This document shows positions 1 to 64,000 of a stretch of 64,000 nucleotides of DNA, in pieces. The position numbers and the translations under genes are program-made. Under the pieces are notes generated by a model, which had not been told where the DNA came from, made no database searches, and saw only the letters and a program-made list of their open reading frames with translations. The DNA is from Haloterrigena gelatinilytica (GTDB taxonomy: Archaea > Halobacteriota > Halobacteria > Halobacteriales > Natrialbaceae). The stretch spans positions 1,612,001 through 1,676,000 of the forward strand of contig NZ_JABUQZ010000001.1 of NCBI RefSeq assembly GCF_013342145.1, in the 5' to 3' direction. Numbering within the stretch: the first letter of the stretch is position 1; each line of letters begins with the position of its first letter.

Positions 1-691
1 CGTTGACGCGGTCGTCGCCGGAGAGCACGTCGCCGATCTCGCTGGCCTCGCCGGGGACGAAGTTGAAGGCGCCGTCCGGAATCCCGTCGACCTCGCTGAT
101 GACGTCGGCGAGGATCGCCGCCGAGATGGGCGTCTTGCTGGCGGGCTTGAGCAGGACGCTGTTACCGGCGGCGAGTGCAGGGGCTACCTGTAATGCCGTG
201 GTCGCCAACGGATAGTTGTACGGCGTGATACACAGCACCGCGCCGATCGGCTCGTGTTTGACGATCGCCTGCCAGCCCTCGTGGCCCTCGGTCGAGCCCT
301 CGCGGTACTCGCCCTGGCTGACGACGTTGCGAGCCTCCTCGGCCGCGCGGTCGAATCGCTCGGCGGCCTGCCCGACCTCGCCGCGGGCCGAGGAGATCGG
401 TTTCCCGGCCTCGCGGACGATGACCTCCGCGAGTTCCTCCTCGCGCTCGCGCAGCCCCTCGGCGATCGCTTCGCACCACTTCGCGCGCTCGACGACGGTC
501 GTCTCGCGCATGTGCGGCTTGATCTCGTGGGCTGCCTCGAGGGCGGCGTGGGCCGCAGCCGGATCCGCAGCGGTCACCTGCGCGAAGGTGCCTCCGTCGG
601 CGAGATCCGAGACCGGGATCGCGTTCTCGGTCTCGAGCCACTCACCGTCGACGTACAGTCGCTCTCTCCGCTGTGCGGCTCTCGTTGCCAT
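1..691 (-). CDS. Aldehyde dehydrogenase family protein (N-terminal part; C-terminus outside window)
   Basis: About 230 N-terminal residues of an NAD(P)-dependent aldehyde dehydrogenase. The translation begins MATRTAAQRRERLYVDGEW, followed by the typical N-terminal helices. It contains the cofactor-region motif CITPYNYPL near residue 160 and LLKPASKTP near 185, both characteristic of the family. The catalytic Cys and Glu lie beyond base 1, so the substrate cannot be judged. The start is the ATG at 691-689; the divergent intergenic region up to dpsA holds its promoter. I see no frameshift in the visible part. Confidence 0.9.
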   Translation of the reverse strand, partial: MATRAAQRRERLYVDGEWLETENAIPVSDLADGGTFAQVTAADPAAAHAALEAAHEIKPHMRETTVVERAKWCEAIAEGLREREEELAEVIVREAGKPISSARGEVGQAAERFDRAAEEARNVVSQGEYREGSTEGHEGWQAIVKHEPIGAVLCITPYNYPLATTALQVAPALAAGNSVLLKPASKTPISAAILADVISEVDGIPDGAFNFVPGEASEIGDVLSGDDRVN

Positions 692-784
692 ACCCGTCTC
701 TTAGAGCCCCACACTGAAAGAGTTTACTCACGCTTGAAAAAATAACGCAAGTATTGATGACCTCGTTCGGTGACGGGTCGATTG

Positions 785-798
785 TTAGGTAGACCAAA
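785..798. promoter_or_regulatory. Imperfect copy of the TTAGG-N4-CCTAA palindrome upstream of dpsA
   Basis: TTAGGTAGACCAAA matches 12 of 14 positions of the perfect palindrome at 2369-2382. As at that site, it is followed by an AAATCTA string. It lies about 100 nt before the dpsA ATG, in the aldehyde dehydrogenase/dpsA divergent region. An iron- or manganese-dependent DtxR-type repressor site is an inference from the TTAGG/CCTAA half sites and from the iron role of DpsA. Confidence 0.4.
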
Positions 799-859
799 AT
801 CTAGAGCGTCCATTGAGAACTGTGGTTTCCGATTACAGAAAAAATGTTCTCGCATGGGA

Positions 860-871
860 AATCTTTAAGTG
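860..871 (+). promoter_or_regulatory. dpsA core promoter (TATA-like box)
   Basis: The sequence AATCTTTAAGTG contains the haloarchaeal TTTAAG-type TATA element. It is centred about 30 nt before the ATG at 897, which predicts a nearly leaderless dpsA transcript. Confidence 0.65.
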
Positions 872-896
872 GAACGCGCGCGTTTGTTCGAATACA

Positions 897-1442
897 ATGA
901 GCACCCAAGAGACCGTCCGCCAGTCGGCTGACAGCGTCGAGGGGAACGAACTTCGCCTCGAGCAGGAGAAAGCCGAGCAGATCGTCGACGCGCTGAACAC
1001 GGAGCTCGCGAACTCGTACGTCCTCTACCACCAGCTCAAGAAGCACCACTGGGTCGTCGAGGGCGCCGAGTTCCTCCCGCTTCACGAGTTCCTCGAAGAG
1101 GCCTACGAGCACGTCGAGGAGGGCGCCGACGAGATCGCCGAGCGCGCCCAGGCGCTGGGCGGCGTTCCCGTCTCGGGCCCGACAAACCTCGAGGACCGCG
1201 CGACCGTCGAGTTCGAGGGTGAGGACGTCTACGACGTCCGCACCATGTTCGAGAACGACCTCGAGATGTACGGCGACATCATCGAGTCGATGCGCGGCAG
1301 CATCGAACTCGCCGAGAACCTCGGCGATCCCGCCACGGGCGAGATCCTCCGCGAGATCCTCGTCCACCTCGAGGAAGACGGCCACCACTTCGAGCACTAC
1401 CTCGAGGACGATACGCTGGTCCTCGAAGAAGCGACGAAGTAA
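897..1442 (+). CDS. dpsA: DNA-protecting ferritin-like protein DpsA
   Basis: A 181-residue Dps-type mini-ferritin that stores iron and protects DNA from peroxide-driven damage as a dodecamer. It begins MSTQETVRQSAD. The N-terminal helix carries NTELANSYVLYHQLKKHHW, where the conserved His pair and the downstream LPLHEFLEE acidic residues form the intersubunit ferroxidase centre typical of Dps. The start at 897 is chosen over an in-frame ATG at 813 because the TATA box at 860-871 sits about 30 nt upstream and known haloarchaeal DpsA proteins begin this way. The gene stands alone. A possible metal-repressor half palindrome lies at 785-798. Confidence 0.95.
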   Translation: MSTQETVRQSADSVEGNELRLEQEKAEQIVDALNTELANSYVLYHQLKKHHWVVEGAEFLPLHEFLEEAYEHVEEGADEIAERAQALGGVPVSGPTNLEDRATVEFEGEDVYDVRTMFENDLEMYGDIIESMRGSIELAENLGDPATGEILREILVHLEEDGHHFEHYLEDDTLVLEEATK

Positions 1443-1489
1443 TCGGACGACGGAAACGCCGGGTACCGAACCGCGTCGCCGATCGATTC

Positions 1490-1500
1490 CGCGTTTTTAC
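1490..1500 (+). terminator. Possible T-rich terminator after dpsA
   Basis: GCGTTTTTAC about 50 nt after the dpsA stop. A short T run after GC-rich sequence is the usual archaeal termination signal. There is no other support. Confidence 0.3.
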
Positions 1501-1794
1501 TGCTGCATCGAGAGACCAGCGAATAGCCCGTTTCGCACTCGAGGGTGGATACCGATACCCGGAGTGTCGCATCTTTCCGCGTGTTATTTCGAACCGCAAA
1601 ACCGGCAGACGGTGGCGCGCGCTGTGTCGCGGAACGGTGTAAGACCGACGGCGGGAGGCCTCGGTACTGCGAACGGGAAGAAAAGCGACCCGTGGGCTCA
1701 GTGAGCCGTGGTCCGAAGTCGCGCGAGGTCGTCACGAGAAGGTGAGTGACGGCTCGGAAGACACGACGTAGTAGTCCGCTACTTCCGCTGGCAG

Positions 1795-1978
1795 CGAGGA
1801 ATTCCACGGCCTCCCCAACCGATTCGTTCACTCGCGTCGCTCACGGTTCCCAGCGGTCACCGTTCGCTTTTCGAGGGGTTCACTGTGTTCACCCCTCGCA
1901 CCGCTCGTTCGCTCATCCCTCGCGCATGGTCGTCGGTCAGCCTCGCGTTGCTCGGCTGACCGACAGCGCGCGCCACCG
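1795..1978 (+). repeat. Dispersed repeat, copy A (longer)
   Basis: This segment shares blocks with the reverse complement of 56250-56374. The shared blocks are CCTCCCCAACCGATT, then runs of TTCACTCGC/TTCGCTC type, then CCCTCGC, then GACAGCGCGCGCCACCG at the right edge (1962-1978). Copy A carries about 60 extra bases in the middle. A 16-bp copy of the right edge occurs in inverted orientation at 1610-1625. No open frame is associated with it, so it looks like a non-autonomous intergenic repeat. Confidence 0.7.
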
Positions 1979-2191
1979 AAGGCCGGGCTGTCGACTGTCG
2001 CTCTCGAGCCCGCTTGCAAGGGGGTCCCCAGAGGTGGCAACTCTGCAACGTCTAGTGGCGTCAAAACCGAAGAGAGAGGATCCATGGCCGAGGTCAGTCG
2101 GCGTGACGGTTCGGTCCGTCGGGTCAGCGACGGACGAGCGGTGCGCTCGAGTCGGTGGTCGTGGGATCGCGGTCGGAGCCCGTCCCGACGG

Positions 2192-2359
2192 TCAGCGCTC
2201 GAGGTCGACGGTGAGGTCGGTCGCGATCCAGCCGTCGTTGTTGTTGCGCTCGGTGAAGACCGTCTTGCCGGGGCGCGTCTCGTGGCTGGTCACGACCACT
2301 GCCGGCTCCTCGGGTTCCTCGTCGGCATCGGAATCCTGCCTGCGGGCGGGTACGTCCAT
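2192..2359 (-). CDS. Small acidic haloarchaeal protein (55 aa), metal-operator controlled
   Basis: A 55-codon gene read from the ATG at 2359. It encodes an acidic N-terminal half followed by KTVFTERNNNDGW and the ending TDLTVDLER. That ending resembles a family of very short haloarchaeal proteins with a conserved N-D-x-W-I-A core (DUF7331-like from memory, unverified). Function is unknown. The main support for a real gene is its promoter: a TTTTTAGATT TATA-like element at 2383-2393 sits about 27 nt before the start. A perfect 14-bp palindrome (2369-2382) lies between TATA and ATG. A larger open frame on the other strand is its shadow. Confidence 0.75.
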   Translation of the reverse strand: MDVPARRQDSDADEEPEEPAVVVTSHETRPGKTVFTERNNNDGWIATDLTVDLER

Positions 2360-2368
2360 CACGTGGAG

Positions 2369-2382
2369 TTAGGTATACCTAA
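2369..2382. promoter_or_regulatory. Perfect palindromic operator TTAGGTATACCTAA
   Basis: A fully symmetric 14-bp palindrome located 10 nt before the ATG of the 55-residue gene and just downstream of its TATA box. A protein bound here would block transcription initiation. TTAGG/CCTAA half sites are characteristic of DtxR/IdeR-type iron-dependent repressors; assignment to that family is inference. Confidence 0.6.
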
Positions 2383-2480
2383 ATCTAAAAAGTTTTTGGT
2401 CGGCCTAAGTCTCTGGGAGTCGAACTGATCGCGCGGTTGGAGGCCGTAGTTTCACACTGTCGGACGCCGTACCCGCGCGT

Positions 2481-3077
2481 ATGGAGTTCGACGTCGTACA
2501 GGGCGACATCGCCGCACAGTCAGCCGACGCGCTCGTCAACGCCGCCGGGACGAGCCTCGAGATGGGTTCCGGCGTCGCCGGCGCGCTCCGACGCGGCGCG
2601 GGCGAGGAGATCAACGAAGAGGCCACGGCGAAGGGCCCCGTCGATCTCGGCGAGGTGGCCGTGACGGACGCGTACGATCTGGACGCCGACTACGTCATCC
2701 ACGCTGCGGCGATGCCTCACTACGGGGTTCACGAGACTCCGTCGGAGTCTCGTGAGCTAACCAGAACCGAAGGTTCTGGTGCTGACGGCCGGGCGACCGA
2801 AGAAAGCATCCGCGACGCAACCCGGAACGCGCTCGAGAAGGCCGACGACCTGCGCTGCCGATCGATCGCGCTCCCGGCGCTCGGCTGTGGCGTCGCGGGC
2901 TTCGACCTCGCCGAGGGCGCCGCGCTCATCGCCGAGGAGATCCGCGACTACGAGCCCGAGACCGTGGCGGAGGTTCGGTTCATCGCCTACGCCGACGAGG
3001 AGTACGAGACGATCCGCGCCGCGACCGCGACGGGCGACTCGCCGGCGCCGACCGACGGGAGCGAGTCCGATCGGTGA
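2481..3077 (+). CDS. Macro-domain protein (ADP-ribose/ADP-ribosyl binding or hydrolysis) with inserted palindromic segment
   Basis: A 198-residue macro domain. Motifs are VVQGDIAAQSADALVNAA (ADP-ribose adenine/phosphate loops, residues 5-22), a glycine-rich SGVAGALRRGAG loop (30-41) and the ALPALGCGVAGF phosphate loop near 137. Family members bind or remove ADP-ribose and related O-acetyl products. Residues about 83-104 (VHETPSES through GADG) do not fit the family. They are encoded by two adjacent DNA palindromes, apparently an in-frame insertion between the conserved HAAAMPHYG and the following ATEESIRDAT helix. Its effect on activity is unknown. Confidence 0.88.
   Translation: MEFDVVQGDIAAQSADALVNAAGTSLEMGSGVAGALRRGAGEEINEEATAKGPVDLGEVAVTDAYDLDADYVIHAAAMPHYGVHETPSESRELTRTEGSGADGRATEESIRDATRNALEKADDLRCRSIALPALGCGVAGFDLAEGAALIAEEIRDYEPETVAEVRFIAYADEEYETIRAATATGDSPAPTDGSESDR
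2729..2780. repeat. Double palindrome inserted in the macro-domain gene
   Basis: Two adjacent inverted repeats. The first has 13-bp arms at 2729-2741 and 2743-2755 around a single base. The second is ACCAGAACC/GGTTCTGGT at 2760-2768 and 2772-2780 around GAA. Both lie within codons that interrupt a conserved protein region, suggesting a small mobile or recombinogenic palindromic element. Confidence 0.75.
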
Positions 3078-3186
3078 CCGGAGTCGCGCCGGCGACGTCC
3101 GCTCGAACCGGATCTCGGTCCGTTCATCTTAAAGACGCCACCTGTGGTCGGGAAGGAATAACCCACCGGTGCTCGAAGCCGAGCGT

Positions 3187-3660
3187 ATGGGGCGGCACGT
3201 ACTGGTGGCGATGGGCCGAACCGACGCGTCGGACGCGGCGCTCGAGTACGCGTTCGAAGAGTATCCTGCGGCGAAAATCTCCGTGCTCCACGTCACCGAC
3301 GCGGCCGGTCCGTTCGCCCGGTTCGGCGGCCGGGATCCGTGCGAGTACGTGATTCCCGAACTGGCCGCCGAGCGGAGCGCGGAGCTGCTCCCGACGCCGG
3401 ACCGCTTTACGCGAGCCCAGTGCCGACGGGCCGAGCGGGTCCTCTCTCGCGCGCACGAACTCGCCGAGCGCCACGACCGGGAGATCGAACCGGCCGTCCG
3501 CTCGGGCGGCGCGGCGAGGGAGATCACCGACTACGCGGAGGAACACGCCGTCGACCACATCGTCATCGCGGACCACCCGCCGACGGCGTTCCGTCCGATC
3601 TTCCGATCGGTCCCCGAATCGGTCACCCGGAACGCCAGCGCGCCGGTCACGACGCTCTGA
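3187..3660 (+). CDS. Universal stress protein (UspA family)
   Basis: A 157-residue Usp-fold protein. The N-terminal strand HVLVAMGRTDASDAALEYA is the standard opening of the family. DHIVIADHPP near the C-terminus occupies the position where ATP-binding members have G-x2-G-x9-G-S. That glycine motif is weak or missing here, so this is probably a non-ATP-binding type. The ATG at 3187 is preferred over an in-frame ATG at 3169 because it aligns with the family's N-terminal strand. The gene stands alone between the macro-domain gene and convergent purM. Confidence 0.82.
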   Translation: MGRHVLVAMGRTDASDAALEYAFEEYPAAKISVLHVTDAAGPFARFGGRDPCEYVIPELAAERSAELLPTPDRFTRAQCRRAERVLSRAHELAERHDREIEPAVRSGGAAREITDYAEEHAVDHIVIADHPPTAFRPIFRSVPESVTRNASAPVTTL

Positions 3661-3720
3661 TCGCGCCGCGACGGTCGCTCCGTCGTCTCGAGAATTCGAG
3701 TCCGGAGCGGCGGGTCCCGA

Positions 3721-4713
3721 TCAGGACAGCGAGAGCCCGCGGACCTCGACCGAATCGCCCGCTTCGACGCGGCCGATGATCCGTCCGTCGGTGTCGGCTG
3801 CGAGGTCCTCGGCGCGGTCCTCGGGCAGCGCGACGACGAAGCCGGTGCCCATGTTGAACGTCCGGTGCATCTCCTCGTCGGTCACGTTGCCCTCCTCCTG
3901 CACGAACTCGAAGACCGCCTGCGCGGGGAACGGGTCGTCGACGACGTACTCGAACTCGCCCATCCGGAGCAGATTGGTCCAGCCCCCGCCCGTGACGTGG
4001 GCCGCCGCGCGCACGCCGTGTTCGCGCATCGGTTCGAGCAGGTCCGTGTAGATCCGGGTCGGCCGGAGCAGTTCCTCGCCGATCGTCCGCTCGGGGTTCG
4101 GCGGGAACTCGTCGGTGTAGTCGTGCTCGCGCGTGACCGCTTCCCGCGCGAGGGTGAGCCCGTTCGAGTGGATGCCGTTCGAGGCGAAGCCGACGAGGGC
4201 GTCGCCGACCTGCGCCTCGCCCTCGAGCACCTCGTCCTTGCCCGCGAGGCCGGCGCAGGTGCCCGCGAGGTCGAACCCCTTGATGACCTCGGGCATGACC
4301 GCCGTCTCGCCGCCGAGCATCGTCAGGTCGGCTTCCTCGAGCCCCACGGCGAGCCCCTCGCCGATCTGGTTGGTCAGCGCCTCGTCGGGCTCGTCGATCG
4401 CGAGGTAGTCGACGAAGGCGACGGGCTCGACGCCCGCGGCCACGAGGTCGTTGACGTTCATCGCGATGCAGTCGATCCCGATCGTCGAGAAGTCCTCGAT
4501 CGCTTCCGCCACCAGCAGTTTGGTCCCGACGCCGTCGGTCGCCAGCGCCAGATAGCGGTCGCCGATGTCGATCAGGCCGGCGTACTCGGTCCGCAGGTCG
4601 CTGCCGAAGGCCTCGAGCAAGGCCGCGGTCGCGTCCTCGCTGGCTTCGATGTCGACGCCGGTCTCCGCGTAGGTGAGCCGTTCCTCGCTCCCGTCGTCCG
4701 CTGAATCGGTCAT
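3721..4713 (-). CDS. purM: Phosphoribosylformylglycinamidine cyclo-ligase (AIR synthetase)
   Basis: A 330-residue PurM that catalyses ATP-dependent closure of FGAM to AIR, step 5 of purine synthesis. It begins with LTYAETGVDIEA, and the ATP/phosphate region includes ALATDGVGTKL. Further family signatures are MNVNDLVAAGVEPVAFVDY, LGGETAVMPEV, HVTGGGWTNLLRM and FNMGTGFVV. The ATG at 4713 is used; an upstream in-frame ATG at 4740 would add nine unconserved residues. No purine genes are adjacent. Confidence 0.96.
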   Translation of the reverse strand: MTDSADDGSEERLTYAETGVDIEASEDATAALLEAFGSDLRTEYAGLIDIGDRYLALATDGVGTKLLVAEAIEDFSTIGIDCIAMNVNDLVAAGVEPVAFVDYLAIDEPDEALTNQIGEGLAVGLEEADLTMLGGETAVMPEVIKGFDLAGTCAGLAGKDEVLEGEAQVGDALVGFASNGIHSNGLTLAREAVTREHDYTDEFPPNPERTIGEELLRPTRIYTDLLEPMREHGVRAAAHVTGGGWTNLLRMGEFEYVVDDPFPAQAVFEFVQEEGNVTDEEMHRTFNMGTGFVVALPEDRAEDLAADTDGRIIGRVEAGDSVEVRGLSLS

Positions 4714-4906
4714 GTCTGAACGACCTCCCGGGGCGAGCAAAAGGTCACCGGTCCGGGCGAGCGACCGCGAGTCCGCGCCTCCACGGCCACCGCCGAGTCG
4801 CGGGCGCCGTCGATCGTCGTTACATCCGATCCGGCGGCCGTACGACTCGAGACCGTCAAAACAGATGGAAACTCGACTCGGCGCCGGAACGGACCGCCGA
4901 CCGCCG

Positions 4907-5536
4907 TCAGAACGGGTTGGCGAACAGGACCACGTATCCCGCGAGCAGGGCGCTCGGGACGAACACGAGCGCGAACACGCCCTTGTGCCAGTCGTAGACC
5001 GATTTGCCGTCCAGCGGACCGAAGGGGATCATGTTGAACGCGGCCAGCACGAGGTTGATCCAGACGCCCATCTGGCCGATGGTCCCGAGCGGGGCCGGCA
5101 TGAGCACCAGCGGCAGGAACATGATCGCGAGCAGGTGGTTGGTGACGGGTCCGGCGAGGGCGATCATCGCGTTCTCCCGCTGGGTGATCCGGCCGCGGTG
5201 GTAGACGGCGCCGGGTGCGGCGAAGAGGAAGCCGACGAGCGCGCCCATGAGCGCCAGAAACAGCATCTGGTAGTCCGCTCGGAACTCGGCGATCTGGCCG
5301 TGTTCGATCGCGACGACCTTGTGTGCGAGCTCGTGTAACAGGAAGGCGACGCCGACGGTGACGAGACTGAGTCCGACCATCCCGAGGAAGTAACCGACGT
5401 CGGCGCCGGCGTGAACCGGCGCGAATATCAGCGAGAACGCGACCGACAGCGTCAGCCACGCGACGGCGAGGTCGATCAGCTCCCGGTCGCTGAAGGTCAG
5501 CTCCGGCTCCGAACGCGACCGCGCGCGGACGCTCAT
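4907..5536 (-). CDS. M50-type membrane zinc metalloprotease
   Basis: A 209-residue polytopic membrane protein of the site-2 protease/SpoIVFB (M50) type. The zinc-binding motif HELAH lies near residue 70 within a hydrophobic helix. A second motif, NMIPFGPLDG, supplies the conserved Asp of N-x2-P-x4-L-D-G. The family cleaves substrates within or near the membrane; the substrate here is unknown. Its ATG overlaps the stop of the upstream TraB-family gene by 4 nt (ATGA), so the two are probably co-translated. The same reading frame runs open far upstream, but only the part from 5536 is conserved. Confidence 0.9.
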   Translation of the reverse strand: MSVRARSRSEPELTFSDRELIDLAVAWLTLSVAFSLIFAPVHAGADVGYFLGMVGLSLVTVGVAFLLHELAHKVVAIEHGQIAEFRADYQMLFLALMGALVGFLFAAPGAVYHRGRITQRENAMIALAGPVTNHLLAIMFLPLVLMPAPLGTIGQMGVWINLVLAAFNMIPFGPLDGKSVYDWHKGVFALVFVPSALLAGYVVLFANPF

Positions 5537-7302
5537 ATCAACAGCCCTCGGAGCAGCTCGAGCGTGTTTTCGGCCCCGCGGAAGAGCTCGTTGAACAGGG
5601 CGTTGATACCGCCGATTTCGGGCGCCAGCCACGGCAACACGCCGACCACGAACAGGAAGCTCGCGATCATGCTCCCGATGTTGGTCAGCGCGACGATCAT
5701 GATGAGCCGGAACAGCGGCACCTCGAACATGTCGGCGAAGGCCTCCTCGATCGGACGCTCGGTGTCGTCGATGATCTCGTTTAGCGTCTGGATGTCCCGG
5801 ACGTTGACCGGCCGGTATTTGAGTTCGACGTAGCCGGCGAACCAGCCCGGCGCCAGCAGCGGGTTGATGCTCGTCAGCCAGGCGACGGCCCCGCCGACGC
5901 CCGCGCTGATCCAGCGCGCGCCGGCGAGGCGGGCGAGCGTGAACGCGAAGATCCCGTTGATCAGGAACCACGCTCCGAACAGCTGGAGCAGGAAGGTGTC
6001 CTGAACGCCGGCCATGACCAACAGGAAGAAGAAGGCGACGAAGCCGAGCGTCAGCAGGTAGCCGACGATCTTCAGCGGCGAGAACCGGCTGCTCGAGGTC
6101 GTCCCCGACAGCGACTCGAGGGACGGAATCTCCGAGGGGTTCTCGAGGTGGCGCTCGATGCCGGCCTTGTGTCCGGCGCCGACGACGGCGAGCACGTCGT
6201 ACCCCTGCTCGCGAAGCCGGTGGAGGTGGGTGGCGATGTAGGCGTCGCGTTCGTCGATCAGGGCGTTGGCCCCGCGCGGGCTGAACTGGCGGAACTCCTC
6301 CATCATCGCCGCGACGACGTCGCCGTCGGTCATCTCCTCGATATCGACCTCGTCGATCTCGTCGACGTCGCCGCTGACGCCGTCGAGGAGGAGCCCGACG
6401 ACCGCGCCGACGAGGACGCCGACGCCGAGGCCGGCGAGCATGCCGACCGTCCCGCGGATCGCGTAAGTGCCGACGCCCTCGAAGGTCCCGACGGAGAACG
6501 GCCCGACGGACACCTCCGCCGCGACGAGCGCGAGACAGGCCGCGATTCCGAGCCCGATGCCGGCGAGGATCCGTATCGTGAACCCGCCGGCGATGCCGTT
6601 CGATCTCCCGATCGACTCGAGCGAGGGGAGAAAGAGGAGTCCGACGAGGGCGCCGCCGAAGGCGCCGGCGGTGACGGCGCCGGCGGACGCCAGCGTCGTC
6701 GAGCCGCTGATACCGAGCAACAGGGTGTCACCCAGCCCCGCCAACGGGGCGAGGAACGCGCCGAAGAGGAGCCCGAGGAGGGCGCCGCCGATGGCGCCGA
6801 AGGAGAGCCCGATGGTCCGGGGATCGGTGACCCCCAGCGCGAGCCCGCCGACCATCTTCAGCTTCTCGGTGATCGAGAGCCCGCGCCAGAACCGCTGGAT
6901 CGTCACCTGGATGTCCCGGTCGACCAGCGCGACGCCGCTCCCGTTGCGTTCGGCGGCCTCGATGGCGGCGCGCATGTCCGCGCCGGGTTCGATGTCGAAC
7001 TGGTCGCCGAGCCGCGACTGGACGTAGGAAAGCATCCAGTAGGCCAGAAACTGGAAGACGGTGTTCCCCGAGAGGAGGTCGCCCGCCTCGATGTCGTCCG
7101 GCGCGCCGCCCTGCATCTGGCGGTACCGGTTTTCGTCCAGTTCGACGGCGACGACGTCCGGTTGCTCCTGATCGATCGTTTCGTGGACCTCGTCGACGCT
7201 CGACTGCGAGACGTGGGCCGTCCCGAGGACGGTGACGGAGCCCTGTTCGTCACCGGGTGGATCGGGGGGCGCCGGCACGTCGGCGTCGCCTGCATCGCTC
7301 AT
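5533..7302 (-). CDS. TraB/PrgY-family membrane protein with an internal hydrophobic insertion
   Basis: A 589-residue TraB-family protein. The N-terminal signature is VTVLGTAHVSQSSVDEVH (residues 23-40) followed by VVAVELDENRYRQM. The second half of the domain is FRQFSPRGANALIDERDAYIA (339-357 region) and AVVGAGHKAGIERHL. Three to four transmembrane helices follow to the C-terminus. Between the two TraB halves, residues about 151-312 form a glycine-rich, strongly hydrophobic block with several predicted membrane segments. Family members have been linked to pheromone inactivation in bacteria; the archaeal role is unknown. It overlaps the M50 protease start and is probably functionally coupled to it. 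Confidence 0.9.
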   Translation of the reverse strand: MSDAGDADVPAPPDPPGDEQGSVTVLGTAHVSQSSVDEVHETIDQEQPDVVAVELDENRYRQMQGGAPDDIEAGDLLSGNTVFQFLAYWMLSYVQSRLGDQFDIEPGADMRAAIEAAERNGSGVALVDRDIQVTIQRFWRGLSITEKLKMVGGLALGVTDPRTIGLSFGAIGGALLGLLFGAFLAPLAGLGDTLLLGISGSTTLASAGAVTAGAFGGALVGLLFLPSLESIGRSNGIAGGFTIRILAGIGLGIAACLALVAAEVSVGPFSVGTFEGVGTYAIRGTVGMLAGLGVGVLVGAVVGLLLDGVSGDVDEIDEVDIEEMTDGDVVAAMMEEFRQFSPRGANALIDERDAYIATHLHRLREQGYDVLAVVGAGHKAGIERHLENPSEIPSLESLSGTTSSSRFSPLKIVGYLLTLGFVAFFFLLVMAGVQDTFLLQLFGAWFLINGIFAFTLARLAGARWISAGVGGAVAWLTSINPLLAPGWFAGYVELKYRPVNVRDIQTLNEIIDDTERPIEEAFADMFEVPLFRLIMIVALTNIGSMIASFLFVVGVLPWLAPEIGGINALFNELFRGAENTLELLRGLLI

Positions 7303-7467
7303 TAGCGGGTCAACTCGGCGACGACTTTTACCAGTATCGAAGCCGGAGGAAATAATAATTACGATTTCTTACTTATTGCATATAATTATTTTCCACGACG
7401 GACCATCGCGGTATTGCGGGCCGAGGCAGCGACAAGAGTGTTTACGCTCGTCCCGAACGAACGACCG

Positions 7468-7911
7468 ATGACCGATCTCATCGAGACGCTCGTCGAGAAC
7501 CGCGAGATGGTCCAGCCCAATCACGCCAACATGCTCGAGACGGCCCACGGCGGCACCGTCATGAAGTGGATGGACGAAGTCGGCGCCATGTCCGCGATGC
7601 TGTTCGCCGGCGAAACCTGCGTGACGGCCCGCGTCAACCGAATGAACTTCGAGCGACCGATCCACGTCGGCGACACCGCCTACATCACGGCCTACGTCTA
7701 CGACGCGGGTACCTCGAGCGTGAAGGTCCGGCTGGTCGCCGAGCGCGAGGACCTGCGGACGCGAGAGCGGGAGATGACGACCGAATCCTACTTCGTCTAC
7801 GTCGCGATCGACGACGAGAAGAACCCGACGGCGGTGCCCGAGCTGACCGCCGACAGCGAACAGGCGGTAGCGTTACGGGAGGCGGCACTCGAGGGCGACG
7901 GCGACCGCTGA
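7468..7911 (+). CDS. Acyl-CoA thioesterase (hotdog fold)
   Basis: A 147-residue single hotdog-domain thioesterase of the YciA/BACH type. Motifs are PNHANMLETAHGGTVMKWMDEVGAMSA (central helix with the catalytic Asp of H-G-G-x-V-M-x-x-x-D) and RMNFERPIHVGD. It hydrolyses acyl-CoA to free acid and CoA. The ATG at 7468 is chosen because family proteins start within a few residues of this point; an in-frame ATG at 7414 adds unconserved sequence. It is divergent from the TraB gene across an AT-rich promoter region (7303-7467). Confidence 0.88.
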   Translation: MTDLIETLVENREMVQPNHANMLETAHGGTVMKWMDEVGAMSAMLFAGETCVTARVNRMNFERPIHVGDTAYITAYVYDAGTSSVKVRLVAEREDLRTREREMTTESYFVYVAIDDEKNPTAVPELTADSEQAVALREAALEGDGDR

Positions 7912-8145
7912 TCGAGTGCGGAACAGCCGGGCCGAACGTCGGAACGGACCGCGTCGGGGATCGATCGATTCCGAGCGGTTCCGGCGGCGCGGCGACGACC
8001 TACATCCGCGACCGGGGTGTCCGTCTCGGGATACCATCGCTCGAGACCGCGCGGGAAGTCGACGGCGGACACTACCGACGGACCGCCGTTCGGAACCGAG
8101 CCTAAGCGACCCGTCGATTCGATCGCGCAGCGAAAACGGAGCGGT

Positions 8146-8385
8146 TCAGTTCGAGTCGTTATCGGTGTCTTCCGACAGCGGCACGAAGTCCTGTTCTCTG
8201 GCCTCTTCGAGGACGGCCGTCGCCGTCTCGCGGGTGTCGGCGATGGTCGCACCGGTCATCGCGCCGATCGCACCGCCGGTACTCGCGGCGTTTCGACTGA
8301 AGACGGAGCCGATCGCGGCGCCGACGGCCGCGCCGATCGCGGCGTACCGAGCTCGGAGCAAGACGCGCTTGATACGTTCCTTCAT
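8146..8385 (-). CDS. Small glycine-zipper protein (79 aa)
   Basis: A 79-residue protein with an N-terminal basic helix (MKERIKRVLLRARY) followed by alternating Gly/Ala stretches (AAIGAAVGAAIGS, STGGAIGAMTGATIAD). These form a glycine-zipper membrane-inserting pattern. The C-terminal tail is acidic. No function is recognised. The ATG at 8385 is preferred over upstream in-frame ATGs because a CATATTTATGG box at 8408-8418 (complement strand) lies about 27 nt away, consistent with a leaderless message. Confidence 0.72.
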   Translation of the reverse strand: MKERIKRVLLRARYAAIGAAVGAAIGSVFSRNAASTGGAIGAMTGATIADTRETATAVLEEAREQDFVPLSEDTDNDSN

Positions 8386-8535
8386 AGATAGCGGTTCGTG
8401 ACTGTTACCCATAAATATGTCTCTCGAGCACACGACTTGCGGGAACGATCGGCCGATTCCGATCGGGACCGACTCGAGGTCGCGTCACCGATCCCTCGCC
8501 GGCGGGTCTCGGCGGATCGATCGCCGCACGCGGCG

Positions 8536-9315
8536 CTACAGCAGCGTCGCGACGTCGGCCAGCGACTCGAGGACGTGATCGGGCTGGATCTCGGACGACT
8601 CGACGTCGGCCCGGTCGGTCACGCCGGTCAACACGAGCGCCGTCGTCATGCCGGCTCGCTCCCCCAGCGCGATGTCCGTGTTGAGGCGGTCGCCGACGAC
8701 CAGCGTCCGGTCGGGAGCGGCGTTCAGGCGGTCCATCGCCGCCGCCGCGGCGACCGACGAGGGTTTCCCGAGGATCGCGTCGGGCTCCCGGCCCGCGACG
8801 GCCTCCATCGCGGCGAGGATCGCCCCGGAGCCGGGGATCTCGCCGTCGTCGATCGGGATCGTCGCGTCCGGATCGGTTCCGTAGAAGGGTACGTCGCCTT
8901 CGAGGGCCCGCAGCGACTCCCAGAGCGTGCCGAAGGAGAACTCCTCGTCGAACGAGCCAAGGACGACGTCCGCGGCGTCGGGGTCGTCGGTCAATCCGAC
9001 GGTCGCCTCCTCGAGGATGGCCCGGAGCCGATCGCTGCCGACGAGGTAGACCGTCGCATCGGGATGGGTCGTCGCGAGGTACTCCGCCGAGACCGTCGCG
9101 GAGGTGAGGACGGTCGCCGGATCGACGTCGAGCCCGTGGGGTTCGAGTTTCGTCCCGTAGTGATCGCTGCCGCGCGTCGGGTTGTTCGAGAACAGGAGCC
9201 GATCGACGCCGGCGTCCTCGAGGGCGTGGAGGCCGTCGGTCGCGTTCGGGAGCAGTTCCTCGCCGCGGACGATCGTGCCGTCGACGTCGAGGATCGCCGC
9301 CTCGTAGTCGGTCAT
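8536..9315 (-). CDS. HAD superfamily phosphatase, class IIA (NagD-like)
   Basis: A 259-residue HAD-IIA phosphatase. Motif I is AAILDVDGTIVRGEELLPNA (nucleophile Asp near residue 8), motif II LLFSNNPTRG, motif III ILGKPSSVAA and motif IV VVGDRLNTDIALGERAGM. The capped IIA class dephosphorylates small phosphometabolites such as nucleotides, glycerol phosphate or glycolate phosphate; the substrate cannot be told. Full length for the family. No operon partner is evident. Confidence 0.92.
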   Translation of the reverse strand: MTDYEAAILDVDGTIVRGEELLPNATDGLHALEDAGVDRLLFSNNPTRGSDHYGTKLEPHGLDVDPATVLTSATVSAEYLATTHPDATVYLVGSDRLRAILEEATVGLTDDPDAADVVLGSFDEEFSFGTLWESLRALEGDVPFYGTDPDATIPIDDGEIPGSGAILAAMEAVAGREPDAILGKPSSVAAAAAMDRLNAAPDRTLVVGDRLNTDIALGERAGMTTALVLTGVTDRADVESSEIQPDHVLESLADVATLL

Positions 9316-9356
9316 CGGCCGGGACTACGGCGGGGCACCGATTGAGTGTTGGGGAC

Positions 9357-9770
9357 TCACTCCGACTGCTCGAGTTCGAGCGTCTCGGTCTCGACTCCGG
9401 CGGCGTCGGCCCGCTCGTTGGACTCGATTAGTCGATCCAGTTTCGCCTCGAACTCCGCTTCGGAGAGTTCGCCGGCCGCGTACCGCTCCTGCAGTCTCGT
9501 GACCGGGTCGCTCGCATCCCCCGCGCGTTCGGATGCGGCCTCCGCGGCGTCCCGCTCCCGCTCGGCCGCGCGGTCGGCGTCGGCCCGCTCGCTGCGGCGG
9601 GTGAGATACCAGATGAGGAAGGTGCTGGCCACGAACAGCGCCACCATTCCGAGCGCGTACAGCGGTCCCGCCAGTAGCAAGGCGGCGATGATCAGCACGT
9701 CGGCCAGGACGAACTTGATGGCGAAGATCTCCGTCAGGTTGTAGCTTCGGCCGCCGCTCTCGCTGCCCAT
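9357..9770 (-). CDS. SHOCT-domain membrane protein
   Basis: A 137-residue protein with two transmembrane segments (roughly residues 20-55), a charged Arg/Glu/Ala helix, and a C-terminal SHOCT motif, DPVTRLQERYAAGELSEAEFEAKLDRL. SHOCT modules are short oligomerisation domains common in haloarchaeal membrane proteins; no enzymatic role is implied. The ATG at 9770 is used, since the in-frame extension upstream to 9953 is Arg/Ser-rich and unlike a protein start. Its promoter faces the divergent gene at 9947. Confidence 0.82.
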   Translation of the reverse strand: MGSESGGRSYNLTEIFAIKFVLADVLIIAALLLAGPLYALGMVALFVASTFLIWYLTRRSERADADRAAERERDAAEAASERAGDASDPVTRLQERYAAGELSEAEFEAKLDRLIESNERADAAGVETETLELEQSE

Positions 9771-9946
9771 ACGTGACAGTTGGGTGTCGTTCGAAATAAC
9801 TGTGGGGATCGGACGGTCGGGTGGCCGACTCGCCGTGGATCGCCGCCCGATCGATCGCTCCGCGGCTCTCGAAGCGAACGCCGCCGAAGCGGAGACCGGT
9901 CCCTCGCCGGGAAAACGCACATCCTCCTCCCGGACGAACCTCGCGT

Positions 9947-10396
9947 ATGGCACTCGACACCGAGGTTCCCGACCCGCCCGCGCTCCGCGGGTCGTCGGAT
10001 CCGGGCGACTACGACGCCGTCGACGAACCCGAGGAACGGATCGGAGACGACGTGCGGCGCGACGAACTCGAGGGGTTCTTACGGGCCGGCGCCTGGGAGG
10101 ACGCGTTCGACGACTGGGCCGACCGCACCTACCTGACCGACGCGGAGTTCCGGGCCGTCCGCGAGGCGGGCCTGCTCGACGAACTCGACTTCTACTGGAA
10201 TCAGGCCGCCGAGGACGTCGGCTACCGCGTTCCGTCGATCCCCGAGGATCAGTTCGACGGTCGCGAGGAGTTCGACGCCGACACCGTCGAAACCGTCGAG
10301 GAGGAGTTGGACGATCTCGCGCGGACGGTCAGCGAAGTGCTCGAGAACGATTACATCCACCGTGGGAGCGAGGAGTTCGGGTACGACTGGGAGTGA
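9947..10396 (+). CDS. Acidic haloarchaeal protein, paralogue 1 of a pair flanking an M20 peptidase
   Basis: A 149-residue, very acidic soluble protein that I cannot assign to a characterised family. It contains RRDELEGFLRAGAWEDAFDDW near residue 33 and AAEDVGYRVPSIPED near 85. The same blocks occur in the protein at 11772-12236 (RREELQEFLETGAWEEAFEEW; ADRVGYHAPGIPED), so the two are paralogues. It ends 43 nt before the M20-family peptidase gene, same strand. No signal peptide, membrane segment or metal-binding motif is visible. Confidence 0.82.
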   Translation: MALDTEVPDPPALRGSSDPGDYDAVDEPEERIGDDVRRDELEGFLRAGAWEDAFDDWADRTYLTDAEFRAVREAGLLDELDFYWNQAAEDVGYRVPSIPEDQFDGREEFDADTVETVEEELDDLARTVSEVLENDYIHRGSEEFGYDWE

Positions 10397-10439
10397 CTCG
10401 AGGCCGAGGGTTTAGCCGTCCGGCGACCGTGGATCGGGT

Positions 10440-11705
10440 ATGGACGGCGATCGGGACTCGCCCGAGTCGGTACGGACGTACCTCCGGGACAATCCGCGGG
10501 AACTCCTCGAGACCACCCGCGAAATCGTGGCCGCGGACACCCGGAACCCGCCCGGGAACACGCGGGAACTCGTCGACCGGCTGATCGACGAGTTCGAGTC
10601 GCTTGGATTCGACTGCGACCGGTTCGGCGTCGACCCGATGAAACCGAACGTCGTCGCGACGTTACCCGGAGCCGACGAGTTCACCCTGCTGTACAACGGG
10701 CACGTCGATACGGTGCCGTTCACGGCCGCGGAGTGGGACCGCGATCCGCTCGGCGAGATCGACGGCGACCGCCTGTACGGTCGCGGGACGAACGACATGA
10801 AGGGCGCGATCGGGGCGATGGTTCAGGTCGCCCGCGCGTACGCCCGCACCGACACCGAACCGCCGGTGACCCTGCAGTTCGCCCTCGTGAGCGACGAGGA
10901 GGTCTGGGGCGATATCGGGCTGGCCGATCGGTTGGCCGACGATCGGCTGGATCCCGACGCCTGTATCGTCGGCGAGGCCACCGGGCGGACCGACGTCAAC
11001 TCGGTCGCGGTCGGCGACCGGAGCTACGTCTGGCCGACGATCGAGTACGAGGGCCGGGCCGCCCACGGCTCGCGGCCGATGCTCGGCGAGAACGCGATCG
11101 ACGGACTCTACGAAGTCCTGCGGACCTGTCGCCGACGCCTCCGCGAGTTGGACGTGCCGACGGACGGAGTCGACGACGAGATCCTCGCCGAGAGCGTCGC
11201 CTACTACGCCTGCTATCTGGACGAGGCGTCCGCCAGGGCGCTGTTCCACTCGCCGACCGTCAATCTCGGCCGGTTCAGCGGGGGCGACGCGGTCAACACC
11301 GTCCCCTCGAGCGCGCGGGCCGACCTCGACGTCCGCGTGCTCCCGACGGTCGATCCCGAGGCGATCGTCTCGAGAATCCGTGACTGCCTCGAGGACCGGG
11401 CGGCCGCGACGATCACGGACATCGCGTGGGCGGCGGGGTCGTATACGGATCCGGAGTCCGCGATCGTCCGCGCGACGACCGACGTCGTCGAGGACGTCGT
11501 TTCGACGCCGGTCTATCGACGGTTCGCGACGGGCGGGGGCGACGCCCAGGTTTTTCGGGACGCCGGCGTCCCGACGGTCGAGTTCGCGACCGGAACGGGG
11601 ACGGCACACGCGGTCGACGAGTACACGACCGCCGACAAACTCCTGCGAAACGCGATCGCGTACGCGCGGGTGCCGTTCGCGATCGATCGGGAACGGGACG
11701 GGTGA
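10440..11705 (+). CDS. M20-family metallopeptidase/deacylase (ArgE/DapE type)
   Basis: A 421-residue binuclear-metal amidohydrolase of the M20 clan, related to acetylornithine deacetylase and succinyl-diaminopimelate desuccinylase. The metal site is visible as YNGHVDTVPF (His-x-Asp), GRGTNDMKGAIGAM (bridging Asp), SDEEVWGD (catalytic and metal Glu) and GEAT. The dimerisation-domain motif AAHGSRPMLGENAI is present. The exact substrate is not deducible because no arginine or lysine biosynthesis genes are adjacent. It sits between two paralogous acidic genes on the same strand (gaps of 43 and 66 nt), which may form one transcription unit. Confidence 0.92.
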   Translation: MDGDRDSPESVRTYLRDNPRELLETTREIVAADTRNPPGNTRELVDRLIDEFESLGFDCDRFGVDPMKPNVVATLPGADEFTLLYNGHVDTVPFTAAEWDRDPLGEIDGDRLYGRGTNDMKGAIGAMVQVARAYARTDTEPPVTLQFALVSDEEVWGDIGLADRLADDRLDPDACIVGEATGRTDVNSVAVGDRSYVWPTIEYEGRAAHGSRPMLGENAIDGLYEVLRTCRRRLRELDVPTDGVDDEILAESVAYYACYLDEASARALFHSPTVNLGRFSGGDAVNTVPSSARADLDVRVLPTVDPEAIVSRIRDCLEDRAAATITDIAWAAGSYTDPESAIVRATTDVVEDVVSTPVYRRFATGGGDAQVFRDAGVPTVEFATGTGTAHAVDEYTTADKLLRNAIAYARVPFAIDRERDG

Positions 11706-11771
11706 CGTCCGATCGCCGCCCCGCGACCGGAGGTGGGAATTCTTATCCGCGAACCCCTCCTACGTCCGGCC

Positions 11772-12236
11772 ATGACACTCGAGGTCGAACCGCCCGAGCC
11801 GCCGGAACTGAACTTCGTCGACCCGAACGAGTACGAGGACGCGACGATCAGCGCCGACGGGGACGTCGACTATCGGCGCGAGGAACTCCAGGAGTTCCTC
11901 GAGACGGGCGCCTGGGAGGAAGCGTTCGAGGAGTGGCGCGAGGACACCGATCTCGAGGAGCGGGAGTACGAGATCGCCCGCGAGATGGATCTCTTCGCCG
12001 GCTTCGACTTCTTCTGGGACGACTTCGCCGACAGAGTCGGCTATCACGCGCCCGGCATCCCCGAGGACTGGCAGGCGCGGGAGTACCACCCCGATCTCGA
12101 CACGTGGGGGACGGTCTCCTCGATCAACGCCGAACTGACCGAGTTCGGTCAGATCGTCTCGGTGACTCTCAAGGAGGAGTACGTCGACTGGGAGGCCGAG
12201 TACGAACCGCCGGAGGATCTGCCGGACTTCGACTGA
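11772..12236 (+). CDS. Acidic haloarchaeal protein, paralogue 2
   Basis: A 154-residue paralogue of the 9947-10396 product with the same block order: REELQEFLETGAWEEAFEEW, a helical segment, FFWDDFADRVGYHAPGIPED, then a C-terminal helix. It begins with a proline-rich acidic stretch (MTLEVEPPEPPELNF). The start at 11772 is preferred to an in-frame ATG at 11733, which adds an atypical basic stretch. It follows the M20 peptidase by 66 nt. Function is unknown; the flanking arrangement suggests an old duplication around, or insertion of, the peptidase gene. Confidence 0.82.
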   Translation: MTLEVEPPEPPELNFVDPNEYEDATISADGDVDYRREELQEFLETGAWEEAFEEWREDTDLEEREYEIAREMDLFAGFDFFWDDFADRVGYHAPGIPEDWQAREYHPDLDTWGTVSSINAELTEFGQIVSVTLKEEYVDWEAEYEPPEDLPDFD

Positions 12237-12308
12237 CGAGGGCGGCCGGTGGGGCCGCGTAGGCACAGACACGCGTGAGCTACTGCGGCGGACCGACGCG
12301 ACGACGCC

Positions 12309-12449
12309 CTACGCTCGGGCGACCGCGATATTTCTCGTTCGTCCGTCACACTCGGGACAGGACTCGAGCGAATCGGTCATCTCTCGGTAGCCGCACTCAC
12401 AGCATTCGTAGTACGAACGTTCCGGCGCGCGTGGGGCTGGATGTACCAT
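12309..12449 (-). CDS. Rubrerythrin-like zinc-ribbon mini-protein (46 aa)
   Basis: A 46-residue protein with two CxxC knuckles (CCEC and CPEC) separated by GYREMTDSLES, the pattern of a rubredoxin/zinc-ribbon domain that binds Zn or Fe. Such tiny rubrerythrin-like proteins are common in haloarchaea and of unknown role. A similar protein is encoded at 14269-14400 on the opposite strand, so the two bracket the MFS transporter. The ATG at 12449 is used; earlier in-frame codons encode unconserved sequence. Confidence 0.78.
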   Translation of the reverse strand: MVHPAPRAPERSYYECCECGYREMTDSLESCPECDGRTRNIAVARA

Positions 12450-12974
12450 AGTGGAATGGGACGACTTACCGCGAAAAAGCGTTGTGCTGGTACGGATAGT
12501 ACCTCCTTCTACAATCATACTCGGACGGATCCCCTAGAATATCGTTCGTCCGTCCGATTATTTCCGGTGGCGTCGGGAGCGGATTCCAATCGAATCGGCC
12601 TTCTGATCCGGTACGGTCGGACGGATCCCGCCGCGTCGATAGATAGCTCGAGGACGCTATCGGTAGACGTTCGTCCAATCACTCAGCAAGTGCAGGGATA
12701 ACGCAGTTGCGACGCTCCGTCGGTATTCGACGCTGGGGTCAGCGATAAGCGGTCCGACTCGAGCGGACTCGAGGGCGAGCACAGTGCGGCGACGATCGCC
12801 TCCGAGACGACCGACTACGAAACGACGACCGACTGCGAGACCGCTCGAGATCAGTCGTGATCGCCGTCGACCGGCCCCGCCGCAGTCACTGACACACCGT
12901 TCGACCCCCTTTCGATCGCGGTACCGAAATCGGTGGGTATTCGTCGTTCGTTCGGATATCCCCGATAGACCCAC
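12450..12974. other. 525-base gene-free stretch
   Basis: No convincing coding sequence. It contains two direct copies of TCGGACGGATCCC at 12521-12533 and 12617-12629 and the divergent promoters of the zinc-ribbon gene and the MFS gene. Nothing else is recognised. Confidence 0.5.
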
Positions 12975-14195
12975 ATGGCGCTTCGCGAGACAGTCGATCG
13001 ACTCCGCGGCTACGACGTCCTCATCCTGACGGCAGCGATCTGGTTTCTCGCGAAGTTCCTTCGCTACGCCTTCCCGCCGCTGTTCGACTCGTTCGGGGCG
13101 AGTTACGGCGTCTCGAACGCGGTTCTCGGGACCGCCTACACCGGTCTGATGCTCGTCTACGCGGCCATGCAGTTCCCCTCCGGCGTGCTCGCGGATCGCT
13201 TCGGCTCGGTGGGCGTCATCACCGCGGGCGTCGTCGTCGCGGCCGTCGCCGCGCTCGCGCTGGTCGTCGACTCGCCGTTTCTCGTCCTCGTCGGCGCGAT
13301 GCTCGTCATGGGCGCCGGCACCGGCGCGCACAAGACCGTCGCCGTTCGGCTGCTGTCGCGGGCCTACCCCGCGCGAACGGGCCGCGCGCTCGGCGTGCTC
13401 GACACGTTCGGCGCCTTCGGGGGCGTCGTCGCGCCGGCCGTGATCGTCGCCGTCGCGGGCGTCTCGTTCCCGTTGGGCGATAGCTGGCGGCTGCTCTTCC
13501 TGGGCGCCGGACTGCTCGGACTCGGCCTCGGCGCGGCGTTTCGAGGACGCGTTCCGCGACGCCTCCCGAACGACTCCGCGGGCGACGACGCGACGGCCGC
13601 CGTCTCGGCCGGCGGCATCGGACGGTACACGACGCTCCTTCGGGACCCGCGGTTCGCGGTGTTCGCGCTGCTGACGGTGCTGTTCTCGTTTACTTACAAC
13701 GGGTTCGTCGCGTTCGCTCCGCTGTATCTCACGCAGGAGGCGGGGCTGACCGACGCGACGGCGAGCCTGCTCTACAGCGCCCTCTTCCTCGCGAGCCTGG
13801 TTCAACTCGTCACCGGCGATCTCAGCGACCGGGTCGGACGACTCCCGCTCATCGTCGGTACGCTCGGACTCGCGTCGGTCGCCCTGACCGCCCTCATCGC
13901 CGTGACCGGGACGGCCGGTCCGCTGGTCCTCGGCGCGGCGCTCGTCGCGGTCGGGATCGGCTCCCACGGCTTCCGACCGGTCAGAGGCGCCTACCTGATG
14001 TCGGCGATTCCCGACGACGTCGCCGGCGGCGGGCTCGGCGTCGTCCGGACGCTGCTGATGGCGGCCGGGGCGATCGCTCCCGCGATCGTCGGCACGCTCT
14101 CGGAAGTCGCCGGCTTCCGGCCCGCGTTCGGTCTCCTCGCGGCGTCGGTCGCCGCCGCCACGGCGCTCGGCGCCGTGCTCTGGCTGCTCGAGTAG
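12975..14195 (+). CDS. Major facilitator superfamily transporter
   Basis: A 406-residue protein with about 12 hydrophobic helices. The loop-2/3 signature GVLADRFGSVGVI follows the second helix, the pattern is repeated in the second half as GDLSDRVGRLPLIVG, and PVRGAYLMSAIPDD lies near helix 10. These are typical of MFS drug/sugar-type exporters, but no substrate can be inferred. The ATG at 12975 opens MALRETVDRLRGYDVLILT, running directly into helix 1. The gene is monocistronic, between the two small zinc-ribbon genes. Confidence 0.92.
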   Translation: MALRETVDRLRGYDVLILTAAIWFLAKFLRYAFPPLFDSFGASYGVSNAVLGTAYTGLMLVYAAMQFPSGVLADRFGSVGVITAGVVVAAVAALALVVDSPFLVLVGAMLVMGAGTGAHKTVAVRLLSRAYPARTGRALGVLDTFGAFGGVVAPAVIVAVAGVSFPLGDSWRLLFLGAGLLGLGLGAAFRGRVPRRLPNDSAGDDATAAVSAGGIGRYTTLLRDPRFAVFALLTVLFSFTYNGFVAFAPLYLTQEAGLTDATASLLYSALFLASLVQLVTGDLSDRVGRLPLIVGTLGLASVALTALIAVTGTAGPLVLGAALVAVGIGSHGFRPVRGAYLMSAIPDDVAGGGLGVVRTLLMAAGAIAPAIVGTLSEVAGFRPAFGLLAASVAAATALGAVLWLLE

Positions 14196-14268
14196 TCGCG
14201 TTCGATGACGTTCACCGATACTATTTACCGCGGAAAGAGTTAACGTGCCCCGTCACAAACGTTAGCAC

Positions 14269-14400
14269 ATGACGGTAGCCGAGCAACTCGAGTACGAATG
14301 CGTCGCGTGCGGGCACCGCGAGACGGTCGCCGACGCGCTCGTCAGCACCTGTCGACGGTGCGGGGGCGAGATGCGGAACGTCGAGCCGATCCACGAGTGA
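14269..14400 (+). CDS. Zinc-ribbon mini-protein (43 aa)
   Basis: A 43-residue protein starting MTVAEQLEYECVACG, with CVAC and CRRC metal-binding knuckles separated by about 14 residues and ending MRNVEPIHE. It matches the layout of the rubrerythrin-like protein at 12309-12449: two CxxC, similar spacing, and an R-N-V/I motif after the second knuckle. It probably binds Zn or Fe and is of unknown role. A TTTACC-type AT-rich element lies about 45 nt upstream. It follows the MFS gene but has its own spacing. Confidence 0.75.
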   Translation: MTVAEQLEYECVACGHRETVADALVSTCRRCGGEMRNVEPIHE

Positions 14401-14526
14401 TCGGTCGCAGCCCTCGTGACGACCGACGGCGCCGTTTTCCCGCAGCCCCGTACGCGTAGCGTCGGCTCCGCGAACGCGAGAATTCCCGAGAAGGGGCAAC
14501 TGTGCGAGTGACCCGCAACGATCTCT

Positions 14527-17500
14527 TTACCGACTCGCCACGATAGCGCCGGCGATCAGGACGACGCCGAGCACGACGGCGACGGCGCCGATCGTCCCGT
14601 CGCCCGCGAGCGCGAGCGAGCCTCCGGCGACGACGCCGGCGCCGCCACCGCCGGCAGCGATCGGAACGACCGTCTCCGTCGTTCCGGACGACTCGTCCCG
14701 TTCGCGGGGTCGTTCTCCCGTCTCGACGCGCTCTCGCAACTCGGCGACGTCCGTCTGTAGCGCCTCGAGTCGCTCCCCGCGGGCCGTCGACGACTCCACG
14801 TCGTCGAGCGCCGACTCGAGTCCGTCCATCCGATCCGCGAGCGCGTCCAGTCGATCGTCCGCCGACTCGAGAGCCGCCTCGTCCGGCGTCGCGTCGAGCG
14901 CCGTCGCCAGGTCGTCGACCTCGCTCGCGACCGACTCGAGGCGGTCGTCGTGGGCCGCGAGCGAATCGGCCTGCCGATCGAGCCGCGACCCGTGCTCGCT
15001 CGTCCGGTCGTCGAGTTCGTCCGCGTGGCCGGCTAGGTCGTCGATCCGCGTCGAGAGGTCGTCGACTCGCTCGAGACGGCCCGCAAGCGCGTCGGTCTGG
15101 TTCTCGAGATCGTCGGTTCGGTTCTCGACGCGCTCGAGACGTTCCGCGACGTCCTCCGGCGCCGCCTCGCGGTCGGCCTCGAGCGCCGCGATCGCCTCGT
15201 GCGTTTCGTCGGACGCTGCCCGAAGCGTTTCGAGTTCTCCCTCGAGCGTGCTGATCGACGCCTCGAGCGTCGCGACGGCGTCCGCGGACGCGGCCGTCTC
15301 GTCGAGCGAGTCGAACTCGTCACCGAGCCCCTCGAGACGGTCCGCGAGCGCGTCGGTCTCGTCCGTCACCGTCGATCGGAGATCGGACGCGACGTCGTCG
15401 AGTTCCGTCTCGACCGAGTCCATCCGTTTCGTCAGCGTCGTCTCGAGTTCCTCGAACCGCGTCTCGAGCGCGGCGAGGTCGTCTCCCAGCGCGTCGACCT
15501 CCGCTGTCGCCGATTCGACAGTCTCGCGCGTCTCCGCGAGCGAATCGGACAGTTCGTCGACCGCGTCGGCCTCCGGAGCCGCTTCGTCGAGGCGATCGAG
15601 GCGCGACTCGAGCGTCGCGAAATCGTCCTCGATCGAGCCGACCGCGTCCTCGAGTCTCGTCTCGACGTCGTCCGTCCGGTCCTCGAGTCGCGCCTCGAGT
15701 TCGGTCGCCGTCGCTTCGAACTCGGCGGTCGTCGCCTCGAGTCGGTCGTCGACCTCCACTTCGAGCGAGTCGACCTCGTCGCCGAGATCGGCGAGTTCGC
15801 TCTCGGCGGCGTCGAGGTCGGACGCGAGGTCGGTGACCGCATCCTCGAGCGCCGTCCGCTCCGCGAGGTCCTCGAGTCGCTCCGAGACGCTCGTGACACT
15901 GTCTCCGAGTTCTTCGAAATCCGTCTCGAGGGCCTCGAGATCGTCTTCGACGGCGTCGACCCGCTCGTCGTCGGCCGCCGTCGCCTCGACGTCACCGATC
16001 GTCTCCCGGGCGCTCTCCAGGCGCGCCTCCAGATCGTCGGCTCGGGCACCCAGCGTCTCGCGGGCGTCGGTGACGTCGTCGGCCACCGTCTCGACGCGGT
16101 CGTCTGTGGCCGCGAGCTGATCGTCGGCGCCCTCGAGTCGGGTATCGACGTCCGAGAGGTGCTCGTCGACGGCTTCGATTCGGTCGTCGAGCGCCTCGAG
16201 TTCGCCCTCGACAGCGTCGATCTCGTCTTCGATCGTCGCCGCCACGTCCTCGAGACCGGCGTCGACGGCGGCCAGTTCGTCGTCGACCGTCGCCTCGACG
16301 GCCTCGATATCCGCAGCGAGCCCCGCGAGGTCCTCGTCGGTTCGCTCGACGTGATCCTCGAGCCGGCCGTCAACATCGTCGAGCCGATCGTCAACGCCGT
16401 CGATTCTGGTCGCCTGCTCCTCGAGGCCGTCGTCCAGAGCGGCGAGACGATCGTCGATCCGGTCGACGTCCTCGCCGATCGCCGCGAGCGTCTCGTCCAG
16501 GCGATCGATCGTCGCGATCGCGTCCTCGAGGTCGGCCGCGGACGCGGTCTCCGACTCGAGCCGTTCCAGTTCCGTTCGGAGCGTCTCGAGTCGCTCGTCC
16601 AGCGAGCTCGTTCTTCCCGAAACCCCCTCGAGATCCTCGGAGAGTTCCCCGATCCGCTCCTCGAGGGCCGCGCGTTCGTCTGCCGTCGTCTCCGACAGCG
16701 TCTCGATCCCGGACTCCAGTTCGTCGAGGTCGTCCGCCAGCCCGGCTTCCAACTCGTCGATGTCGCCCGTCAGCCCGGACTCGACCGCCTCGAGGTCGGC
16801 TTCCAGCTCGGTCGCGAGCCCGTCGACGTCGGCCGCCAAGTCCTCGAAGGCCGTCGAGAGCGCCTCGAGATCGTCCCCCAGTTCGTCGACCGTTTCGTCG
16901 CTCGCGTGCGTCTCGCTCTCGGCTTCGAGGTCGCGCAGGTCGTCGGCGAACGCCTCGAGGCGCTCGTCGAGCTCCGCGACCGTCTCGGCCTCGGCCGTCC
17001 GCTCCTCGACGTACGCGATGTCCTCGAACGCCGACTCGAGGTCGGTTCGGACCGATTCGATCTCCTCGTCGCGGTCGGCGAGCCGGTCGAACAGCTGCTC
17101 GATGGCGTCGTCAGCGCGGTCGCGGTCCGCGTCGGCCCCGCCCAGACCGTCGTCGAAGGAGAGCGTCGTCGACCCGCTTGCATCGCCGCTGGCCGGACCC
17201 TCGTTCGATTCGTCGCTACCGTCGCCGTCGGCCTCGGCCGCCGACCAGGTGACGTCCTCGTAGGCGTCGACGTCGTCCGCGGCCGCCGCGAGCGCACCGC
17301 GGGCGGCGCTCCCGGCGGGGTCGTCGGCCAGTCGCACTCCGCGAACCGAGAACGGAAGCGCCGCCGCGTCGAACCGCCCGCCCAGCAGGAACTCGAGGCC
17401 CTCGATCGCGCCGTCGCCGGCGACCGCGATCGGGACGGCCAGCCCCTGTTGCACGTCGTTCTCGTCGGCCTCGGCCGCGATCGCGTCGGCGAGATCGCCG

Positions 17501-18219
17501 ATCAGCGCGTCGTGGGCCCGTGCGAGCGCGCTCTCGACCTCGCCCGACGCGGCGTCGGGGTCGAGCGCGAACTCCTCGCGGACGGCCGCGATCTCCGCCC
17601 GCTCGCGGCCGGTTTCGGCCGCCGCTCGCTCGACGATCCACTCGCTGCCCCTCGCGAGCGAGAACGCCAACGCGGGCACGCCGTAGTAGGCCAGCGCGAC
17701 GCCGGTCGTCTGCGGCCCGATGCAGATGCCGAGCCCGGTGTAGTTGTCCTCGGCCAACTGGTCGTAGACGACGGCGAAGCCCCTGCTGATCGGCGTGGCG
17801 TCGGCCGCGTGCTCGGCGACGAGCGACTCGACGGTCTCCCGGTGGGCCTCGGTCGGCTCCGCGGCGTCGACTAGCGTCCCCGGCGTCGTATAGCAGAGTC
17901 GCCCGTCGCTCGCGCCGTTCCCGAGCGCGTCCTCGAGCAGCGCCTCGAGGGCCGGTTCGGCGTAGCCGTCGACCGCCAGGACCCCGTTGGAAAACAGCGA
18001 CTCGGGCGCCGCGCCGGTCGCGTCGGCGACCGCTTCGGCGGTCGCTCCGACCGCGTAGGTCGTTCCGTCTCGCTCTGCGAACAGTCCGTCATCCGGCAGG
18101 TCGCTCCCCGCGGCGTCGTCGACCGGAACGACGATCGGCGGTACCGATTCGATCGCCTCCCCGACCGGTTCGGCGGCCACCCTGAGCGCTCCCGGTCCGA
18201 TATCGAGACCCGTTCCCAT
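14527..18219 (-). CDS. Actin-like ATPase fused to a giant coiled coil and C-terminal membrane anchor (1230 aa)
   Basis: A 1230-residue protein in three parts. Residues 1-320 look like an ASKHA/actin-type ATPase: phosphate-1 loop TGLDIGPGALRVA (3-15), phosphate-2 loop TGLGICIGPQTTGVALAYY (161-179) followed by SLARGSEWIVERAA, which sits like the MreB/FtsA GGD-x-(I/L)-D block, and an adenosine loop VAGDGAIEGLEFLLGGRF (266-283). Residues 330-365 form an acidic Ser/Gly linker. Residues about 366-1175 are an almost uninterrupted Asp/Glu/Leu/Arg coiled coil. The C-terminus (about 1184-1230) has a Gly-rich hydrophobic stretch and a clear transmembrane helix, TIGAVAVVLGVVLIAGAIVA. I know of no characterised protein of this architecture. 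The ATG at 18219 begins the conserved fold, and the frame upstream is unconserved. It is downstream of, and co-oriented with, the MOSC gene. Nucleotide binding and filament formation are inference. Confidence 0.9.
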   Translation of the reverse strand: MGTGLDIGPGALRVAAEPVGEAIESVPPIVVPVDDAAGSDLPDDGLFAERDGTTYAVGATAEAVADATGAAPESLFSNGVLAVDGYAEPALEALLEDALGNGASDGRLCYTTPGTLVDAAEPTEAHRETVESLVAEHAADATPISRGFAVVYDQLAEDNYTGLGICIGPQTTGVALAYYGVPALAFSLARGSEWIVERAAAETGRERAEIAAVREEFALDPDAASGEVESALARAHDALIGDLADAIAAEADENDVQQGLAVPIAVAGDGAIEGLEFLLGGRFDAAALPFSVRGVRLADDPAGSAARGALAAAADDVDAYEDVTWSAAEADGDGSDESNEGPASGDASGSTTLSFDDGLGGADADRDRADDAIEQLFDRLADRDEEIESVRTDLESAFEDIAYVEERTAEAETVAELDERLEAFADDLRDLEAESETHASDETVDELGDDLEALSTAFEDLAADVDGLATELEADLEAVESGLTGDIDELEAGLADDLDELESGIETLSETTADERAALEERIGELSEDLEGVSGRTSSLDERLETLRTELERLESETASAADLEDAIATIDRLDETLAAIGEDVDRIDDRLAALDDGLEEQATRIDGVDDRLDDVDGRLEDHVERTDEDLAGLAADIEAVEATVDDELAAVDAGLEDVAATIEDEIDAVEGELEALDDRIEAVDEHLSDVDTRLEGADDQLAATDDRVETVADDVTDARETLGARADDLEARLESARETIGDVEATAADDERVDAVEDDLEALETDFEELGDSVTSVSERLEDLAERTALEDAVTDLASDLDAAESELADLGDEVDSLEVEVDDRLEATTAEFEATATELEARLEDRTDDVETRLEDAVGSIEDDFATLESRLDRLDEAAPEADAVDELSDSLAETRETVESATAEVDALGDDLAALETRFEELETTLTKRMDSVETELDDVASDLRSTVTDETDALADRLEGLGDEFDSLDETAASADAVATLEASISTLEGELETLRAASDETHEAIAALEADREAAPEDVAERLERVENRTDDLENQTDALAGRLERVDDLSTRIDDLAGHADELDDRTSEHGSRLDRQADSLAAHDDRLESVASEVDDLATALDATPDEAALESADDRLDALADRMDGLESALDDVESSTARGERLEALQTDVAELRERVETGERPRERDESSGTTETVVPIAAGGGGAGVVAGGSLALAGDGTIGAVAVVLGVVLIAGAIVASR

Positions 18220-18377
18220 GCTACCGGGGAGTCGGAGCGCCCTCTTTGAGCTTTGGCTCCGAATACCAGATATGAAAATAGCGTGGGACGCGTCTCGGCG
18301 CGTTCGGCCGATAGACGGCAGTTTTGCTTCGCTACGCCGATCGATGGGCACCAATGCGTCGGCCGTCGTCGCTCGAG

Positions 18378-19202
18378 TCAGTCGGCCGGCGTCGGGGACG
18401 GGACGGGCTCCCCGACGGTGATCGGCTCGTCGACCGAGAGCGTCGTCCCCACCGACGCCTGCGGGACCTGCGTCTCGGACAACAGCCGGAAGTAGTGGTC
18501 GAACCGCACCGCGCTCGCCCAGTCGGGCAGCGTCGCGCGGCGGCGCTCGACGAACGTCTCTCGGAACCCGTCGGTCTGCGCGCCGGTCTCCGGGTCGCGC
18601 GCCGAGACGCCGCGCAGTTGCGACGGCGCGGTCCCGTACAGCGTCGTCGACCCGACCTCGACGGGAACGATCCGGTCGGCCCGCCCGTAGAGTCGGTCCT
18701 CCCAGAACGGCGGGGCGCCGCCGACGACGAGCGTCGGCTGGACGCGACGACAGAGTTCGTCGGCGTCGATCTCGTCGTACCACTCGGCGACCGTCTCGAG
18801 CGTCTCGGCGCTGACGACCGTCGGTCCCGACGGAACTGCGGCGTCCGGGCCGCCGCTCTCGTCGGTGCGAACGATCTCGACCGGGTAGCCGAGGAACTCC
18901 GAGAGCCACGAGGCGAAACACTCCCGATCGAGGTCGAGGTGGAAGGTCGCGGTCTCGTCGCTTCCTCGTTCGCGGATCGTCACCGTCTCTCGCTCGAGGT
19001 CGTACGTCGTCTCGAGCCTGCGGAGTCGGGGTTCGCGTTCCGCGGTGACCGGCGCGGGTCGGGCGTCGCTTCCCGGCGTTCGCTCGACGATCGTATACCG
19101 CCGCTCCCACTCCGGTCCGCGGTCGACGAGCGTCCGTTCCGAAACCGAAACCGCATCGAGTGACGCGACCGGCCGAATCCGAATCCGCTCGAGGTGTACC
19201 AT
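18378..19202 (-). CDS. MOSC-domain protein
   Basis: A 274-residue protein with an N-terminal MOSC-associated beta-barrel segment (MVHLERIRIRPVASLDAVSV) and a C-terminal MOSC domain containing DELCRRVQPTLVVGG, DRIVPVEVGSTTLYG and QLRGVSARDPETGAQTDGF. MOSC proteins bind a sulfur-carrier Cys and are linked to molybdenum-cofactor sulfuration or N-hydroxylated substrate reduction. A Cys is present at DELCRR. The start at 19202 is supported by a CCTAAAAGTTAG element 20-30 nt upstream. Confidence 0.85.
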   Translation of the reverse strand: MVHLERIRIRPVASLDAVSVSERTLVDRGPEWERRYTIVERTPGSDARPAPVTAEREPRLRRLETTYDLERETVTIRERGSDETATFHLDLDRECFASWLSEFLGYPVEIVRTDESGGPDAAVPSGPTVVSAETLETVAEWYDEIDADELCRRVQPTLVVGGAPPFWEDRLYGRADRIVPVEVGSTTLYGTAPSQLRGVSARDPETGAQTDGFRETFVERRRATLPDWASAVRFDHYFRLLSETQVPQASVGTTLSVDEPITVGEPVPSPTPAD

Positions 19203-19433
19203 CGGCCCTACTGTTGACGGCCTAACTTTTAGGTGTGTTCGTTTTGGAAAGAATATCGGAAAGTCACTGTGGTTGATAGCGAGCCGCCAGTCGTGATCCG
19301 AATCGACGGCGAGGGTACCTCGATCGGAGCCCGGGTCCGCTGGCTTCGACAGCGCTCGACGCGCCGACGGTATTCGATGTTCGATCCGACGAGGACACGT
19401 TTTTTGCGCTGGGTAACCATCACTCCGACCGAA

Positions 19434-19889
19434 ATGTCCGCCGAGCATCCGCTCGTCGAGGTCGTCGACAACCTCGTGTACGAACCCGCACAGGTCCACG
19501 AGCACGGCATCGATCTGACCGTCAGCGCCATCTACGAGGTCGCCGCGCCCGGTCGACTGGATTTCGGCGGCGACGAACTCGAGGACGCCGACCTCGAGCC
19601 GGTCCCCACCGAGCTCCGGAATCCGGACGACGAGTACGGCTGGTGGGACCTCGAGGGCGGCCAGTACGTCCTCCAGCACAACGAGTTCCTGACGGACCTC
19701 GAGGAGCCGGTCCAGCTCCAGCCGCGCAACGAACTGCTGGCTCGGGGCGGTTCCCACCCCTCGATGCTGGTCGCGTCGCACCTGCCGCTGATTCCGCTGA
19801 CCGTCGCCGACGGCGGCCTGCGGATCAAGGAGAACGCGCGGGTCTCGACGTTGATTCCGGTCGGTGGCGGAGCCGCCCGGACCGAGTAG
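19434..19889 (+). CDS. dCTP deaminase/dUTPase superfamily-like protein
   Basis: A 151-residue beta-rich protein. HGIDLTVSAIYEV near residue 23 resembles the N-terminal motif of the dCTP deaminase/dUTPase trimer family, and LQPRNELLARGGSHPSMLVA resembles the middle of that fold. The canonical dUTPase motif 3 (G-x-I-D-x-x-Y-x-G) is not evident, so the catalytic class is uncertain. It may be a nucleotide-pool sanitation enzyme or a degenerate member. The ATG at 19434 is used, as upstream in-frame sequence is Arg-rich and atypical. Confidence 0.7.
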   Translation: MSAEHPLVEVVDNLVYEPAQVHEHGIDLTVSAIYEVAAPGRLDFGGDELEDADLEPVPTELRNPDDEYGWWDLEGGQYVLQHNEFLTDLEEPVQLQPRNELLARGGSHPSMLVASHLPLIPLTVADGGLRIKENARVSTLIPVGGGAARTE

Positions 19890-19989
19890 GATCCCGACGA
19901 TCCGTCGCGTTCGCGACTGATCGGAACCGGTCACACAATCAGTTGTCGCGCAGCGAAGAATCGAACGACGGAGAGTGCTCTCTGCGCTC

Positions 19990-20790
19990 TTACCGACCTT
20001 CGTACTCCGGATCGCGGTCTTCGAAGAAGGCTTCGACGCCCTCGACGTGATCCGCGGTGTCGAAGACGATCCCCTGGGCCGTCGCCTCGTCGGTCAGGGC
20101 CTGCTCAAGCGATTTATCGAGCCCTTCGCCGACCAGCCGATTGGCGTGTCGGAGCGCGATCGGCGGCCCAGAGACGACTTTCTCGACGAACTCGTCGACC
20201 CGCTCGTCGAACTCCTCGGCGTCGTAGACGTGATTGACCAGGCCGATTTCTTCGGCGCGGTCGGCGTCGATGATGTCGCCGGTCAACACGAGCTCCTTGG
20301 CGACGTTTTCACCGACGATACGGGGCAGCAGGTAGGACGTCCCGGCGTCGACGCTCAGTCCCACTTGTCGGAAGACGAAGCCGAAGACGGCGTTCTCGCT
20401 GGCCAGTTGCACGTCACAGGCGATCGCGAGGTTCGCGCCGGCGCCGACGGCGGGGCCGTCGACCAGCGCGATCGTCGGGATCGGGAACTCCACTACCCGC
20501 CCGATGAGCGCGTTCGTCGAGCGCTCGAGCCTGCGAACCCGCTCGTCGGCGGGGACGTCGTTTTCGATCCCCTCGACCATGCGCTCGATGTCGCCGCCGG
20601 CCGAGAACGAGCCGCCCGACCCCTCGATACGGACGACTCGAGCGTCGCTGCCCTCGATCTCGTCGAGCGCTTCGGAGATACCGGTGCCGATCGCCTCCGA
20701 GAGGGCGTTGCGCCGATCCGGTTGGTCGAGCGTGATCGTCGCGGGACCGTCGGCCTCGATCTCGAGGTGGACCGCCTCGCCCAGCGCCAT
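19990..20790 (-). CDS. Enoyl-CoA hydratase/isomerase family protein
   Basis: A 266-residue crotonase-fold enzyme. The oxyanion-hole segments are RRNALSEAIG and GGSFSAGGDIERMVEG, followed by IALVDGPAVGAGANLAIACDVQLASENAVFGFVFRQVGL, the classic second motif with the active-site glycines. In crotonase the catalytic acids sit near E144 and E164; here the second position reads V-G-L-S-V-D, so hydratase versus isomerase activity is unclear. It overlaps the end of the upstream acyl-CoA ligase gene by 1 nt (TAATG), so both probably work in fatty- or aromatic-acid beta-oxidation. Confidence 0.92.
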   Translation of the reverse strand: MALGEAVHLEIEADGPATITLDQPDRRNALSEAIGTGISEALDEIEGSDARVVRIEGSGGSFSAGGDIERMVEGIENDVPADERVRRLERSTNALIGRVVEFPIPTIALVDGPAVGAGANLAIACDVQLASENAVFGFVFRQVGLSVDAGTSYLLPRIVGENVAKELVLTGDIIDADRAEEIGLVNHVYDAEEFDERVDEFVEKVVSGPPIALRHANRLVGEGLDKSLEQALTDEATAQGIVFDTADHVEGVEAFFEDRDPEYEGR

Positions 20791-22373
20791 TATTCGGCCT
20801 CCGCTTCCTCCTCTTCGTCCTGCTCGCGGAGCTTGAACTTCTGGACCTTACCCGTGGTCGTCCGGGGCAGTTCCTCGACGAACTCGACCTCGCGGGGGTG
20901 TTTGTACTCCGCGAGGTTGGACAGGCAGTACTCCTTGATCTCGTCCTCGGACACGTCGCCGTCGGGCGTGCGGACGATGAACGCCTTGACGGTCTCGCCG
21001 CGACGTTCGTCGGGAATGCCCGCGACGGCGGCGTCGGCGACGTCCTCGTGCTCGAAGAGGAGTTCCTCGACTTCGCGCGGGTAGACGTTGTAGCCGCCGG
21101 TGACGATCATGTGCTTCTCGCGGTCGACGACGTAGAAGAAGCCGTCCTCGTCGCGGTAGCCGACGTCGCCGGTGTGGAACCAGCGTCGGCCGCCCTCCTC
21201 GGTGAAGGCCTCCTCGTTGGCCTCGGGCAGGCCGTAGTAGCCCTTCATCACGTTCGGGCCGGCGACGACGATCTCGCCGGTGATCTCGTGGAGGTCGGCT
21301 TCCTCCTCGTCGACCGGCCCCTCCGCGACCGGATCGACGTCCTCGAAGTCGTCGTCGACGACCTTCGAGTCGACGCCGGGGACGGTCTTCCCGATGCTGC
21401 CGACCCGCCGGCCCTCGATCGGGCTGTTGAAGTGGGTGATCGGGCTGGTCTCGGTCAGGCCGTACCCCTCGTAGATTTTCGGCTCGTAGAGCTCCTCGAA
21501 CTGGCGTAGGACCTCGACCGGGATCCCGGAGCCGCCGACGCCGCAGAGTCGCAGCGACGACATGTCGAACTCCTCGGCGTCGGGCTGGTTGATGATGTCG
21601 TTGTACATCGCCGGCACGCCGTGCATGATCGTCAGCTCCTCGTCCTCGATCAGCGAGACGGCCTCCTGTGCGTCCCAGGAGGCCATCGGGTAGTACGCGC
21701 CGCCGTTGAACAGCGACGCGTTCATCACGACGGTCATCCCGTAGATGTGGAACAGCGGCAACACGCCGAGCGATTTGTCGTCCGGCCGGATCCCGTCGGG
21801 AATGAGCTGCGACGCCGCGTTCGCGTTCGACGCGAGGTTCTCGTGGGTGAGCTGGACGCCCTTCGGCTGGCCCGTCGTCCCGGACGTGTACGGCTGGACG
21901 GCGTCGTCGTCGTCGTCGCGCTCGGCGATGCCGGGATCCCCCGGCTCGAGGAACTCCTCGAACGCGGTAGCACCCTCTGCGTCACCCCCCACGCTGACGA
22001 TGTGTTCGACGCTCGTCTCGTCCCGTACCTCACGGACGAAGGGGACCAGATCGGCCAGCGCGACGACGACCTCGGCCTCGCTGTCCCCGAGCAAGTGGCC
22101 GATCTCGCGGGACTTGTACTGCGGATTCATCGGGACGACGACGCCGCCGGCCCGCAACGTCCCGTGGAACGCGATGAGAAACGGCGGCACGTTCGGCAGA
22201 TAGAGCGCGACCCGATCGTCGGCACCCAGCCCCCGTTCCTCGAGCGCGGTGGCGAACGCCCCGGTCTGACCCCAGAATTCCTCGTAGCTCGTTTCCGAGC
22301 CCTGAAACCCGATCGCGGTGTTCTCGCCGTGGTCCTCGACGGCGGCCGCGACGTTAGTGACAAGATTTGTCAT
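20790..22373 (-). CDS. Long-chain acyl-CoA synthetase (AMP-forming)
   Basis: A 527-residue ANL-superfamily ligase that activates a fatty acid to its CoA thioester via an acyl-adenylate. The P-loop is YTSGTTGQPKGVQLTHENL. Other signatures are YEGYGLTETSPITH, WFHTGDVGYRDEDGFFYVVDR and VTGGYNVYPREVEELL, and the catalytic Lys lies near the C-terminus in TTGKVQKFKL. The start at 22373 (MTNLVTNVAAAVEDHGEN) is family-like; an upstream ATG at 22457 would add a basic, unconserved stretch. It forms a two-gene operon with the enoyl-CoA hydratase. Confidence 0.95.
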   Translation of the reverse strand: MTNLVTNVAAAVEDHGENTAIGFQGSETSYEEFWGQTGAFATALEERGLGADDRVALYLPNVPPFLIAFHGTLRAGGVVVPMNPQYKSREIGHLLGDSEAEVVVALADLVPFVREVRDETSVEHIVSVGGDAEGATAFEEFLEPGDPGIAERDDDDDAVQPYTSGTTGQPKGVQLTHENLASNANAASQLIPDGIRPDDKSLGVLPLFHIYGMTVVMNASLFNGGAYYPMASWDAQEAVSLIEDEELTIMHGVPAMYNDIINQPDAEEFDMSSLRLCGVGGSGIPVEVLRQFEELYEPKIYEGYGLTETSPITHFNSPIEGRRVGSIGKTVPGVDSKVVDDDFEDVDPVAEGPVDEEEADLHEITGEIVVAGPNVMKGYYGLPEANEEAFTEEGGRRWFHTGDVGYRDEDGFFYVVDREKHMIVTGGYNVYPREVEELLFEHEDVADAAVAGIPDERRGETVKAFIVRTPDGDVSEDEIKEYCLSNLAEYKHPREVEFVEELPRTTTGKVQKFKLREQDEEEEAEAE

Positions 22374-22526
22374 GCTCCGTGCGATACGTTTTCGTGTACC
22401 GTAAAAAAGATTGTCAAAGATACACCGGCGGAATCCTTTCCGACGGTAACCACTCACCCAATCGATACAGTCAACGTTAGCGAGTCGTTCCGGTTCGCCG
22501 ACCGCGACCGGTCGTTCTCGAGCGAG

Positions 22527-23354
22527 TCAGTTATCGACGAAGATTCCGTCCGGATCGAGTTCCGCGAGCGGTCCGACGCGCTCGCCATCGGTCGCGTACC
22601 GGTAGAGCGCCGCCCGGACGATCATGCCCAGTACCTGCGTGACGACGAGGGTCGCGACGACGAGGACGCCGCCGAGCGCACCGAGTGCGTACGCAGTGAG
22701 GCCCGTCGCCGAGACGTAGGCGACGACGAGCATGCAGATTCCGGTCAGCGTGACCGGGAGCAGCGCCAGTCCGATCCCGAACGCCGCGGTGATCGACTCG
22801 CCCCACGTCCGGGCGAACGCGTCGCCGCTCTTCCGGATCTCCGACCGGAGCGATCCCGTTCGGTCCGTGACGATCACCGGGACGACGAAGAACGTCAACA
22901 GACTCCAGCCCAGATTGAGGATCGACTGGACGAGCGATCCGACGCCGGGCACGTTGTCCTCGGCGATGTAGAGGGCGGTCCCGATCGTCGCGGAGACGAG
23001 TCCCCACTTCGCGATCTCTCGGCGGGCGTCCCACGCGGCCGCGAGGCCGTCGCGGGCCGACGTCTCCTCCCCGTCGAACTGTCGCGTCGCGCAGTGGACC
23101 ACCGCGGCGTTGAAGAAGACGCCGACGCCGGAGGAGATCGCGAGAGCGGCGAACAGCGCGCCGTACTTCACGAACTCGTTCTCGAGGACCGCCTCGAGCA
23201 GTCCGTAGTGGAGGAACGCGAGGCCGACCGCCGCGTACGCGGTTCCGACCGTCGCGAGGCTCAACAGCGGGAGGACCGCGAGCCGAGGGCGGGCGCGGAA
23301 GACGTCCAGACTGGCGTCGATCACGGCCAGTCCGTTGCGATATCGTTCGCGCAT
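22527..23354 (-). CDS. Polytopic membrane protein (DUF6159-like)
   Basis: A 275-residue membrane protein with about six hydrophobic segments. It opens MRERYRNGLAVIDASLDVFRARPRL, followed by a first helix containing LPLLSLATVGTAYAAVGLAF. A mid-loop reads NAAVVHCATRQFDGEE, and PVIVTDRTGSLRSEIRKSGDAFARTWGES lies before the last helices. This pattern resembles a family of uncharacterised prokaryotic membrane proteins I remember as DUF6159. No enzymatic motif is evident. An AT-rich promoter lies in the 23355-23410 gap. Confidence 0.8.
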   Translation of the reverse strand: MRERYRNGLAVIDASLDVFRARPRLAVLPLLSLATVGTAYAAVGLAFLHYGLLEAVLENEFVKYGALFAALAISSGVGVFFNAAVVHCATRQFDGEETSARDGLAAAWDARREIAKWGLVSATIGTALYIAEDNVPGVGSLVQSILNLGWSLLTFFVVPVIVTDRTGSLRSEIRKSGDAFARTWGESITAAFGIGLALLPVTLTGICMLVVAYVSATGLTAYALGALGGVLVVATLVVTQVLGMIVRAALYRYATDGERVGPLAELDPDGIFVDN

Positions 23355-23437
23355 ATTCCACCCTAATCTCGCTGAATATATATTCTTATTGGATCCCCAA
23401 CTATATCGCGAGCGGGGACGGAACCCGCCGGCTCGGA

Positions 23438-24292
23438 TCAGCCGTCGGGACCGAACCGCTCGGCGCGCTCGGTGTACTCCGCGAGCGTCTCGAGGAACCG
23501 GGCCGCGTCCGCGCCGTCGACGACCCGGTGGTCGAAGCTGAGGTCGTAGGTCACCTCGCGGCGGAACTCGAGTCCGTCGCCGCTCCGTCGCGGGCGCTCT
23601 CGCACCCGGCCGATTCCGAGGATCGCGACCTCCGGCGGGTTGATGACCGGCGTGAACGAGTCGACGCCGAGGACGCCGAGGTTCGTGACGGTGAACGTCC
23701 CGCCGCGGAGGTCGTCCATCGTGTACTCGCCGGATTGGACGGTCTCCGTCAGCCGTCGTCGTTCGGTCGCGATCTCTGCGAGGGACTTCGAGCCGACATC
23801 GCGCAGGACCGGCGTCACCAGTCCTGCCTCGATATCGACCGCGACGCCGACGTTGTGCTCCTCGTAGACGCGGTGGGTCTCGTCCTCGAACGTCGCGTTG
23901 AACGCCGGATGCTCCGCGAGCGTCGCCGAGAGCGCGGCCAGCACGACGTCGACGAGCGAGACGTCCGCTTCGAGGCGGTCGTTCGCGGTCTCGGCCGCAC
24001 GGAACAGCGCCTCGGCGTCGACCGCCCGGCTGGCGGTCACGTGGACGGCGTTCCGATAGCTCTCCTGGAGCCGGTTCGCGATCGTGCGCCGCATCGGGGA
24101 GAGCGACCGCTCTTCGCGGACGGTTCGGTCCGTTTCGTCGGCGTTCGGGGTCTCGTCGTCGCCTCTCGACTCGTCGTCGCCGTCCGTTCCGTCGTCGCGG
24201 TTCGCGCCGCCGTTTCGGTCCCGTTCGCCGTCGCCGTTCGTCTCTGTCTCCAGTTCGTCGCTCCCGTCGGATGCTGTATCGGTGGGTGGCAT
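23438..24292 (-). CDS. 2-oxoacid dehydrogenase E2 acyltransferase, catalytic domain only
   Basis: A 284-residue protein with an acidic, low-complexity N-terminus (residues 1-60) and the 2-oxoacid dehydrogenase acyltransferase domain (about 65-284). The domain shows SPMRRTIANRLQESYRNAVHVTASRAVD, a long GVAVDIEAGLVTPVLRD strand and the active site SFDHRVVDGADAARFL (DHRxxDG). It transfers the acyl group from lipoyl to CoA. Unusually it has no fused lipoyl domain; that is supplied by the separate 87-residue protein 38 nt upstream in the same operon. No peripheral-subunit-binding domain is obvious. Confidence 0.92.
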   Translation of the reverse strand: MPPTDTASDGSDELETETNGDGERDRNGGANRDDGTDGDDESRGDDETPNADETDRTVREERSLSPMRRTIANRLQESYRNAVHVTASRAVDAEALFRAAETANDRLEADVSLVDVVLAALSATLAEHPAFNATFEDETHRVYEEHNVGVAVDIEAGLVTPVLRDVGSKSLAEIATERRRLTETVQSGEYTMDDLRGGTFTVTNLGVLGVDSFTPVINPPEVAILGIGRVRERPRRSGDGLEFRREVTYDLSFDHRVVDGADAARFLETLAEYTERAERFGPDG

Positions 24293-24330
24293 CTGGAATC
24301 AGTTGTCGAGAGGAGTCGAACGCGGCGCCG

Positions 24331-24594
24331 CTACGCCGGAGCGATCCAGGCGAGGACGGCCCCGCGCTCGAACTCGTCGTCTTCCTCGAGGACGATCTCG
24401 TCGATCGCGCCGTCCGTCGGCGCCGGAACGTCGACGCTGACCTTCTCGACCTGGAACTCGCAGAGGTCGTCGCCCTCCTCGACGCCGGCGCCCTCGCTCA
24501 GGAACCAGTTGACGACGACGCCCTCGTCCTCGTCGGTGTCCTCGGGCCAGACGTCGCCGGTGTCGACGGCGACGCGGTCGTCGTCCGTACTCAT
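24331..24594 (-). CDS. Free-standing lipoyl carrier domain
   Basis: An 87-residue single lipoyl/biotinyl domain. The swinging-arm Lys is K51 in EFQVEKVSVDVPAPTDG, the beta-hairpin position that is lipoylated in E2 proteins. The surrounding strands (VVVNWFLSEGAGVEEGDDLCEF; DGAIDEIVLEEDDEFERGAVLAWI) cover the complete domain. It overlaps the E1-beta stop by 4 nt and precedes the lipoyl-less E2, so it must serve this complex as a diffusible acyl carrier. Confidence 0.9.
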   Translation of the reverse strand: MSTDDDRVAVDTGDVWPEDTDEDEGVVVNWFLSEGAGVEEGDDLCEFQVEKVSVDVPAPTDGAIDEIVLEEDDEFERGAVLAWIAPA

Positions 24595-25643
24595 TCGTCA
24601 CCGCGGGCCGCGCGGACGGCGTCCGTGATGTCCTCGGCGTCCGGGACGACCTCGTTCTCCATCGGCCGCGCGTAGGGAAGCGGGACGTCCGGAACGGCCA
24701 CCCGCTCGACGGCCTCGAGGTCGGCGAGTCCGTCCTCGGCCTCGGCCACCTGGGCGACGATTTCGCCGGTGACGCCGAACGACCGGTAGTCCTCGTCGAC
24801 GACGACGAGTCGCCCGGTCTTCGCCACGGAGTCGCGGACAGTGTCGGTGTCGAGGGGAACGAGCGTCCGGAGGTCGACGACCTCGACGTCGATCCCGTCG
24901 TCGGCGAGTTCGTCGGCGGCCTCGAGCGCGCGGTGGACGTGCAGGCCGAGCGTGACGACGGTCACGTCGCTGCCTTCGCGCTTGACGTCGGCGCTGCCGA
25001 AGGGGATCGTGTACTCGTCCTCGGGGACGGGCGTCTTCGGTCCGTCGGGGGCCGGTAACCAGCCGATTCCCATGAGCCGCTTGTGGAACATGTAGACGAC
25101 CGGATCGTCGTCGCGGATGGCGTTGTGCATCAACCCCTTCGCGTCGTAGGCGGTCGACGGCACGACGACCTTCATCCCGGGCAGGTGGGCGAACGTCCCG
25201 TAGAGGGTCTGGGAGTGCTGGGCGGCGTCGTTGTACGTGCCGCCGACGGCGGCCGTCAGAACCATCGGCACGCTGACGGAGCCGCCGCTCATGTAGGTGT
25301 TCTTGGCCATCTGGTTGTAGATCTGGTCCATCCCGACGCCGAAGAAATCGACGAACATGAGTTCGGCAATCGGTCGCATTCCCGCCTGGGCCGCGCCCAC
25401 TGCGGCGCCGATGTACGCCGTCTCGCTGATGGGAACATCCATGATCCGGTCGTGACCGAACTCCTCTAACAGCCCCTCGGTGCTGTCGAAGATGCCGCCG
25501 TAGTCGGCGACGTCCTCGCCCATGTAGAAGACGTCGTCGTCCGCGCGCATCTCGTGGGCGATCGCCTCGACCATCGCCCGACTCATCGTCAGCGAGCGGT
25601 CGGTCTGCCGTTCCTTCGCGGGATCTTTCTCCTGTTGTGCCAT
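24591..25643 (-). CDS. 2-oxoacid dehydrogenase E1 component, beta subunit
   Basis: A 350-residue transketolase-like E1-beta. Signatures are MSRAMVEAIAHEMRADDDVFYMGEDVADYGG (the Glu that activates TPP lies in GED), FGHDRIMDVPISETAYIGAAVGAA, GMRPIAELMFVDF and VPSTAYDAKGLMHNAIRDDDPVVYMFHKRL. With E1-alpha it decarboxylates a 2-oxoacid (pyruvate or branched-chain type) using thiamine diphosphate. Its ATG overlaps the E1-alpha stop by 1 nt, and its stop overlaps the lipoyl gene by 4 nt. Confidence 0.95.
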   Translation of the reverse strand: MAQQEKDPAKERQTDRSLTMSRAMVEAIAHEMRADDDVFYMGEDVADYGGIFDSTEGLLEEFGHDRIMDVPISETAYIGAAVGAAQAGMRPIAELMFVDFFGVGMDQIYNQMAKNTYMSGGSVSVPMVLTAAVGGTYNDAAQHSQTLYGTFAHLPGMKVVVPSTAYDAKGLMHNAIRDDDPVVYMFHKRLMGIGWLPAPDGPKTPVPEDEYTIPFGSADVKREGSDVTVVTLGLHVHRALEAADELADDGIDVEVVDLRTLVPLDTDTVRDSVAKTGRLVVVDEDYRSFGVTGEIVAQVAEAEDGLADLEAVERVAVPDVPLPYARPMENEVVPDAEDITDAVRAARGDE

Positions 25644-26689
25644 CAGTCGTCACCTCCGGTCTCCGTTTTCGCGACGTTCGGTTCGCCGTCCGTCACGCCC
25701 GACGGCGGATTCGTGAACACGTCCTCGTGGGCGTCCGCCGGCTCTGGCTCCGGTTGCTCTTTCGCCCACTCGATCGCCTCCTCGACGCGTTCCTTGGCGC
25801 TCGAGCGCAACTCGTCGATCGTCTCGTCGTCGACGCCGTGAGCCCGCAGGTCCGACTCGAGGCGGTCGATCGAATCGCGCTGCTGGGCCGCGGCCTTATC
25901 CTCGTCGGAGCGGTAGGCCTGCGGATCCCCCATGAAGTGGCCCATCCGCCGGTGGACCTGCACCTCGAGCAGCGACGGCCCGTTCCGGTCTCGAGCGCGA
26001 CCGATCGCCTCCCGCGCGGCCTCGTAGACCGCGACGGCGTCGTCGGCGTCCACGCGGGTTCCCGGCATGTCGAAGCCGTCGGCGCGCCGCGCGCCGTTCT
26101 CGACGTCGGTGACGCGATCTTTTGGCATGCTGATCGCCCAGTCGTTGTCCTCGACGACGAAGACCACGGGGAGGTCCTGGACGGCCGCCAGGTTGAGCGA
26201 CTCGAGGAACGCGCCCTGATCGATCGCGCCCTCGCCGAGGAACGCGACCGCGACGCTGTCGGTATTTCGTTTCTTCGCGGCCAGTCCGGCGCCGACCGCG
26301 GGCGGGCAGCCCTCGGCGATGATCCCGCTGCACGCGAAGTTGACGTCGGGATCGAAGAGGTGCATGTGACCGCCCTTCCCCTTGCTCAGCCCCGTCTCGC
26401 GGCCGAAAATCTCGGCGGTCATCCGCTTCAGATCGACGCCCTTCGCGACGGCGATGTGGTGGGGCCGGTGCGGCGCCGTCACCGTGTCGTCGTCGCGCAG
26501 ATGTTGGCAGACGCCCGCGCCCGACGCCTCGTGGCCCGCGGCGAGGTGTAACTCGCCGGGAATCGGCCCGGCGGAGATGTCGAACGCCGGTTGCTTCCCC
26601 TCGAGGTACTCCTCCTGGAGGCGCTCCTCGTACCGGCGCGCCGTCACCATGGCCTCGTACATTTCTTGTAGGTCGGTAACAGGTACCAT
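25643..26689 (-). CDS. 2-oxoacid dehydrogenase E1 component, alpha subunit
   Basis: A 348-residue E1-alpha. The TPP/Mg site is AFLGEGAIDQGAFLESLNLAAVQ followed by VFVVEDNDWAISMPKDR, and ETGLSKGKGGHMHLFDP is the conserved G-K-G-G-H-M-H loop. It is the first gene of the operon E1-alpha, E1-beta, lipoyl, E2. No E3 is present within the window. The ATG at 26689 is used because a GCTATTTATC promoter element (26713-26724 complement) sits about 30 nt upstream; an in-frame ATG at 26731 lies upstream of that box. Substrate preference cannot be told. Confidence 0.94.
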   Translation of the reverse strand: MVPVTDLQEMYEAMVTARRYEERLQEEYLEGKQPAFDISAGPIPGELHLAAGHEASGAGVCQHLRDDDTVTAPHRPHHIAVAKGVDLKRMTAEIFGRETGLSKGKGGHMHLFDPDVNFACSGIIAEGCPPAVGAGLAAKKRNTDSVAVAFLGEGAIDQGAFLESLNLAAVQDLPVVFVVEDNDWAISMPKDRVTDVENGARRADGFDMPGTRVDADDAVAVYEAAREAIGRARDRNGPSLLEVQVHRRMGHFMGDPQAYRSDEDKAAAQQRDSIDRLESDLRAHGVDDETIDELRSSAKERVEEAIEWAKEQPEPEPADAHEDVFTNPPSGVTDGEPNVAKTETGGDD

Positions 26690-26712
26690 ACCGATGGGAG
26701 TGACCACATCGA

Positions 26713-26724
26713 TCGATAAATAGC
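26713..26724 (-). promoter_or_regulatory. Core promoter of the 2-oxoacid dehydrogenase operon
   Basis: The complement reads GCTATTTATCGA, a TATA-like box centred about 30 nt before the E1-alpha ATG at 26689. This implies a leaderless operon transcript. Confidence 0.55.
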
Positions 26725-26803
26725 TAGGCACCGAAACGGCGACGCGAGTCCCCTAGAGCGGGACTCGAGGCTATATACGTCCGGATTCCTAACGTCCGAT
26801 ACC

Positions 26804-27430
26804 ATGTATCAGGACGTGCTCATTCCGACGGACGGGAGCGACGGGACCCGCCAGTCGATCGACCACGGAATGGCCATCGCACAGCAGTTCGGGGCGACCA
26901 TCCACGCGCTGTCGGTCGTTCCGGAGGGGCCCCTCGGGACGCTACAGAACGATACGGCGATCGCCGCCGCCGACCGCGCCGTCGAGCGCGTCGAGCGGGA
27001 GGCCACCCGCAAGGGCGTCGAAGCCGTGACGGCGGTCGAGCAGGGCGTCCCCCACGAGGAGATCCTCGAGTACGCCGACGAACACGACGTCGACATGATC
27101 GTCATGGGGACCCAGGGTCGGACCGGCCTCGACCGCGTGCTAGTCGGGAGCGTCACCGAGCGCGTCGTCCGGATGGCCGACGTGCCGGTCGTGACCGTTC
27201 GCCTCACCGAGAACGTCCGGATCGACGACGCCGACGAGGCGGTCCGGATCGCCCGCGAGGCGCTCGCCGAGGAGGACGGCTCGCTCGACCCGGCGGAGAT
27301 CACCGTCCTCGAGGAGCCCCACCGAACCAGCGCCTCCTGGATCGTCCCCCTCGAGACGGCGACCGATACCGTCCACGTCCACGTCGACGCCGTATCGGGC
27401 GAGGCGCGGACCGCGAAACGACCCGAGTGA
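26804..27430 (+). CDS. Universal stress protein with C-terminal extension
   Basis: A 208-residue protein. Residues 1-140 are a complete ATP-binding-type Usp domain: MYQDVLIPTDGSDGTRQSIDHG, then VDMIVMGTQGRTGLDRVLVGSVTERVVRMADVPVVTV with the G-x2-G-x9-G-S nucleotide motif. Residues 145-208 add a small alpha/beta domain (ASWIVPLETATDTVHVHVDAVSGE) that looks PepSY-like and probably binds a ligand or partner. It is divergent from the 2-oxoacid dehydrogenase operon. Confidence 0.9.
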   Translation: MYQDVLIPTDGSDGTRQSIDHGMAIAQQFGATIHALSVVPEGPLGTLQNDTAIAAADRAVERVEREATRKGVEAVTAVEQGVPHEEILEYADEHDVDMIVMGTQGRTGLDRVLVGSVTERVVRMADVPVVTVRLTENVRIDDADEAVRIAREALAEEDGSLDPAEITVLEEPHRTSASWIVPLETATDTVHVHVDAVSGEARTAKRPE

Positions 27431-27937
27431 CCGGCCGCGGGACGCTACCGAACGGGCCGAGAGAGCGGCGATGACGATTCGGCCGCGTTCCGGACCGAAC
27501 CGGCCGGTAACGGGCTCGAGTCGACGCTCCGTCGCGCCACTACCTACACAGTTTGGCAATGGAGCTATCACTATCTGGGACGTTCACCCTAACGACGAGG
27601 GAGGAACACCTAGTCGTTGCCAGTAGGGGGGTTCCGACTCTGAGACAGTTCCCTCGTCCTCGGTTATCATCGTTCCACCGTCGGCTTTCGCCGGCCGACT
27701 TTTTCGGGCGCTCGAATCGATACCTACCGGACCGCCGGCGAGTGACGGCTCCGTTCTCTCGAGTCGGGTCAGCCAAAGAGGTCTCGCTCGGTCGTTCGTC
27801 GCTGCGGCTTTCGTCCGTCTCGAGAGTCATCGTCTCATTCGCTCTCAGACGATTCCGATAGCGGCGCAACGTGACGGTAGAAGTGACACTACAAAGCACT
27901 TATACTAGCGATCGAATCTGCCGGACGTCACTCGCCG
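27431..27937. other. 507-base gene-free stretch
   Basis: Open frames exist on both strands, but their translations are Arg/Ser-rich with no hydrophobic core and do not look real. The last 40 bases hold the promoter of the HTTM gene (CTTATACTAG about 35 nt before its ATG). Nothing else is recognised. Confidence 0.5.
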
Positions 27938-29443
27938 ATGAGTTCGTCACAACAGGACCCGAAACCGACCGATCGATCCCGCGCGATCCTCGAGCGACTC
28001 CACGCCGTCGCGAGACCGCGTCTGGGCATCGATCCGCGAGCGCTCGGTGCGTTTCGGATCGTGCTGGGAGCGCTCCTACTCGCCGATCTGGCGTTCCTCC
28101 GGGTGCCGGGATTGGTACCGTTTTACACCGACGGCGGCGTCTTCCCGCGGTCGGCGCTCGCCGACGTCTATCCGACGTTCGCGGCCGCGTCGCTCCACGC
28201 GGTCTCCGGCGCGGCGTGGGCACAAGGGATGCTGTTCGCGATCGCCGGCGTCGCCGCCGCGTGTCTCCTCGTCGGCTACCGGACGAAGCTCTCGCTGGGG
28301 CTGTCCCTGGTCCTGCTGGCCTCGCTGTTCGCCCGGAACCCGCACGTGGTCAACGGCGGCGACACCATCCTGCTCACGTTCCTGTTTCTGGGCCTGTTCC
28401 TGCCGCTCGACGCGCGCTGGTCGCTCGGCGACCGCCGGCGGAGCGACGACGAGCGCCCCGTCTACTCGCTCGAGACGGCGATTCTCTGCGTCCACTTCGT
28501 GGCCATCTACGCGGCGAGCGCGGTCCACAAGTTCCAGAGCGAGGCGTGGCTGTCCGGGACGGCGGTGCCCCGGATCTTCCACCTCGAGGAGTACGTCGTG
28601 CTGCTCGGGCCGTCCCTCGCCGAGTTCGGGACGGTGCTCACCGCGATCAACTGGCTCTGGGTCGCCGCGCTCTCCCTCTCGCCGTTCCTGATTCTGTACA
28701 CCGGGCGGCCGCGGACCGCACTCGCCGCCGCGTTCGTCTGCGCCCACCTCGGGATGGCCGCGACGATGCGTCTGGGCGCGTTCCCGTTCGTCATGATCGC
28801 CGGCCTGCTCCTGTTCCTCCCGGCGCCGGTCTGGGACCGGCTCGAGGAGATCACAGCACCCGTCTCCTCGGGCGTCCGTCAGCGGCTCCCGGCCTCGATT
28901 CGGGTGGGTCGAATCGGAGAAACCGGACCGCTACTGCCCGAGTCGAGGCCACGCTTTCCCCGCGTCCGGCAGGGCGTCCGAGTCGGGAGCACCGCGTTGC
29001 TCGTCGGCGCGTTCGTCGCGATACTCTGCTGGCAGGCGGCGAGTCTCGGGATCGCCGCGGATTCGGCGCCGGATCTGGACGGCGAGCTCTCGGACGTGAG
29101 CTGGTCGTTCTTCGCGCCGAACCCGCCGGACACCTCGAGCTGGTACGCGATCGAGGCGACCCTCGAGTCGGGCGAGACGATCGACGCGGTCGACGGCGGC
29201 GAGGTCGCGTTCGACCCGCCGCCGGACGCCGCCGGGACGTACCCGACGACGCTCTGGCACCGGTACGGCGTCGACATGCGGTACGCCGGCGCGTCGCAGT
29301 ACGAGCCGGCGGCGGCGTACGTCTGCGCGGAGTCGGATCGAGACCTCGAGTCGGTGACGATCTATCACCTCGAGCAGCCGGTCGAGGCGGACGGGCCGGT
29401 CGGCGATCCGGTCGTGAACGAACGGGTCACCAGACGCTGTTGA
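27938..29443 (+). CDS. HTTM-domain membrane protein (vitamin K-dependent carboxylase-like)
   Basis: A 501-residue polytopic protein with the HTTM (horizontally transferred transmembrane) domain of the gamma-carboxylase superfamily. Signatures are IDPRALGAFRIVLGALLLADLAF, then LVPFYTDGGVFPRSAL, VNGGDTILLTFLFLGLFLPLDARWSL and AIYAASAVHKFQSEAWLSG. A soluble C-terminal region follows a further helix near residue 350. Family members in prokaryotes are mostly uncharacterised. It is a single gene with a TATA-like CTTATACTAG upstream. Confidence 0.9.
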   Translation: MSSSQQDPKPTDRSRAILERLHAVARPRLGIDPRALGAFRIVLGALLLADLAFLRVPGLVPFYTDGGVFPRSALADVYPTFAAASLHAVSGAAWAQGMLFAIAGVAAACLLVGYRTKLSLGLSLVLLASLFARNPHVVNGGDTILLTFLFLGLFLPLDARWSLGDRRRSDDERPVYSLETAILCVHFVAIYAASAVHKFQSEAWLSGTAVPRIFHLEEYVVLLGPSLAEFGTVLTAINWLWVAALSLSPFLILYTGRPRTALAAAFVCAHLGMAATMRLGAFPFVMIAGLLLFLPAPVWDRLEEITAPVSSGVRQRLPASIRVGRIGETGPLLPESRPRFPRVRQGVRVGSTALLVGAFVAILCWQAASLGIAADSAPDLDGELSDVSWSFFAPNPPDTSSWYAIEATLESGETIDAVDGGEVAFDPPPDAAGTYPTTLWHRYGVDMRYAGASQYEPAAAYVCAESDRDLESVTIYHLEQPVEADGPVGDPVVNERVTRRC

Positions 29444-30113
29444 GCGCCCGTCCCCGAACGCGTCGGCAACGGCTGGGAACGATCGGCCGACTGCGATGTC
29501 ACTCGGAGCGCTCCGAATCGTCCGAAATCCGGGGTAACGTGCGACTAGCCGGCCAGTAGGCTTAATTTGCGGTAGTCGAATACTCGAGTGGCGGGATGGG
29601 GAGTCCGCCGTTGCCGACGGCTACCGTTCGAACTGAGACATTCGAAACGACCACACCGTCCGCTGTCGGTCGAGATCGCTCCACTAGCAATCGTCGATCT
29701 CGGTCGCAACTTCGCCCCGTCGACACGCCACCGGTCGAAAGGGGAGTTCCGACGCCGACTTCCGTCGGCGTTTCGGGTGACACTACGTGCCGGTACCGAG
29801 GTGTCCGAGTCGAAGGCGACTCGAGGGAGGATGTGAGATCTGGCGTTCTCAGGGAGATGCGACCCGGACAGTATCCAGTATCGGCGAGTTCGTAATAATA
29901 GTCCGGAGCGTTTCGAGTCGTGAGTCGTCCCCGTCGCGGGCGATTCTCGCCGCTCGAGGTGCGACTTCCGGACCCTCCGTTAGTCACGGAAGTATCGATA
30001 CCGGCTGATGGACAGGTTGATAATCCGGATTCGAGGTAGAGTTCGGATTTGAACGAGACCGAGTACCAAATCCGATCCCGTTGCCGACGCTCACGAAATT
30101 GTTCTCGTCAGTA
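29444..30113. other. 670-base gene-free stretch
   Basis: No supported gene lies between the HTTM gene and tRNA-Thr. A 141-codon open frame on the minus strand (29562-29987) encodes a Ser/Thr/Arg-rich sequence unlike haloarchaeal proteins and is judged spurious. I see no repeats or promoter of note. Confidence 0.5.
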
Positions 30114-30187
30114 AGCCAGGGCGGGGATTTGAACCCCGGGAGTCTCGATTACAAGTCGAGTGCATGAACCACCCATGCTCCCCTGGC
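30114..30187 (-). tRNA. tRNA-Thr (anticodon TGT)
   Basis: A 74-nt cloverleaf on the complement strand: acceptor GCCAGGG/CCCTGGC, D arm GCAT..ATGC, anticodon stem CTCGA/TCGAG with loop CTTGTAA (anticodon TGT, reading ACA), T arm CGGGG-TTCAAAT-CCCCG, discriminator T. The CCA end is not encoded. The convergent protein gene ends 12 nt upstream of its 5' end. Confidence 0.95.
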
Positions 30188-30198
30188 GCAGTTTCGGG

Positions 30199-30720
30199 TT
30201 AGCCGTCCTCCTTTGAATGTGTATCGTTTTCCGAGCGGTCGTCGCCGAGGTCGCGTTCCATCGCGACCCGAAAGGTCTCGTACCCCTTCCGCTCGTAGAA
30301 CCGGCGGGCGGCCTCGTTACGGGCCATCACCTCGAGCACGACGACGTCGGCGCCCTGGGACGCGAGTTCGTCCTCGACGGCCTCGAGCAGCGCCGTCCCG
30401 ACGCCCTGCCCGCGGGCGGCGGGGACGACGTAGATGTTCGAGAGCACGCCGCGGGTGGCGTCGAGCTGGAGCGAGCCCCGCTCGACGGAAAACGAGGCGA
30501 AGCCGACGACGGTCCCGCCGTCGCGGGCGACGAGCAGCCCGTCGTTGACCTGGTGGGCCGCGAGCGTGTCCCGCATCGTCTCCCGGTTGGCGTCGGCGTG
30601 AACGTAGGAGTCGTGCCGGCGCTGGTCTCGAGCCAGCCGGACCCACAGGTCCGCGACCGTCTCGACGTCGTCGGCGGTGGCGCGTTCAATCGTCGGCCGG
30701 CTGTTGTCGTTTGGGTCCAT
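30199..30720 (-). CDS. GNAT-family N-acetyltransferase
   Basis: A 173-residue acetyltransferase. The acetyl-CoA loop is VVPAARGQGVGTALLEAVEDEL (R/Q-x-x-G-x-G/A), with the preceding strand LQLDATRGVLSNIYV and the C-terminal ARNEAARRFYERKGYE motif. The acceptor is unknown. The first 35 nt overlap the 3' end of the phosphoglycerate kinase gene, which suggests cotranscription. Confidence 0.9.
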   Translation of the reverse strand: MDPNDNSRPTIERATADDVETVADLWVRLARDQRRHDSYVHADANRETMRDTLAAHQVNDGLLVARDGGTVVGFASFSVERGSLQLDATRGVLSNIYVVPAARGQGVGTALLEAVEDELASQGADVVVLEVMARNEAARRFYERKGYETFRVAMERDLGDDRSENDTHSKEDG

Positions 30721-31912
30721 CCTCGAGTGCGGTCACGGCCGGCAGCGGTTCCGCGGTGAGCATCCGCAGGGCGGCGCCGCCACCGGTGCTGACGTGTGTG
30801 AAGCCGTCGACGCCGAGGCTGCGCAGCGCGGAGGCGGTGTCGCCGCCGCCGACGATGCTCATCTCGACGTCGGTCGCGGCGCCGTAGAGCTGTCGGGTCC
30901 CCGTCGCGAACGCCTCCTCCTCGAAGACGCCGGCGGGGCCGTTGAGGATGACCGTGCCCGCGTCCTCGAGCAGGCGTTCGTAGTAGGCGAGCGTCGAGCT
31001 ACCGATGTCCATGGCGGCCTCTTCGTCGCCCGGCGGGAGGGCGTTGACGCCGAGTTCGTGGCGTTCGCCGTCGCGTTCGACGGCGACGTCTCGCGGGAGC
31101 GCGATACTGTCGCCGTAGGCGTCGAGCAGGTCGGCGGCGCGGTCGATCTCGTCCCAGTAGCCCTGGTCGTAGATGAAGTCGGAGCTGGCGTCGCCGACGT
31201 CGACGCCGTCGGCGATGAGGAAGACGTTGCCGACGACGCCCGCGGTGAGGACGTGGTCGGCCAGCCCCTTCTCGAGGACGGACCAGGCGACGTCGATCGA
31301 GTCCGGGACCTTCGCCCCGCCGAGGACGTAGATCCGCGGTTCGGGGGTCTCCTCGATCGTCCCGAGGACGTCGAGTTCGGACTCCATCACGCGGCCGGCG
31401 TAGCCGGGGAGGACGGTCGGAAAGCCGACCAGCGAGGGCTGGGAGCGGTGGGCCGCGGCGAAGGCGTCGTTGACGTAGACGTCCAGCGCCGGCGCCAGCC
31501 CCTCCACGAGGTGGGTTTCGGCGGCGCGTTCGGGGTCGAACTCCATGTACTCCTCGCTGTAGAAGCGCGTGTTCTCGAGGACGAGGCAGTCGCCGTTCTC
31601 GAGGTTCCGGACGGCTTCGCGGGCGGCGTCGCTGAACGTCGTGTCCACGTGGTCGACGGGTCGCTCGAGCAGTTTCGAGAGCCGCTCGGCGTGGGACTCG
31701 AGGGAGACGAAGTCGTCGCCGCCGGGTCGGCCCTGGTGAGCGAGGACGGCGACCCGGCCGCCGCGCTCGAGCAGTTCCGAGAGGGTGTCCACGTGGGCAC
31801 GCAGTCGGGCGTCGTCGGCGAGGGTACCGTCGTCGCCGATCGGGCTGTTGATGTCCACGCGGACGCCGACGGTGGTCCCTTCGACGTCGAGGTCGTCGAG
31901 GGTATCGATCAT
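30686..31912 (-). CDS. pgk: Phosphoglycerate kinase
   Basis: A 408-residue PGK that interconverts 1,3-bisphosphoglycerate + ADP and 3-phosphoglycerate + ATP. The N-domain has GVRVDINSPIGDDG, LAHQGRPGGDDF and CLVLENTRFYSEE. The hinge and nucleotide-domain motifs are YVLGGAKVPDSIDV, ILNGPAGVFEEEAFATGT and MSIVGGGDTASALR. The length fits archaeal PGK. The gene overlaps the GNAT gene by 35 nt. The VDINSP variant in place of the usual VDFNVP occurs in other haloarchaeal PGKs from memory. Confidence 0.96.
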   Translation of the reverse strand: MIDTLDDLDVEGTTVGVRVDINSPIGDDGTLADDARLRAHVDTLSELLERGGRVAVLAHQGRPGGDDFVSLESHAERLSKLLERPVDHVDTTFSDAAREAVRNLENGDCLVLENTRFYSEEYMEFDPERAAETHLVEGLAPALDVYVNDAFAAAHRSQPSLVGFPTVLPGYAGRVMESELDVLGTIEETPEPRIYVLGGAKVPDSIDVAWSVLEKGLADHVLTAGVVGNVFLIADGVDVGDASSDFIYDQGYWDEIDRAADLLDAYGDSIALPRDVAVERDGERHELGVNALPPGDEEAAMDIGSSTLAYYERLLEDAGTVILNGPAGVFEEEAFATGTRQLYGAATDVEMSIVGGGDTASALRSLGVDGFTHVSTGGGAALRMLTAEPLPAVTALEDGPKRQQPADD

Positions 31913-32053
31913 TATCTACGGGTGCACCGCGGCCCCCGAAAGGTCTTTCTATCGGAGAAATCGCTGTCGGTGACTGGTGTCGCGCTACGTCCTGACACGC
32001 ATCGGCGCGGATCCGATCGGAGCGTCGGACCGCAGCCGCCGGCGCCTCGACGG

Positions 32054-32674
32054 TCACACCGTGCGACAGTCCGCACAGACCAGTTGGCCGTTGGCGTCCC
32101 ACAGCGCCTCCGCGAGCGAGCCGCAGGCTTCGCAGACGCCCTGGGTCGTGTACTCGTCGCCGCCGTTGGCCAGCATCCGCGAGTCGAGACTCTCGCCGGC
32201 GGGCTGGGACTGAGCCGAGCGCTCGTCTGACGGCTGCGCACCCTCGAGTCCCGTCGCGGTGTTGGCCGTTCGCCCGGGCGTCATCGTGGCCTGGAACGAG
32301 CCCGCGGCGGCGATGACGTCGCGCTGGGTGAGCAGGCCGACCACGCCCTCATCGTCCTCGACCACGACGTTGCGGATGCTCTCGCGGGCCATCGCGTCGG
32401 CGACGTCGGTGAGCGACCGGTCCGGCCCGAACGTGATGACCGGCGAACTCATGACGTCGCCGACGGTCGTCTCGGACGGATCGCGCTCGTCGGCGACGAC
32501 GTCGAGGACGTCCCACTCGGTCATGATCCCGACCGGCTCGCTCCCGCGGACGACGAGGACGCAACTCGAGCGCTCCTCGCGCATGAGTTCGACGGCGCCG
32601 CGAACCGTGTCCGACTCGCTGACGCCGACGTAGTCGTTCGTCAGGACCTCCCTGACCGACAGTTCCGATTCCAT
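32054..32674 (-). CDS. CBS-domain pair protein with C-terminal zinc ribbon
   Basis: A 206-residue protein. Residues 1-125 form two CBS domains (SVREVLTNDYVGVSESDTVRGAVELM; VGDVMSSPVITFGPDRSLTDVADAM), a ligand-sensing module for adenosine compounds. A variable Gln/Ser linker is followed by a four-Cys zinc ribbon, CEACGSLAEALWDANGQLVCADC, at the very C-terminus. It probably acts as an energy- or nucleotide-sensing regulator; no DNA-binding domain is visible. The ATG at 32674 is chosen over 32695 as the family-like start. Confidence 0.88.
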   Translation of the reverse strand: MESELSVREVLTNDYVGVSESDTVRGAVELMREERSSCVLVVRGSEPVGIMTEWDVLDVVADERDPSETTVGDVMSSPVITFGPDRSLTDVADAMARESIRNVVVEDDEGVVGLLTQRDVIAAAGSFQATMTPGRTANTATGLEGAQPSDERSAQSQPAGESLDSRMLANGGDEYTTQGVCEACGSLAEALWDANGQLVCADCRTV

Positions 32675-32847
32675 GTGTGAAAGATAACCACACACAGGCT
32701 AAAAGCTACCCCCGCCACTCTTAAGCGAATCGGGATCGAAGTTTCGTGATTCGGTTCCTCGGCCGTTCTACCGCGGAAAAATGTCCGCTACGCTGGCGTC
32801 ACCCCGTTCCCGGACGGTCCCACTCCCGGCGCGATCGCTCGAATCGC

Positions 32848-33609
32848 TTACCACTCGAGTTCGACGCGAGTCCCGTCGGCCCGACAGGTCTCGAGGGCGT
32901 GTTTCGCGGCGAAGCCGGCGTCGTGGGCGCACTCTCCGCGACCGACGCCGACCTGTAGTTCGACGTCGACGGCCTCCTCGACGTGGTAGATGGCCTCCTC
33001 GTAGTCGCCCCGATCGAGGTCCGGACAGGTGACGATGATGTTGTCCCCGCCGACGAAAAACGAGAGGCTGTCGTGGGCGTGGCGCATGTGCCGCATCAGT
33101 TCGGCGTACCCCTGTTCGATCTCGATGAACGTGTCGAAGGCGTTGAGTTCGTCGGTGTAGGTGCCGGTCGCGTTGATGACGTCGAAGTGGGCGATCTGGA
33201 CGTCCTCTTCGGTTCGGTCGGCGGGGCCGACGGCCCGTCCCTCGAGGCACTCGCGCCGATCTTCATCCTGTGCGCTGCCGGCGTCCTGGACGCGGGCGGT
33301 CGCGTCGGCCAGCGCCTGCACGGGACTGGCGTCGGCCGCGACGCCGAGGCTGAGCGTCACGGGATACCGGTTGCCGACGGACTCCTGGAGGAGCGCGTGG
33401 TCCTCGAGATCGAGGCCGTTCGTGACGGCGATCATGTTGTCGAAGCGAGTGAAGAAGGTGTAGCCGCCGCGGTTCCCGACGAACTGGGAGATGTCGGCGT
33501 AGAGCCGAGACTGCATCGTCTGGAGGTCGGCCTCCCGTCGCGGCTCCGGTGTGACCGTCCACGGCCCGTAGTTGTCGATCTGAACGAGCGTAACCTGCGT
33601 ATTAGTCAC
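32848..33609 (-). CDS. gch3: GTP cyclohydrolase III (archaeal, FAPy-forming)
   Basis: A 253-residue archaeal GTP cyclohydrolase IIa/III that converts GTP to the formamidopyrimidine (FAPy) nucleotide, the first step to riboflavin/F420 precursors. It opens MTNTQVTLVQIDNYGPWTVTP, with two tandem cyclase-like palm domains. The first has FFTRFDNMIAVTNG and the second the diagnostic SFFVGGDNIIVTCPDL (GGDN). Full length. The single gene's promoter lies in the 33610-33650 gap. Confidence 0.95.
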   Translation of the reverse strand: MTNTQVTLVQIDNYGPWTVTPEPRREADLQTMQSRLYADISQFVGNRGGYTFFTRFDNMIAVTNGLDLEDHALLQESVGNRYPVTLSLGVAADASPVQALADATARVQDAGSAQDEDRRECLEGRAVGPADRTEEDVQIAHFDVINATGTYTDELNAFDTFIEIEQGYAELMRHMRHAHDSLSFFVGGDNIIVTCPDLDRGDYEEAIYHVEEAVDVELQVGVGRGECAHDAGFAAKHALETCRADGTRVELEW

Positions 33610-33756
33610 GGTAGCAGTGGCTTTCGAACGGCGTCATATAAGCGATACGTAATCCAGATTCGTGATGGGTTCGCGAACGTGAGACTCGAGGCGAGCGCTC
33701 GAGTCGGGAACCGGGCCTCGAGTCGAGAACGGAGGCGAGACGCGACGGTGTCCGCT

Positions 33757-34083
33757 TCAGGCGTGTTTCCGCTCGGGGTTCTTGCCCTGCGGGTGGTACT
33801 CCCAGAAGTCGCCGGCGCGCATGGCGTCGCCGACGGCCTTGTGCATGTCGAGGATCGTCTCGAAGCGCTCGGGTTCGACGTACTCGAAGATCTCGCGCAT
33901 CGGGACGACGCGCTTGTAGTTGATCCGGATCGGGTAGTCGCCGTACTCCTCGACGAACTCGTCGCGGACCATCGGGAAGTCCTCCTCCTCGTCGACCTTG
34001 TCCGCGATGATTCGCATGTCGTACTTGCGCATTCCCTCGCTGCCTTCCTCGCCGTCGGGATCGACGGGCCAGTCGCTGCTCAT
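33757..34083 (-). CDS. Conserved haloarchaeal protein (DUF5785-like)
   Basis: A 108-residue acidic protein: MSSDWPVDPDGEEGSEGMRKYDM, then KVDEEEDFPMVRDEFVEEYGD, RINYKRVVPMREIFEYVE and a basic C-terminus. I recall this as a widespread haloarchaeal family of unknown function (DUF5785). No membrane segment or metal site is present. The ATG at 34083 is preferred, as the in-frame extension upstream to 34254 is a non-coding-like stretch. The island of atypical genes starts just beyond it. Confidence 0.8.
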   Translation of the reverse strand: MSSDWPVDPDGEEGSEGMRKYDMRIIADKVDEEEDFPMVRDEFVEEYGDYPIRINYKRVVPMREIFEYVEPERFETILDMHKAVGDAMRAGDFWEYHPQGKNPERKHA

Positions 34084-34299
34084 ACTCCGACGTGTGCAGG
34101 GGTCCCGCAAAAGGGTTACTCTCTGTCGTGGACAGGTCGACGGTGGAAATACCGACGCTGCATCTGCCAAAGCGATCCTCCTTGAGTCACGGCGGTTAAC
34201 CGGAGTCTCTGGCAGCAAGCGACTCGTCTCCCCATTCAGCAGTACAATAACCATTGTTGGAGGCTTTGATCCACGAACGTGACTTGTGGGATTGCGCCC

Positions 34300-35040
34300 C
34301 TATTCGAACTGATTCTGGATGTATTCGGGAAGTGACCGCGCTGCGAACGCTGGAATGAATTCTGAAGCGAGAAACCGTCGTATTTCGGCAGTAGTGTGAT
34401 CCGGCTCTCCTTCGATCACTGACGCTCGTTTCGCAATAGAGCTGATCGCAGCTTCCATATCAATTTCGGCGATAGCGTCTTTTGTTTCTCCAGTCCGGAC
34501 GTCTTTCACCCAAAGGACCCAGCGGAAACCATCTGTCCCGATTGCGACAAGGTACCGCTTCTCTCGACTCTCGAGGTACTTCGCAAACGTATTTGACTCG
34601 ACGTATTTCTTGATATCACTCGTCGCATTTCTTTTCGATCCAGTAAGTTGCTCCTTGTTGGCTGCTTTGGCCTCGAGAATACAGTCGAGCGTCGGTGAAA
34701 CGTTTTTCAGCAGGTAATCTGGACGTTTGATCTCGATTTTGTGGTACGTGCTCGGGCGCCGGACGAAGTGGGGGCCCGTTCCAGTGTACTTCTCGGAAAT
34801 CGGATTCCAGTACCCGAGGCCGTGGAGAACGGGCTCGATGAGGTACTGTTCCGTGAAATCCTCCGGTGATTGCTGGACTTTCGGTCCTGAAAGGGTCGTT
34901 GGCTTCCGACAGAGCTTCCGTAGCTCACCACCCTCGCCTAACTCTCGAAACTTCTCAGGAAACCTCCCAAGTTGCTGACAAACTCGTTCGGCGAGTATCG
35001 TATCAGCGTTGAGTCTCATTGAGGAATGTTCGGTAGTCAT
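34300..35040 (-). CDS. PD-(D/E)XK-like restriction nuclease domain protein
   Basis: A 246-residue protein resembling the N-terminal nuclease domain of type I/IIG restriction enzymes. The sequence EIKRPDYLLKN...LDCILEAKAANKEQL gives the Asp-x(n)-Glu-x-Lys arrangement of PD-(D/E)XK nucleases. TEQYLIEPVLHGLGY and KYLVAIGTDGFRWVLW are typical neighbours in such domains. The DNA is visibly less GC-rich than its surroundings, indicating acquisition. It overlaps the next small gene by 4 nt. No methylase or helicase domain is present, so it is either a stand-alone nuclease or a remnant of a larger system. Confidence 0.75.
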   Translation of the reverse strand: MTTEHSSMRLNADTILAERVCQQLGRFPEKFRELGEGGELRKLCRKPTTLSGPKVQQSPEDFTEQYLIEPVLHGLGYWNPISEKYTGTGPHFVRRPSTYHKIEIKRPDYLLKNVSPTLDCILEAKAANKEQLTGSKRNATSDIKKYVESNTFAKYLESREKRYLVAIGTDGFRWVLWVKDVRTGETKDAIAEIDMEAAISSIAKRASVIEGEPDHTTAEIRRFLASEFIPAFAARSLPEYIQNQFE

Positions 35041-35243
35041 TCGCCAACAGCCACCTCGATGATCTTGATCTCCTCGACCAGCCCCGACTCGAGTTCGACC
35101 GGCGACTGCAGTTCGTTCATCGCCTCCCGTGCAGCGTCGCTACGCTCCCGTTCCTCGCGGCCCTGAATCCGCTCGTTGAGATAGTGACCGGAGACGAGAT
35201 CCGAATTCGTGTGTGGCCGTCCCGACAGCGTTGCCTGACTCAT
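35037..35243 (-). CDS. Short protein resembling the N-terminus of large haloarchaeal restriction-methylases
   Basis: A 68-residue protein, MSQATLSGRPHTNSDLVSGHYLN through SPVELESGLVEEIKIIEVAVGE. From memory, this opening (SQATLSGRP-x-TNS-x-L) is found at the start of very large haloarchaeal Eco57I-type restriction-modification proteins of over 1000 residues; I cannot verify it here. If correct, this is a truncated relic whose remaining body is gone, followed by an overlapping (ATGA) nuclease-domain gene. Otherwise it is a small antitoxin- or adaptor-like partner of that nuclease. Confidence 0.5.
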   Translation of the reverse strand: MSQATLSGRPHTNSDLVSGHYLNERIQGREERERSDAAREAMNELQSPVELESGLVEEIKIIEVAVGE

Positions 35244-35506
35244 ACCAGCTCCCTTGAATTGTCATACCAATAATCATCTGGTAGGAGCGGGTACTCAGCG
35301 ACTCGTTCCGAAACCGATCATTCGAATCGGTGTGAAGATCGATGCGGACGGCCAGCTTTGACGTGGCCAGCGAGGAGAGGGAGAGAGTGGACCGAGAATG
35401 TCTGCTGTTCGACAGGGCAACGTCACTGTATGATATCCGTCTTTAATTTAGTATGATATGTAAAATTTATCAACAACTATCGTCCCTCGGGGAACTATAC
35501 CTCATC

Positions 35507-36069
35507 ATGATATCCAACGCTCAGATTGGCGAACACATCGTCGGTGCGTACCACAAGATCGTCACCGACGCTGAAGTGGTCAGCTACAACCCGAGGTCTA
35601 AGGAGGACGGCGAACAGATGGAGATCGACGTCGTCGCGATCGACTCGAGCAACGGCACACAGACCATCTACGCCCGCGAGGTAATCACGCATCTCAACGG
35701 CTCGGCGTATTCGGGAACGCCTGATGACGACAAGTGGACCGAATTCGGTAACGACAGCTACCAGTACTCCCTCGAGAAACTCGAGACCAAGTTCGAGTCC
35801 GATTACGACTACGTGACGCGGGTCTTCGACGACGCTGATAAGTACATCTTCCAACTCTGGGCCCCGTACCTGTCCGACGGCTATCTCACCGACGGCCTCG
35901 AGAAACTCTCTACTGACTTCGAGGCCGAACGAGGTGAATTGATCGAACTTGTCATCAACGAAAGTTACACCGAGCGTGTCGACAAACTCTGAGCCCTCGC
36001 GGCCGAGGAGACGAAGACCTACGGGGAACCCGCGTTCCGATTCCTCAGATCCTCGAGCAATTGTGCTAA
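35507..36069 (+). pseudogene. Unknown island gene, apparently broken by a nonsense codon and a frameshift
   Basis: The open part (35507-35992, 161 codons) reads MISNAQIGEHIVGAYHKIV... and ends NESYTERVDKL at a TGA. Beyond the TGA the same frame continues with protein-like sequence, ALAAEETKTYGEPAFRFL. A one-base shift then gives QILEQLC and a TAA at 36067-36069. This fits an ancestral protein of about 187 residues damaged by CGA to TGA and a 1-base deletion. The N-terminus (AQIGEHIVGAYHKI, EIDVVAIDSS, REVITHLNG) has the look of a nuclease or Mrr-like fold but is not diagnostic. The ATG at 35507 is chosen as the first plausible start. Confidence 0.55.
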
Positions 36070-36235
36070 GGAGCCAGTGCTATCACTGGTGGCGCCAATT
36101 ACGTCGCTTTGACCGATCCGAACGAACTCGGCGTATCGGCGGATCCGAATCGTCGAACGCGCCGAATTCCTGTCGGAACTGAACGGGAAAACACTCGTAC
36201 CTCGAAAAGGCTGCGTCAAACAACAGAACCGTCAA

Positions 36236-37408
36236 TCAGTCGTCCGCCGTCTTCTCCGCCCGCTCACCCAGAATCTCTTCGCGGTGTTCGTCCAACAGCG
36301 GCGCGCGACCGCGAGGCTTGGGCTCGGTCTCGCTCATCTTGATCGGGTTGCCCGCGATCTCGACATCGCGGTCGGCGCCGGGCTGTTCGACGGGCACGAG
36401 CATGTCCCGCGCGTGGACGTGCGGGTCGTCGAAGATCTCCTCGGTGGTCTGGGCCTTGGCGGCCGGGACCCGACCCTCGAGTTTGCTGACCAGTTCCTCG
36501 TTGGTCTGTGCGAGGGTCCAGTCGGCGATCTCGTCGCGCAGCGACGCGCGGTGCTCGAGGCGCTCCGCGGTGGTCGGATACTTCTCGGCCAGATCTTCGC
36601 GGCCCATCACGTCGCAGAGCTCGGCCCAGTGGTTGTCGTTGAACGCGGCGATGACGGCGTAGCCGTCGGCGGTCTCGAAGGCGTTGTAGGGGAAGAGCGT
36701 GGGGTGGGAGTTGCCCCGTCGAGTCGGCGCCTCGCCGGTGTAGGACTGCTGGTAGATCGCGCGCTCGGTGAAGCTGAGCATCGAGTCGTACATGGCGGTG
36801 TCGACGTACTGGCCCTCGCCGGTCTGTTCGCGGTGGTTGACGGCGGCCAGAATGCCGATGCAGTTCAGCGTCGCCGTGAAGAGATCGCCGACGCCGGGGC
36901 CGGTCTTCGTCGGCGGGCCGTCGGGCTGGCCGGTGGTCTCCATGACCCCGCCCAGCGCCTGCGCGATGAGGTCGAAGGAGGGTTGGCCCTGCCGCTCCGT
37001 TTCGCCCGTTCGCGGGTCGCCGAAGCCGCGGATCGAGGAGTAGATGAGGTCGTCGTTGTACTCCTTCAGCGTCTCGTAGCCCAGATCGTACTTCTCCATC
37101 GTCCCCGAGCGGTAGTTCTCGACGACGACGTCGGCCTCCTCGACCAGCGAGAGGAAGTCCGCGCGGTCGTCCTCGTCGCCTAAGTTCAGCTCGATGCTCT
37201 TCTTGCCGCGGTTGACGCTCTGGAAGTAGCCGCCGTAGGCCTCCGTCTCGGGGTCGTCGACGAACGGCGGGTTCGAGCGGATCATATCGCCGCCCGGCCG
37301 CTCGATTTTGACGACGTCCGCGCCCATGTCCGCGAGCAACATCGTGCAGTACGGCCCGGCCAGCACCTGGGTCAGATCGAGCACGCGCAGATTCGAAAGC
37401 GCTCCCAT
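36236..37408 (-). CDS. mct: CaiB/BaiF-type CoA-transferase (probably succinyl-CoA:mesaconate CoA-transferase)
   Basis: A 390-residue class III CoA-transferase. The N-terminal signature is LSNLRVLDLTQVLAGPYCTMLLADMGADVVKIERPGGD. The catalytic Asp region is GPGVGDLFTATLNCIGILAAV, and NSHPTLFPYNAFETADGYAVIAAF is present. Alone the substrate would be open. It is divergent from and adjacent to glutamate mutase, methylaspartate lyase and mesaconyl-CoA hydratase, so it most likely transfers CoA to mesaconate in the haloarchaeal methylaspartate cycle. A TATA-like element lies about 30 nt upstream in the shared promoter region. Confidence 0.9.
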   Translation of the reverse strand: MGALSNLRVLDLTQVLAGPYCTMLLADMGADVVKIERPGGDMIRSNPPFVDDPETEAYGGYFQSVNRGKKSIELNLGDEDDRADFLSLVEEADVVVENYRSGTMEKYDLGYETLKEYNDDLIYSSIRGFGDPRTGETERQGQPSFDLIAQALGGVMETTGQPDGPPTKTGPGVGDLFTATLNCIGILAAVNHREQTGEGQYVDTAMYDSMLSFTERAIYQQSYTGEAPTRRGNSHPTLFPYNAFETADGYAVIAAFNDNHWAELCDVMGREDLAEKYPTTAERLEHRASLRDEIADWTLAQTNEELVSKLEGRVPAAKAQTTEEIFDDPHVHARDMLVPVEQPGADRDVEIAGNPIKMSETEPKPRGRAPLLDEHREEILGERAEKTADD

Positions 37409-37442
37409 GTACCCGACCCTTTTTCAGGCCGGCACCTAAACC

Positions 37443-37485
37443 TTATCATCGATAATGTACATTGTGACATCGTCCCATTGGGACG
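37443..37485. promoter_or_regulatory. Cluster of palindromes in the divergent methylaspartate-cycle promoter
   Basis: Between mct and glmS lie TTATC-ATC-GATAA (37443-37455), AATGTACATT (37454-37463) and the perfect 7-1-7 palindrome CGTCCCATTGGGACG (37471-37485). They sit just upstream of the mct TATA region and between the two promoters, so a regulator bound here could control both arms. Function is inference. Confidence 0.5.
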
Positions 37486-37524
37486 CTATTAGGACGGTTA
37501 AGGTGTATTATCATGGAAGATCAT

Positions 37525-37538
37525 TAACTTTATAGCCC
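37525..37538 (+). promoter_or_regulatory. Core promoter of the glmS-led operon
   Basis: AACTTTATAGCC contains a strong TATA-like element centred about 30 nt before the glmS ATG at 37562, predicting a leaderless transcript for the five-gene operon. Confidence 0.6.
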
Positions 37539-37561
37539 AGTTCCTCATGGTTCTGCATACG

Positions 37562-38002
37562 ATGTCCCAAACGGTCGTCCTCGGCGTGATCGGCTCCGAC
37601 GCTCACGTCGTTGGAATCACCATCCTCGAACAGGCCTTCAGCGCAGCGGGCTTCGACGTGATCAACCTCGGCGTCCAGACCTCCCAGGAGGAGTTCGCCG
37701 AGGCCGCCGTAGCACACGACGCTGAGGCCGTACTGGTCTCCTCGCTCTACGGCCACGCCGAGCAGGACTGCCAGGGGTTCCACGAGGTCCTCGAGGACGC
37801 CGGGGTCGACGCCGTCACCTACATCGGCGGCAACCTCGCCGTTGGCCAGGACGAGTTCGAGCGGACCCGGCGCACCTTCCGGCGGCTCGGCTTCGATCGC
37901 GTGTTCGACTCCGAGACGGACCCCGAAGACGCGATCGCGGCGCTTCGGGAGGACCTGCAGATCAGACCGACCGAGTCCGAACGGGCCACTATCAGTTCGT
38001 AG
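37562..38002 (+). CDS. glmS: Glutamate (methylaspartate) mutase, sigma/S subunit
   Basis: A 146-residue cobalamin-binding subunit. The B12 motif D-x-H-x-x-G appears as GSDAHVVGITILEQAF (D13, H15, G18), with VLVSSLYGHAEQD and TYIGGNLAVG as the downstream signature. With the E subunit it interconverts L-glutamate and threo-3-methylaspartate by radical carbon-skeleton rearrangement, the first step of the methylaspartate cycle. The ATG at 37562 fits the TATA at 37525-37538; the in-frame ATG at 37547 is less well placed. It abuts glmE with no gap (TAG-ATG). Confidence 0.95.
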   Translation: MSQTVVLGVIGSDAHVVGITILEQAFSAAGFDVINLGVQTSQEEFAEAAVAHDAEAVLVSSLYGHAEQDCQGFHEVLEDAGVDAVTYIGGNLAVGQDEFERTRRTFRRLGFDRVFDSETDPEDAIAALREDLQIRPTESERATISS

Positions 38003-39442
38003 ATGATACGAGACGAACGCATTCCCGCCGACGAGCTACGGCGTATCGACGAGGAAATCCGATCGAACTGGTCGACGGGCGACGACGTCGACTTCGAGGA
38101 CGCAATCGCCTACCACGAGTCGCTGCCCGATCACAAGCGATTCGCGGACGTCCTCGAGTCGGCCGACAAACCCCTTCTCCAGCCGCGGGCCGGCGTCCCC
38201 CGGCTCGACGACCAGATCGAACTCCTCGAGTACCTCCACCAAGAGGGGCAGGCGGACCTCCTGCCGACGACCATCGACTCGTACACGCGCGACAACGAGT
38301 ACGAGAAGGCCCAGCAGGGCTTAGCGAAGGCCCGCGAGACGGGCGACGACACGCTGAACGGGTTTCCGGCGGTCAACCACGGCGTCGACGGCTGCCGGGA
38401 GCTGATCGACTCGATCGACGCGCCGATCGAGGTCCGCCACGGGACGCCCGACGCCCGGCTGCTGGCCGCGATCACCTTCGCCGGCGGCTTCCAGAGCTTC
38501 GAGGGCGGTCCAATTTCGTACAACATTCCGTACACGAAACGCCACGGACTCGAGGAGACCATCGAGAAGTGGCAGTTCGTCGACCGGCTGGCGGGCGCCT
38601 ACACCGAACGAGGCGTGCGGATCAACCGCGAGCCGTTCGGCCCGCTGACGGGGACGCTGGTCCCGCCGTCGATCGCCATCGCGATCATGATCGTCGAGGG
38701 CCAGCTCGCCGCTACGCAGGGCGTGCGCTCGATCACGCTCGGTTACGGGCAGGTCGGCAACGTCGTCCAGGACGTCGCCGCCCTGAACGCGCTGAAGAAG
38801 CTTGGCAACGAGTACCTCCCCGACGAGGTCGTCGTCACGACGGTCTTCCACGAGTGGATGGGCGGGTTCCCGCCGGACGAGGCCCGCGCCAACGGCGTGA
38901 TCGGTCTCGGCGGGATGACCGCCGCCATCGCCCAGCCGGACAAGGTCATCACCAAGTCTCCTCAGGAGTTCCAGGGCGTCCCGACCAAGGAGGCCAACTC
39001 CGCCGGCCTGCGCACCACGCGGCAGGTCATCGACATGGCGATCGAGCAGCAGATCGACATCGACGGCATCGAGGAGGAACAGGACTTGATCGAGCGCGAG
39101 ACGCGGTGTCTGATGGATACCATCTTCGAGCACGGCGACGGCGACGTCGTCCAGGGCACGATCGAGGCCTTCGACTCCGGCGCGCTGGACGTCCCCTTCG
39201 CCCCCAGCGACAGCGCGAAGGGCGCCGTCCTCCCCGCGCGGGACGACGACGGTCGCGTCCGCATCTTCGAGTGGGCCGACCTCGAGATGGACGACGACAT
39301 CAAGGAGATTCACAAGGCGCGGCTCTCGCGCCGGGCCGACACCGAGGGCCGCAAACAGTCGTTCCGCATGGTCGCGGACGACGTCGACGCGATCAGCGAC
39401 GGCAAGCTCATCGGCCGACCGCAGTCAACGGGTGACGTCTAA
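38003..39442 (+). CDS. glmE: Glutamate (methylaspartate) mutase, epsilon/E subunit
   Basis: A 479-residue catalytic TIM-barrel subunit of the B12-dependent mutase. Recognisable stretches are LLQPRAGVPRLDDQIELLEYL, FPAVNHGVDGCRELIDSIDAPIEVRHGTPDARLL, EGGPISYNIPYTKRHGLEETI and GYGQVGNVVQDVAAL. These contact glutamate and the cobalamin held by GlmS. Length and motif order are as expected for the family. It is tightly coupled to glmS and mal, with 1 nt between its stop and the mal ATG. Confidence 0.96.
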   Translation: MIRDERIPADELRRIDEEIRSNWSTGDDVDFEDAIAYHESLPDHKRFADVLESADKPLLQPRAGVPRLDDQIELLEYLHQEGQADLLPTTIDSYTRDNEYEKAQQGLAKARETGDDTLNGFPAVNHGVDGCRELIDSIDAPIEVRHGTPDARLLAAITFAGGFQSFEGGPISYNIPYTKRHGLEETIEKWQFVDRLAGAYTERGVRINREPFGPLTGTLVPPSIAIAIMIVEGQLAATQGVRSITLGYGQVGNVVQDVAALNALKKLGNEYLPDEVVVTTVFHEWMGGFPPDEARANGVIGLGGMTAAIAQPDKVITKSPQEFQGVPTKEANSAGLRTTRQVIDMAIEQQIDIDGIEEEQDLIERETRCLMDTIFEHGDGDVVQGTIEAFDSGALDVPFAPSDSAKGAVLPARDDDGRVRIFEWADLEMDDDIKEIHKARLSRRADTEGRKQSFRMVADDVDAISDGKLIGRPQSTGDV

Positions 39443-39443
39443 C

Positions 39444-40721
39444 ATGGAAATCACAGGCATTCACGCGACGCCCGGCTATTCCGGGTTCTTCTTCGACGAC
39501 CAGCGCGCGATCAAACAGGGCGCACAGCAGGACGGGTTCACCTACGACGGCGAGCCCGTGACCGACGGCTTCGACGAGATTCGCCAGGCCGGCGAGACGA
39601 TCATTGTCGACGTCGAACTCGCCGACGGCACCGTGGTGCGGGGCGACTGCGCCGCGGTCCAGTACTCCGGCGCCGGCGGGCGCGACCCGCTCTTTCGGGC
39701 CGAGGAGTACGCTCCCGTCGTCTCCGGCCCCGTCGCCGACGAACTCGAGGGCCGCGACGCGACCGACTTCCTCGAGAACGCGGAGACGCTCGAGGAGCTG
39801 CAGATAGACGGCGACCGGCTCCACACGGCGATCCGCTACGGCGTCTCGCAGGCCCTGCTGTCCGCGGCCGCCGAAGCGCAACACACCACGCGCACGGACG
39901 TGCTGGCCGACGCCCTGAGCACCGAGCCCGCCACGGAGCCGGTGCCGGTCTTCGGCCAGTCCGGCGACGACCGCTACAACAACACGGAAAAGATGTTCGT
40001 GAAGGGCGTCCCCGTGCTCCCGCACGCGCTGATCAACAGCGTCGAGAAGATCGGCGAGAACGGCGAGACGCTGCTCGAGTACGTGGAGTGGCTCGTCGAG
40101 CGCTCGCAGGAACTCGGACCCGACGGCTACGAGCCCCGATTCCATATCGACGTCTACGGCATGATCGGGGAGGTCTTCGGCGCGCCCTACGATCGCGACG
40201 AAGTGGTCGACTACTTCGCCGACCTCGAGGACGCCGCCGCGCCGTACCCGATCCAGATCGAGGGGCCGATGGACGTCGGCAACCGCGAAGACCAGATCGC
40301 GGCGATGGTCGAACTCCGAGAAGGGCTGAAAGACGCCGGCGTCGATGTCGATATCGTCGCCGACGAGTGGTGTAACACCTTCGAGGACGTGCGGGCGTTC
40401 GTCGACGCCGAGGCCGCGGACCTCGTGCAGGTCAAGACCCCCGATCTCGGCGGCATCCACCGCAGCGGGCAGGCGGTCCGCTACTGCGAGGGGACCGAGA
40501 CCCGCGCCTATCTGGGCGGGACCTGCAACGAGACGGAGACCTCCGCGCGCGCCTGCGCCCACGTCGCGCTCGCGACGAACGCCGCGCAGGTGCTCGCCAA
40601 GCCCGGGATGGGCTTCGACGAGGGCTACATGATCGTCGAGAACGAGATGCGGCGGACGATCGCCCGCCGCGAGCGGGAACAACGGCAAACCGGCACTGAC
40701 GAGGTGGCCGCAGATGACTGA
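39444..40721 (+). CDS. mal: 3-Methylaspartate ammonia-lyase
   Basis: A 425-residue enolase-superfamily lyase that converts 3-methylaspartate to mesaconate and ammonia. It opens MEITGIHATPGYSGFFFDDQ. The barrel carries DVYGMIGEVFGAPYDRDEVVDYF, PYPIQIEGPMDVGNREDQI and the catalytic-Lys region LVQVKTPDLGGIHRSGQAV, with the end motif AKPGMGFDEGYMIVENEM. The metal-ligand Asp/Glu residues lie in these strands. It overlaps the mesaconyl-CoA hydratase start by 8 nt. The ATG at 39444 is chosen over an in-frame ATG at 39432 inside glmE. Confidence 0.96.
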   Translation: MEITGIHATPGYSGFFFDDQRAIKQGAQQDGFTYDGEPVTDGFDEIRQAGETIIVDVELADGTVVRGDCAAVQYSGAGGRDPLFRAEEYAPVVSGPVADELEGRDATDFLENAETLEELQIDGDRLHTAIRYGVSQALLSAAAEAQHTTRTDVLADALSTEPATEPVPVFGQSGDDRYNNTEKMFVKGVPVLPHALINSVEKIGENGETLLEYVEWLVERSQELGPDGYEPRFHIDVYGMIGEVFGAPYDRDEVVDYFADLEDAAAPYPIQIEGPMDVGNREDQIAAMVELREGLKDAGVDVDIVADEWCNTFEDVRAFVDAEAADLVQVKTPDLGGIHRSGQAVRYCEGTETRAYLGGTCNETETSARACAHVALATNAAQVLAKPGMGFDEGYMIVENEMRRTIARREREQRQTGTDEVAADD

Positions 40722-41781
40722 CTGGACCGATCCAGACACGTTCGCACGGGCGCTCGAGCGAGTCGACACGAAGGAGAAGGGCAACTGCTTCGAGGACTTC
40801 GAGGAGGGGGACGTGATCGAACACGACCCCGGTCTCACCCTCACACGCTTCGGCAACGAGCAGTGGATGAGCCAAACGCTGAACCACGACCCGGCCTATT
40901 GGCGGACCGACGCCGCCGAGGCGCGGGGCTTCGAGGAGCCGCCGATCCACCCGGACTACCTCACCGCCGCGACGCTGGGGATCACCGTCGAGGATCTCAG
41001 CGAGAAGGGCGGCTACTTCCTCGGGCGCACCGACGTCCGGTTCCCCGGGACGCCCGTCTACGCGGGCGCCGAACTCCACGTCGAGAGCGAGGTCGTCGAC
41101 TGCGCGACCTCGAGTTCCCGACCGGAGTACGGGATCGTCTCCTGGCGCACCCGCGGCACGGACGCCGAGACCGGCGAGGTGCTCTGCTCCTACGAACGGA
41201 CGAACATGATCCCGCGTCGCGAGCCCGTGGCGACGGACGGGAGCGGGGCTGCAACAACGGAAGCGGACGGCAACGACGAGCCCGACCTCCCCGAGGCGTT
41301 CGTCACGCCCGAGGGCGGCTACTTCGAGGACTTCGTCGCGGCCCTCGAGGAAGCCGACGACGAGAACGCGGCCGTCGCCTACCGCCACGAGCGCGGCCGG
41401 ACGCAGGACGACGTCACCGTCGCCTCGCTGCCGCTGGCGACGCTCAACACGGCCAAACAACACCATAACGTCGACGTGATGAGCGACTCGCCGTCGGGCG
41501 ACATCGTCACCTACGGCGACGTCACCCGCTCGACCGCGCTGGGCCACGCCCGCTCGGACGAGGAGACCTGGCGCGAGGTCGGCTTCGACGACGAATCCTT
41601 CCACACGTTCGTCGCAGTCGGTGACACCGTCTACGCGTTCACGCGTGTGCTCGAGGCCGAAAACGACGCCTCGAGCGACGAGGCGGGCACCGTTCGGTTC
41701 GAACACATCGCGTTCAACCAGGACGACGAACCCGTCTACTCCGGCACGCGAACCGCGGAGATCCGGAAGCGCTCCGGCTGA
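40714..41781 (+). CDS. mch: Mesaconyl-CoA hydratase (MaoC family)
   Basis: A 355-residue double-hotdog MaoC-like hydratase: N-terminal FEDFEEGDVIEHDPGLTLT, NHDPAYWRTDAAEARGFEEPPIHPDYLTA (catalytic N-x-x-H/D region) and GRTDVRFPGTPVYAGAELH. The second hotdog contains YGDVTRSTALGHARSDEETW and ends HIAFNQDDEPVYSGTRTAEIRKR. It hydrates mesaconyl-C1-CoA to beta-methylmalyl-CoA. Gene context with glmSE, mal and a CitE-type lyase strongly supports the assignment. It ends 118 nt before the lyase gene. Confidence 0.94.
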   Translation: MTDWTDPDTFARALERVDTKEKGNCFEDFEEGDVIEHDPGLTLTRFGNEQWMSQTLNHDPAYWRTDAAEARGFEEPPIHPDYLTAATLGITVEDLSEKGGYFLGRTDVRFPGTPVYAGAELHVESEVVDCATSSSRPEYGIVSWRTRGTDAETGEVLCSYERTNMIPRREPVATDGSGAATTEADGNDEPDLPEAFVTPEGGYFEDFVAALEEADDENAAVAYRHERGRTQDDVTVASLPLATLNTAKQHHNVDVMSDSPSGDIVTYGDVTRSTALGHARSDEETWREVGFDDESFHTFVAVGDTVYAFTRVLEAENDASSDEAGTVRFEHIAFNQDDEPVYSGTRTAEIRKRSG

Positions 41782-41808
41782 TCAGACCGACCAGGGGAAT
41801 CGACCGCG

Positions 41809-41880
41809 AACGATCGATACCGACTGCCAACGACCGATACCGACCGCCGTCGACCGCAACCAACCGATACCGACCGCAGA
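41809..41880 (+). repeat. Short imperfect tandem repeat between mch and the lyase gene
   Basis: About three copies of an AACGAYCGATACCGACYGCC-type unit, with CGATACCGAC starting at 41815, 41835 and 41865. The spacing is 20 and 30 bases, so it looks like 10-bp slippage. It fills most of the intergenic gap. It may only be simple-sequence expansion. Confidence 0.6.
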
Positions 41881-41899
41881 TCCACCCCGATCCAGACAC

Positions 41900-42943
41900 A
41901 TGACCGACGACATCCGACTCTGTCGAACCTTCCAGACCGCACCGGCCGCCGTTCCGAAAGACGACTCGGCGAAGTACCTCGTCTCCGCGCTCACCGCGGA
42001 GGGCTTTCAGGCGCCCGACTGGCTCGTCCCCGACATGGAGGACGGCACGGCGCCGAATATGAAAGCGGAGGGCCTCGAGAACACCATCGAGAAGGTCCCC
42101 GAACACGACTTCCCCGGCGAGATCTGGCCCCGCGTCGAGTGGAGCTACGAGGACGAGGAGTACCGCCGGAAGGGCCGCGACCAGATCGGCCGCCTCGTGG
42201 GCGAGATCGGCGACGAGATCGACGGCGTCGTCGTCCCCAAGGTCGGTCGCCTCGAGGACGTCCGGCGCGCCGCCGAGGCCGTCGCGGAGGCCGAGGCCGA
42301 ACACGGCTACGACGACGGCTCGATCGGCCTCTCGATCATCGTCGAGACCGGCCGCGCTCGGTCGGACTTACGCGAGATCACGATGTTCGGCGAGGGCTCC
42401 CGGCTGACCGGCCTCGTCTTCGGCCCCGTCGACTACACCGCCGAACTCGGCGGCCGCGACCTCGGCGACGGCCGGCCGCGCTGGGACGGCCTGCTCGAGG
42501 CGATGTCCAACGAGGCCAGCGCCGCCGGCCTCGTCTCCATCGGCGGCCCCTTCGACGACCTGTTCAAGGAACGGGCCGGTCTGACCTACTACAACGCCGA
42601 CGAGTACGCCGATCAGGTCGAACACGAGGCCCGCCTCGGCCTCGACGGCTCCTGGTCGCTGTATCCGAAGCAGACGATTCAAGCCAACACGATCCACATG
42701 CCGACGCCTGACGAACTCGAGCGCGACGTGAGCAAGATCGAGCGGTTCAACGAGGCCAAACGCGAGGGCACCGGCGCGGTCACGCTCGACGGCCAGATGG
42801 TCGACGAGGCGACGTTCAAGAACTTCAAGAACACCGTCGAACAGGTCCGCGCGATCGACGAGATGCGCCCGGGACAGACCGAGGAGTACTACGACGCCGA
42901 CCTGCTCGAGCGCGCTCGCGACCTCGAGCTTTCGTATCAGTAA
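41900..42943 (+). CDS. citE: Beta-methylmalyl-CoA/L-malyl-CoA lyase (CitE/HpcH family)
   Basis: A 347-residue HpcH/HpaI-type Mg-dependent lyase: MTDDIRLCRTFQTAPAAVPKDD, DWLVPDMEDGTAPNMKAEGLENTI, GLSIIVETGRARSDLREITMFGEGSRLTGLVFGPVDYTAELGG and WSLYPKQTIQANTIHMPTPDE. In the methylaspartate cycle it cleaves beta-methylmalyl-CoA to glyoxylate and propionyl-CoA. The preceding frame is open far upstream through mch, but the ATG at 41900 begins the conserved domain. It is the last gene of the cluster. Confidence 0.94.
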   Translation: MTDDIRLCRTFQTAPAAVPKDDSAKYLVSALTAEGFQAPDWLVPDMEDGTAPNMKAEGLENTIEKVPEHDFPGEIWPRVEWSYEDEEYRRKGRDQIGRLVGEIGDEIDGVVVPKVGRLEDVRRAAEAVAEAEAEHGYDDGSIGLSIIVETGRARSDLREITMFGEGSRLTGLVFGPVDYTAELGGRDLGDGRPRWDGLLEAMSNEASAAGLVSIGGPFDDLFKERAGLTYYNADEYADQVEHEARLGLDGSWSLYPKQTIQANTIHMPTPDELERDVSKIERFNEAKREGTGAVTLDGQMVDEATFKNFKNTVEQVRAIDEMRPGQTEEYYDADLLERARDLELSYQ

Positions 42944-43012
42944 GCGTCGACCGAGGTCAGCGAGTTCGATTTTCGCGGCGGCACGTCCTCGTCGAGCGCG
43001 TCGGCGACGCCC

Positions 43013-44344
43013 CTAGTCGGTCGACTCCTCGGCGCGCGGATTCTCGCGAACGATGAGCGACGCGATTCGGGCCCCCTCGACGTCGCTCACCTCGAGGGCG
43101 TAGCCGTCGACCTCGACGTGGTCGCCGACCTCGGGGGCCCGGCCCAGCCGGTCCAGCACGAGCCCGCCGATCGTGCCGAACTCGTCGGACTCGAAGTCGG
43201 CGTCGAGTCGCTCGTTGACGTCCGAAACGGTAACGCCGCCGTCGACGACGTAGGCGCCGTCGTCGCGCCGGTCGATCGAGGGCTCGTCCGCGTCGAACCC
43301 GTCGCGGAGATCGCCGACGACCACCTCGATGACGTCCTCGACGGTGACGATCCCCTCGAAGACGCCCCACTCGTCGATCACCGCGGCCATCTGGGCTCGG
43401 TCGCCCTGGAACTGCTCTAAGAGTTCGGTGACGCGCGTCGTCTCCGGAACGACCGGCATCTCGCGGGTGACCTCGCCGACCGTCACGCTCTCGAGGTCGC
43501 CCTCGGACTCGCCAGCTCGCAGCACGTCCTTGGCGTCGACGAAGCCGACCACCTGATCGTCCCCGTCGGAGTCGAGCACCGGATAGCGAGTGTGTCCCTC
43601 CTCGAGAATCAGCGAGCGAAGGTCCGAGAGCGAGCGGTCGCTGGCGATGGTCACGGCGTCGGGACGGGGTACCATCACCTGCTGAACGGTCGTGTCGTCG
43701 AGTTCGAACACCTGTTCGATCATCTCGACCTCCTCCGCGTCGATCTGGCCCTCGCTCCCGGACCGGCTCAGGACGGTCCGGATCTCCTCCTCGGAGAGCG
43801 TCTCGTCGGTCTCCGAGGCCGGCGGAATCCCGATCAGTCGCGTGAAGGCGTTGGCCGTCCCGTTGAAGACGACGATCCCGGGGACGAAAATGTAATAGAA
43901 GAACTTCATCAGCGGCGAGACCAGCAGGGCGACGCGCTCGGCCTGGGCGATCGAGATCGTCTTCGGCGCGAGTTCGCCGAAGACGACGTGCAAGAACGTG
44001 ATGAAGCTGAATCCGATGGCGAAGGAGACGAGATGGAGCAGGCTCTCGGGCAGGACCGGTGCGAGTACCGGCTCGAGCAAGGCCGCGACGGCCGGTTCGC
44101 CCAGCCACCCCAGCCCCAGCGAGGCGATGGTGATCCCCAACTGAGTAGTCGCGAGGTAGTCGTCTAAGTTGTCGACGGCCTCCTGCAGGAGCGTCGCCCC
44201 GGTCTTCCCCTCCGCGACCGCCCGTTCGACGGCCGAGGAGCGAACGCGGACGTAGGCGAACTCCGCGGCGACGAAGAAGCCGTTCAGCGCGACCAGTACG
44301 AACGCCCCGAACAGCCGCGCGAAGTCGGCGACGAGGTCTACCAT
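43013..44344 (-). CDS. HlyC/CorC (CNNM)-family transporter with CBS pair
   Basis: A 443-residue protein: an N-terminal DUF21 membrane domain with four helices (LVALNGFFVAAEFAYVRVRSS; ATTQLGITIASLGLGWLGEPAV), a CBS pair (RPDAVTIASDRSLSDLRSLILEEGHTRYPV; EMPVVPETTRVTELLEQFQGDRAQMAAVIDEWGVFEGIVTVEDVIE) and a C-terminal CorC_HlyC domain. Family members transport or sense Mg2+/Co2+. The start is set at the conserved MVDLVADFARLFG at 44344. It is convergent with the methylaspartate operon, leaving a 69-nt gap. Confidence 0.92.
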   Translation of the reverse strand: MVDLVADFARLFGAFVLVALNGFFVAAEFAYVRVRSSAVERAVAEGKTGATLLQEAVDNLDDYLATTQLGITIASLGLGWLGEPAVAALLEPVLAPVLPESLLHLVSFAIGFSFITFLHVVFGELAPKTISIAQAERVALLVSPLMKFFYYIFVPGIVVFNGTANAFTRLIGIPPASETDETLSEEEIRTVLSRSGSEGQIDAEEVEMIEQVFELDDTTVQQVMVPRPDAVTIASDRSLSDLRSLILEEGHTRYPVLDSDGDDQVVGFVDAKDVLRAGESEGDLESVTVGEVTREMPVVPETTRVTELLEQFQGDRAQMAAVIDEWGVFEGIVTVEDVIEVVVGDLRDGFDADEPSIDRRDDGAYVVDGGVTVSDVNERLDADFESDEFGTIGGLVLDRLGRAPEVGDHVEVDGYALEVSDVEGARIASLIVRENPRAEESTD

Positions 44345-44600
44345 CGTCGTTCCCTCCCGGCTCGAGGCGGTTCTCGAGACGATTCGCATCCGGAGATCTG
44401 TACCGCGACCGGAACCGGCGCCGAACTCGAGGAGACGGCTGTCCGCGTCTCGCTCTCGTCGGCGGACGATCGCCCGTCGACCGCGTTCGCAGTGACGGCG
44501 TCGCTCATACTCTGGAGTCGTCACGCCGGCCCCATAGTTGCGTGGGTGACAGACGCAACGAGGAGATGCCGTCGGCCGACGGGAGACCCGAGGCCGCCGG

Positions 44601-45692
44601 TCACTCGGCGAGGACCGCGCTCGCGAGGTCGGGAAAGATCCGGTCGGCGAAGTGGACCGCCGCCACCACGACGATCGGACCGAGGAAGAGCCCGTACCAG
44701 CCGAACGCGAGCGTTCCGAGGAAGTACCCGAGGAGGACCAGCCCCATGTGGACGCCGCTGCGTGCCGAGAGCAGCGACCGCGCGAAGAAGTCGGGGATCG
44801 TATCGACGACGGTAAACGAGAGCGCGAAGAACGCGATCGGCTGCCAGAGCGGCGCCGGCGTCGAGAACGCGAGGCCGAAGAGGTACAACCCGTACGGGAC
44901 GTAGACGAGCTTCATGCCGACCGCGGGGATCAGCGTCCCGACGCCGATCAGGACGGCGAGCAACGCCGGCGTTCCGACGACCGGTCCGCTCGACGCGACC
45001 AGGTTCAGTCCGAGGTAGGCGACGGCGGCGACGACGGCCGCCACGCCGACGATCGCGAGGTTGCCGACGAAGACCGTCTCGAGGTCGTCGTCGACCGCCT
45101 CGAGGAACGAGACGATCTCCTCGTCGCCGTCGACGCTCCGGGTGAACCACCGTCGGAGCGTCCCGTCGTCGCGCAGCAGGTAAAAGAGGAACGTGAGCAT
45201 GAGGAAAAACCGCGCGAGTATCGCGAAGACGAGACCCGCGATCGTCGACAGTCGCTCGAGGACGCTCGGAATCCCTCGTCGGAGGATCGAGGCGATCGAC
45301 CGTCCCCCGTCGGCGGCGAGCAGCCGCCGTAATCGGTCGACGTTTCGCTCGCGAACGATCGAGAGGTACGGCTGGAGGAGCGATCGATAGGACTCGAGGC
45401 CGCTCGCGGCGAGGAACTGATCGAGCTCTCGGAGGGCCAGGACCCCGGCGTAGCCGGCGACGGCGACCAGCGGGAGGACGACGGCCGCGATCGTGACGGT
45501 CGCCGTCACGTTCGGATGCTCGAGGCGTCGATCGAGCACGCGGTAGAACGGCCGGGTGGCGTAGTAGAGAAAGATCGCGAAGAGGAGCGTTCCGACGTAG
45601 GCGTAGAGGGCGAAGCCGATCGCGAGGGCGATGACCAGACCGAGGGCGACCCAGACGGCGCGACGGCCGTCCCAGCCGCGGAGCGCGGACAT
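44601..45692 (-). CDS. AI-2E family transporter
   Basis: A 363-residue membrane protein with about eight helices. It starts MSALRGWDGRRAVWVALGLVI and contains FAIFLYYATRPFYRVLDRRL, a long central soluble-helical loop (residues 110-150) and AVLIGVGTLIPAVGMKLVYVPYGLYLFG, the conserved G-x-x-x-P region of the AI-2E/PerM family. The C-terminal motif GLVLLGYFLGTLAFGWYGLFLGPIVV is family-typical. Substrates of archaeal members are unknown; some homologues act in ion or signal export. Confidence 0.9.
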   Translation of the reverse strand: MSALRGWDGRRAVWVALGLVIALAIGFALYAYVGTLLFAIFLYYATRPFYRVLDRRLEHPNVTATVTIAAVVLPLVAVAGYAGVLALRELDQFLAASGLESYRSLLQPYLSIVRERNVDRLRRLLAADGGRSIASILRRGIPSVLERLSTIAGLVFAILARFFLMLTFLFYLLRDDGTLRRWFTRSVDGDEEIVSFLEAVDDDLETVFVGNLAIVGVAAVVAAVAYLGLNLVASSGPVVGTPALLAVLIGVGTLIPAVGMKLVYVPYGLYLFGLAFSTPAPLWQPIAFFALSFTVVDTIPDFFARSLLSARSGVHMGLVLLGYFLGTLAFGWYGLFLGPIVVVAAVHFADRIFPDLASAVLAE

Positions 45693-45803
45693 AGTACGGG
45701 TCCGACGGCGCCGTGCAAAAACGTCCGGCGCGCGACTGCACGGGCTCGGCGCTCGAGCGTCGTCGCGAGCGGGTGTCGGCGCGGCGTCGCCGGGTCCCTC
45801 GCG

Positions 45804-46661
45804 CTACGCGGCGAGCAAGAGGAGCGTGTACGCAGCGGCCCCGACGGCGAAGGCCCAGAACCGGCTGCGGCGCTTCGAGGGGAGCTCCTCCTTGATGACG
45901 TTGAGGACGATCCCGCCGCCGAGGAAGGCCAACAGGAGCGCGAGGGTGAACTCGCTGACGGGCGTTACATAGCCGACGGTGACGCCGAGAAGCACCGCCG
46001 CCGCGAGGAGCCACCGTCCGTACCGGTGGTAGATCTGACCGTGGTGCTCGCGGAGTCCGAAGTCGTTCACGACGAAGTGCAGCGCCATCGCGACGAAGAA
46101 GAACGCCAGGCTCGCGACGCCCGGCTCCTCGCGGTGGACGAGGAGGTATCCCACGAGGACGTTGTAGGCGGCGAACGAGCCCGCGTGCACCCAGAAGACG
46201 CCGTCCGGCGCCCGTTCGGGTTCGGGGTCGCCGCCGTCGGTGCCCGTCCCAGCCGCGTCTCCGCCGTCGGCCTCCGCTCCGATCACGGCGAATCGCTCGA
46301 GGCCGTAGAAGGCGACGAACCCCGCGAGCGTCACGAGATAGATGTGACGGTCGATGGTGGCGAGGACGGTCCCGCTCTCGTCGATCGCCGCCGCGGCGGC
46401 CCCGACCTCGGGCAGGAGGTGGACGAAGACGTACGCGACCGAGACGCCCCCCGCCATCGACAGCCACCGACTGCGCGGAATCGCCTCGAGGAATCGGAGC
46501 CGACCGGCGAAGACGTGAACCAGCGCGAGGCCGACCGCGAACACCGCGGCGAGGGCGTCGACGAGGCCGAACGCGGTACTCGAGATCGAGCGAGCGACGA
46601 TCGGCGGTCCGCCGACGCCGATCACCGACGGTGGGACCGCGGTCGCGAACCACAGTTCCAT
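45804..46661 (-). CDS. Polytopic membrane protein, distantly ZIP-like
   Basis: A 285-residue protein with about eight hydrophobic helices and a Gly/Asp-rich cytoplasmic loop at residues 134-156. Features are AYVFVHLLPEVGAA, HFVVNDFGLREHH and AFLGGGIVLNVIKEELP. The His residues within helices and the G-G-G-I-V-x-N-V-I-K-E-E-L-P ending recall ZIP-type metal transporters, but the typical H-N-x-P-E-G metal site is missing. It could be a metal transporter or a permease of unknown class. The start at 46661 precedes helix 1. Confidence 0.78.
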   Translation of the reverse strand: MELWFATAVPPSVIGVGGPPIVARSISSTAFGLVDALAAVFAVGLALVHVFAGRLRFLEAIPRSRWLSMAGGVSVAYVFVHLLPEVGAAAAAIDESGTVLATIDRHIYLVTLAGFVAFYGLERFAVIGAEADGGDAAGTGTDGGDPEPERAPDGVFWVHAGSFAAYNVLVGYLLVHREEPGVASLAFFFVAMALHFVVNDFGLREHHGQIYHRYGRWLLAAAVLLGVTVGYVTPVSEFTLALLLAFLGGGIVLNVIKEELPSKRRSRFWAFAVGAAAYTLLLLAA

Positions 46662-46862
46662 ACGGACCGTTCGGTCGGGACCGCCTTCGGTTCGCTGCAA
46701 GCGAATCGCTCGAGCGGCGAAGCGAGCGTTTTTCGCCGCTCGAACGGTCACGCGTGCCGACAGACACTCCGACCGGCGCCCATCTTCCTTCCATCAGGTT
46801 CCAGCGGGTTCGGAACGCTAGCCGGCCGCGCTCGGAGACCAGTCGGAGTCAGCGGTCGACGC

Positions 46863-47927
46863 TCAGTCGTCGCTCCCCGACGGCCACTCGCGACCGCTCG
46901 CCTCGATGACGGCGCGCAGCTGCCGGCGGCGCTCGTCGAGGTCAGCGAGCGCGTCGGCGAACTCCGCGTCGGAGACCGTGGGAACGCCCGCCTCGCGGAG
47001 GTGATCGAGATCCGGTGCCGGGGGCACCTGGTCGGCCGGCTCGATCGTGTCGGTGTATGCGTTGAGGTAGCTCTCGGCGTTCGAGCGCGCACTCGCGATG
47101 AGCGCGTCGTTCGGTCGGTGTTCCTCGGGGACCCCGAACCGCAGGAGCGTCAGCGCCTCGTCGAAGACGACGACCGCTCTGGCCGAGGAGTCGAGCAGTT
47201 CGTCGCTGTGGTAGTAGTGGAGGATCGGATGGATCTTGTGTTGGGCCCCGAGGTCACTGAGCTCGGCCGAGAGTGTATCGAGGAGGTGGTCGAACTGGTC
47301 GAAGTCCTCGCCGTTCCAGCCGGTCGTGACGAACGTCTCGCCCCGTTTACCGATCCCCAGGACGCTGTTCGCGTACGATCGACGGCCGGTGACGCCGTCG
47401 AGCACTGAGATCACGTACGACACGCCCAGCGTGACGAACAACATCCCGCTGGCCGTCGTCAGAGCGGCGGCGACTTGCCACAGGCTGGTGCCGGGGTAGA
47501 AGTCCCCGTTCCCCATCGTGAACATGGTCTGCGCGACGAAGTAGAACCGCCCGATCCACGTGACGGGCCCTGTCGGGCGGGAGTGAACGAGAGCGTCCTC
47601 GCTGCCGGCGAAGACGAGCGTCCAGCCGAGCCAGATGAGTCCGACCCACACGAAGAGGTTCAACGCGAGGATGAGCGGCCCGCCGATCGAAAGTCCCTGG
47701 TCGCGCTCGTCGCCGAGAGTGCGGAGCCGGTGCCACGCGCTGACCATCAACCGCGACGAGAGCGGTCCCGCACCCTTGTCGTCCCAGAGTATCGTCCAGA
47801 ACAGGTCGACGATCGCGACGGAGAGACAGCCGATTCCGACCACGAGAGACAGGAGCCGTACCGGCCCGGTCGATGAGAGGCTCTCGACGGCACCGGGAGT
47901 GACGCTGAGAAAGCCGAAACTGACCAT
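46863..47927 (-). CDS. Two-TM potassium-channel-like protein with GNG selectivity filter
   Basis: A 354-residue protein. Four hydrophobic helices (residues 22-45, 83-107, 130-140 region, 150-175) surround an ion-channel P-loop, QTMFTMGNGDFYPGT (residues 133-147). The filter is TMGNGD where potassium channels have TVGYGD. A 190-residue cytoplasmic C-terminus contains KRGETFVTTGWNGEDFDQFDHLL and a His-rich AQHKIHPILHYYHSDELLD region. It resembles haloarchaeal proteins annotated as potassium channels. The Tyr-to-Asn filter change makes potassium selectivity doubtful. The ATG at 47927 opens the first membrane domain. Confidence 0.85.
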   Translation of the reverse strand: MVSFGFLSVTPGAVESLSSTGPVRLLSLVVGIGCLSVAIVDLFWTILWDDKGAGPLSSRLMVSAWHRLRTLGDERDQGLSIGGPLILALNLFVWVGLIWLGWTLVFAGSEDALVHSRPTGPVTWIGRFYFVAQTMFTMGNGDFYPGTSLWQVAAALTTASGMLFVTLGVSYVISVLDGVTGRRSYANSVLGIGKRGETFVTTGWNGEDFDQFDHLLDTLSAELSDLGAQHKIHPILHYYHSDELLDSSARAVVVFDEALTLLRFGVPEEHRPNDALIASARSNAESYLNAYTDTIEPADQVPPAPDLDHLREAGVPTVSDAEFADALADLDERRRQLRAVIEASGREWPSGSDD

Positions 47928-48115
47928 CTCGATGCACGTACGAGAGTGTCTCGGAAAACGCTGAGGTATGGAAACCGAAACGCGGCCCGAAGGCGTCTGG
48001 AACGCGGATCGGCGGCTTCCATCGTCACGACGTCCAGACGGACTCGGTATTTGAGAGATCTCCGAAAGCGCAGGCACATCCTATTTCACTTGTCAAGTAG
48101 GACGATTGTCAGCCC

Positions 48116-48904
48116 ATGTCCGTCGCTCCCGATCCCCCCGAAATCTTCGACCGGGCGGCCGAAGAGGGGGAACGGCGCCTCGATCAGTCGTGGCTCGAGC
48201 TGATTTCGACCGGGTTCATCGCCGGATTCACGATCGTCTTCGGCCTCGCGGCGCTCGGCATCGTCCACGCGGTCCTCGAACCGCGCATCGGTGACGCCGC
48301 CAAACTCCCGGGATCGCTCGCGTTCGGACTCGGCCTCGTGATGCTGGTCGTCGGCCGATCGGAACTGTTCAACGAGAACTTCTTCGACCCCGTCGCGACG
48401 GCGATCGAGCGGGACGACTCGTGGCTGATCGGACCGCTGCTCCGCCTGTGGTCCGTCACGTTCGCTTTAAACCTCGTCGGCGGTGCCCTCATGGTGCTCG
48501 TGCTGTCGGTTCCCGGCGCGCTTCCCTCGGGAACGGGCGAGGCGCTGGTGACGGTCGCCACGGAGATCGTTCACCGGGAGCCGATGGGAGTGTTCGCGGA
48601 CTCCATCGCGGGGGGTGCGCTCGTGGCGTTGCTCTCCCACCTGCTCGAGGCCGTCGACGGCGTCGGCGGTCGGATCGCTATGGCGTACGTCGTCGGCGTC
48701 CTGTTGGCGCTCGGCCCCTTCGATCACGTCATCGTCACCGTTCTCCACGTCTTCTTCGGGATGGCGTTCGGTGCCGACATCGGCGTCGGTGCGCTGGGGA
48801 CGACGACCGCCGTCGTGACGGCCGGAAACGTCGTCGGCGGACTCGGCCTGGTCACGTTCAGTCACATCGCGCAAGTCGAGGGGTCTCCCTCATCCGACGG
48901 CTGA
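48116..48904 (+). CDS. Formate/nitrite transporter (FNT) family channel
   Basis: A 262-residue FNT-fold membrane channel with six helices. Signatures are ISTGFIAGFTIVFGLAALG, LGLVMLVVGRSELFNENFF (the N-E-N-F motif after helix 2), ALLSHLLEAVDGVGG and FDHVIVTVLHVFFGMAFGAD, holding the central-His gate region. Members transport formate, nitrite or hydrosulfide; which is not clear here. A CTATTTCACT TATA-like box sits about 30 nt before the ATG. A short ACTTG-T-CAAGT palindrome (48088-48098) overlaps the expected transcription start. Confidence 0.9.
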   Translation: MSVAPDPPEIFDRAAEEGERRLDQSWLELISTGFIAGFTIVFGLAALGIVHAVLEPRIGDAAKLPGSLAFGLGLVMLVVGRSELFNENFFDPVATAIERDDSWLIGPLLRLWSVTFALNLVGGALMVLVLSVPGALPSGTGEALVTVATEIVHREPMGVFADSIAGGALVALLSHLLEAVDGVGGRIAMAYVVGVLLALGPFDHVIVTVLHVFFGMAFGADIGVGALGTTTAVVTAGNVVGGLGLVTFSHIAQVEGSPSSDG

Positions 48905-49079
48905 CCGCTCGGCTCCGAACGCCCGTTTCGGCGTCCCTCTCCGAAGCGGTTAGAAACTTGCCGTAGAGGGGCGCTCGCCGCGCTGGCCGCCATCGTCGGT
49001 CGCCGCCTCGAGTCGAGCGACGCCGACTGAAGCGGATGCCGGCCGAGGGTACTTGGCAACGCACCGCTTCGATCCGGTG

Positions 49080-50003
49080 ATGACCGGTGGATCAGCAGGC
49101 CCCACGGCGGCGCCGGCCGCGAACTCGCGACTCGTCCTCAATCCCACGAGCGGCGAGGCCGACCATACCGAGCGAGTTCGACGACTCGCCGCCGAGCACG
49201 GCTTTTCGGTCGTCGAGACCGAGCGGGGTGGCCACGCATCCGAACTCGCGGCTGCAGCGGCGGCCGACGACGTCGATATCCTCGCGGCCTGCGGCGGCGA
49301 TGGAACGATTCACGAGGTCATCCAGGGGCTCGTCGCGGCCAACGCGCTCGAGGACGTGACCCTCGCGGTGATTCCGGCGGGAACGGCCAACATCTACGCG
49401 TCGGGGCTCGGAATCGAAAGCGTCGACGACGGCTTCGCGGCCGCGCGACGAGGGGCCACGAGAGGACTGGATCTCGGCGTCGCTGACGGGGAGCCGTTCG
49501 TGCTCTCGGCCATCGCGGGGTTGCCGGCGTCAGCGAGCACGAGCGCCTCCGACGGGCTCAAAGAGCGGATCGGCACGCTCGCGTTCGTGATCGAGGGCGT
49601 CCGGACCGCGCGGCAGTTCGACGGCCTCGAGGTCGCGGTCGACGTCGTCGCCGACGGCGAGGAGCGCGTCTGGGAGGCGCTCTGTCTGCTCGTCGGCGCC
49701 CTTCGAGGGTTCACCGGCCCGAACGAGCCGTCGAACGCCGAAACCGGACGGCTCGAGGTGACGGTCGTCGACCGGCTGCCGCCGACGGGCGCGATCGCCG
49801 AAGCCGTCGAACGGCGGTTCTTCGATCGAGAGACGCCCCACGCCACGACGATCGAGGCGTCCGAACTCGAGATCGTTTCCCTCGAAGACGAGCCGGTGCG
49901 GTTCAGCCTCGACGGGGAGCCCCGGGAGTACGACCGCGTCGAGATCGGCGTTCGACCGGGGGCGCTCCGCGTGTGCGTGGGCGAGGCGTACGCCTCGAGA
50001 TAG
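49080..50003 (+). CDS. Diacylglycerol/lipid kinase family protein (YegS/DgkB-like)
   Basis: A 307-residue lipid kinase fold. It opens SRLVLNPTSGEADHTERVRRL and has the nucleotide-binding motif AACGGDGTIHEVIQG (GGDGT), VTLAVIPAGTANIYASGLGI (P-x-G-T-x-N) and a beta-rich C-terminal domain with RGLDLGVADGEPFVLSAIAGL. The ATG at 49080 is used; an in-frame TTG at 49053 is unlikely. It probably phosphorylates a haloarchaeal membrane lipid precursor; the substrate is unproven. Confidence 0.9.
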   Translation: MTGGSAGPTAAPAANSRLVLNPTSGEADHTERVRRLAAEHGFSVVETERGGHASELAAAAAADDVDILAACGGDGTIHEVIQGLVAANALEDVTLAVIPAGTANIYASGLGIESVDDGFAAARRGATRGLDLGVADGEPFVLSAIAGLPASASTSASDGLKERIGTLAFVIEGVRTARQFDGLEVAVDVVADGEERVWEALCLLVGALRGFTGPNEPSNAETGRLEVTVVDRLPPTGAIAEAVERRFFDRETPHATTIEASELEIVSLEDEPVRFSLDGEPREYDRVEIGVRPGALRVCVGEAYASR

Positions 50004-50018
50004 CGATCGATCCGGGCT

Positions 50019-50354
50019 TCACGTCCCCCACTGGCTCCACGCGAACGCCGCGACCAGTAGCGCCCCGAGCGCGACGAACAGGATCGCGTTGCCGAACGGA
50101 CCGGGCACCTCGAGGAGTCCCGACATCTGCATGAGTCCGAATCCGAGCAGGATCACGCCCAGAATAGAGAAGACTCCGATCGCCACCATCTCCTTGGCCA
50201 TCCAGTAGGTCTCCTGGGCCTCCTGCTGCTGGCTTAGCGTCGGCTCGTCGATCGCGTCCTCGTCGGGCTCGTTCCCGAGGAGTCTGGCGTCCTCGTCGAT
50301 TTTCTCCTGGTCGGTTCCGGGAGTGTCCGGCCCGGAATCGTCGGCGTCTCCCAT
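50019..50354 (-). CDS. Small membrane protein with acidic N-terminus (111 aa)
   Basis: A 111-residue protein: acidic disordered residues 1-45 (MGDADDSGPDTPGTDQ), then two hydrophobic helices, AIGVFSILGVILLGFGLM and GNAILFVALGALLVAAFAW. I recognise it only as a conserved-looking haloarchaeal two-TM protein of unknown role. The ATG at 50354 is chosen; the upstream extension runs through tRNA-like sequence and is not coding. Confidence 0.75.
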   Translation of the reverse strand: MGDADDSGPDTPGTDQEKIDEDARLLGNEPDEDAIDEPTLSQQQEAQETYWMAKEMVAIGVFSILGVILLGFGLMQMSGLLEVPGPFGNAILFVALGALLVAAFAWSQWGT

Positions 50355-50439
50355 GAGGGACGTTCGCAGCAGCCGCGGGTTTGTGTTCCACCTGCCAATA
50401 CAGGCGCCGCTGCCGGTTCGTCGCTCGCGACGGTGCTCG

Positions 50440-50520
50440 CGGCAAAATACGGCGGGATGGGATCGAACCACGGTCGTTCCGTTCACTTCGTTCGCGTCAC
50501 TCCCTGATTCGAATCCCACC
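50440..50520. repeat. tRNA-derived partial duplication (possible old attachment site)
   Basis: CGGCGGGATGGGATCGAACC (50451-50470) resembles the tRNA-Ser 3' end at 50559-50579, and GATTCGAATCCCACCG (50503-50518) reads as a T-arm/acceptor-like segment on the other strand. Both lie on the 3'-side of the tRNA-Ser gene, where integrases leave duplicated ends. Confidence 0.45.
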
Positions 50521-50559
50521 GTGTCGCCTTCTCGCTCGTCGTATAGTGCTCGCGAGAAA

Positions 50560-50643
50560 CGGTGGGGATGGGATTTGAACCCATGAGGCTATACAGCCAC
50601 CTGCTCTCAAGGCAGGCGCGTTGGGCCGCTTCGCTACCCCACC
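50560..50643 (-). tRNA. tRNA-Ser (anticodon TGA)
   Basis: An 84-nt class II tRNA on the complement strand: acceptor GGTGGGG/CCCCACC, discriminator G, anticodon stem CCTGC/GCAGG with loop CTTGAGA (anticodon TGA, reading UCA), a long variable arm with a GGCT/AGCC stem, and T arm ATGGG-TTCAAAT-CCCAT. No encoded CCA. An ACTTTTTGAAC element about 30 nt upstream may be its promoter. Confidence 0.95.
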
Positions 50644-50683
50644 TCACCGCTACCTTCTCCGTACGTTCAAAAAGTACTGTCGG

Positions 50684-51457
50684 TTACGATCGCTCGAGCG
50701 AGCCGTCGTCCCCGACCGCGAGTCCCAGTTCGTCGACGACGGCGGCCGTCGCCTCGCTGCCCGGCTGGTCCGCGAGGCGCCGCGCCTCGAGCAGCGCGAG
50801 CGTCGAGCGCAGTCCCGCGGGCGTGTCGACGGTCGGGAGCATCGGAGCGAACCCGACCCCGAAATCCGCGTCGGTCGCTCGAGCCGCCAGCGTGGTCACC
50901 TCCGGCGTCGCGTATGCGCCGGCGAAGTCGATCGCCTCCCGGAAGCCGGCGAGGTAGGTCCGCCCCTCGGCGGACGGTCCGAGGACGACCTCGTGGCGCC
51001 GGACCGACATCGCCGCGCCGTCGATCTCGGTGCGCCGAACCAGCGGCACCGTGGGTTCGAGAACGCCGACGCTGTCGGCGCCTTCGCGCTCGAGAAGGTG
51101 TGTGACGGTGTTGCCGATCCGCGCGGCGCGACTCGAGCCGACCTGGCGTTCGAATCGGACGCCCGCGTCGCGGTCGCCGTCGCCGGCGATGGCGTCCTCC
51201 CCGAGCGCGTCGATGACGAGCGCGCGGACCTCGGCTTCGGGGTCGGCATCGCTGTCGGTGAACTCGTCGGGCAGCGTCTCCGCGTCGCGGTAGTTGACCA
51301 GCAGGTCGCCACCGCTCTGGGCGACGGCCCAGCAGACGTCGGCGACGGCGGCCTCGTAGAGCGCGACGGCGTCGGCGGCCGACAGCGGCGTTTCGTCGAC
51401 GAGCGACGACAGGACGAGCCCCTCTCGCGGCGGATCGACCGGAACGACGACGATCAT
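50684..51457 (-). CDS. Conserved haloarchaeal protein, possible nucleotidyl/glycosyl-transferase fold (257 aa)
   Basis: A 257-residue soluble protein that begins MIVVVPVDPPREGLVLSSLVDETPLSAADAVALYEAAVADV. This opening, followed by LLVNYRDAETLPDEF, VRFERQVGSSRAARIGNTVTHLL and SVGVLEPTVPLVRRTEID, is reminiscent of MobA/CofC-type GT-A-fold transferases, but the D-x-D metal motif is not clear. I cannot name the reaction. It is monocistronic, downstream of nothing obvious and next to tRNA-Ser. Confidence 0.8.
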   Translation of the reverse strand: MIVVVPVDPPREGLVLSSLVDETPLSAADAVALYEAAVADVCWAVAQSGGDLLVNYRDAETLPDEFTDSDADPEAEVRALVIDALGEDAIAGDGDRDAGVRFERQVGSSRAARIGNTVTHLLEREGADSVGVLEPTVPLVRRTEIDGAAMSVRRHEVVLGPSAEGRTYLAGFREAIDFAGAYATPEVTTLAARATDADFGVGFAPMLPTVDTPAGLRSTLALLEARRLADQPGSEATAAVVDELGLAVGDDGSLERS

Positions 51458-51567
51458 ACACGCTTCTCCGCGGACGCGACCCTTGAACGCGGCGCTTTCG
51501 CCAGCGCGACCCCGCCGCTCGCGCCGCCGGCGGACGAATTATGGTGGTGGACCGACAGCACTCGGCT

Positions 51568-51804
51568 ATGGAAGCGCAAACGCTCCCGCGGTCGATTCCC
51601 GGATCGGTCGGTCTGCTCGGCGTCCTAACGGTCGTCCTGCTGGCGGCGCTCGGCGTCTGGAGCTTCGCCGACAACAACCTGCTCGGCTCCGGCGACTACC
51701 TCGCGCCGCTTCTCGGCGCGCTCGCGGTCGTCGTCGTCGCGGTCGGCACGCTGGCCGCTCTCGGCGCGCGCTCCCGCGAGTGGCTCGCCAACCCGTACTG
51801 GTAA
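51568..51804 (+). CDS. Small two-TM membrane protein (78 aa)
   Basis: A 78-residue protein with two hydrophobic helices (GLLGVLTVVLLAALGVWSF and LAPLLGALAVVVVAVGTLAAL), short charged termini, and an ending of REWLANPYW. A typical haloarchaeal small membrane protein; no function known. The ATG at 51568 is preferred over 51541. It is convergent with the UDG gene (12-nt gap). Confidence 0.78.
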   Translation: MEAQTLPRSIPGSVGLLGVLTVVLLAALGVWSFADNNLLGSGDYLAPLLGALAVVVVAVGTLAALGARSREWLANPYW

Positions 51805-51816
51805 CGAGCCGCTCGT

Positions 51817-52479
51817 CTATCGGTCGCGCTGTCCCTTCGTCTGGCGGTAATCCGACGCCATCAGGTCGACGAACTCCTCGAGCCACGCCTGCGTCTGCGC
51901 GTCGGACTGCTCGCGGGGATCGACCATCGGCACGAGTTCGAACCCGCGGCCGCGGATCCGTACGGCGTGGTCGTCCGGCAGCGCGAGGTCGTCGGCCGAC
52001 GTCGTCGTGTACTCCACGCCGAGCTCCCGAAGCGGTCGCTCGCCGACGGGGACGAGGATCTCGGGGTTGATCATCCGAATCTCGGCGTTGAGGTAGGGAT
52101 CGCAGTTGCCGATCTCCTCGTCGGTCGGCCGTCGGTCGGGGTCGCGACAGCGCGTGAGGTTCGTCAGGTAGACGTTCTCGAGGACCGGCTCGTCGGCCGG
52201 CGACGTCGAATCGCAGAGCCCGAGTCGCTCGAGCATTCGCCGGAGGGTCGTCGCCGACTCGGTTTCCTCGGCGGCCGCCCCGTCGGCCGCCTCCGCGGCG
52301 AACGGGACGCCGATCGCGTCCGCGCTCGCGGTCGGTCGCTCGCCGACGAACAGGAAGTCCGCGTCGACGTCGCCGTAGCCGTGGACGACCTGCGTGCGCG
52401 TCTCACAGAGCGCCGGACAGTTCCGACACTCCTCGTCCATGCCGAACGGGTTCGCCCGAGACTGTTGATTCGCGTCCAC
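51817..52479 (-). CDS. Uracil-DNA glycosylase, family IV/V type with Fe-S cysteines
   Basis: A 220-residue protein. Conserved Cys C18 and C21 (ECRNC) and the pair in CRDPDRRPTDEEIGNC fit the 4Fe-4S ligands of family IV/V uracil-DNA glycosylases. The catalytic region is FVGERPTASADAIGVPFA, followed by YLTNLTRCRDPD and NPEILVPVGERPLRELG. It removes uracil from DNA to start base excision repair. The usual GEAPG loop is altered here to GERPTASADAIG, so activity should not be assumed. Single gene. Confidence 0.85.
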   Translation of the reverse strand: MDANQQSRANPFGMDEECRNCPALCETRTQVVHGYGDVDADFLFVGERPTASADAIGVPFAAEAADGAAAEETESATTLRRMLERLGLCDSTSPADEPVLENVYLTNLTRCRDPDRRPTDEEIGNCDPYLNAEIRMINPEILVPVGERPLRELGVEYTTTSADDLALPDDHAVRIRGRGFELVPMVDPREQSDAQTQAWLEEFVDLMASDYRQTKGQRDR

Positions 52480-52529
52480 ACTCGAGTCTCGAGGGAGGCG
52501 CCCAAAAGTGACCCGACTGTCGGGTCCGG

Positions 52530-53537
52530 CTACGCCTGGGACTGGGCGGCCTGAATCCAGTCCGAAGCGCGGTCCTCGGAAATTTCCGCGGCGTCGGCGA
52601 CGGTCTCGGCCTGCGTGCTCGCGAGGTCGGCGATCGTCTCGATGCCCGCGTCGGCCAGCCGCTCGGCGTAGGTCTGCCCGACGCCCTCGAGGGCCTGCAG
52701 GTTCTGCTCGGTCGCGTCGGCTCCTTCCTCGGTCGCGGTTTCGATCGCGTTCGTGGTCTCGACGACGGTGCTCTCGGTCGCTTCGGCGGCCTCGCCGACC
52801 AGGTCCTGCGCGCCGCGCTGGCTCGTCCGGGCGACCGACTCGGTCGACTCCTGGGCCGTCTGTGCGACCGCTTCGGTGGACTGCTGGACGGTATCGGCGA
52901 CGTCTTCGGTCTGCTGTTGGACCGTCTCGGCGGCCTCCTCGGCGCGGCGGACGCCCTCGACGGTCTGCTGTTCGGTCTCCTGTTGGGCCTCGAGCATCGA
53001 CTGCGTCGAGTCGGCGAGCACCTGCTGTTGCTGGGCGGTCAGTTCGTCGACGGCCTCGAGAAAGCCGTCCTCGAGCTCATCCCAGGCCTCGTCCTGGGTG
53101 CGCTCGAACTCGTCGAAGCCGTCGTTGACGGCCGAGCGAACGTTGAACTCGTCGCCGTTCATCACGGAGTCGAGGGCGTCGAACTGCGCGTGAAGCATCC
53201 GCTGGACCAGTTCGGCGTGTTGCTCGAACCCTTCATTGAACGCCTGCTTGGTCTGTGCCGTACTCTCTTCGAAGCCCTCGTCGACGGTCGACCGGACGTC
53301 GTAGGCGTCCTCGTCGATGGCGTCCTCGAGGGCCTCGAGCTGGGCGTCGAGGAACCGGCGGGCGAGTTCGGTGCCCTGGCGCTGGGCGCTTCGCTGGGCC
53401 GCCATCCCGTTGCGAAGCATCGTCTCCATCGCGTTCTCCTGGAACTCGAGCCCCTGCTCGAACAGCTGCTGGCTCTGCTTGATCGACTGGCGCTGCAGCT
53501 CGAACGTGGCTTCGATGGGCGTGGTTGCGTCGGTCAT
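52530..53537 (-). CDS. Phasin-like coiled-coil protein with C-terminal helix-hairpin-helix domain
   Basis: A 335-residue, entirely helical protein. Residues 1-170 are phasin-like (ATFELQRQSIKQSQQLFEQGLEFQENAME) with two internal repeats of a DAQLEALEDA...DVRSTVDEGFEES type (about 68-118 and 118-168). Residues 170-275 are a Gln/Thr/Glu coiled coil. Residues 280-330 form an HhH motif, LQALEGVGQTYAERLADAGIETIADLA, as in DNA-binding or protein-docking domains. The phasin similarity suggests a polyhydroxyalkanoate granule coat; the HhH could recruit DNA. Both roles are inference. A palindrome-rich region lies upstream. Confidence 0.82.
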   Translation of the reverse strand: MTDATTPIEATFELQRQSIKQSQQLFEQGLEFQENAMETMLRNGMAAQRSAQRQGTELARRFLDAQLEALEDAIDEDAYDVRSTVDEGFEESTAQTKQAFNEGFEQHAELVQRMLHAQFDALDSVMNGDEFNVRSAVNDGFDEFERTQDEAWDELEDGFLEAVDELTAQQQQVLADSTQSMLEAQQETEQQTVEGVRRAEEAAETVQQQTEDVADTVQQSTEAVAQTAQESTESVARTSQRGAQDLVGEAAEATESTVVETTNAIETATEEGADATEQNLQALEGVGQTYAERLADAGIETIADLASTQAETVADAAEISEDRASDWIQAAQSQA

Positions 53538-53866
53538 GGTGTCGAGGGCGCAGTGACGGGTAATTGCCGTCCCTGGTACCTACCCGCGAGAACGACGGCG
53601 ACCGTGATAAATGCTGGCCCTAAATGGTTTTAGGAACCATCTGATACCACAGAATGTCGTAGAGCTTCATCACGGTACCAGCGGGCGGTTTCTCGATCTC
53701 CTGTCACCGTAGCCATAGCTATCGCTGGCGGTCCCGCTTCCGGTCGCCCACTCGAGCGCGTCGGCGAGAAAGGGGAGGTCGAAACGAACGGCTGACGAGA
53801 ACGGGGGACGAAACGGACGGCCGGCGAAGACGGTCGAAAAACCAGTCCGCGAAGCGGCGTCGCGGT
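53538..53866. other. 329-base gene-free stretch
   Basis: Promoter side of the phasin-like gene. Two overlapping inverted repeats are present: CCTAAA-TGGT-TTTAGG (53619-53634) and ATGGTT-TTAGG-AACCAT (53624-53640). No gene is supported. Confidence 0.5.
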
Positions 53867-54160
53867 TCAGCGGTCGAGGCCGCCGCGTTCGGTGACCTCG
53901 AGGATGAACTTCACGTTGCGAACGATCTCCTCGGGCGTGGTCTCCTCGTCGGGATCGTAGAGGTCGCTGGTTCGGTAGAGGACGTTGGCGAGTTGCTTGC
54001 TCTCGCTGGTTTCCCCGCGGACGTCGTCGGCGACGTCGCGGAGCGCCGCCACGCGTTCGGGATCGGGCTCGAACTCGGGCGCGTCCGCGTCCGTTCCGTC
54101 CGCCGAGTCGGCGTTACCGTCCGTTCCGTCGCTCGAGTCGGGGTCGTCGTCCGTCGTCAT
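53867..54160 (-). CDS. Small acidic protein coupled to Mrp (97 aa)
   Basis: A 97-residue protein with an Asp/Ser/Gly-rich N-terminus (residues 1-30) and a helical core: EPDPERVAALRDVADDVRGETSESKQLANVLYRTSDLYDPDEETTPEEIVRNVKFILEVTERGGL. Function is unknown. Its ATG overlaps the stop of the Mrp-type ATPase gene by 4 nt, implying translational coupling and possibly a shared role in iron-sulfur protein maturation. Confidence 0.8.
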   Translation of the reverse strand: MTTDDDPDSSDGTDGNADSADGTDADAPEFEPDPERVAALRDVADDVRGETSESKQLANVLYRTSDLYDPDEETTPEEIVRNVKFILEVTERGGLDR

Positions 54161-55233
54161 CGATCGGCCGAGGTCGCCTCGTTCCGTCTGGTCTGGGAGA
54201 CGCCGCGCCGGTGGACGATCCCGGTGTTGTTCGCGACGTTCTCGGTGATCGTCCGGAAGGCGTCGCCGGTGGCGCTCTCGTCCTCGAGGACGGTCGGTTT
54301 CCCGCCGTCGCCGCCCTCGCGGACGGCCGGATCGAGCGGGATCGAGCCCAGGAACGGCATCTCGTGTTCGTCGGCGAACTCCCGGCCGCCGCCCGAGCCG
54401 AAGATGTCGTGCTCGCCGCCGCAGTCGGGACAGGAGAACGTCGACATGTTCTCGGCGATGCCGAGCACGACGGTGTCGTGTTTGGCGAACATCTCGAGGC
54501 CCTTCCGGGCGTCGTCTAAGGCGACGTCTTGGGGCGTCGTGACGATAACCGCGCCCGTGACGGGCATGGTCTGGAGCATCGTCAGCTGGGTGTCGCCGGT
54601 CCCCGGCGGGAGGTCGATGACGAGGTAGTCGAGGTGGCCCCACTCGACGTCCTCCGTCAACTGAGTGATGACCTTGTGGACCATCGGACCGCGCCAGATG
54701 ACGGGGTCGTCCTCGCCGGTGAGGAAGGCCATGCTCATCAGCTTCACGCCGTACTTCTCGGGGGGCACGAGCGTCTCGTCCTCGGTGGCCATCGGCGGCT
54801 CGTCGGCGTCGACCATCCGCGGCACGTTCGGGCCGTAGACGTCGGCGTCGAAGAGGCCCACATTGGCGCCCAGCCGCGAGAGGCCGGCCGCGAGGTTGAC
54901 GGCGACCGTCGACTTGCCGACGCCCCCCTTCCCGGAGGCGACGGCGATGACGTTCTTGACGCCCGGCAGTACCTGGTCCTCGTTGGCGACGTCGTCCCGG
55001 TCGGGCACGCTCGCCGAGAGGTCCGGCTCGAGGCCCTCCTCGAGGAGCAGTTCCCGTACCTCGCCGGCGATATCGGTCTCGGTGGGGGAGTAGGGCGCCC
55101 CCAGCGCGAGGTCGATATCGACCTGCTCGCCGTCGACGGCGATGTCGTTGACGAGTCCGAGCGAAACGATGTCGTCGCCGAGTTCCGGATCTTCGACCGT
55201 CCGGAGGCGGTCGCGAACGGCGGCTTCGTCCAT
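54157..55233 (-). CDS. Mrp/NBP35-type P-loop ATPase (Fe-S carrier)
   Basis: A 358-residue protein. It has an N-terminal DUF59/MIP18-like domain (MDEAAVRDRLRTVEDPELGDDIVSLGLVNDI), then the deviant Walker A VIAVASGKGGVGKST, the switch region DADVYGPNVPRMV and DLPPGTGDTQL. The cluster-coordinating pair CPDC lies in MSTFSCPDCGGEHDIFGSGGG. Such proteins hold and transfer 4Fe-4S clusters to apoproteins. The ATG at 55233 starts the MIP18-like domain. Confidence 0.94.
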   Translation of the reverse strand: MDEAAVRDRLRTVEDPELGDDIVSLGLVNDIAVDGEQVDIDLALGAPYSPTETDIAGEVRELLLEEGLEPDLSASVPDRDDVANEDQVLPGVKNVIAVASGKGGVGKSTVAVNLAAGLSRLGANVGLFDADVYGPNVPRMVDADEPPMATEDETLVPPEKYGVKLMSMAFLTGEDDPVIWRGPMVHKVITQLTEDVEWGHLDYLVIDLPPGTGDTQLTMLQTMPVTGAVIVTTPQDVALDDARKGLEMFAKHDTVVLGIAENMSTFSCPDCGGEHDIFGSGGGREFADEHEMPFLGSIPLDPAVREGGDGGKPTVLEDESATGDAFRTITENVANNTGIVHRRGVSQTRRNEATSADR

Positions 55234-55436
55234 GTAACTAGCTACTTCCGGGCGTCGAAAAGGGTTGTGTTCCCACCTTTTTGCTGCGGACTCTCGCTCA
55301 CTTCGGTCGCTCGAGCCCTCGCAAAAAGCTGGTCCGAAAAGACCGCACCGGCAAATTGGCCGCGGGAACGCTGTCTGTGACCGATCCACAGCGTCTCCGC
55401 GTCGAAGTCGCACCGCGGACCGCCGTCGGTCGGCCG

Positions 55437-55757
55437 TCAGTGGCCGCCGGTGAGGTGCAGTCCGACGATCCCGACGACGATCACGCTGAGGAAGCCGACT
55501 CGAGCCGCCGACAGGGGTTCGTCGAAGAGGACGATCCCGAGCGACGCGGTCCCGACGGCGCCGATTCCCGTCCAGACCGCGTAGGCCGTTCCAACGGGGA
55601 GGTCCCTGACCGCCAGGGCCAACAGCCCCATGCTGATGACGAGGGAGACGACGGTGGCGAGGGTGGGGAGCGGCCGCGAGAGCCCGTCGGAGTATCCGAG
55701 TCCGATCGCCCAGCCGACTTCGAACAGTCCCGCGAGCACCAGGAGATACCACGACAT
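55437..55757 (-). CDS. Small multidrug resistance (SMR/EmrE-like) transporter
   Basis: A 106-residue protein with four transmembrane helices: MSWYLLVLAGLFEVGWAIGL with the key Glu near residue 13, LPVGTAYAVWTGIGAVGTA and SLGIVLFDEPLSAARV. The GWAIGL and AYAVWTGIGAVG motifs are closest to SugE/Gdx-type guanidinium exporters. Proton-coupled export is inferred from family membership. Confidence 0.92.
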   Translation of the reverse strand: MSWYLLVLAGLFEVGWAIGLGYSDGLSRPLPTLATVVSLVISMGLLALAVRDLPVGTAYAVWTGIGAVGTASLGIVLFDEPLSAARVGFLSVIVVGIVGLHLTGGH

Positions 55758-55864
55758 ACTCGACTCGAGGATCGGGCCCGCGGGTATAGGCCCCTGTCGG
55801 TCTCGAGGCGACGACTCGGCGCGAACCGATCTGCGGACCGGTCACCGGATCGACCGCGAATTCA

Positions 55865-56188
55865 TCAGGCGTTGAAATCGAACCGCGGCCCGCCGTAGGT
55901 CGGCGGGTCCGGCTCGAGCTCGACCCCCCGTTCGTAGCGCACGAAGTTCAGGTAGAACGGCCGCCCGCAGCCCTCGACCGGCTCGCCCTCGAGGTCGGTG
56001 ACGGGGCCGTCCTCGCCGCAGAGAAACTCGACCCCGTCGGCCGACTCGCGGTCCGAATCGTCCGGGTCGGCGTACTCCCACCCCGGCTGCGGGCGCTTCG
56101 TGACCGACCGATCCGCCAGATCCGGCGGCCGCTCGAGGCTGACGACTGCGTTGCAGTGGGGACAGGTGTAGCGAACGGTGACGGTCAT
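55865..56188 (-). CDS. Small zinc-finger-like haloarchaeal protein (107 aa)
   Basis: A 107-residue protein with a CPHC knuckle at residues 9-12 (TVRYTCPHCNAVVSLER), further Cys in EFLCGEDGP and EGCGRPFYLNFVRYERG, and an acidic middle. It looks like a zinc-ribbon domain of unknown role. I recognise no named family. It precedes the dispersed repeat at 56250-56374. Confidence 0.75.
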   Translation of the reverse strand: MTVTVRYTCPHCNAVVSLERPPDLADRSVTKRPQPGWEYADPDDSDRESADGVEFLCGEDGPVTDLEGEPVEGCGRPFYLNFVRYERGVELEPDPPTYGGPRFDFNA

Positions 56189-56249
56189 CGGCGGGTCCTA
56201 AGGGGCTCGAGGACGTAAGTCTGCGGTCGCAGAGAGCGCATCCGACGGA

Positions 56250-56374
56250 CGGTGGCGCGCGCTGTCGATCGGTCCGGGCGACAGCGAGGAGCGATCAACG
56301 ACTCGTGCGAGGGACGAGTGAACGAGCGAAGCGAGTGAGCTAATCGGTTGGGGAGGGCGTGGAAATCCTGCCGC
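56250..56374 (-). repeat. Dispersed repeat, copy B
   Basis: On the complement strand this carries GACAGCGCGCGCCACCG (edge 56250-56266), the TTCACTC/TCGCTTCGCTC series and CCTCCCCAACCGATT in the same order as copy A at 1795-1978, but without the roughly 60 extra central bases. No coding potential. It lies between two genes transcribed away from each other. Confidence 0.7.
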
Positions 56375-56486
56375 CACGATAGCAGAGAGACGAGTTCGGT
56401 CGAACTCGAGTACGTCGCTCGTCGACGGCTCAAGCGATTCAAGGTCGTCCCGAATTGTTTACCCGCCTGCTGGCCCACAACCGACC

Positions 56487-56813
56487 ATGACCGAGTTCGA
56501 CCCCGAGAAGTTCGAGGACAAGTACGTCCACTACTTCGAGGAGCTCCAGGAGGCCTACTCCAACGCGTACAACCAGCTGCACGGTCGCTACGACTCCGAG
56601 ATCCTCAAAGCGATCGATCGGAACGTTCTGAGCGAGAGCGAGCCGTTTTACGAAGGAGACGGCGAGTTCCGGATCGAGTTGCCCGACGAGCGCGTCGAAG
56701 AGGTGCGAAGCGCCGTCGGCGAACCCGAGCGGTTCGACACCGTCCTCGAGGAACTCGTCACGAGAATCGAAGCGGAGTTACGGCGCATCTTCGGCTTCGA
56801 ATCCGCAGACTGA
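56487..56813 (+). CDS. Conserved haloarchaeal protein (DUF5783-like)
   Basis: A 108-residue acidic helical protein beginning MTEFDPEKFEDKYVHYFEELQEAYSNAYNQLHGRYDSEILKAIDRNVLSESEPFYEGDG. I recall a haloarchaeal family DUF5783 with this start. No catalytic or metal motif is seen. It lies 60 nt upstream of the R15P isomerase gene, and the two may be cotranscribed. Confidence 0.82.
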   Translation: MTEFDPEKFEDKYVHYFEELQEAYSNAYNQLHGRYDSEILKAIDRNVLSESEPFYEGDGEFRIELPDERVEEVRSAVGEPERFDTVLEELVTRIEAELRRIFGFESAD

Positions 56814-56873
56814 CCGGCCGCGGCCGCTACCGACACCCGAACACCTTTCTCCCTGACGGGAATTCGTGCAGGT

Positions 56874-57725
56874 ATGATCGACGAGACGGTCGAGCAGATC
56901 CAGGAGATGCAGACCCACAGCTCCTCGGTGGTAGCCGTCCGCGCGACGCGGGCCCTAGAGGAGTTGCTCGAACGGGAGTTCGCTACCGTCGAGGAGTACA
57001 CGCGCGCCCTCGAGCGCAACGGCTCGGTGCTCCGACGAGCGAATCCCTCTCACGCCTCGCTGCAGAACGCGGTCCGGGAAGTCGTCGACGACGTTTCCGA
57101 CGCCGATCACGACAGCGTCGAGGAGGCGAAGCAGTACACCCGGGACAAGATCGACGCGGTCGTCTCCCGCGTCGAGTCCGGGAAGGAACTCGCGGCCGAG
57201 AACGCCGCCAACCTCCTCGAGGACGGCGCGACGCTGCTGACTCACGATTACTCCTCGACGGTCCTGGAGGCCCTCGAGCGGGCGACCGACGCGGGCAAGA
57301 GCTTCGAGATCTACGTCACCGAGGCCCGGCCCCGCTTCATCGGGCGCAAAACGGCGCGGGCGCTCGCGGACCTCGACGGCGTCGAGACGACGCTGATCAC
57401 CGACAGCGCCCACGGGGTCTACCTCGAGGAGTGCGACCGCGTCGTCGTCGGCATGGACTGCATCGTCGAGGACACGCTGTACAACCGCGTCGGTACGTTT
57501 CCGCTCGCGTCGACGGCCGCGCGACTGGACGTCCCCGTCACCGTCCTCGGCTCGGCGTCGAAGATCGTCAGCGAGGGCTTCGTCTTCGAAAACGAGTTCC
57601 GGCCGGGCAGCGAGGTGATGCCGGAACCCGCGGAGGGCTTTACCGTCGAAAACCCCAATTACGACGCGACGCCGATCGAGTTACTCGAGAGCGTCGTCAC
57701 CGACGAGGGTCGACAGACGTTCTAA
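56874..57725 (+). CDS. Ribose-1,5-bisphosphate isomerase (eIF2B-like family)
   Basis: A 283-residue member of the eIF2B-alpha/methylthioribose-phosphate isomerase superfamily. Motifs are GATLLTHDYSSTVLEALERA, YVTEARPRFIGRKTARALADL, TLITDSAHGVYLEECDRVVVGMDCIVED and VLGSASKIVSEGFVFENEFRPGSEVM. The Asp in VVVGMDCI and the Cys support isomerase rather than translation-factor activity. In archaea R15P isomerase feeds AMP-derived ribose bisphosphate to RuBisCO. No RuBisCO gene is in the window. Confidence 0.88.
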   Translation: MIDETVEQIQEMQTHSSSVVAVRATRALEELLEREFATVEEYTRALERNGSVLRRANPSHASLQNAVREVVDDVSDADHDSVEEAKQYTRDKIDAVVSRVESGKELAAENAANLLEDGATLLTHDYSSTVLEALERATDAGKSFEIYVTEARPRFIGRKTARALADLDGVETTLITDSAHGVYLEECDRVVVGMDCIVEDTLYNRVGTFPLASTAARLDVPVTVLGSASKIVSEGFVFENEFRPGSEVMPEPAEGFTVENPNYDATPIELLESVVTDEGRQTF

Positions 57726-57761
57726 CCGAGTGGCGCCCGTTCGATCGGGATTCGCCCGAAT

Positions 57762-58481
57762 TCAGTCGCGTTCGCCGAACGTCCGCGGCGCCCCCTCCGT
57801 CGGCGTCGCCCAGTCGACGGCGTTGCGGAGCACGCGTCGAACGTCGTCGTCCTCGTAGATCGGATACTCTTCGTGGCCCGGCCGGAAGTAGAAGATCCGG
57901 CCGCTGCCCCGCCGGTAACAACAGCCGCTGCGGAACACCTCCCCGCCCTCGAACCAGCTGGTGAACACCAGCCGGTCGGGCTCGGGCACGTCGAACGGCT
58001 CGCCGTACATCTCCGTTCTGGGGAGTTCGATCGATTCGTCGAGCCCGTCGGCGATCGGGTGGCCGGGGTCGACGACCCAGAGCCGTTCGGTCCCGCCGTC
58101 CTCGCGGTACTGCAGGCTACAGGTCGTGCCCATGAGCCGCTTGAAGACCTTCGAGTAGTGGCCCGAGTGGAGGACGATCAGGCCCATCCCCTCGAGGACC
58201 CGCTCCTGGACGCGGTCGACGACCGCCCCTGAGACCTCGTCGTGGGCCTCGTGGCCCCACCACAGCAACACGTCGGTCTCCTCGAGGACGTCCGCCGGAA
58301 GGCCGTGTTCGGGGTCGTCCAGCGTCGCGGTGCGGATACTGTGATCGGGCGCCTCGTCTCGTCCGTCGCCGTCGGTGAGCGCGTCGGCGATCGTCGCGTG
58401 GATCCCGTCCGGATAGACGGCCGCGATCTCGTCGTCCTCGCGCTCGTGCCGGTACTCGTTCCAGATCGTAACGTCGGCCAT
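57762..58481 (-). CDS. ThuA-like protein (trehalose utilisation/glutamine-amidotransferase-like fold)
   Basis: A 239-residue ThuA-domain protein: [67 protein letters not shown] and [25 protein letters not shown]. Class I amidotransferase-like fold without the catalytic Cys. It is frequently near sugar oxidoreductases, as here, where it is divergent from a Gfo/Idh/MocA gene. It probably acts in disaccharide or keto-sugar metabolism. Confidence 0.9.
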
Positions 58482-58603
58482 CGGACGGCCGTCGTCGCGA
58501 ACACCCTTAGCTGAGGCGATACCGGCTCGTGACGGTCCGGTTTAACGATACGATTATTCGGACCTCTTTCCCGGTGTCAGGCATCGCTCGTATAATTATT
58601 TCT

Positions 58604-58618
58604 GAACTACAGAACAAT
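58604..58618. promoter_or_regulatory. Inverted repeat in the thuA/oxidoreductase divergent region
   Basis: TTCTG-AACTA-CAGAA is a symmetric 5-5-5 element beside an AT-rich TATAATTATT stretch. It lies between divergent thuA and the leader ORF of the oxidoreductase, about 25-35 nt upstream of the TTATTTCG box. It is a plausible operator; the regulator is unknown. Confidence 0.4.
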
Positions 58619-58671
58619 TGCACAGATTAATCGGTCACAACCCTTATTTCGATCGCCCACCGCTTCTCTCT

Positions 58672-58764
58672 ATGGACTGGGACCGCATGCAAACGCCATC
58701 GAAATCGCCCGTTTCCGCTACCATCTCCTCCTGGACGCTTCATCAATCGGAGGTTTCGCGATGA
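58672..58764 (+). CDS. 30-residue leader ORF overlapping the oxidoreductase start
   Basis: The ORF MDWDRMQTPSKSPVSATISS through HQSEVSR ends in a TGA that overlaps the ATG of the oxidoreductase (ATGA at 58761-58764). A CTTATTTCG box lies about 26 nt before its own ATG, so it would be translated leaderlessly as the first cistron. No known domain. The positioning suggests a leader peptide or a translational-coupling cistron; it may alternatively be an unused start. Confidence 0.5.
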   Translation: MDWDRMQTPSKSPVSATISSWTLHQSEVSR

Positions 58765-59885
58765 TCGGCGACGGTATCGGCGTCGGGATCGTCGGTCTGG
58801 GCGGGATGGGGCACCTGCACGCGCGTAGCATCTCCGATCTCGGTGCCGAGGTCGTCGCCGGCGCCGACCTCGTCGAGGCCCAACGTCAGCGCTTCTCCGA
58901 CGAGTTCGGCGCGCGGACCTACGAGACCCACGAAGAGATGGTCACCGAGGACGACGTCGACGCCGTCATCGTGACGACGCCCAACCGGTTTCACGAACCG
59001 ATCGCCGTCGACGCCCTTGAGGCCGGCTGTCACGTGCTCGTCGAGAAGCCGCTGGCCCACACGATAGAGAGCGCCGAGCGAGTCGCACGCGCCGCCGCGC
59101 GCGCCGACGGGATCTGTATGGTCGGCTTCCACAACCGTCACGCCGCGTCGATGGCCATGTTCGACGAACAACACGCCCGCGGCCGCTTCGGCGACCTCAC
59201 CCACGTCGAGGCCAACTACGTTCGACGGCGAGGCGTTCCCGGTCCCGGCTCGTGGTTTACGGACTCAGAACTCGCCGGCGGCGGCGCCCTCCTCGACATC
59301 GGCGTCCACGCGCTCGACCTCGCTCTCTACGCGCTCGACTTCCCGGAGATCACCGAAGTGTCGGGGGTCACCCGGACGACCTTCGGCACCGACGCGGAGT
59401 ACGCCGATCCCGACGGCTTCGGCGACAACTGGGACGCCGAAGCGGAGACCTACGAGGTCGACGACTCCGTCAGCGCCTTCATCCGCACCGCGGAGGGCCA
59501 GACGATCTCGCTCGAGGCCGCCTGGGCGACCAACCGCGAGGAGAGCATGGACTTCCGCGTGCGCGGCACGGAGGCCGGCGCGCAGTTCGACATCGGCGAC
59601 ACCACCCTCAACATCCTTGAGGCCGGCACCGCCGGCGGCGATCACTACGCCGACGTGACGATGACCGGCGACGAGTCGGTGACCGGCTACGCGGAACAGG
59701 ACGAACAGTTCCTCGCGGCGATCGCCACGGGCGCGGCGCCCGAGACGAACACCGTCGAGGAGGCCCTGACCGTCCAGCGGGTCATCGACGCGATCTACCG
59801 CTCGAGCGAGACGGGACGCGCGACCGAGCTCGCCGAACCCCAGGTCTCGGAGTTCCAGCTCGAGCAAGCGACTCGGCTCGAGTAA
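58761..59885 (+). CDS. Gfo/Idh/MocA-family NAD(P)-dependent oxidoreductase
   Basis: A 374-residue protein: Rossmann motif VGIVGLGGMGHLHARSI at the N-terminus, VDAVIVTTPNRFHEPIAVDALEAGCHVLVEKPLAHT (E-K-P cofactor/catalytic motif) and GGGALLDIGVHALDLALY (G-x-x-x-D-x-x-x-H). It oxidises or reduces a sugar or inositol derivative with NAD(P). It is probably in the same pathway as divergent thuA. Translation is likely coupled to the 30-residue leader ORF by ATGA overlap. Confidence 0.92.
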   Translation: MIGDGIGVGIVGLGGMGHLHARSISDLGAEVVAGADLVEAQRQRFSDEFGARTYETHEEMVTEDDVDAVIVTTPNRFHEPIAVDALEAGCHVLVEKPLAHTIESAERVARAAARADGICMVGFHNRHAASMAMFDEQHARGRFGDLTHVEANYVRRRGVPGPGSWFTDSELAGGGALLDIGVHALDLALYALDFPEITEVSGVTRTTFGTDAEYADPDGFGDNWDAEAETYEVDDSVSAFIRTAEGQTISLEAAWATNREESMDFRVRGTEAGAQFDIGDTTLNILEAGTAGGDHYADVTMTGDESVTGYAEQDEQFLAAIATGAAPETNTVEEALTVQRVIDAIYRSSETGRATELAEPQVSEFQLEQATRLE

Positions 59886-60023
59886 CTGCGTAACGTCAGT
59901 CTCGGCTCTGGATTTTCTCTCCGTTCTGCGACGATCGATACCGAACGGTTACCACGGCGAACGGAGCCGCGGCTCCGTCCACTGTAACAGCGAAAAATCG
60001 GAATACGCTCGCCTCGAGCCGAC

Positions 60024-60755
60024 TTACAGGACTTCGTCGAAGTCGTGGTGGCCGTGGATGTCGACGCCCTCGTCGGTGATCTCACAGAGGAAGACGCCGT
60101 TGCCGGAGCCGGTGTCGCGCTCGACGGCGGACTTGATGCCGTGGGCCGCGACCGAGACGGCCTCCTCGTTGGACATGTCCTCCTCGTAGGCCTGCTCTAG
60201 ATGCCCGTAGGCGAGTTGCATCCCGGAGCCGGTGACGGTGTAGTCGTCCTCCATGACCCCGCCGGCGGGGTCGATGCTGTAGACGTGGCTGCCCTCCTCG
60301 TCGACGCCGCCCAGGATCGGGTGGATGGCGAAGAACGGGCCGCCGCGGGCGAAGTTACCTGCAAGCGTCGCGAGCGCGTCGATGCTCATCTGCTCGCCGC
60401 GGCGGGACTCGTAGAGGTTGACCTCGGCGCGGAGACTCGAGATGAACGACTGGGCGCCGCCGACCGAGCCGACGAGCGTCAGCGCGCCGGTCGGGTGGAT
60501 CTGCTCGACCTTCTGGACGTTCTTGTTCGAGACGAACCGCCCGCCGAGGCTGGCGCGCATGTCCGTCGCGATGACGACGCCGTCGGCCGTCGAGATGCCG
60601 ATCGTCGTCGTCCCGGTCTTGTTGACGTTGTCGAGGTCGGCCCGCGTCAGGTCGTTCTGGGGCATCGACCCGATTTCGGGCTCGTAGGGGTTCGGATCGT
60701 CGGCCAACTGGTCGACGGTACGAGAGAAGTCCGAATTATGCTGAGGTGCTCGCAT
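60024..60755 (-). CDS. psmB: Proteasome beta subunit
   Basis: A 243-residue 20S core beta subunit with a 48-residue propeptide. Cleavage before T49 in NKTGTTTIGISTADG leaves the N-terminal Thr nucleophile. Conserved stretches are GVVIATDMRASLGGRFV, RRGEQMSIDALATLAGNF, HPILGGVDEEGSHVYSIDPAGG and the SGNGVFLCEIT end region. It forms the catalytic ring with alpha subunits, which are encoded elsewhere. The start at 60755 is supported by a TATA-like TGTTTTATACC element about 28 nt upstream. Confidence 0.96.
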   Translation of the reverse strand: MRAPQHNSDFSRTVDQLADDPNPYEPEIGSMPQNDLTRADLDNVNKTGTTTIGISTADGVVIATDMRASLGGRFVSNKNVQKVEQIHPTGALTLVGSVGGAQSFISSLRAEVNLYESRRGEQMSIDALATLAGNFARGGPFFAIHPILGGVDEEGSHVYSIDPAGGVMEDDYTVTGSGMQLAYGHLEQAYEEDMSNEEAVSVAAHGIKSAVERDTGSGNGVFLCEITDEGVDIHGHHDFDEVL

Positions 60756-60888
60756 TGACGAAACGTTACGACCGGCACGGTATAAAACACCGGCGGTCAC
60801 CTCGGGGGTTTCCGCTTTTCGGACCGGTGGCTCTCGAGTCGAGAGCCCTACAGAAACGGCGATTCGTCGTCAGTTCGGTCGGATTCGA

Positions 60889-61065
60889 TTACTCCTCGGA
60901 TTGGCGGGCCTCGAGGGCGTCCTCGACGTTCGCGAGGACGCGATGGATCGGTAGCGTGACGCCGGCCTGGCGGGCGGCGATCGCGAGCGGCATCGCGACG
61001 ATGCCGATCAGGATGCACAGTTGGTACAGGGCGAACAGGGTCGCGTGGTACACGCGGGATATCAT
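60889..61065 (-). CDS. Small haloarchaeal membrane protein (58 aa)
   Basis: A 58-residue protein reading MISRVYHATLFALYQLCILIGIVAMPLAIAARQAGVTLPIHRVLANVEDALEARQSEE across its length (split here only for reference: one N-terminal transmembrane helix, then a short amphipathic tail). A very strong TATA element (TTTATATATACCC) lies about 30 nt before the ATG, which is good support for a real leaderless gene. Function unknown. Confidence 0.78.
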   Translation of the reverse strand: MISRVYHATLFALYQLCILIGIVAMPLAIAARQAGVTLPIHRVLANVEDALEARQSEE

Positions 61066-61090
61066 CGACGTTCAGCCATGGCCAGACGAT

Positions 61091-61104
61091 GGGTATATAT
61101 AAAC
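61091..61104 (-). promoter_or_regulatory. Strong TATA box for the 58-residue membrane protein gene
   Basis: The complement reads GTTTATATATACCC, centred about 32 nt before the ATG at 61065. It is the most canonical TATA element in this region. Confidence 0.65.
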
Positions 61105-61435
61105 TTTCTTGTGCTCCAGTAACTATAACGATCTATAACCAGCTACCGGGTCGACGCCGTCTTGCGATTCAACTGCAGTTGTAGTTCGGACCACTCCAGG
61201 CGCACTCGAGTCGATGTACGGCTATGCAGGCGGCAATTGACCCGGTCAATTCTCGTAACTTATGGGAACGATTCGGCTCACGTGCGCACCCGGTGCGCGG
61301 CGGTCGCGCGCCACTGCGGACGCCCCGCACCCGGCGCTCGTCGCGAATCCGTCGAGAACGAACCGGACTCGAGAACGCGGTCGTCTGCCGGCGACGAACC
61401 GCAAGACAGGAAACCCCCCGGAACGACCACCACGT

Positions 61436-61789
61436 ATGGGCAATTATCTCGTCGCGATGGAAGCCGCATGGCTCGTTCGTGACGTCGAAGAGATCGACGA
61501 CGCGATCGGCGTCGCCGTCAGCGAAGCCGGGAAACGACTCAACAGCGAAGACATGGACTACGTCGAGGTCGAGGTCGGCGCGACGGGCTGTCCCGCCTGC
61601 GGGGAACCCTTCGACTCGGCCTTCATCGCCGCCGACACGGCGCTCGTGGGGCTGGCCCTCGAGATGGAAGTGTACAACGCCGACAGCGAGGAACACGCCT
61701 CCCGAATCGCCAAGAGCGAAGTCGGCGGCGCGCTGCGTGACGTTCCCCTCTCGGTCGTCGACATCATCGAGACGGAAGAAGAGGACTGA
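61436..61789 (+). CDS. DUF555/UPF0212 family protein
   Basis: A 117-residue protein starting MGNYLVAMEAAWLVRDVEEIDDAIGVAVSEAGKRLN, with a CPAC metal knuckle (GATGCPACGEPFDSAF) and an acidic ending. This is the widespread archaeal DUF555 (UPF0212) pattern; function unknown. The start at 61436 is chosen because the preceding in-frame stretch is Arg/Pro-rich and not conserved. Confidence 0.9.
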   Translation: MGNYLVAMEAAWLVRDVEEIDDAIGVAVSEAGKRLNSEDMDYVEVEVGATGCPACGEPFDSAFIAADTALVGLALEMEVYNADSEEHASRIAKSEVGGALRDVPLSVVDIIETEEED

Positions 61790-62207
61790 GCGCGCCTTGG
61801 CTGCTGACTGCCGCCGTCAATCGACGGCGTCGGCCGGTCATCACCACGGCGGCGACTGTTCCGCTTTTACGAGTGTCTAAATTCCACGTCCAGAATGGCC
61901 CGATTATAAACGGCTGAAAGGAGAAGAAATACCGTTGTCGGACCGGGTTTGTCCGGCTACTTGATGAAGAAATAGACCCGTGCTCGAGGGTAAACGCGAA
62001 CCCGTCTCACCTGATGAGTCTGCGCGTGTGAATCACCAATCATACCCGGAGTATCTCACACGTATCTTTGATTTTCTCTGCCTCGAGTGAGCCACTGGTG
62101 TAGACCCATCCTTCAGAAAACGATAGAAGGCGCACAACACGGTCCAATACCGCAAAAACCCACCGGCAGGCGTCTGTATCCCATACGAAAGGGATAGCCT
62201 AGTAGAA
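61790..62207. other. 418-base gene-free stretch, becoming AT-rich
   Basis: No gene is supported. A small hairpin CGGAC-CGGGTTT-GTCCG lies at 61939-61955. From about 61890 the composition becomes visibly less GC-rich and continues so to 62530, suggesting inserted or relaxed DNA. Confidence 0.5.
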
Positions 62208-62450
62208 TTATCGTGAAATGCTTACAAAGCGCTCTATGATAGATGTACTGCACGAGATTACGACTGGGAGAAGTATATACGTACTAAGAGTTCCGACTAA
62301 GAGCCATATTACGAGATCCGTCACGGAAAAGATCTGCCGTTCTACCCCAAATATGCCAATATAGTTGAAAATAGCTGTAGTGGTTGTTAAAAGGATAGCG
62401 ATCGTTACCCGCTCCAAATCGATTATATCCCCAATATTCTCTAATTTCAT
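62208..62450 (-). CDS. Orphan small membrane protein in an AT-rich patch (80 aa)
   Basis: An 80-residue protein with two hydrophobic helices (VTIAILLTTTTAIFNYIGIFG and LVIWLLVGTLSTYILLPVVIS). Codon use is AT-rich compared with neighbours, consistent with recent acquisition. An AT-rich stretch lies immediately upstream. No homologue is recognised. It could be a phage- or element-derived small membrane protein, or a chance frame in AT-rich DNA. Confidence 0.45.
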   Translation of the reverse strand: MKLENIGDIIDLERVTIAILLTTTTAIFNYIGIFGVERQIFSVTDLVIWLLVGTLSTYILLPVVISCSTSIIERFVSISR

Positions 62451-62542
62451 TTTAGGATATTATGCGTGAACTCTGCACCCATCCTACTTCGGACAGTCTC
62501 CCAACGCAAAGTATTTTTGATAACCCGTAGTTATTGACCCGT

Positions 62543-63082
62543 ATGGAACTTCCGACGCCCGCGGATCTGCGCCAGCGCCGCACCGAACTCGGGCTGACCC
62601 AGAGCGAACTCGCGGAGACGGCCGACGTTTCCCAACCGCTGATCGCGCGAATCGAGGGCGGGGACGTCGACCCGCGGCTCTCGACGCTGCGCCGCATCGT
62701 CAACGCCTTAGAGAAGGCCGAGAGCGACGTCGTCCGCGCCGAGGACCTGATGAACGAGGCCGTCGTCAACGTCGCTCCCGACGACGCCGTCAAGGAAGCC
62801 GCCCGGAAGATGGAGGAGGAGGCCTACTCCCAGCTCGCCGTCATCCAGGACGGCATTCCGGTCGGCTCGATCAGCCAGGGCGACCTCGTCCACCTCGATT
62901 CGGAGGCCCGCGACGAACCCGTCGAGGAGCACATGAGCGAGAGCTTCCCGACGGTGTCGAAGGACGCGACGCTAGACGAGATCAGCAACTTGCTCGAACA
63001 CTACAAGGCCGTGATGATCACCGAGGCCGGCGAGACGGTCGGGATCATCACCGAGGCCGACATCGCGTCGCGGTTCTCCTAG
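62543..63082 (+). CDS. HTH-CBS transcriptional regulator
   Basis: A 179-residue protein: an N-terminal XRE-type helix-turn-helix (LRQRRTELGLTQSELAETADVSQPLIARIEGGDVDPRLSTLRRI, residues 8-51) followed by two CBS domains (DLMNEAVVNVAPDDAVKEAARKM; MSESFPTVSKDATLDEISNLLEHY). It is probably a DNA-binding regulator sensing adenosine nucleotides. The ATG at 62543 is preceded by a TATTTTTGATAA box about 30 nt upstream, which favours it over an in-frame TTG at 62534. Confidence 0.9.
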   Translation: MELPTPADLRQRRTELGLTQSELAETADVSQPLIARIEGGDVDPRLSTLRRIVNALEKAESDVVRAEDLMNEAVVNVAPDDAVKEAARKMEEEAYSQLAVIQDGIPVGSISQGDLVHLDSEARDEPVEEHMSESFPTVSKDATLDEISNLLEHYKAVMITEAGETVGIITEADIASRFS

Positions 63083-63134
63083 TCGGTCAGGCCTCGAGCT
63101 GGCGGTTCCCCTCGTCGACGCTCGAGGTCGCGGC

Positions 63135-63833
63135 TCACACTGCGAGATACTCCGTCACCGCGTCGCGCGAGGCGAGGCGGTCTGGACCGAGTTCGTCGAC
63201 GATTTCTCCCTTGTCGATGGCGTAGCAGCGCTCCGCGAGGTTCTGGACGACGTGGAGGTTCTGCTCGACGAAACAGATCGTCGTCCCGAGCTCCTCGTTG
63301 ACGCTTTGCAGGTCCCGCGTGATGTCCTGGACGATCGACGGCTGGACGCCCTCGGAGGGCTCGTCGAGCAGGAGCAGCTCGGGGTTGCCGATCAGCGCGC
63401 GCCCGATCGCGAGCATCTGTTGTTGGCCGCCGCTCATCGTCCCCGCCTCCTGGTCGCGGCGTTCCTCGAGGATCGGGAAGTAGTCGTAGACGGCCTCGTA
63501 CTGCAGGCGGTCGTCGCCCTCGTTGATCGTCTCGCCCATCCGCAGGTTCTCCTCGACGGTCAACTCGGGGAAGACGTCCCGGCCCTGCGGGATGTAGCCC
63601 ATCCCGCGGCGGGCGCGGACGTCGGCCGGTTCCTCGGTGACGTCCTCGCCGTCGAAGACGACGGTTCCCTCGTCGGCCTCGAGCAGGCCCATGACGGCCT
63701 CGATCAGCGTCGTCTTCCCGACGCCGTTCTTCCCCATGATGCCGACGATCTCCCCCTCGTCGACGGCGACGTCGACGCCGCGGAGGATCGGTGTCTTGCC
63801 GTACGACGCGCGCAGGTTCGTGAGTTCGAGCAT
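63135..63833 (-). CDS. livF: Branched-chain amino-acid ABC transporter ATP-binding protein (LivF-like)
   Basis: A 232-residue ABC ATPase. Walker A is IMGKNGVGKTTLIEAVMG, the Q-loop region is GYIPQGRDVFPELTVEENL, the signature LSGGQ equivalent reads MSGGQQQMLAIGRALI, and Walker B is LLLLDEPSEGVQPSI with the H-loop region VEQNLHVV. The EGVQPSIV motif is typical of LivF. Its ATG overlaps the next ABC gene's stop by 1 nt (TGATG). Confidence 0.93.
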   Translation of the reverse strand: MLELTNLRASYGKTPILRGVDVAVDEGEIVGIMGKNGVGKTTLIEAVMGLLEADEGTVVFDGEDVTEEPADVRARRGMGYIPQGRDVFPELTVEENLRMGETINEGDDRLQYEAVYDYFPILEERRDQEAGTMSGGQQQMLAIGRALIGNPELLLLDEPSEGVQPSIVQDITRDLQSVNEELGTTICFVEQNLHVVQNLAERCYAIDKGEIVDELGPDRLASRDAVTEYLAV

Positions 63834-64000
63834 CAGTGATCTTCCCCCAGGTAAATCCGCTTGACTTCGGGATCGTTCGTGACCTCCTCGACGGTGCCCT
63901 CGCGGAAGATCGAGCCCTGATCGAGGACGGTGACGCGATCCGCGATCGATTCGACGAAGTCGATGTCGTGTTCGATGACGATCAGCGCGACGCCGTCGTC
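63833..64000 (-). CDS. livG: Branched-chain amino-acid ABC transporter ATP-binding protein (LivG-like), C-terminal part
   Basis: The last 55 residues of an ABC ATPase running off the window. The switch-His segment is VIEHDIDFVESIADRVTVLDQGSIFREG, and the typical LivG ending is EEVTNDPEVKRIYLGED. Directly upstream of and coupled to livF. Probably part of a liv-type operon for branched-chain amino acids, urea or a related solute. Confidence 0.9.
   Translation of the reverse strand, partial: DDGVALIVIEHDIDFVESIADRVTVLDQGSIFREGTVEEVTNDPEVKRIYLGEDH

Follow-up and report, generated by a model that had tools for sequence, protein, structure and literature searches.

What does a perfect palindrome do between the TATA element and the start codon of a gene of only 55 codons? 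The question arises in a window of 64,000 nucleotides from Haloterrigena gelatinilytica, the whole stretch of DNA analysed here. The small gene lies on the minus strand, with its ATG at 2359, its 55 codons running to 2195 and its stop codon to 2192. Its protein is unstudied, and we propose that it may help the cell handle stored iron when iron is short. In much of the class Halobacteria the small protein is encoded beside dpsA, from a promoter that carries a predicted iron-repressor operator. Judging from the sequences compared, this conserved pairing of the operator-bearing small gene with dpsA is the larger finding.

Table 1. Features of the small-gene locus, in window coordinates
Feature	Position	Strand	Remarks
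Distal-type element TTAGGTAGACCAAAA	785..799	+	Upstream of dpsA; exact pattern search; absent from the initial annotation
dpsA, Dps-like ferritin, convergent neighbour	897..1442	+	NCBIfam DpsA equivalog, 289 bits; solved relative 1moj, E 3.6e-65
Gene for 55-aa acidic protein, DUF7331-like	2192..2359	-	Stop included; matched in 125/125 family genomes
Proximal operator (predicted) TTAGGTATACCTAA	2369..2382	.	-23 to -10 of the small gene; exact in 124/125 family genomes
TATA-like element CTTTTTAGAT	2383..2392	-	Direct read; predicted promoter of the small gene
Distal degenerate operator-like element TTAGGCCGACCAAAA	2394..2408	-	Exact pattern search; merged with the presumed BRE
Macro-domain gene, divergent neighbour	2481..3077	+	PF01661; linked in 27/30 family loci, 1/30 outside

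The palindrome and its promoter

An initial annotation of this DNA had placed a perfect 14-bp palindrome between the TATA element and the start codon of a 55-codon gene, and a direct read of the sequence agrees. The 14 bases at 2369-2382 are TTAGGTATACCTAA, perfectly palindromic and an exact match to the core TTAGG-N4-CCTAA. The TATA-like region is T/A-rich, and its distance is constant across 118 aligned upstream regions. The spacing from TATA to ATG fits a leaderless haloarchaeal transcript. With TATA at 2392-2383 and the palindrome at -23 to -10, the palindrome thus occupies the gap between TATA and a probably leaderless start. An Rfam scan of window positions 1-5000 found no family, and a scan for bacterial promoters and terminators, whose models are ill-suited to archaea, found nothing.

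Palindromy alone is unremarkable in this window: uniform bases would give 3.9 perfect 14-bp palindromes, and 12 are present. The feature that rises above chance is the sequence class, TTAGGNNNNCCTAA. The initial annotation had seen the style of DtxR/IdeR repressors in the TTAGG/CCTAA halves, and the pattern is indeed the 14-bp, one-dimer IdeR/DtxR consensus that a 2021 structural study proposes (PMC8464063). In exact searches TTAGGTATACCTAA itself occurs once in the window and once in the 4.55-Mb genome. For the class TTAGGNNNNCCTAA the genome has 15 sites; the reversed control has 2, and the dinucleotides of the window predict about 0.15. Across 125 genomes of the family Natrialbaceae (set f1, assigned to the family by inference from named loci) there are 1524 sites and 200 control matches, and the count per genome lies above the control in 121, equals it in 2 and falls below it in 2. 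Allowing one mismatch leaves no excess in the genome itself (27 sites against 44 for the control), so we rely only on exact sites.

Across the TATA element from the palindrome sits a second element, TTAGGCCGACCAAAA, which the initial annotation did not contain. An element of this kind is found at -49 or -48 in 102 of the 125 family genomes, mostly as TTAGGNNNACCAAAA and with 1 or 2 mismatches to the palindrome. Exact operator pairs number 193 in the 125 genomes; among the 75 listed, 67 are spaced by 34-36 bp and 5 by 26-28 bp. The small gene, with its 26-bp spacing and degenerate distal site, is a minority form, so we draw no conclusion on cooperation between two sites. At two further loci (L022, 6010-6059, and L024, 5529-5578) exact operators lie 36 bp apart with a TATA/BRE-like core in between.

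Exact sites across the genome and candidate regulators

The initial annotation had also suggested scanning the genome for enrichment of the motif near metal genes, and that scan gave the 15 sites against 2 described above. Their flanking genes show that ten of the 15 precede a DtxR-family gene or genes that transport or make Fe-siderophores. The lack of enrichment near metal genes that would have spoken against the reading was not observed. Seven stand before Fe-siderophore transport genes (six for Peripla_BP_2 proteins, one for a FecCD permease) and two before a siderophore-type aminotransferase/decarboxylase operon, which we infer to match dat-bdb, a gene pair in the siderophore cluster of H. 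volcanii (PMC7407949 for the gene names). One lies 147 bases before a DtxR-family gene, the site-bearing gene at genome C1:2735724. The remaining five are at the small gene, at a wHTH gene, at a DUF7090 gene and, as a pair, between DUF7551 and PHP genes; all five precede genes with no evident iron role, which counts against the regulon reading. The operators viewed before DUF7090 (L023, 4998-5045) and DUF7551/DUF7552 genes (L024) stand at genes with no known iron role. The proposal that the small gene is a member of an iron regulon finds support at the level of sequence in the ten iron-linked sites and in its own palindrome, which is exact in 124 of 125 family genomes.

Twelve sites of the genome have one mismatch. 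Three fall in 23S rRNA genes and were set aside, three are partners of exact sites (including 2395-2408 in the window), two precede dps (785-798 in the window and genome position 137621) and four were left unassigned. The distal-type site of the window dpsA is far upstream of the dps TATA. Among 29 dps promoters, in which some genomes were entered twice owing to two dps copies, a distal-type site within 200 bp of dps is exact in 10 and has one mismatch in 6 more. At genome C1:135862-137568 (L025) three consecutive dps-like genes stand behind a single distal-type site, TTAGGCTCCCCAAAA.

The identified first genes at the 15 exact sites include no manganese or zinc transporter, so the metal of the operator is likely iron. 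Several genes for siderophore-binding proteins in this genome also have their site between TATA and start. It is unlikely, in our judgement, that the site answers to another metal, such as manganese, or that the small gene is activated through it. Distal-type elements similar to that at -49 do occur upstream of dps, where activation by iron is expected, and some lineages retain the distal type alone at the small gene. The proximal element, however, is the best conserved, it is positioned as it is before siderophore-uptake genes, and the first genes at the sites include no manganese or zinc transporter.

Six proteins of the genome pass the PF01325 cut-off. Three are clear members of the DtxR family at 56-76 bits, one of them with Fe_dep_repr_C and FeoA domains and another with Fe_dep_repr_C. 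The other three match at only about 26 bits, appear Lrp-like by eye and were not counted. The gene at C1:2735724 probably does not encode the general regulator of the operator, since relatives with at least 51% identity occur in just 10 of the 31 genomes searched and the other two types are widespread. This motif-bearing DtxR-family gene lies tail to tail with another dps copy (genome C1:2735577-2736698, L020), and similar pairs exist in several relatives.

From the class of the sites and the genes behind them, we think it likely that the palindrome serves as operator for an iron-dependent haloarchaeal repressor of the DtxR family (Idr/SirR/TroR-type) that silences the small gene.

A conserved small gene beside dpsA

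The 55-aa protein contains 7 Asp, 7 Glu, 5 Arg and 1 Lys, and no Cys. Its match to Pfam DUF7331 (PF24018), at 25.4 bits (E 2e-5), does not reach the cut-off of 27; the two are alike in length and C-terminal pattern, and we call the protein DUF7331-like only, a weak assignment. DUF7331 is present in all 391 class genomes searched, and no mention of it was found in the literature searched. Unlike the small gene, the best-scoring paralogue in this genome (90.4 bits) lacks an operator of this kind within 130 bases upstream. Second DUF7331-like copies are found in four other genomes (L203-L207), and the exact operator is upstream in all five stretches viewed. Over all pairs of 10 sequences, a small sample, pN is 0.071 and pS 0.255, which indicates purifying selection. 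AlphaFold2 on 49 orthologues gave a poor model (pLDDT 63.7, pTM 0.33) with a hairpin at residues 23-37, and a profile search of solved structures returned nothing useful (best E 0.7). The plasmid searches gave one partial match each.

The gene and its operator are both strongly conserved. With the 55-aa protein as query, a match was found in every one of the 125 family genomes, its own included; the closest named genome is that of Haloterrigena salina, with 98% protein identity. The palindrome is exact upstream of 124 of the 125 best matches and has one mismatch in the other. It starts between -28 and -20, at -23 in 118 genomes, although start codons were chosen by script and individual positions may be off. 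Those 118 regions were chosen for the palindrome, which fixes its ten outer bases, and the four-base spacer takes 26 forms among them. Outside the family, an alignment of 49 orthologues was used to query 49 selected genomes, all of different genera, drawn from ten families. The small gene was matched in 43, and four of the six without a match belong to one family, f2. An exact upstream site is present in 36 of the 43 (27/30 and 9/13), among them G242, where the start is uncertain and the site lies at -71. Of the other seven, five carry only a site that is distal-type or one mismatch away, and two carry no site at all; G142, in the latter group, resembles a paralogue.

The divergent macro-domain gene shares the intergenic region with the small gene, and the operator could in principle serve that gene. 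We consider this very improbable as the main role of the site. The distance from the operator to the small-gene ATG is fixed (118 of 125 at -23), whereas the distance to the macro-domain gene varies, and the macro-domain gene is found in only one of 30 outside loci, most of which still have the operator. Within the macro-domain gene, at 2730-2779, lie two adjacent short inverted repeats, one at 2730-2754 and the other at 2761-2779, which may represent a small insertion; the repeat at 2730-2754 is unique in the window.

In the window dpsA and the small gene are arranged tail to tail, and this arrangement recurs in 56 of the 70 family genomes examined (of 125) and in 32 of 43 outside. Among the 30 best-scoring family loci, an opposite-strand dps lies within 1.5 kb downstream in 28, and one of the two misses is a contig end. 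In 40 more divergent family genomes, dps within 2 kb is convergent in 28 and divergent in one, and the flank holds no dps in 11. Outside the family, dps flanks the small gene in 33 of 43 genomes. A first set of 30 gives 24, of which one has dps on the same strand and the other 23 are convergent; the remaining 13 give 9, without exception convergent. The flank holds no dps in 10 of the 43. Since the macro-domain neighbour is kept in just one of 30 outside loci, the linkage to dps exceeds general conservation of gene order.

How far this linkage speaks for a direct partnership can be argued both ways. There is a real possibility, somewhat short of an even chance, that the operator and iron control are as we propose but the small protein spares iron in a more general way, for instance as a small regulator of translation, transcription or an enzyme, and does not touch DpsA directly; the linkage would then merely group two iron genes. 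Some genomes, for example G117, G177 and G139, keep the exact operator without dps in the flank, and the operator also stands on paralogues, at each of the five further loci viewed. The persistence of the convergent dpsA link over ten families in which the macro-domain neighbour is lost weighs on the other side. The tail-to-tail layout and the mostly short gaps would also suit an excludon, in which convergent transcripts overlap, the starvation-induced RNA of the small gene is antisense to dpsA and the peptide is secondary. This seems improbable to us, as purifying selection acts on the protein, which is conserved across the class, the gap is widely variable, and dps lies on the same strand in one genome and is divergent in another.

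Neither the small gene nor its pairing with dpsA was found in the literature searched, which did not extend to the main haloarchaeal regulon papers (Leyn and Rodionov 2015; Schmid 2011; Martinez-Pastor 2017, 2024); the gene may already figure in their tables.

A proposed iron switch and known systems

We return to the reading in which a DtxR-family repressor silences the small gene. When iron is plentiful, a metal-loaded dimer between TATA and the transcription start would block recruitment of polymerase, and a second dimer would probably lie over the BRE-side element. As iron falls, the dimer would come off and a leaderless mRNA for the 55-aa acidic protein would be made. The same type of site would control the siderophore uptake and synthesis genes, and the upstream sites would probably favour dpsA. 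This iron-favoured dpsA is proposed from the distal sites upstream of dps and from C. glutamicum, where DtxR represses uptake genes and activates dps and ftn from upstream sites (PMC1382209). Iron loading of the regulator would then repress one of the tail-to-tail genes and favour the other, as the placement of the operators suggests, with the small gene expressed when iron is scarce and dpsA when it is plentiful.

The role of the protein is a more tentative matter. By analogy with Bfd and bacterioferritin, it may work on DpsA or together with it when iron is scarce, promoting the release of iron or preventing further storage; we rate this as somewhat less likely than not. The same doubt attaches to the fuller version, in which a cluster-free starvation protein would bind DpsA and either release iron or shut off its uptake, possibly by opening or capping the DpsA cage, and one DtxR-family switch would drive the two genes in opposite directions. 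If true, this would be the first functional lead to DUF7331.

The nearest parallel for such a partner is bacterioferritin-associated ferredoxin. Bfd is required to mobilise the iron of BfrB (PMC7760384), and bfd adjoins bfr in many genomes, with expression that differs (PMC7762939). Here too a small-protein gene lies beside an iron-storage gene, dpsA, and operator placement suggests that the two are differently controlled. Bfd, however, is a [2Fe-2S] ferredoxin with cysteines, and its partner is a bacterioferritin; the partner here would be a Dps, in a putative interaction. The small protein has no cysteine in this genome, none in 80 of 125 family orthologues and never more than two. We therefore rejected it as a Bfd: with too few cysteines for a ferredoxin, it would have to act otherwise.

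The regulatory side is closer to what is known. The actinobacterial regulons of C. glutamicum DtxR and of IdeR have in common with this locus the 14-bp half operator TTAGGNNNNCCTAA (PMC8464063). Their operator is a 19-bp double site, whereas here an archaeal TATA/BRE promoter carries single 14-bp sites or separate pairs. Within the haloarchaea, DtxR-family regulators of the Idr, SirR and TroR types act in iron homeostasis in Halobacterium and Haloferax (PMC11349517, PMC11218638). This genome, too, has DtxR-family genes, three of them clear.

MDR1 of Archaeoglobus fulgidus has its operators downstream of TATA. This metal-dependent regulator is cited as excluding polymerase from the promoter (PMC2995911). 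The proximal site of the small gene lies at a point from which a bound dimer might hold polymerase off the TBP/TFB complex.

Follow-up and report, generated by a model that had tools for sequence, protein, structure and literature searches.

Why does a macro-domain gene of Haloterrigena gelatinilytica contain two adjacent DNA palindromes within its coding sequence, and how was its reading frame kept? The gene lies in the window, the whole 64,000-nucleotide stretch that was analysed, and its product matches Pfam PF01661 (Macro) with an E value of 7.9e-29. The gene is 594 nt long, compared to 537 nt in its orthologues, and query residues 83-101 are missing in macro orthologues of 91-92% identity. 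The features of the locus are as follows.

2481..3077, + strand: host gene, an open reading frame for a macro-domain protein of 198 aa (179 aa minus the insert)
2724..2726, + strand: codon GGG (Gly82), left edge of the insertion point and part of a GRC^G-like target
2727..2783, + strand: inserted element, 57 nt / 19 aa, in-frame translation VHETPSESRELTRTEGSGA
2729..2755, no strand assigned: hairpin 1, arms 2729-2741/2743-2755, 13 bp, 1-nt loop, 100% complementary
2760..2780, no strand assigned: hairpin 2, arms 2760-2768/2772-2780, 9 bp, 3-nt loop, 100% complementary
2784..2786, + strand: native Asp codon GAC, right edge of the insertion point, found in empty-site orthologues

An earlier note had described palindromes with 13-bp and 9-bp arms in a macro-domain gene, and both are present at these positions as perfect repeats. 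Its reading of a two-palindrome insert also stands; the size given there, 52 bases or about 21 residues, does not, and the real unit is 57 nt encoding 19 residues. Hairpin 1 is the longest tight hairpin within the 64-kb window, and arms of 13 bp or more were absent from 20 Markov-1 simulations. The double-hairpin pattern, with up to three mismatches allowed, is expected 0.00 times per window, and the RNA fold z-score is -4.8. At the left edge, the position of the Gly82 codon reads GGN in empty-site orthologues and GRC in most other copies of the element, and the empty site of the macro gene reads GGN^GAC. The GACG at the right edge of the insert is the reverse complement of a CGTC tag, and no clear target duplication was found at this site. 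The insert falls, in frame, at a macro-domain loop. In the AlphaFold model, which is modest (mean pLDDT 65), the insert region scores below 50 with little regular structure and is placed, at this low confidence, between the strand at 71-75 and the helix at 107-123. The insert probably extends the loop that joins the YVIHAA strand to the next helix and is likely to be nearly neutral in its effect on the enzyme.

Two covariance models were used: R1, built from macro inserts, TnpB tails and repeat copies, and R2, built mostly from in-gene copies. R1 finds matches in 119 of the 125 genomes of the family. R2 matches 368 of the 391 genomes of Halobacteria, covering 85 of 86 genera; with only 14 candidates scored per genome, the R2 counts are lower bounds. 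Among the 23 genomes with R2 matches in the phylum-wide sample, 18 belong to the same order, and the other five have weak matches (best 7e-9). The best matches outside the order, in G447 (7e-9) and G429 (8e-8), both fall in family f24, and these genomes are possible distant carriers. A deeper search of six genomes recovered 8 to 43 matches each at E 1e-6, and the window's own genome holds 7-9 further matches to the same double hairpin. Most copies are intergenic or lie within IS200/IS605 transposons. Searching the genome and its relatives, as had been proposed from the sequence, thus revealed the same double hairpin at other sites, both in and between genes, with precise empty sites. No curated Rfam family matched up to E 1, and a phage search for the element gave no match; a pattern scan of virus contigs gave 13 short matches. 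Within the window, R2 matches the insert at 2727-2786 (67.9 bits, E 7.5e-22), with a weak second match at 58025-58073 (14.2 bits, E 0.012). A tight hairpin at 11879-11901 (arms of 11 bp, loop of 1 nt) does not match R2.

The R2 alignment defines an inverted pair of stems of 9 and 8 bp. The element has loops of 1 to about 7 nt, a linker of 6-7 nt and a net length of 51-60 nt. The right end is GACG, and the left end is CGTT more often than CGTC (CGT[TC]), so that there is no strict CGTC tag. The core of hairpin 2, CAGAA...TTCTG, is invariant in the aligned copies, and the stem homologous to hairpin 1 differs in other copies by paired changes. Element-like hairpin pairs are also seen at the stop codon of an isocitrate dehydrogenase-like gene (L350, G000:C1:2900360) and at that of dnaK (L360, G169), where they perhaps act as 3' end structures.

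Copies of the element were found inside the following other genes.

Acyl-CoA dehydrogenase: in-frame copy in G007 and G108
TrpRS: in-frame copy in G031
Aldehyde dehydrogenase: in-frame copy in G136
TnpB: in-frame copies in two types
PurK: in-frame copies in G108 and in G169, the latter from another family
ThpR: in-frame copy in G108
LeuD and a TIGR00725 protein: in-frame copies in the window's own genome
FAD-binding oxidoreductase: in-frame copy on a plasmid of Haloterrigena sp. KLK7, in a gene annotated by PGAP as an ordinary CDS

Precise empty sites were read for three genes, namely macro, acyl-CoA dehydrogenase and TrpRS. The acyl-CoA dehydrogenase site is GGC GAC^GAC GAG in those sisters of the same genus that could be read, apart from one with GGC AAC^AAC GAG, and the TrpRS site is GGC GAC^GAC GAC, with minor variation, in 13 of 13 relatives read. 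PDB alignments are interrupted at these same insertion points. These empty sites, together with the same element at other loci, bear out the proposal of the earlier note that a tiny palindromic element was captured as protein-coding sequence with the frame kept. Net length is 54, 57 or 60 nt in the intact in-gene copies and is divisible by 3 in 11 of 11; copies elsewhere distribute 38:31:35 over the three classes of length modulo 3. Although most elements offer 3-5 open frames, all 12 in-gene copies examined are read in frame +0 on one strand, for which P is 5e-7 if each open frame had the same chance of use. The intact in-gene copies are without stops.

Some hosts of the element may be broken, among them nadC and trpB. 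In the nadC gene at L343 (G000:C1:2920722-2920784), the element coincides with a gap of about 50 profile positions of the enzyme, which is a possible deletion-coupled insertion or pseudogene. The trpB gene at L201 (G027:C1:1748105 onward) contains two elements, one in frame and one reversed with an in-frame stop; the remaining reading frame is intact, and the gene may be a pseudogene or something stranger. Other frame-breaking copies occur at L192, L278 and L282 and in the SDR gene of L120/L122, and the hosts include a luciferase-like gene and an ABC transporter. In both L120 (G131) and L122/L442 (Natronorubrum sulfidifaciens), the SDR gene is split by the element within the catalytic YxxxK motif, and the SDR flanks in the two genera have dN/dS values of about 0.1 or less. 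When SDR orthologues were scanned, the gene of N. sulfidifaciens proved to be disrupted a second time, in an unrelated way, and it therefore looks like a pseudogene; the other listed orthologues are of normal length.

The insert might be regarded as a normal protein loop, functional and specific to its lineage, with DNA that is palindromic by chance, and its in-frame position at a macro-domain loop would agree with this. However, the same DNA structure is found at unrelated loci, including homologous copies between genes. In the R2 alignment, 98.6% of cells pair, and 40 cells show double changes compared to 10.6 ± 2.7 in shuffled alignments, with 0 one-sided changes. The encoded residues vary across the in-gene copies (VHET, VRKT, VRES) while the base pairing stays; the stems thus covary even within genes, at an amino-acid cost, implying that the nucleic-acid structure is what is conserved. 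Alignment with haloarchaeal macro proteins confirmed that the inserted residues are absent from most orthologues. Given the covarying stems, and an insert identity of 97% between genomes whose flanks are 68-88% identical, the earlier concern that homologues might encode an ordinary loop with unrelated DNA does not hold. The scatter of the carriers is also against an ordinary loop, which we regard as extremely improbable. The macro gene was found in 114 of the 125 family genomes, and at least five of the 114 carry the insert, namely G000 (the window's genome), G004, G074, G113 and G126. Because the site is exactly the same in all five, a single ancient insertion, inherited and then precisely lost in most lineages, has also to be considered. 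On the macro gene tree, the carriers require five label changes, of which well-supported branches force three or more; G000 carries the insert and its sisters G001 and G002 do not, as G004 does and G023 does not. In addition, the macro inserts fall into two sequence subtypes, and among G000, G004 and G126 the insert is 96.7% identical, whereas the left flanks are 82-87% and the right flanks 68-80% identical. The scattered carriers and an insert more alike than its flanks imply repeated gain, or gene conversion over short tracts, and agree poorly with simple descent; a single ancient insertion is unlikely.

The out-of-frame or stop-containing copies in the SDR gene of two genera, the second trpB insert of G027, the luciferase-like gene and the ABC transporter would be understandable if the element behaved like an intron or a bypass element, being excised from the mRNA or passed over by ribosomes, in which case frame would be irrelevant. 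This idea, raised by the SDR and trpB copies, was demoted once the second disruption of the N. sulfidifaciens SDR gene was seen, and the divisibility by 3 and freedom from stops of 11 of 11 intact in-gene copies are unexpected under it, making it very improbable. The first lead was that the insert, rather than being a dispersed small element, had been captured from an IS200/IS605 tnpB gene as a piece of its 3' end, part of the guide-RNA scaffold. The first relatives found outside macro genes were TnpB C-terminal tails, which are 79-81% identical, use the same frame (VHETxxLVQPARTEGSGDDD*) and adjoin the transposon right end. This lead was demoted after the copies in enzyme genes and between genes were found. 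TnpB families hold the element at differing places, either C-terminal or ahead of a RuvC motif, and the macro linker AGCYAA is nearer to the intergenic and enzyme-gene copies than to the CAGCCCG of the TnpB tails. Moreover, for most of the copies fetched there is no TnpB match in the surrounding 1.2 kb. Capture of a tnpB end is therefore unlikely. As to the element being the terminal palindrome of an IS605-type transposon (an IS200/IS605 end or a PATE), the copies point both ways, with many in or near TnpB elements and most outside them.

Based on the results presented above, the macro insert most likely belongs to a dispersed family of haloarchaeal REP-pair (REPIN/RPE-like) elements, which are probably moved in trans by a Y1 transposase. 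It is established that the elements are dispersed, that paired changes maintain their structure, that their empty sites are precise, that they enter at GRC^G and that in intact genes they are read in frame on the same strand. A single-strand Y1 transposase (IS200/IS605 or RAYT-like) would recognise the hairpins and target GTC/CGTC; we infer this type of movement from the hairpins, the CGTC/GACG-like ends, the lack of a clear target duplication in the macro gene, and the proximity of TnpB/TnpA, which lie within 1.2 kb of 33 of 78 family-set loci. In Salinigranum, the element lies inside TnpB adjoining TnpA. Several copies per IS200/IS605 TnpB locus occur at L230, L210, L188 and L222, in both orientations, with one in frame within tnpB. 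As its distribution suggests, the element may still be mobile today, and it may also form cruciforms in the cell, as the earlier note supposed.

The insertion target GRC^G usually lies at the edge of an Asp or Gly codon. In the coding DNA of the window, 71% of GRC^G sites fall at a codon edge, half per strand. Since GRC^G is mostly found at codon edges (GAC, GGC), the choice of target explains the phase. GRC^G is equally common in antisense phase 0, and the strand bias consequently needs selection on top. Read in the sense direction, the element yields a hydrophilic, acidic peptide (mean charge -2.6, GRAVY -1.36), and most of its other frames give basic peptides or stops. An acidic, hydrophilic peptide may be tolerated by a halophile protein as an extra surface loop, and copies in other frames would be purged by selection. 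It is possible, and put forward here tentatively, that through its GRC^G target and acidic sense peptide this class-wide element is pre-adapted to coding DNA and routinely creates new surface loops.

Palindromic elements that keep the frame are known from textbooks as a curiosity of Rickettsia. The Rickettsia palindromic elements (RPEs; Ogata/Claverie) are single long stem-loops of 105-150 bp, reviewed in PMC2229807 and PMC10969869. Like RPEs, the haloarchaeal element is dispersed palindromic DNA in and between genes, is inserted in frame in unrelated conserved enzymes and has a conserved encoded peptide. Compared by description, it differs from the bacterial RPEs in its two hairpins, net length, class-wide archaeal range, GRC^G target and acidic peptide. 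It is RPE-like and not an RPE, because it measures 51-60 nt net, has two hairpins and is essentially confined to Halobacteria. Within the archaea, Suyama 2005 is reportedly the paper behind the coding repeats of Methanocaldococcus jannaschii. These palindromic repeats with coding potential, fused into protein genes, are likewise archaeal repeat DNA fused to genes, in one methanogen, as represented in the citing review (PMC2229807). The closest architecture is that of the CGTC-tagged REPs and REP dimers (Di Nocera 2013, PMC3733652) and REPINs (Bertels and Rainey 2011, PMC3116915), known from bacterial surveys; no dedicated transposase is known for CGTC REPs (PMC3733652). The haloarchaeal element resembles these in its 8-9 bp stems, inverted pairs and some intragenic copies, and its ends may correspond to their outward-facing CGTC tags; unlike in CGTC REPs, the left tag here is mostly CGTT, the loops are of 1 to about 7 nt and the linker is a short 6-7 nt. 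The SMRs/PATEs of Haloquadratum walsbyi (PMC3119063), about 52-390 bp and described chiefly in transposons, are also small transposase-free haloarchaeal repeats without target duplication, tied to the near-terminal palindromes of IS605-type transposons. Judged by that description, they appear to be set apart by the in-frame capture in enzyme genes seen here. In searches of open-access literature, no account of this family or of in-frame haloarchaeal palindromes was found. The kind of element is thus already known, and the haloarchaeal family and its in-frame behaviour appear to be undescribed.

A structurally conserved family present in nearly all haloarchaeal genera repeatedly enters core enzymes, and close relatives keep the precise empty sites. 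The GAC/GGC codon-edge target and the acidic sense peptide provide a simple, testable reason for the keeping of frame. As haloarchaea are genetically tractable, the family offers a model for protein loops born from mobile DNA and for the movement of CGTC-type REPs.
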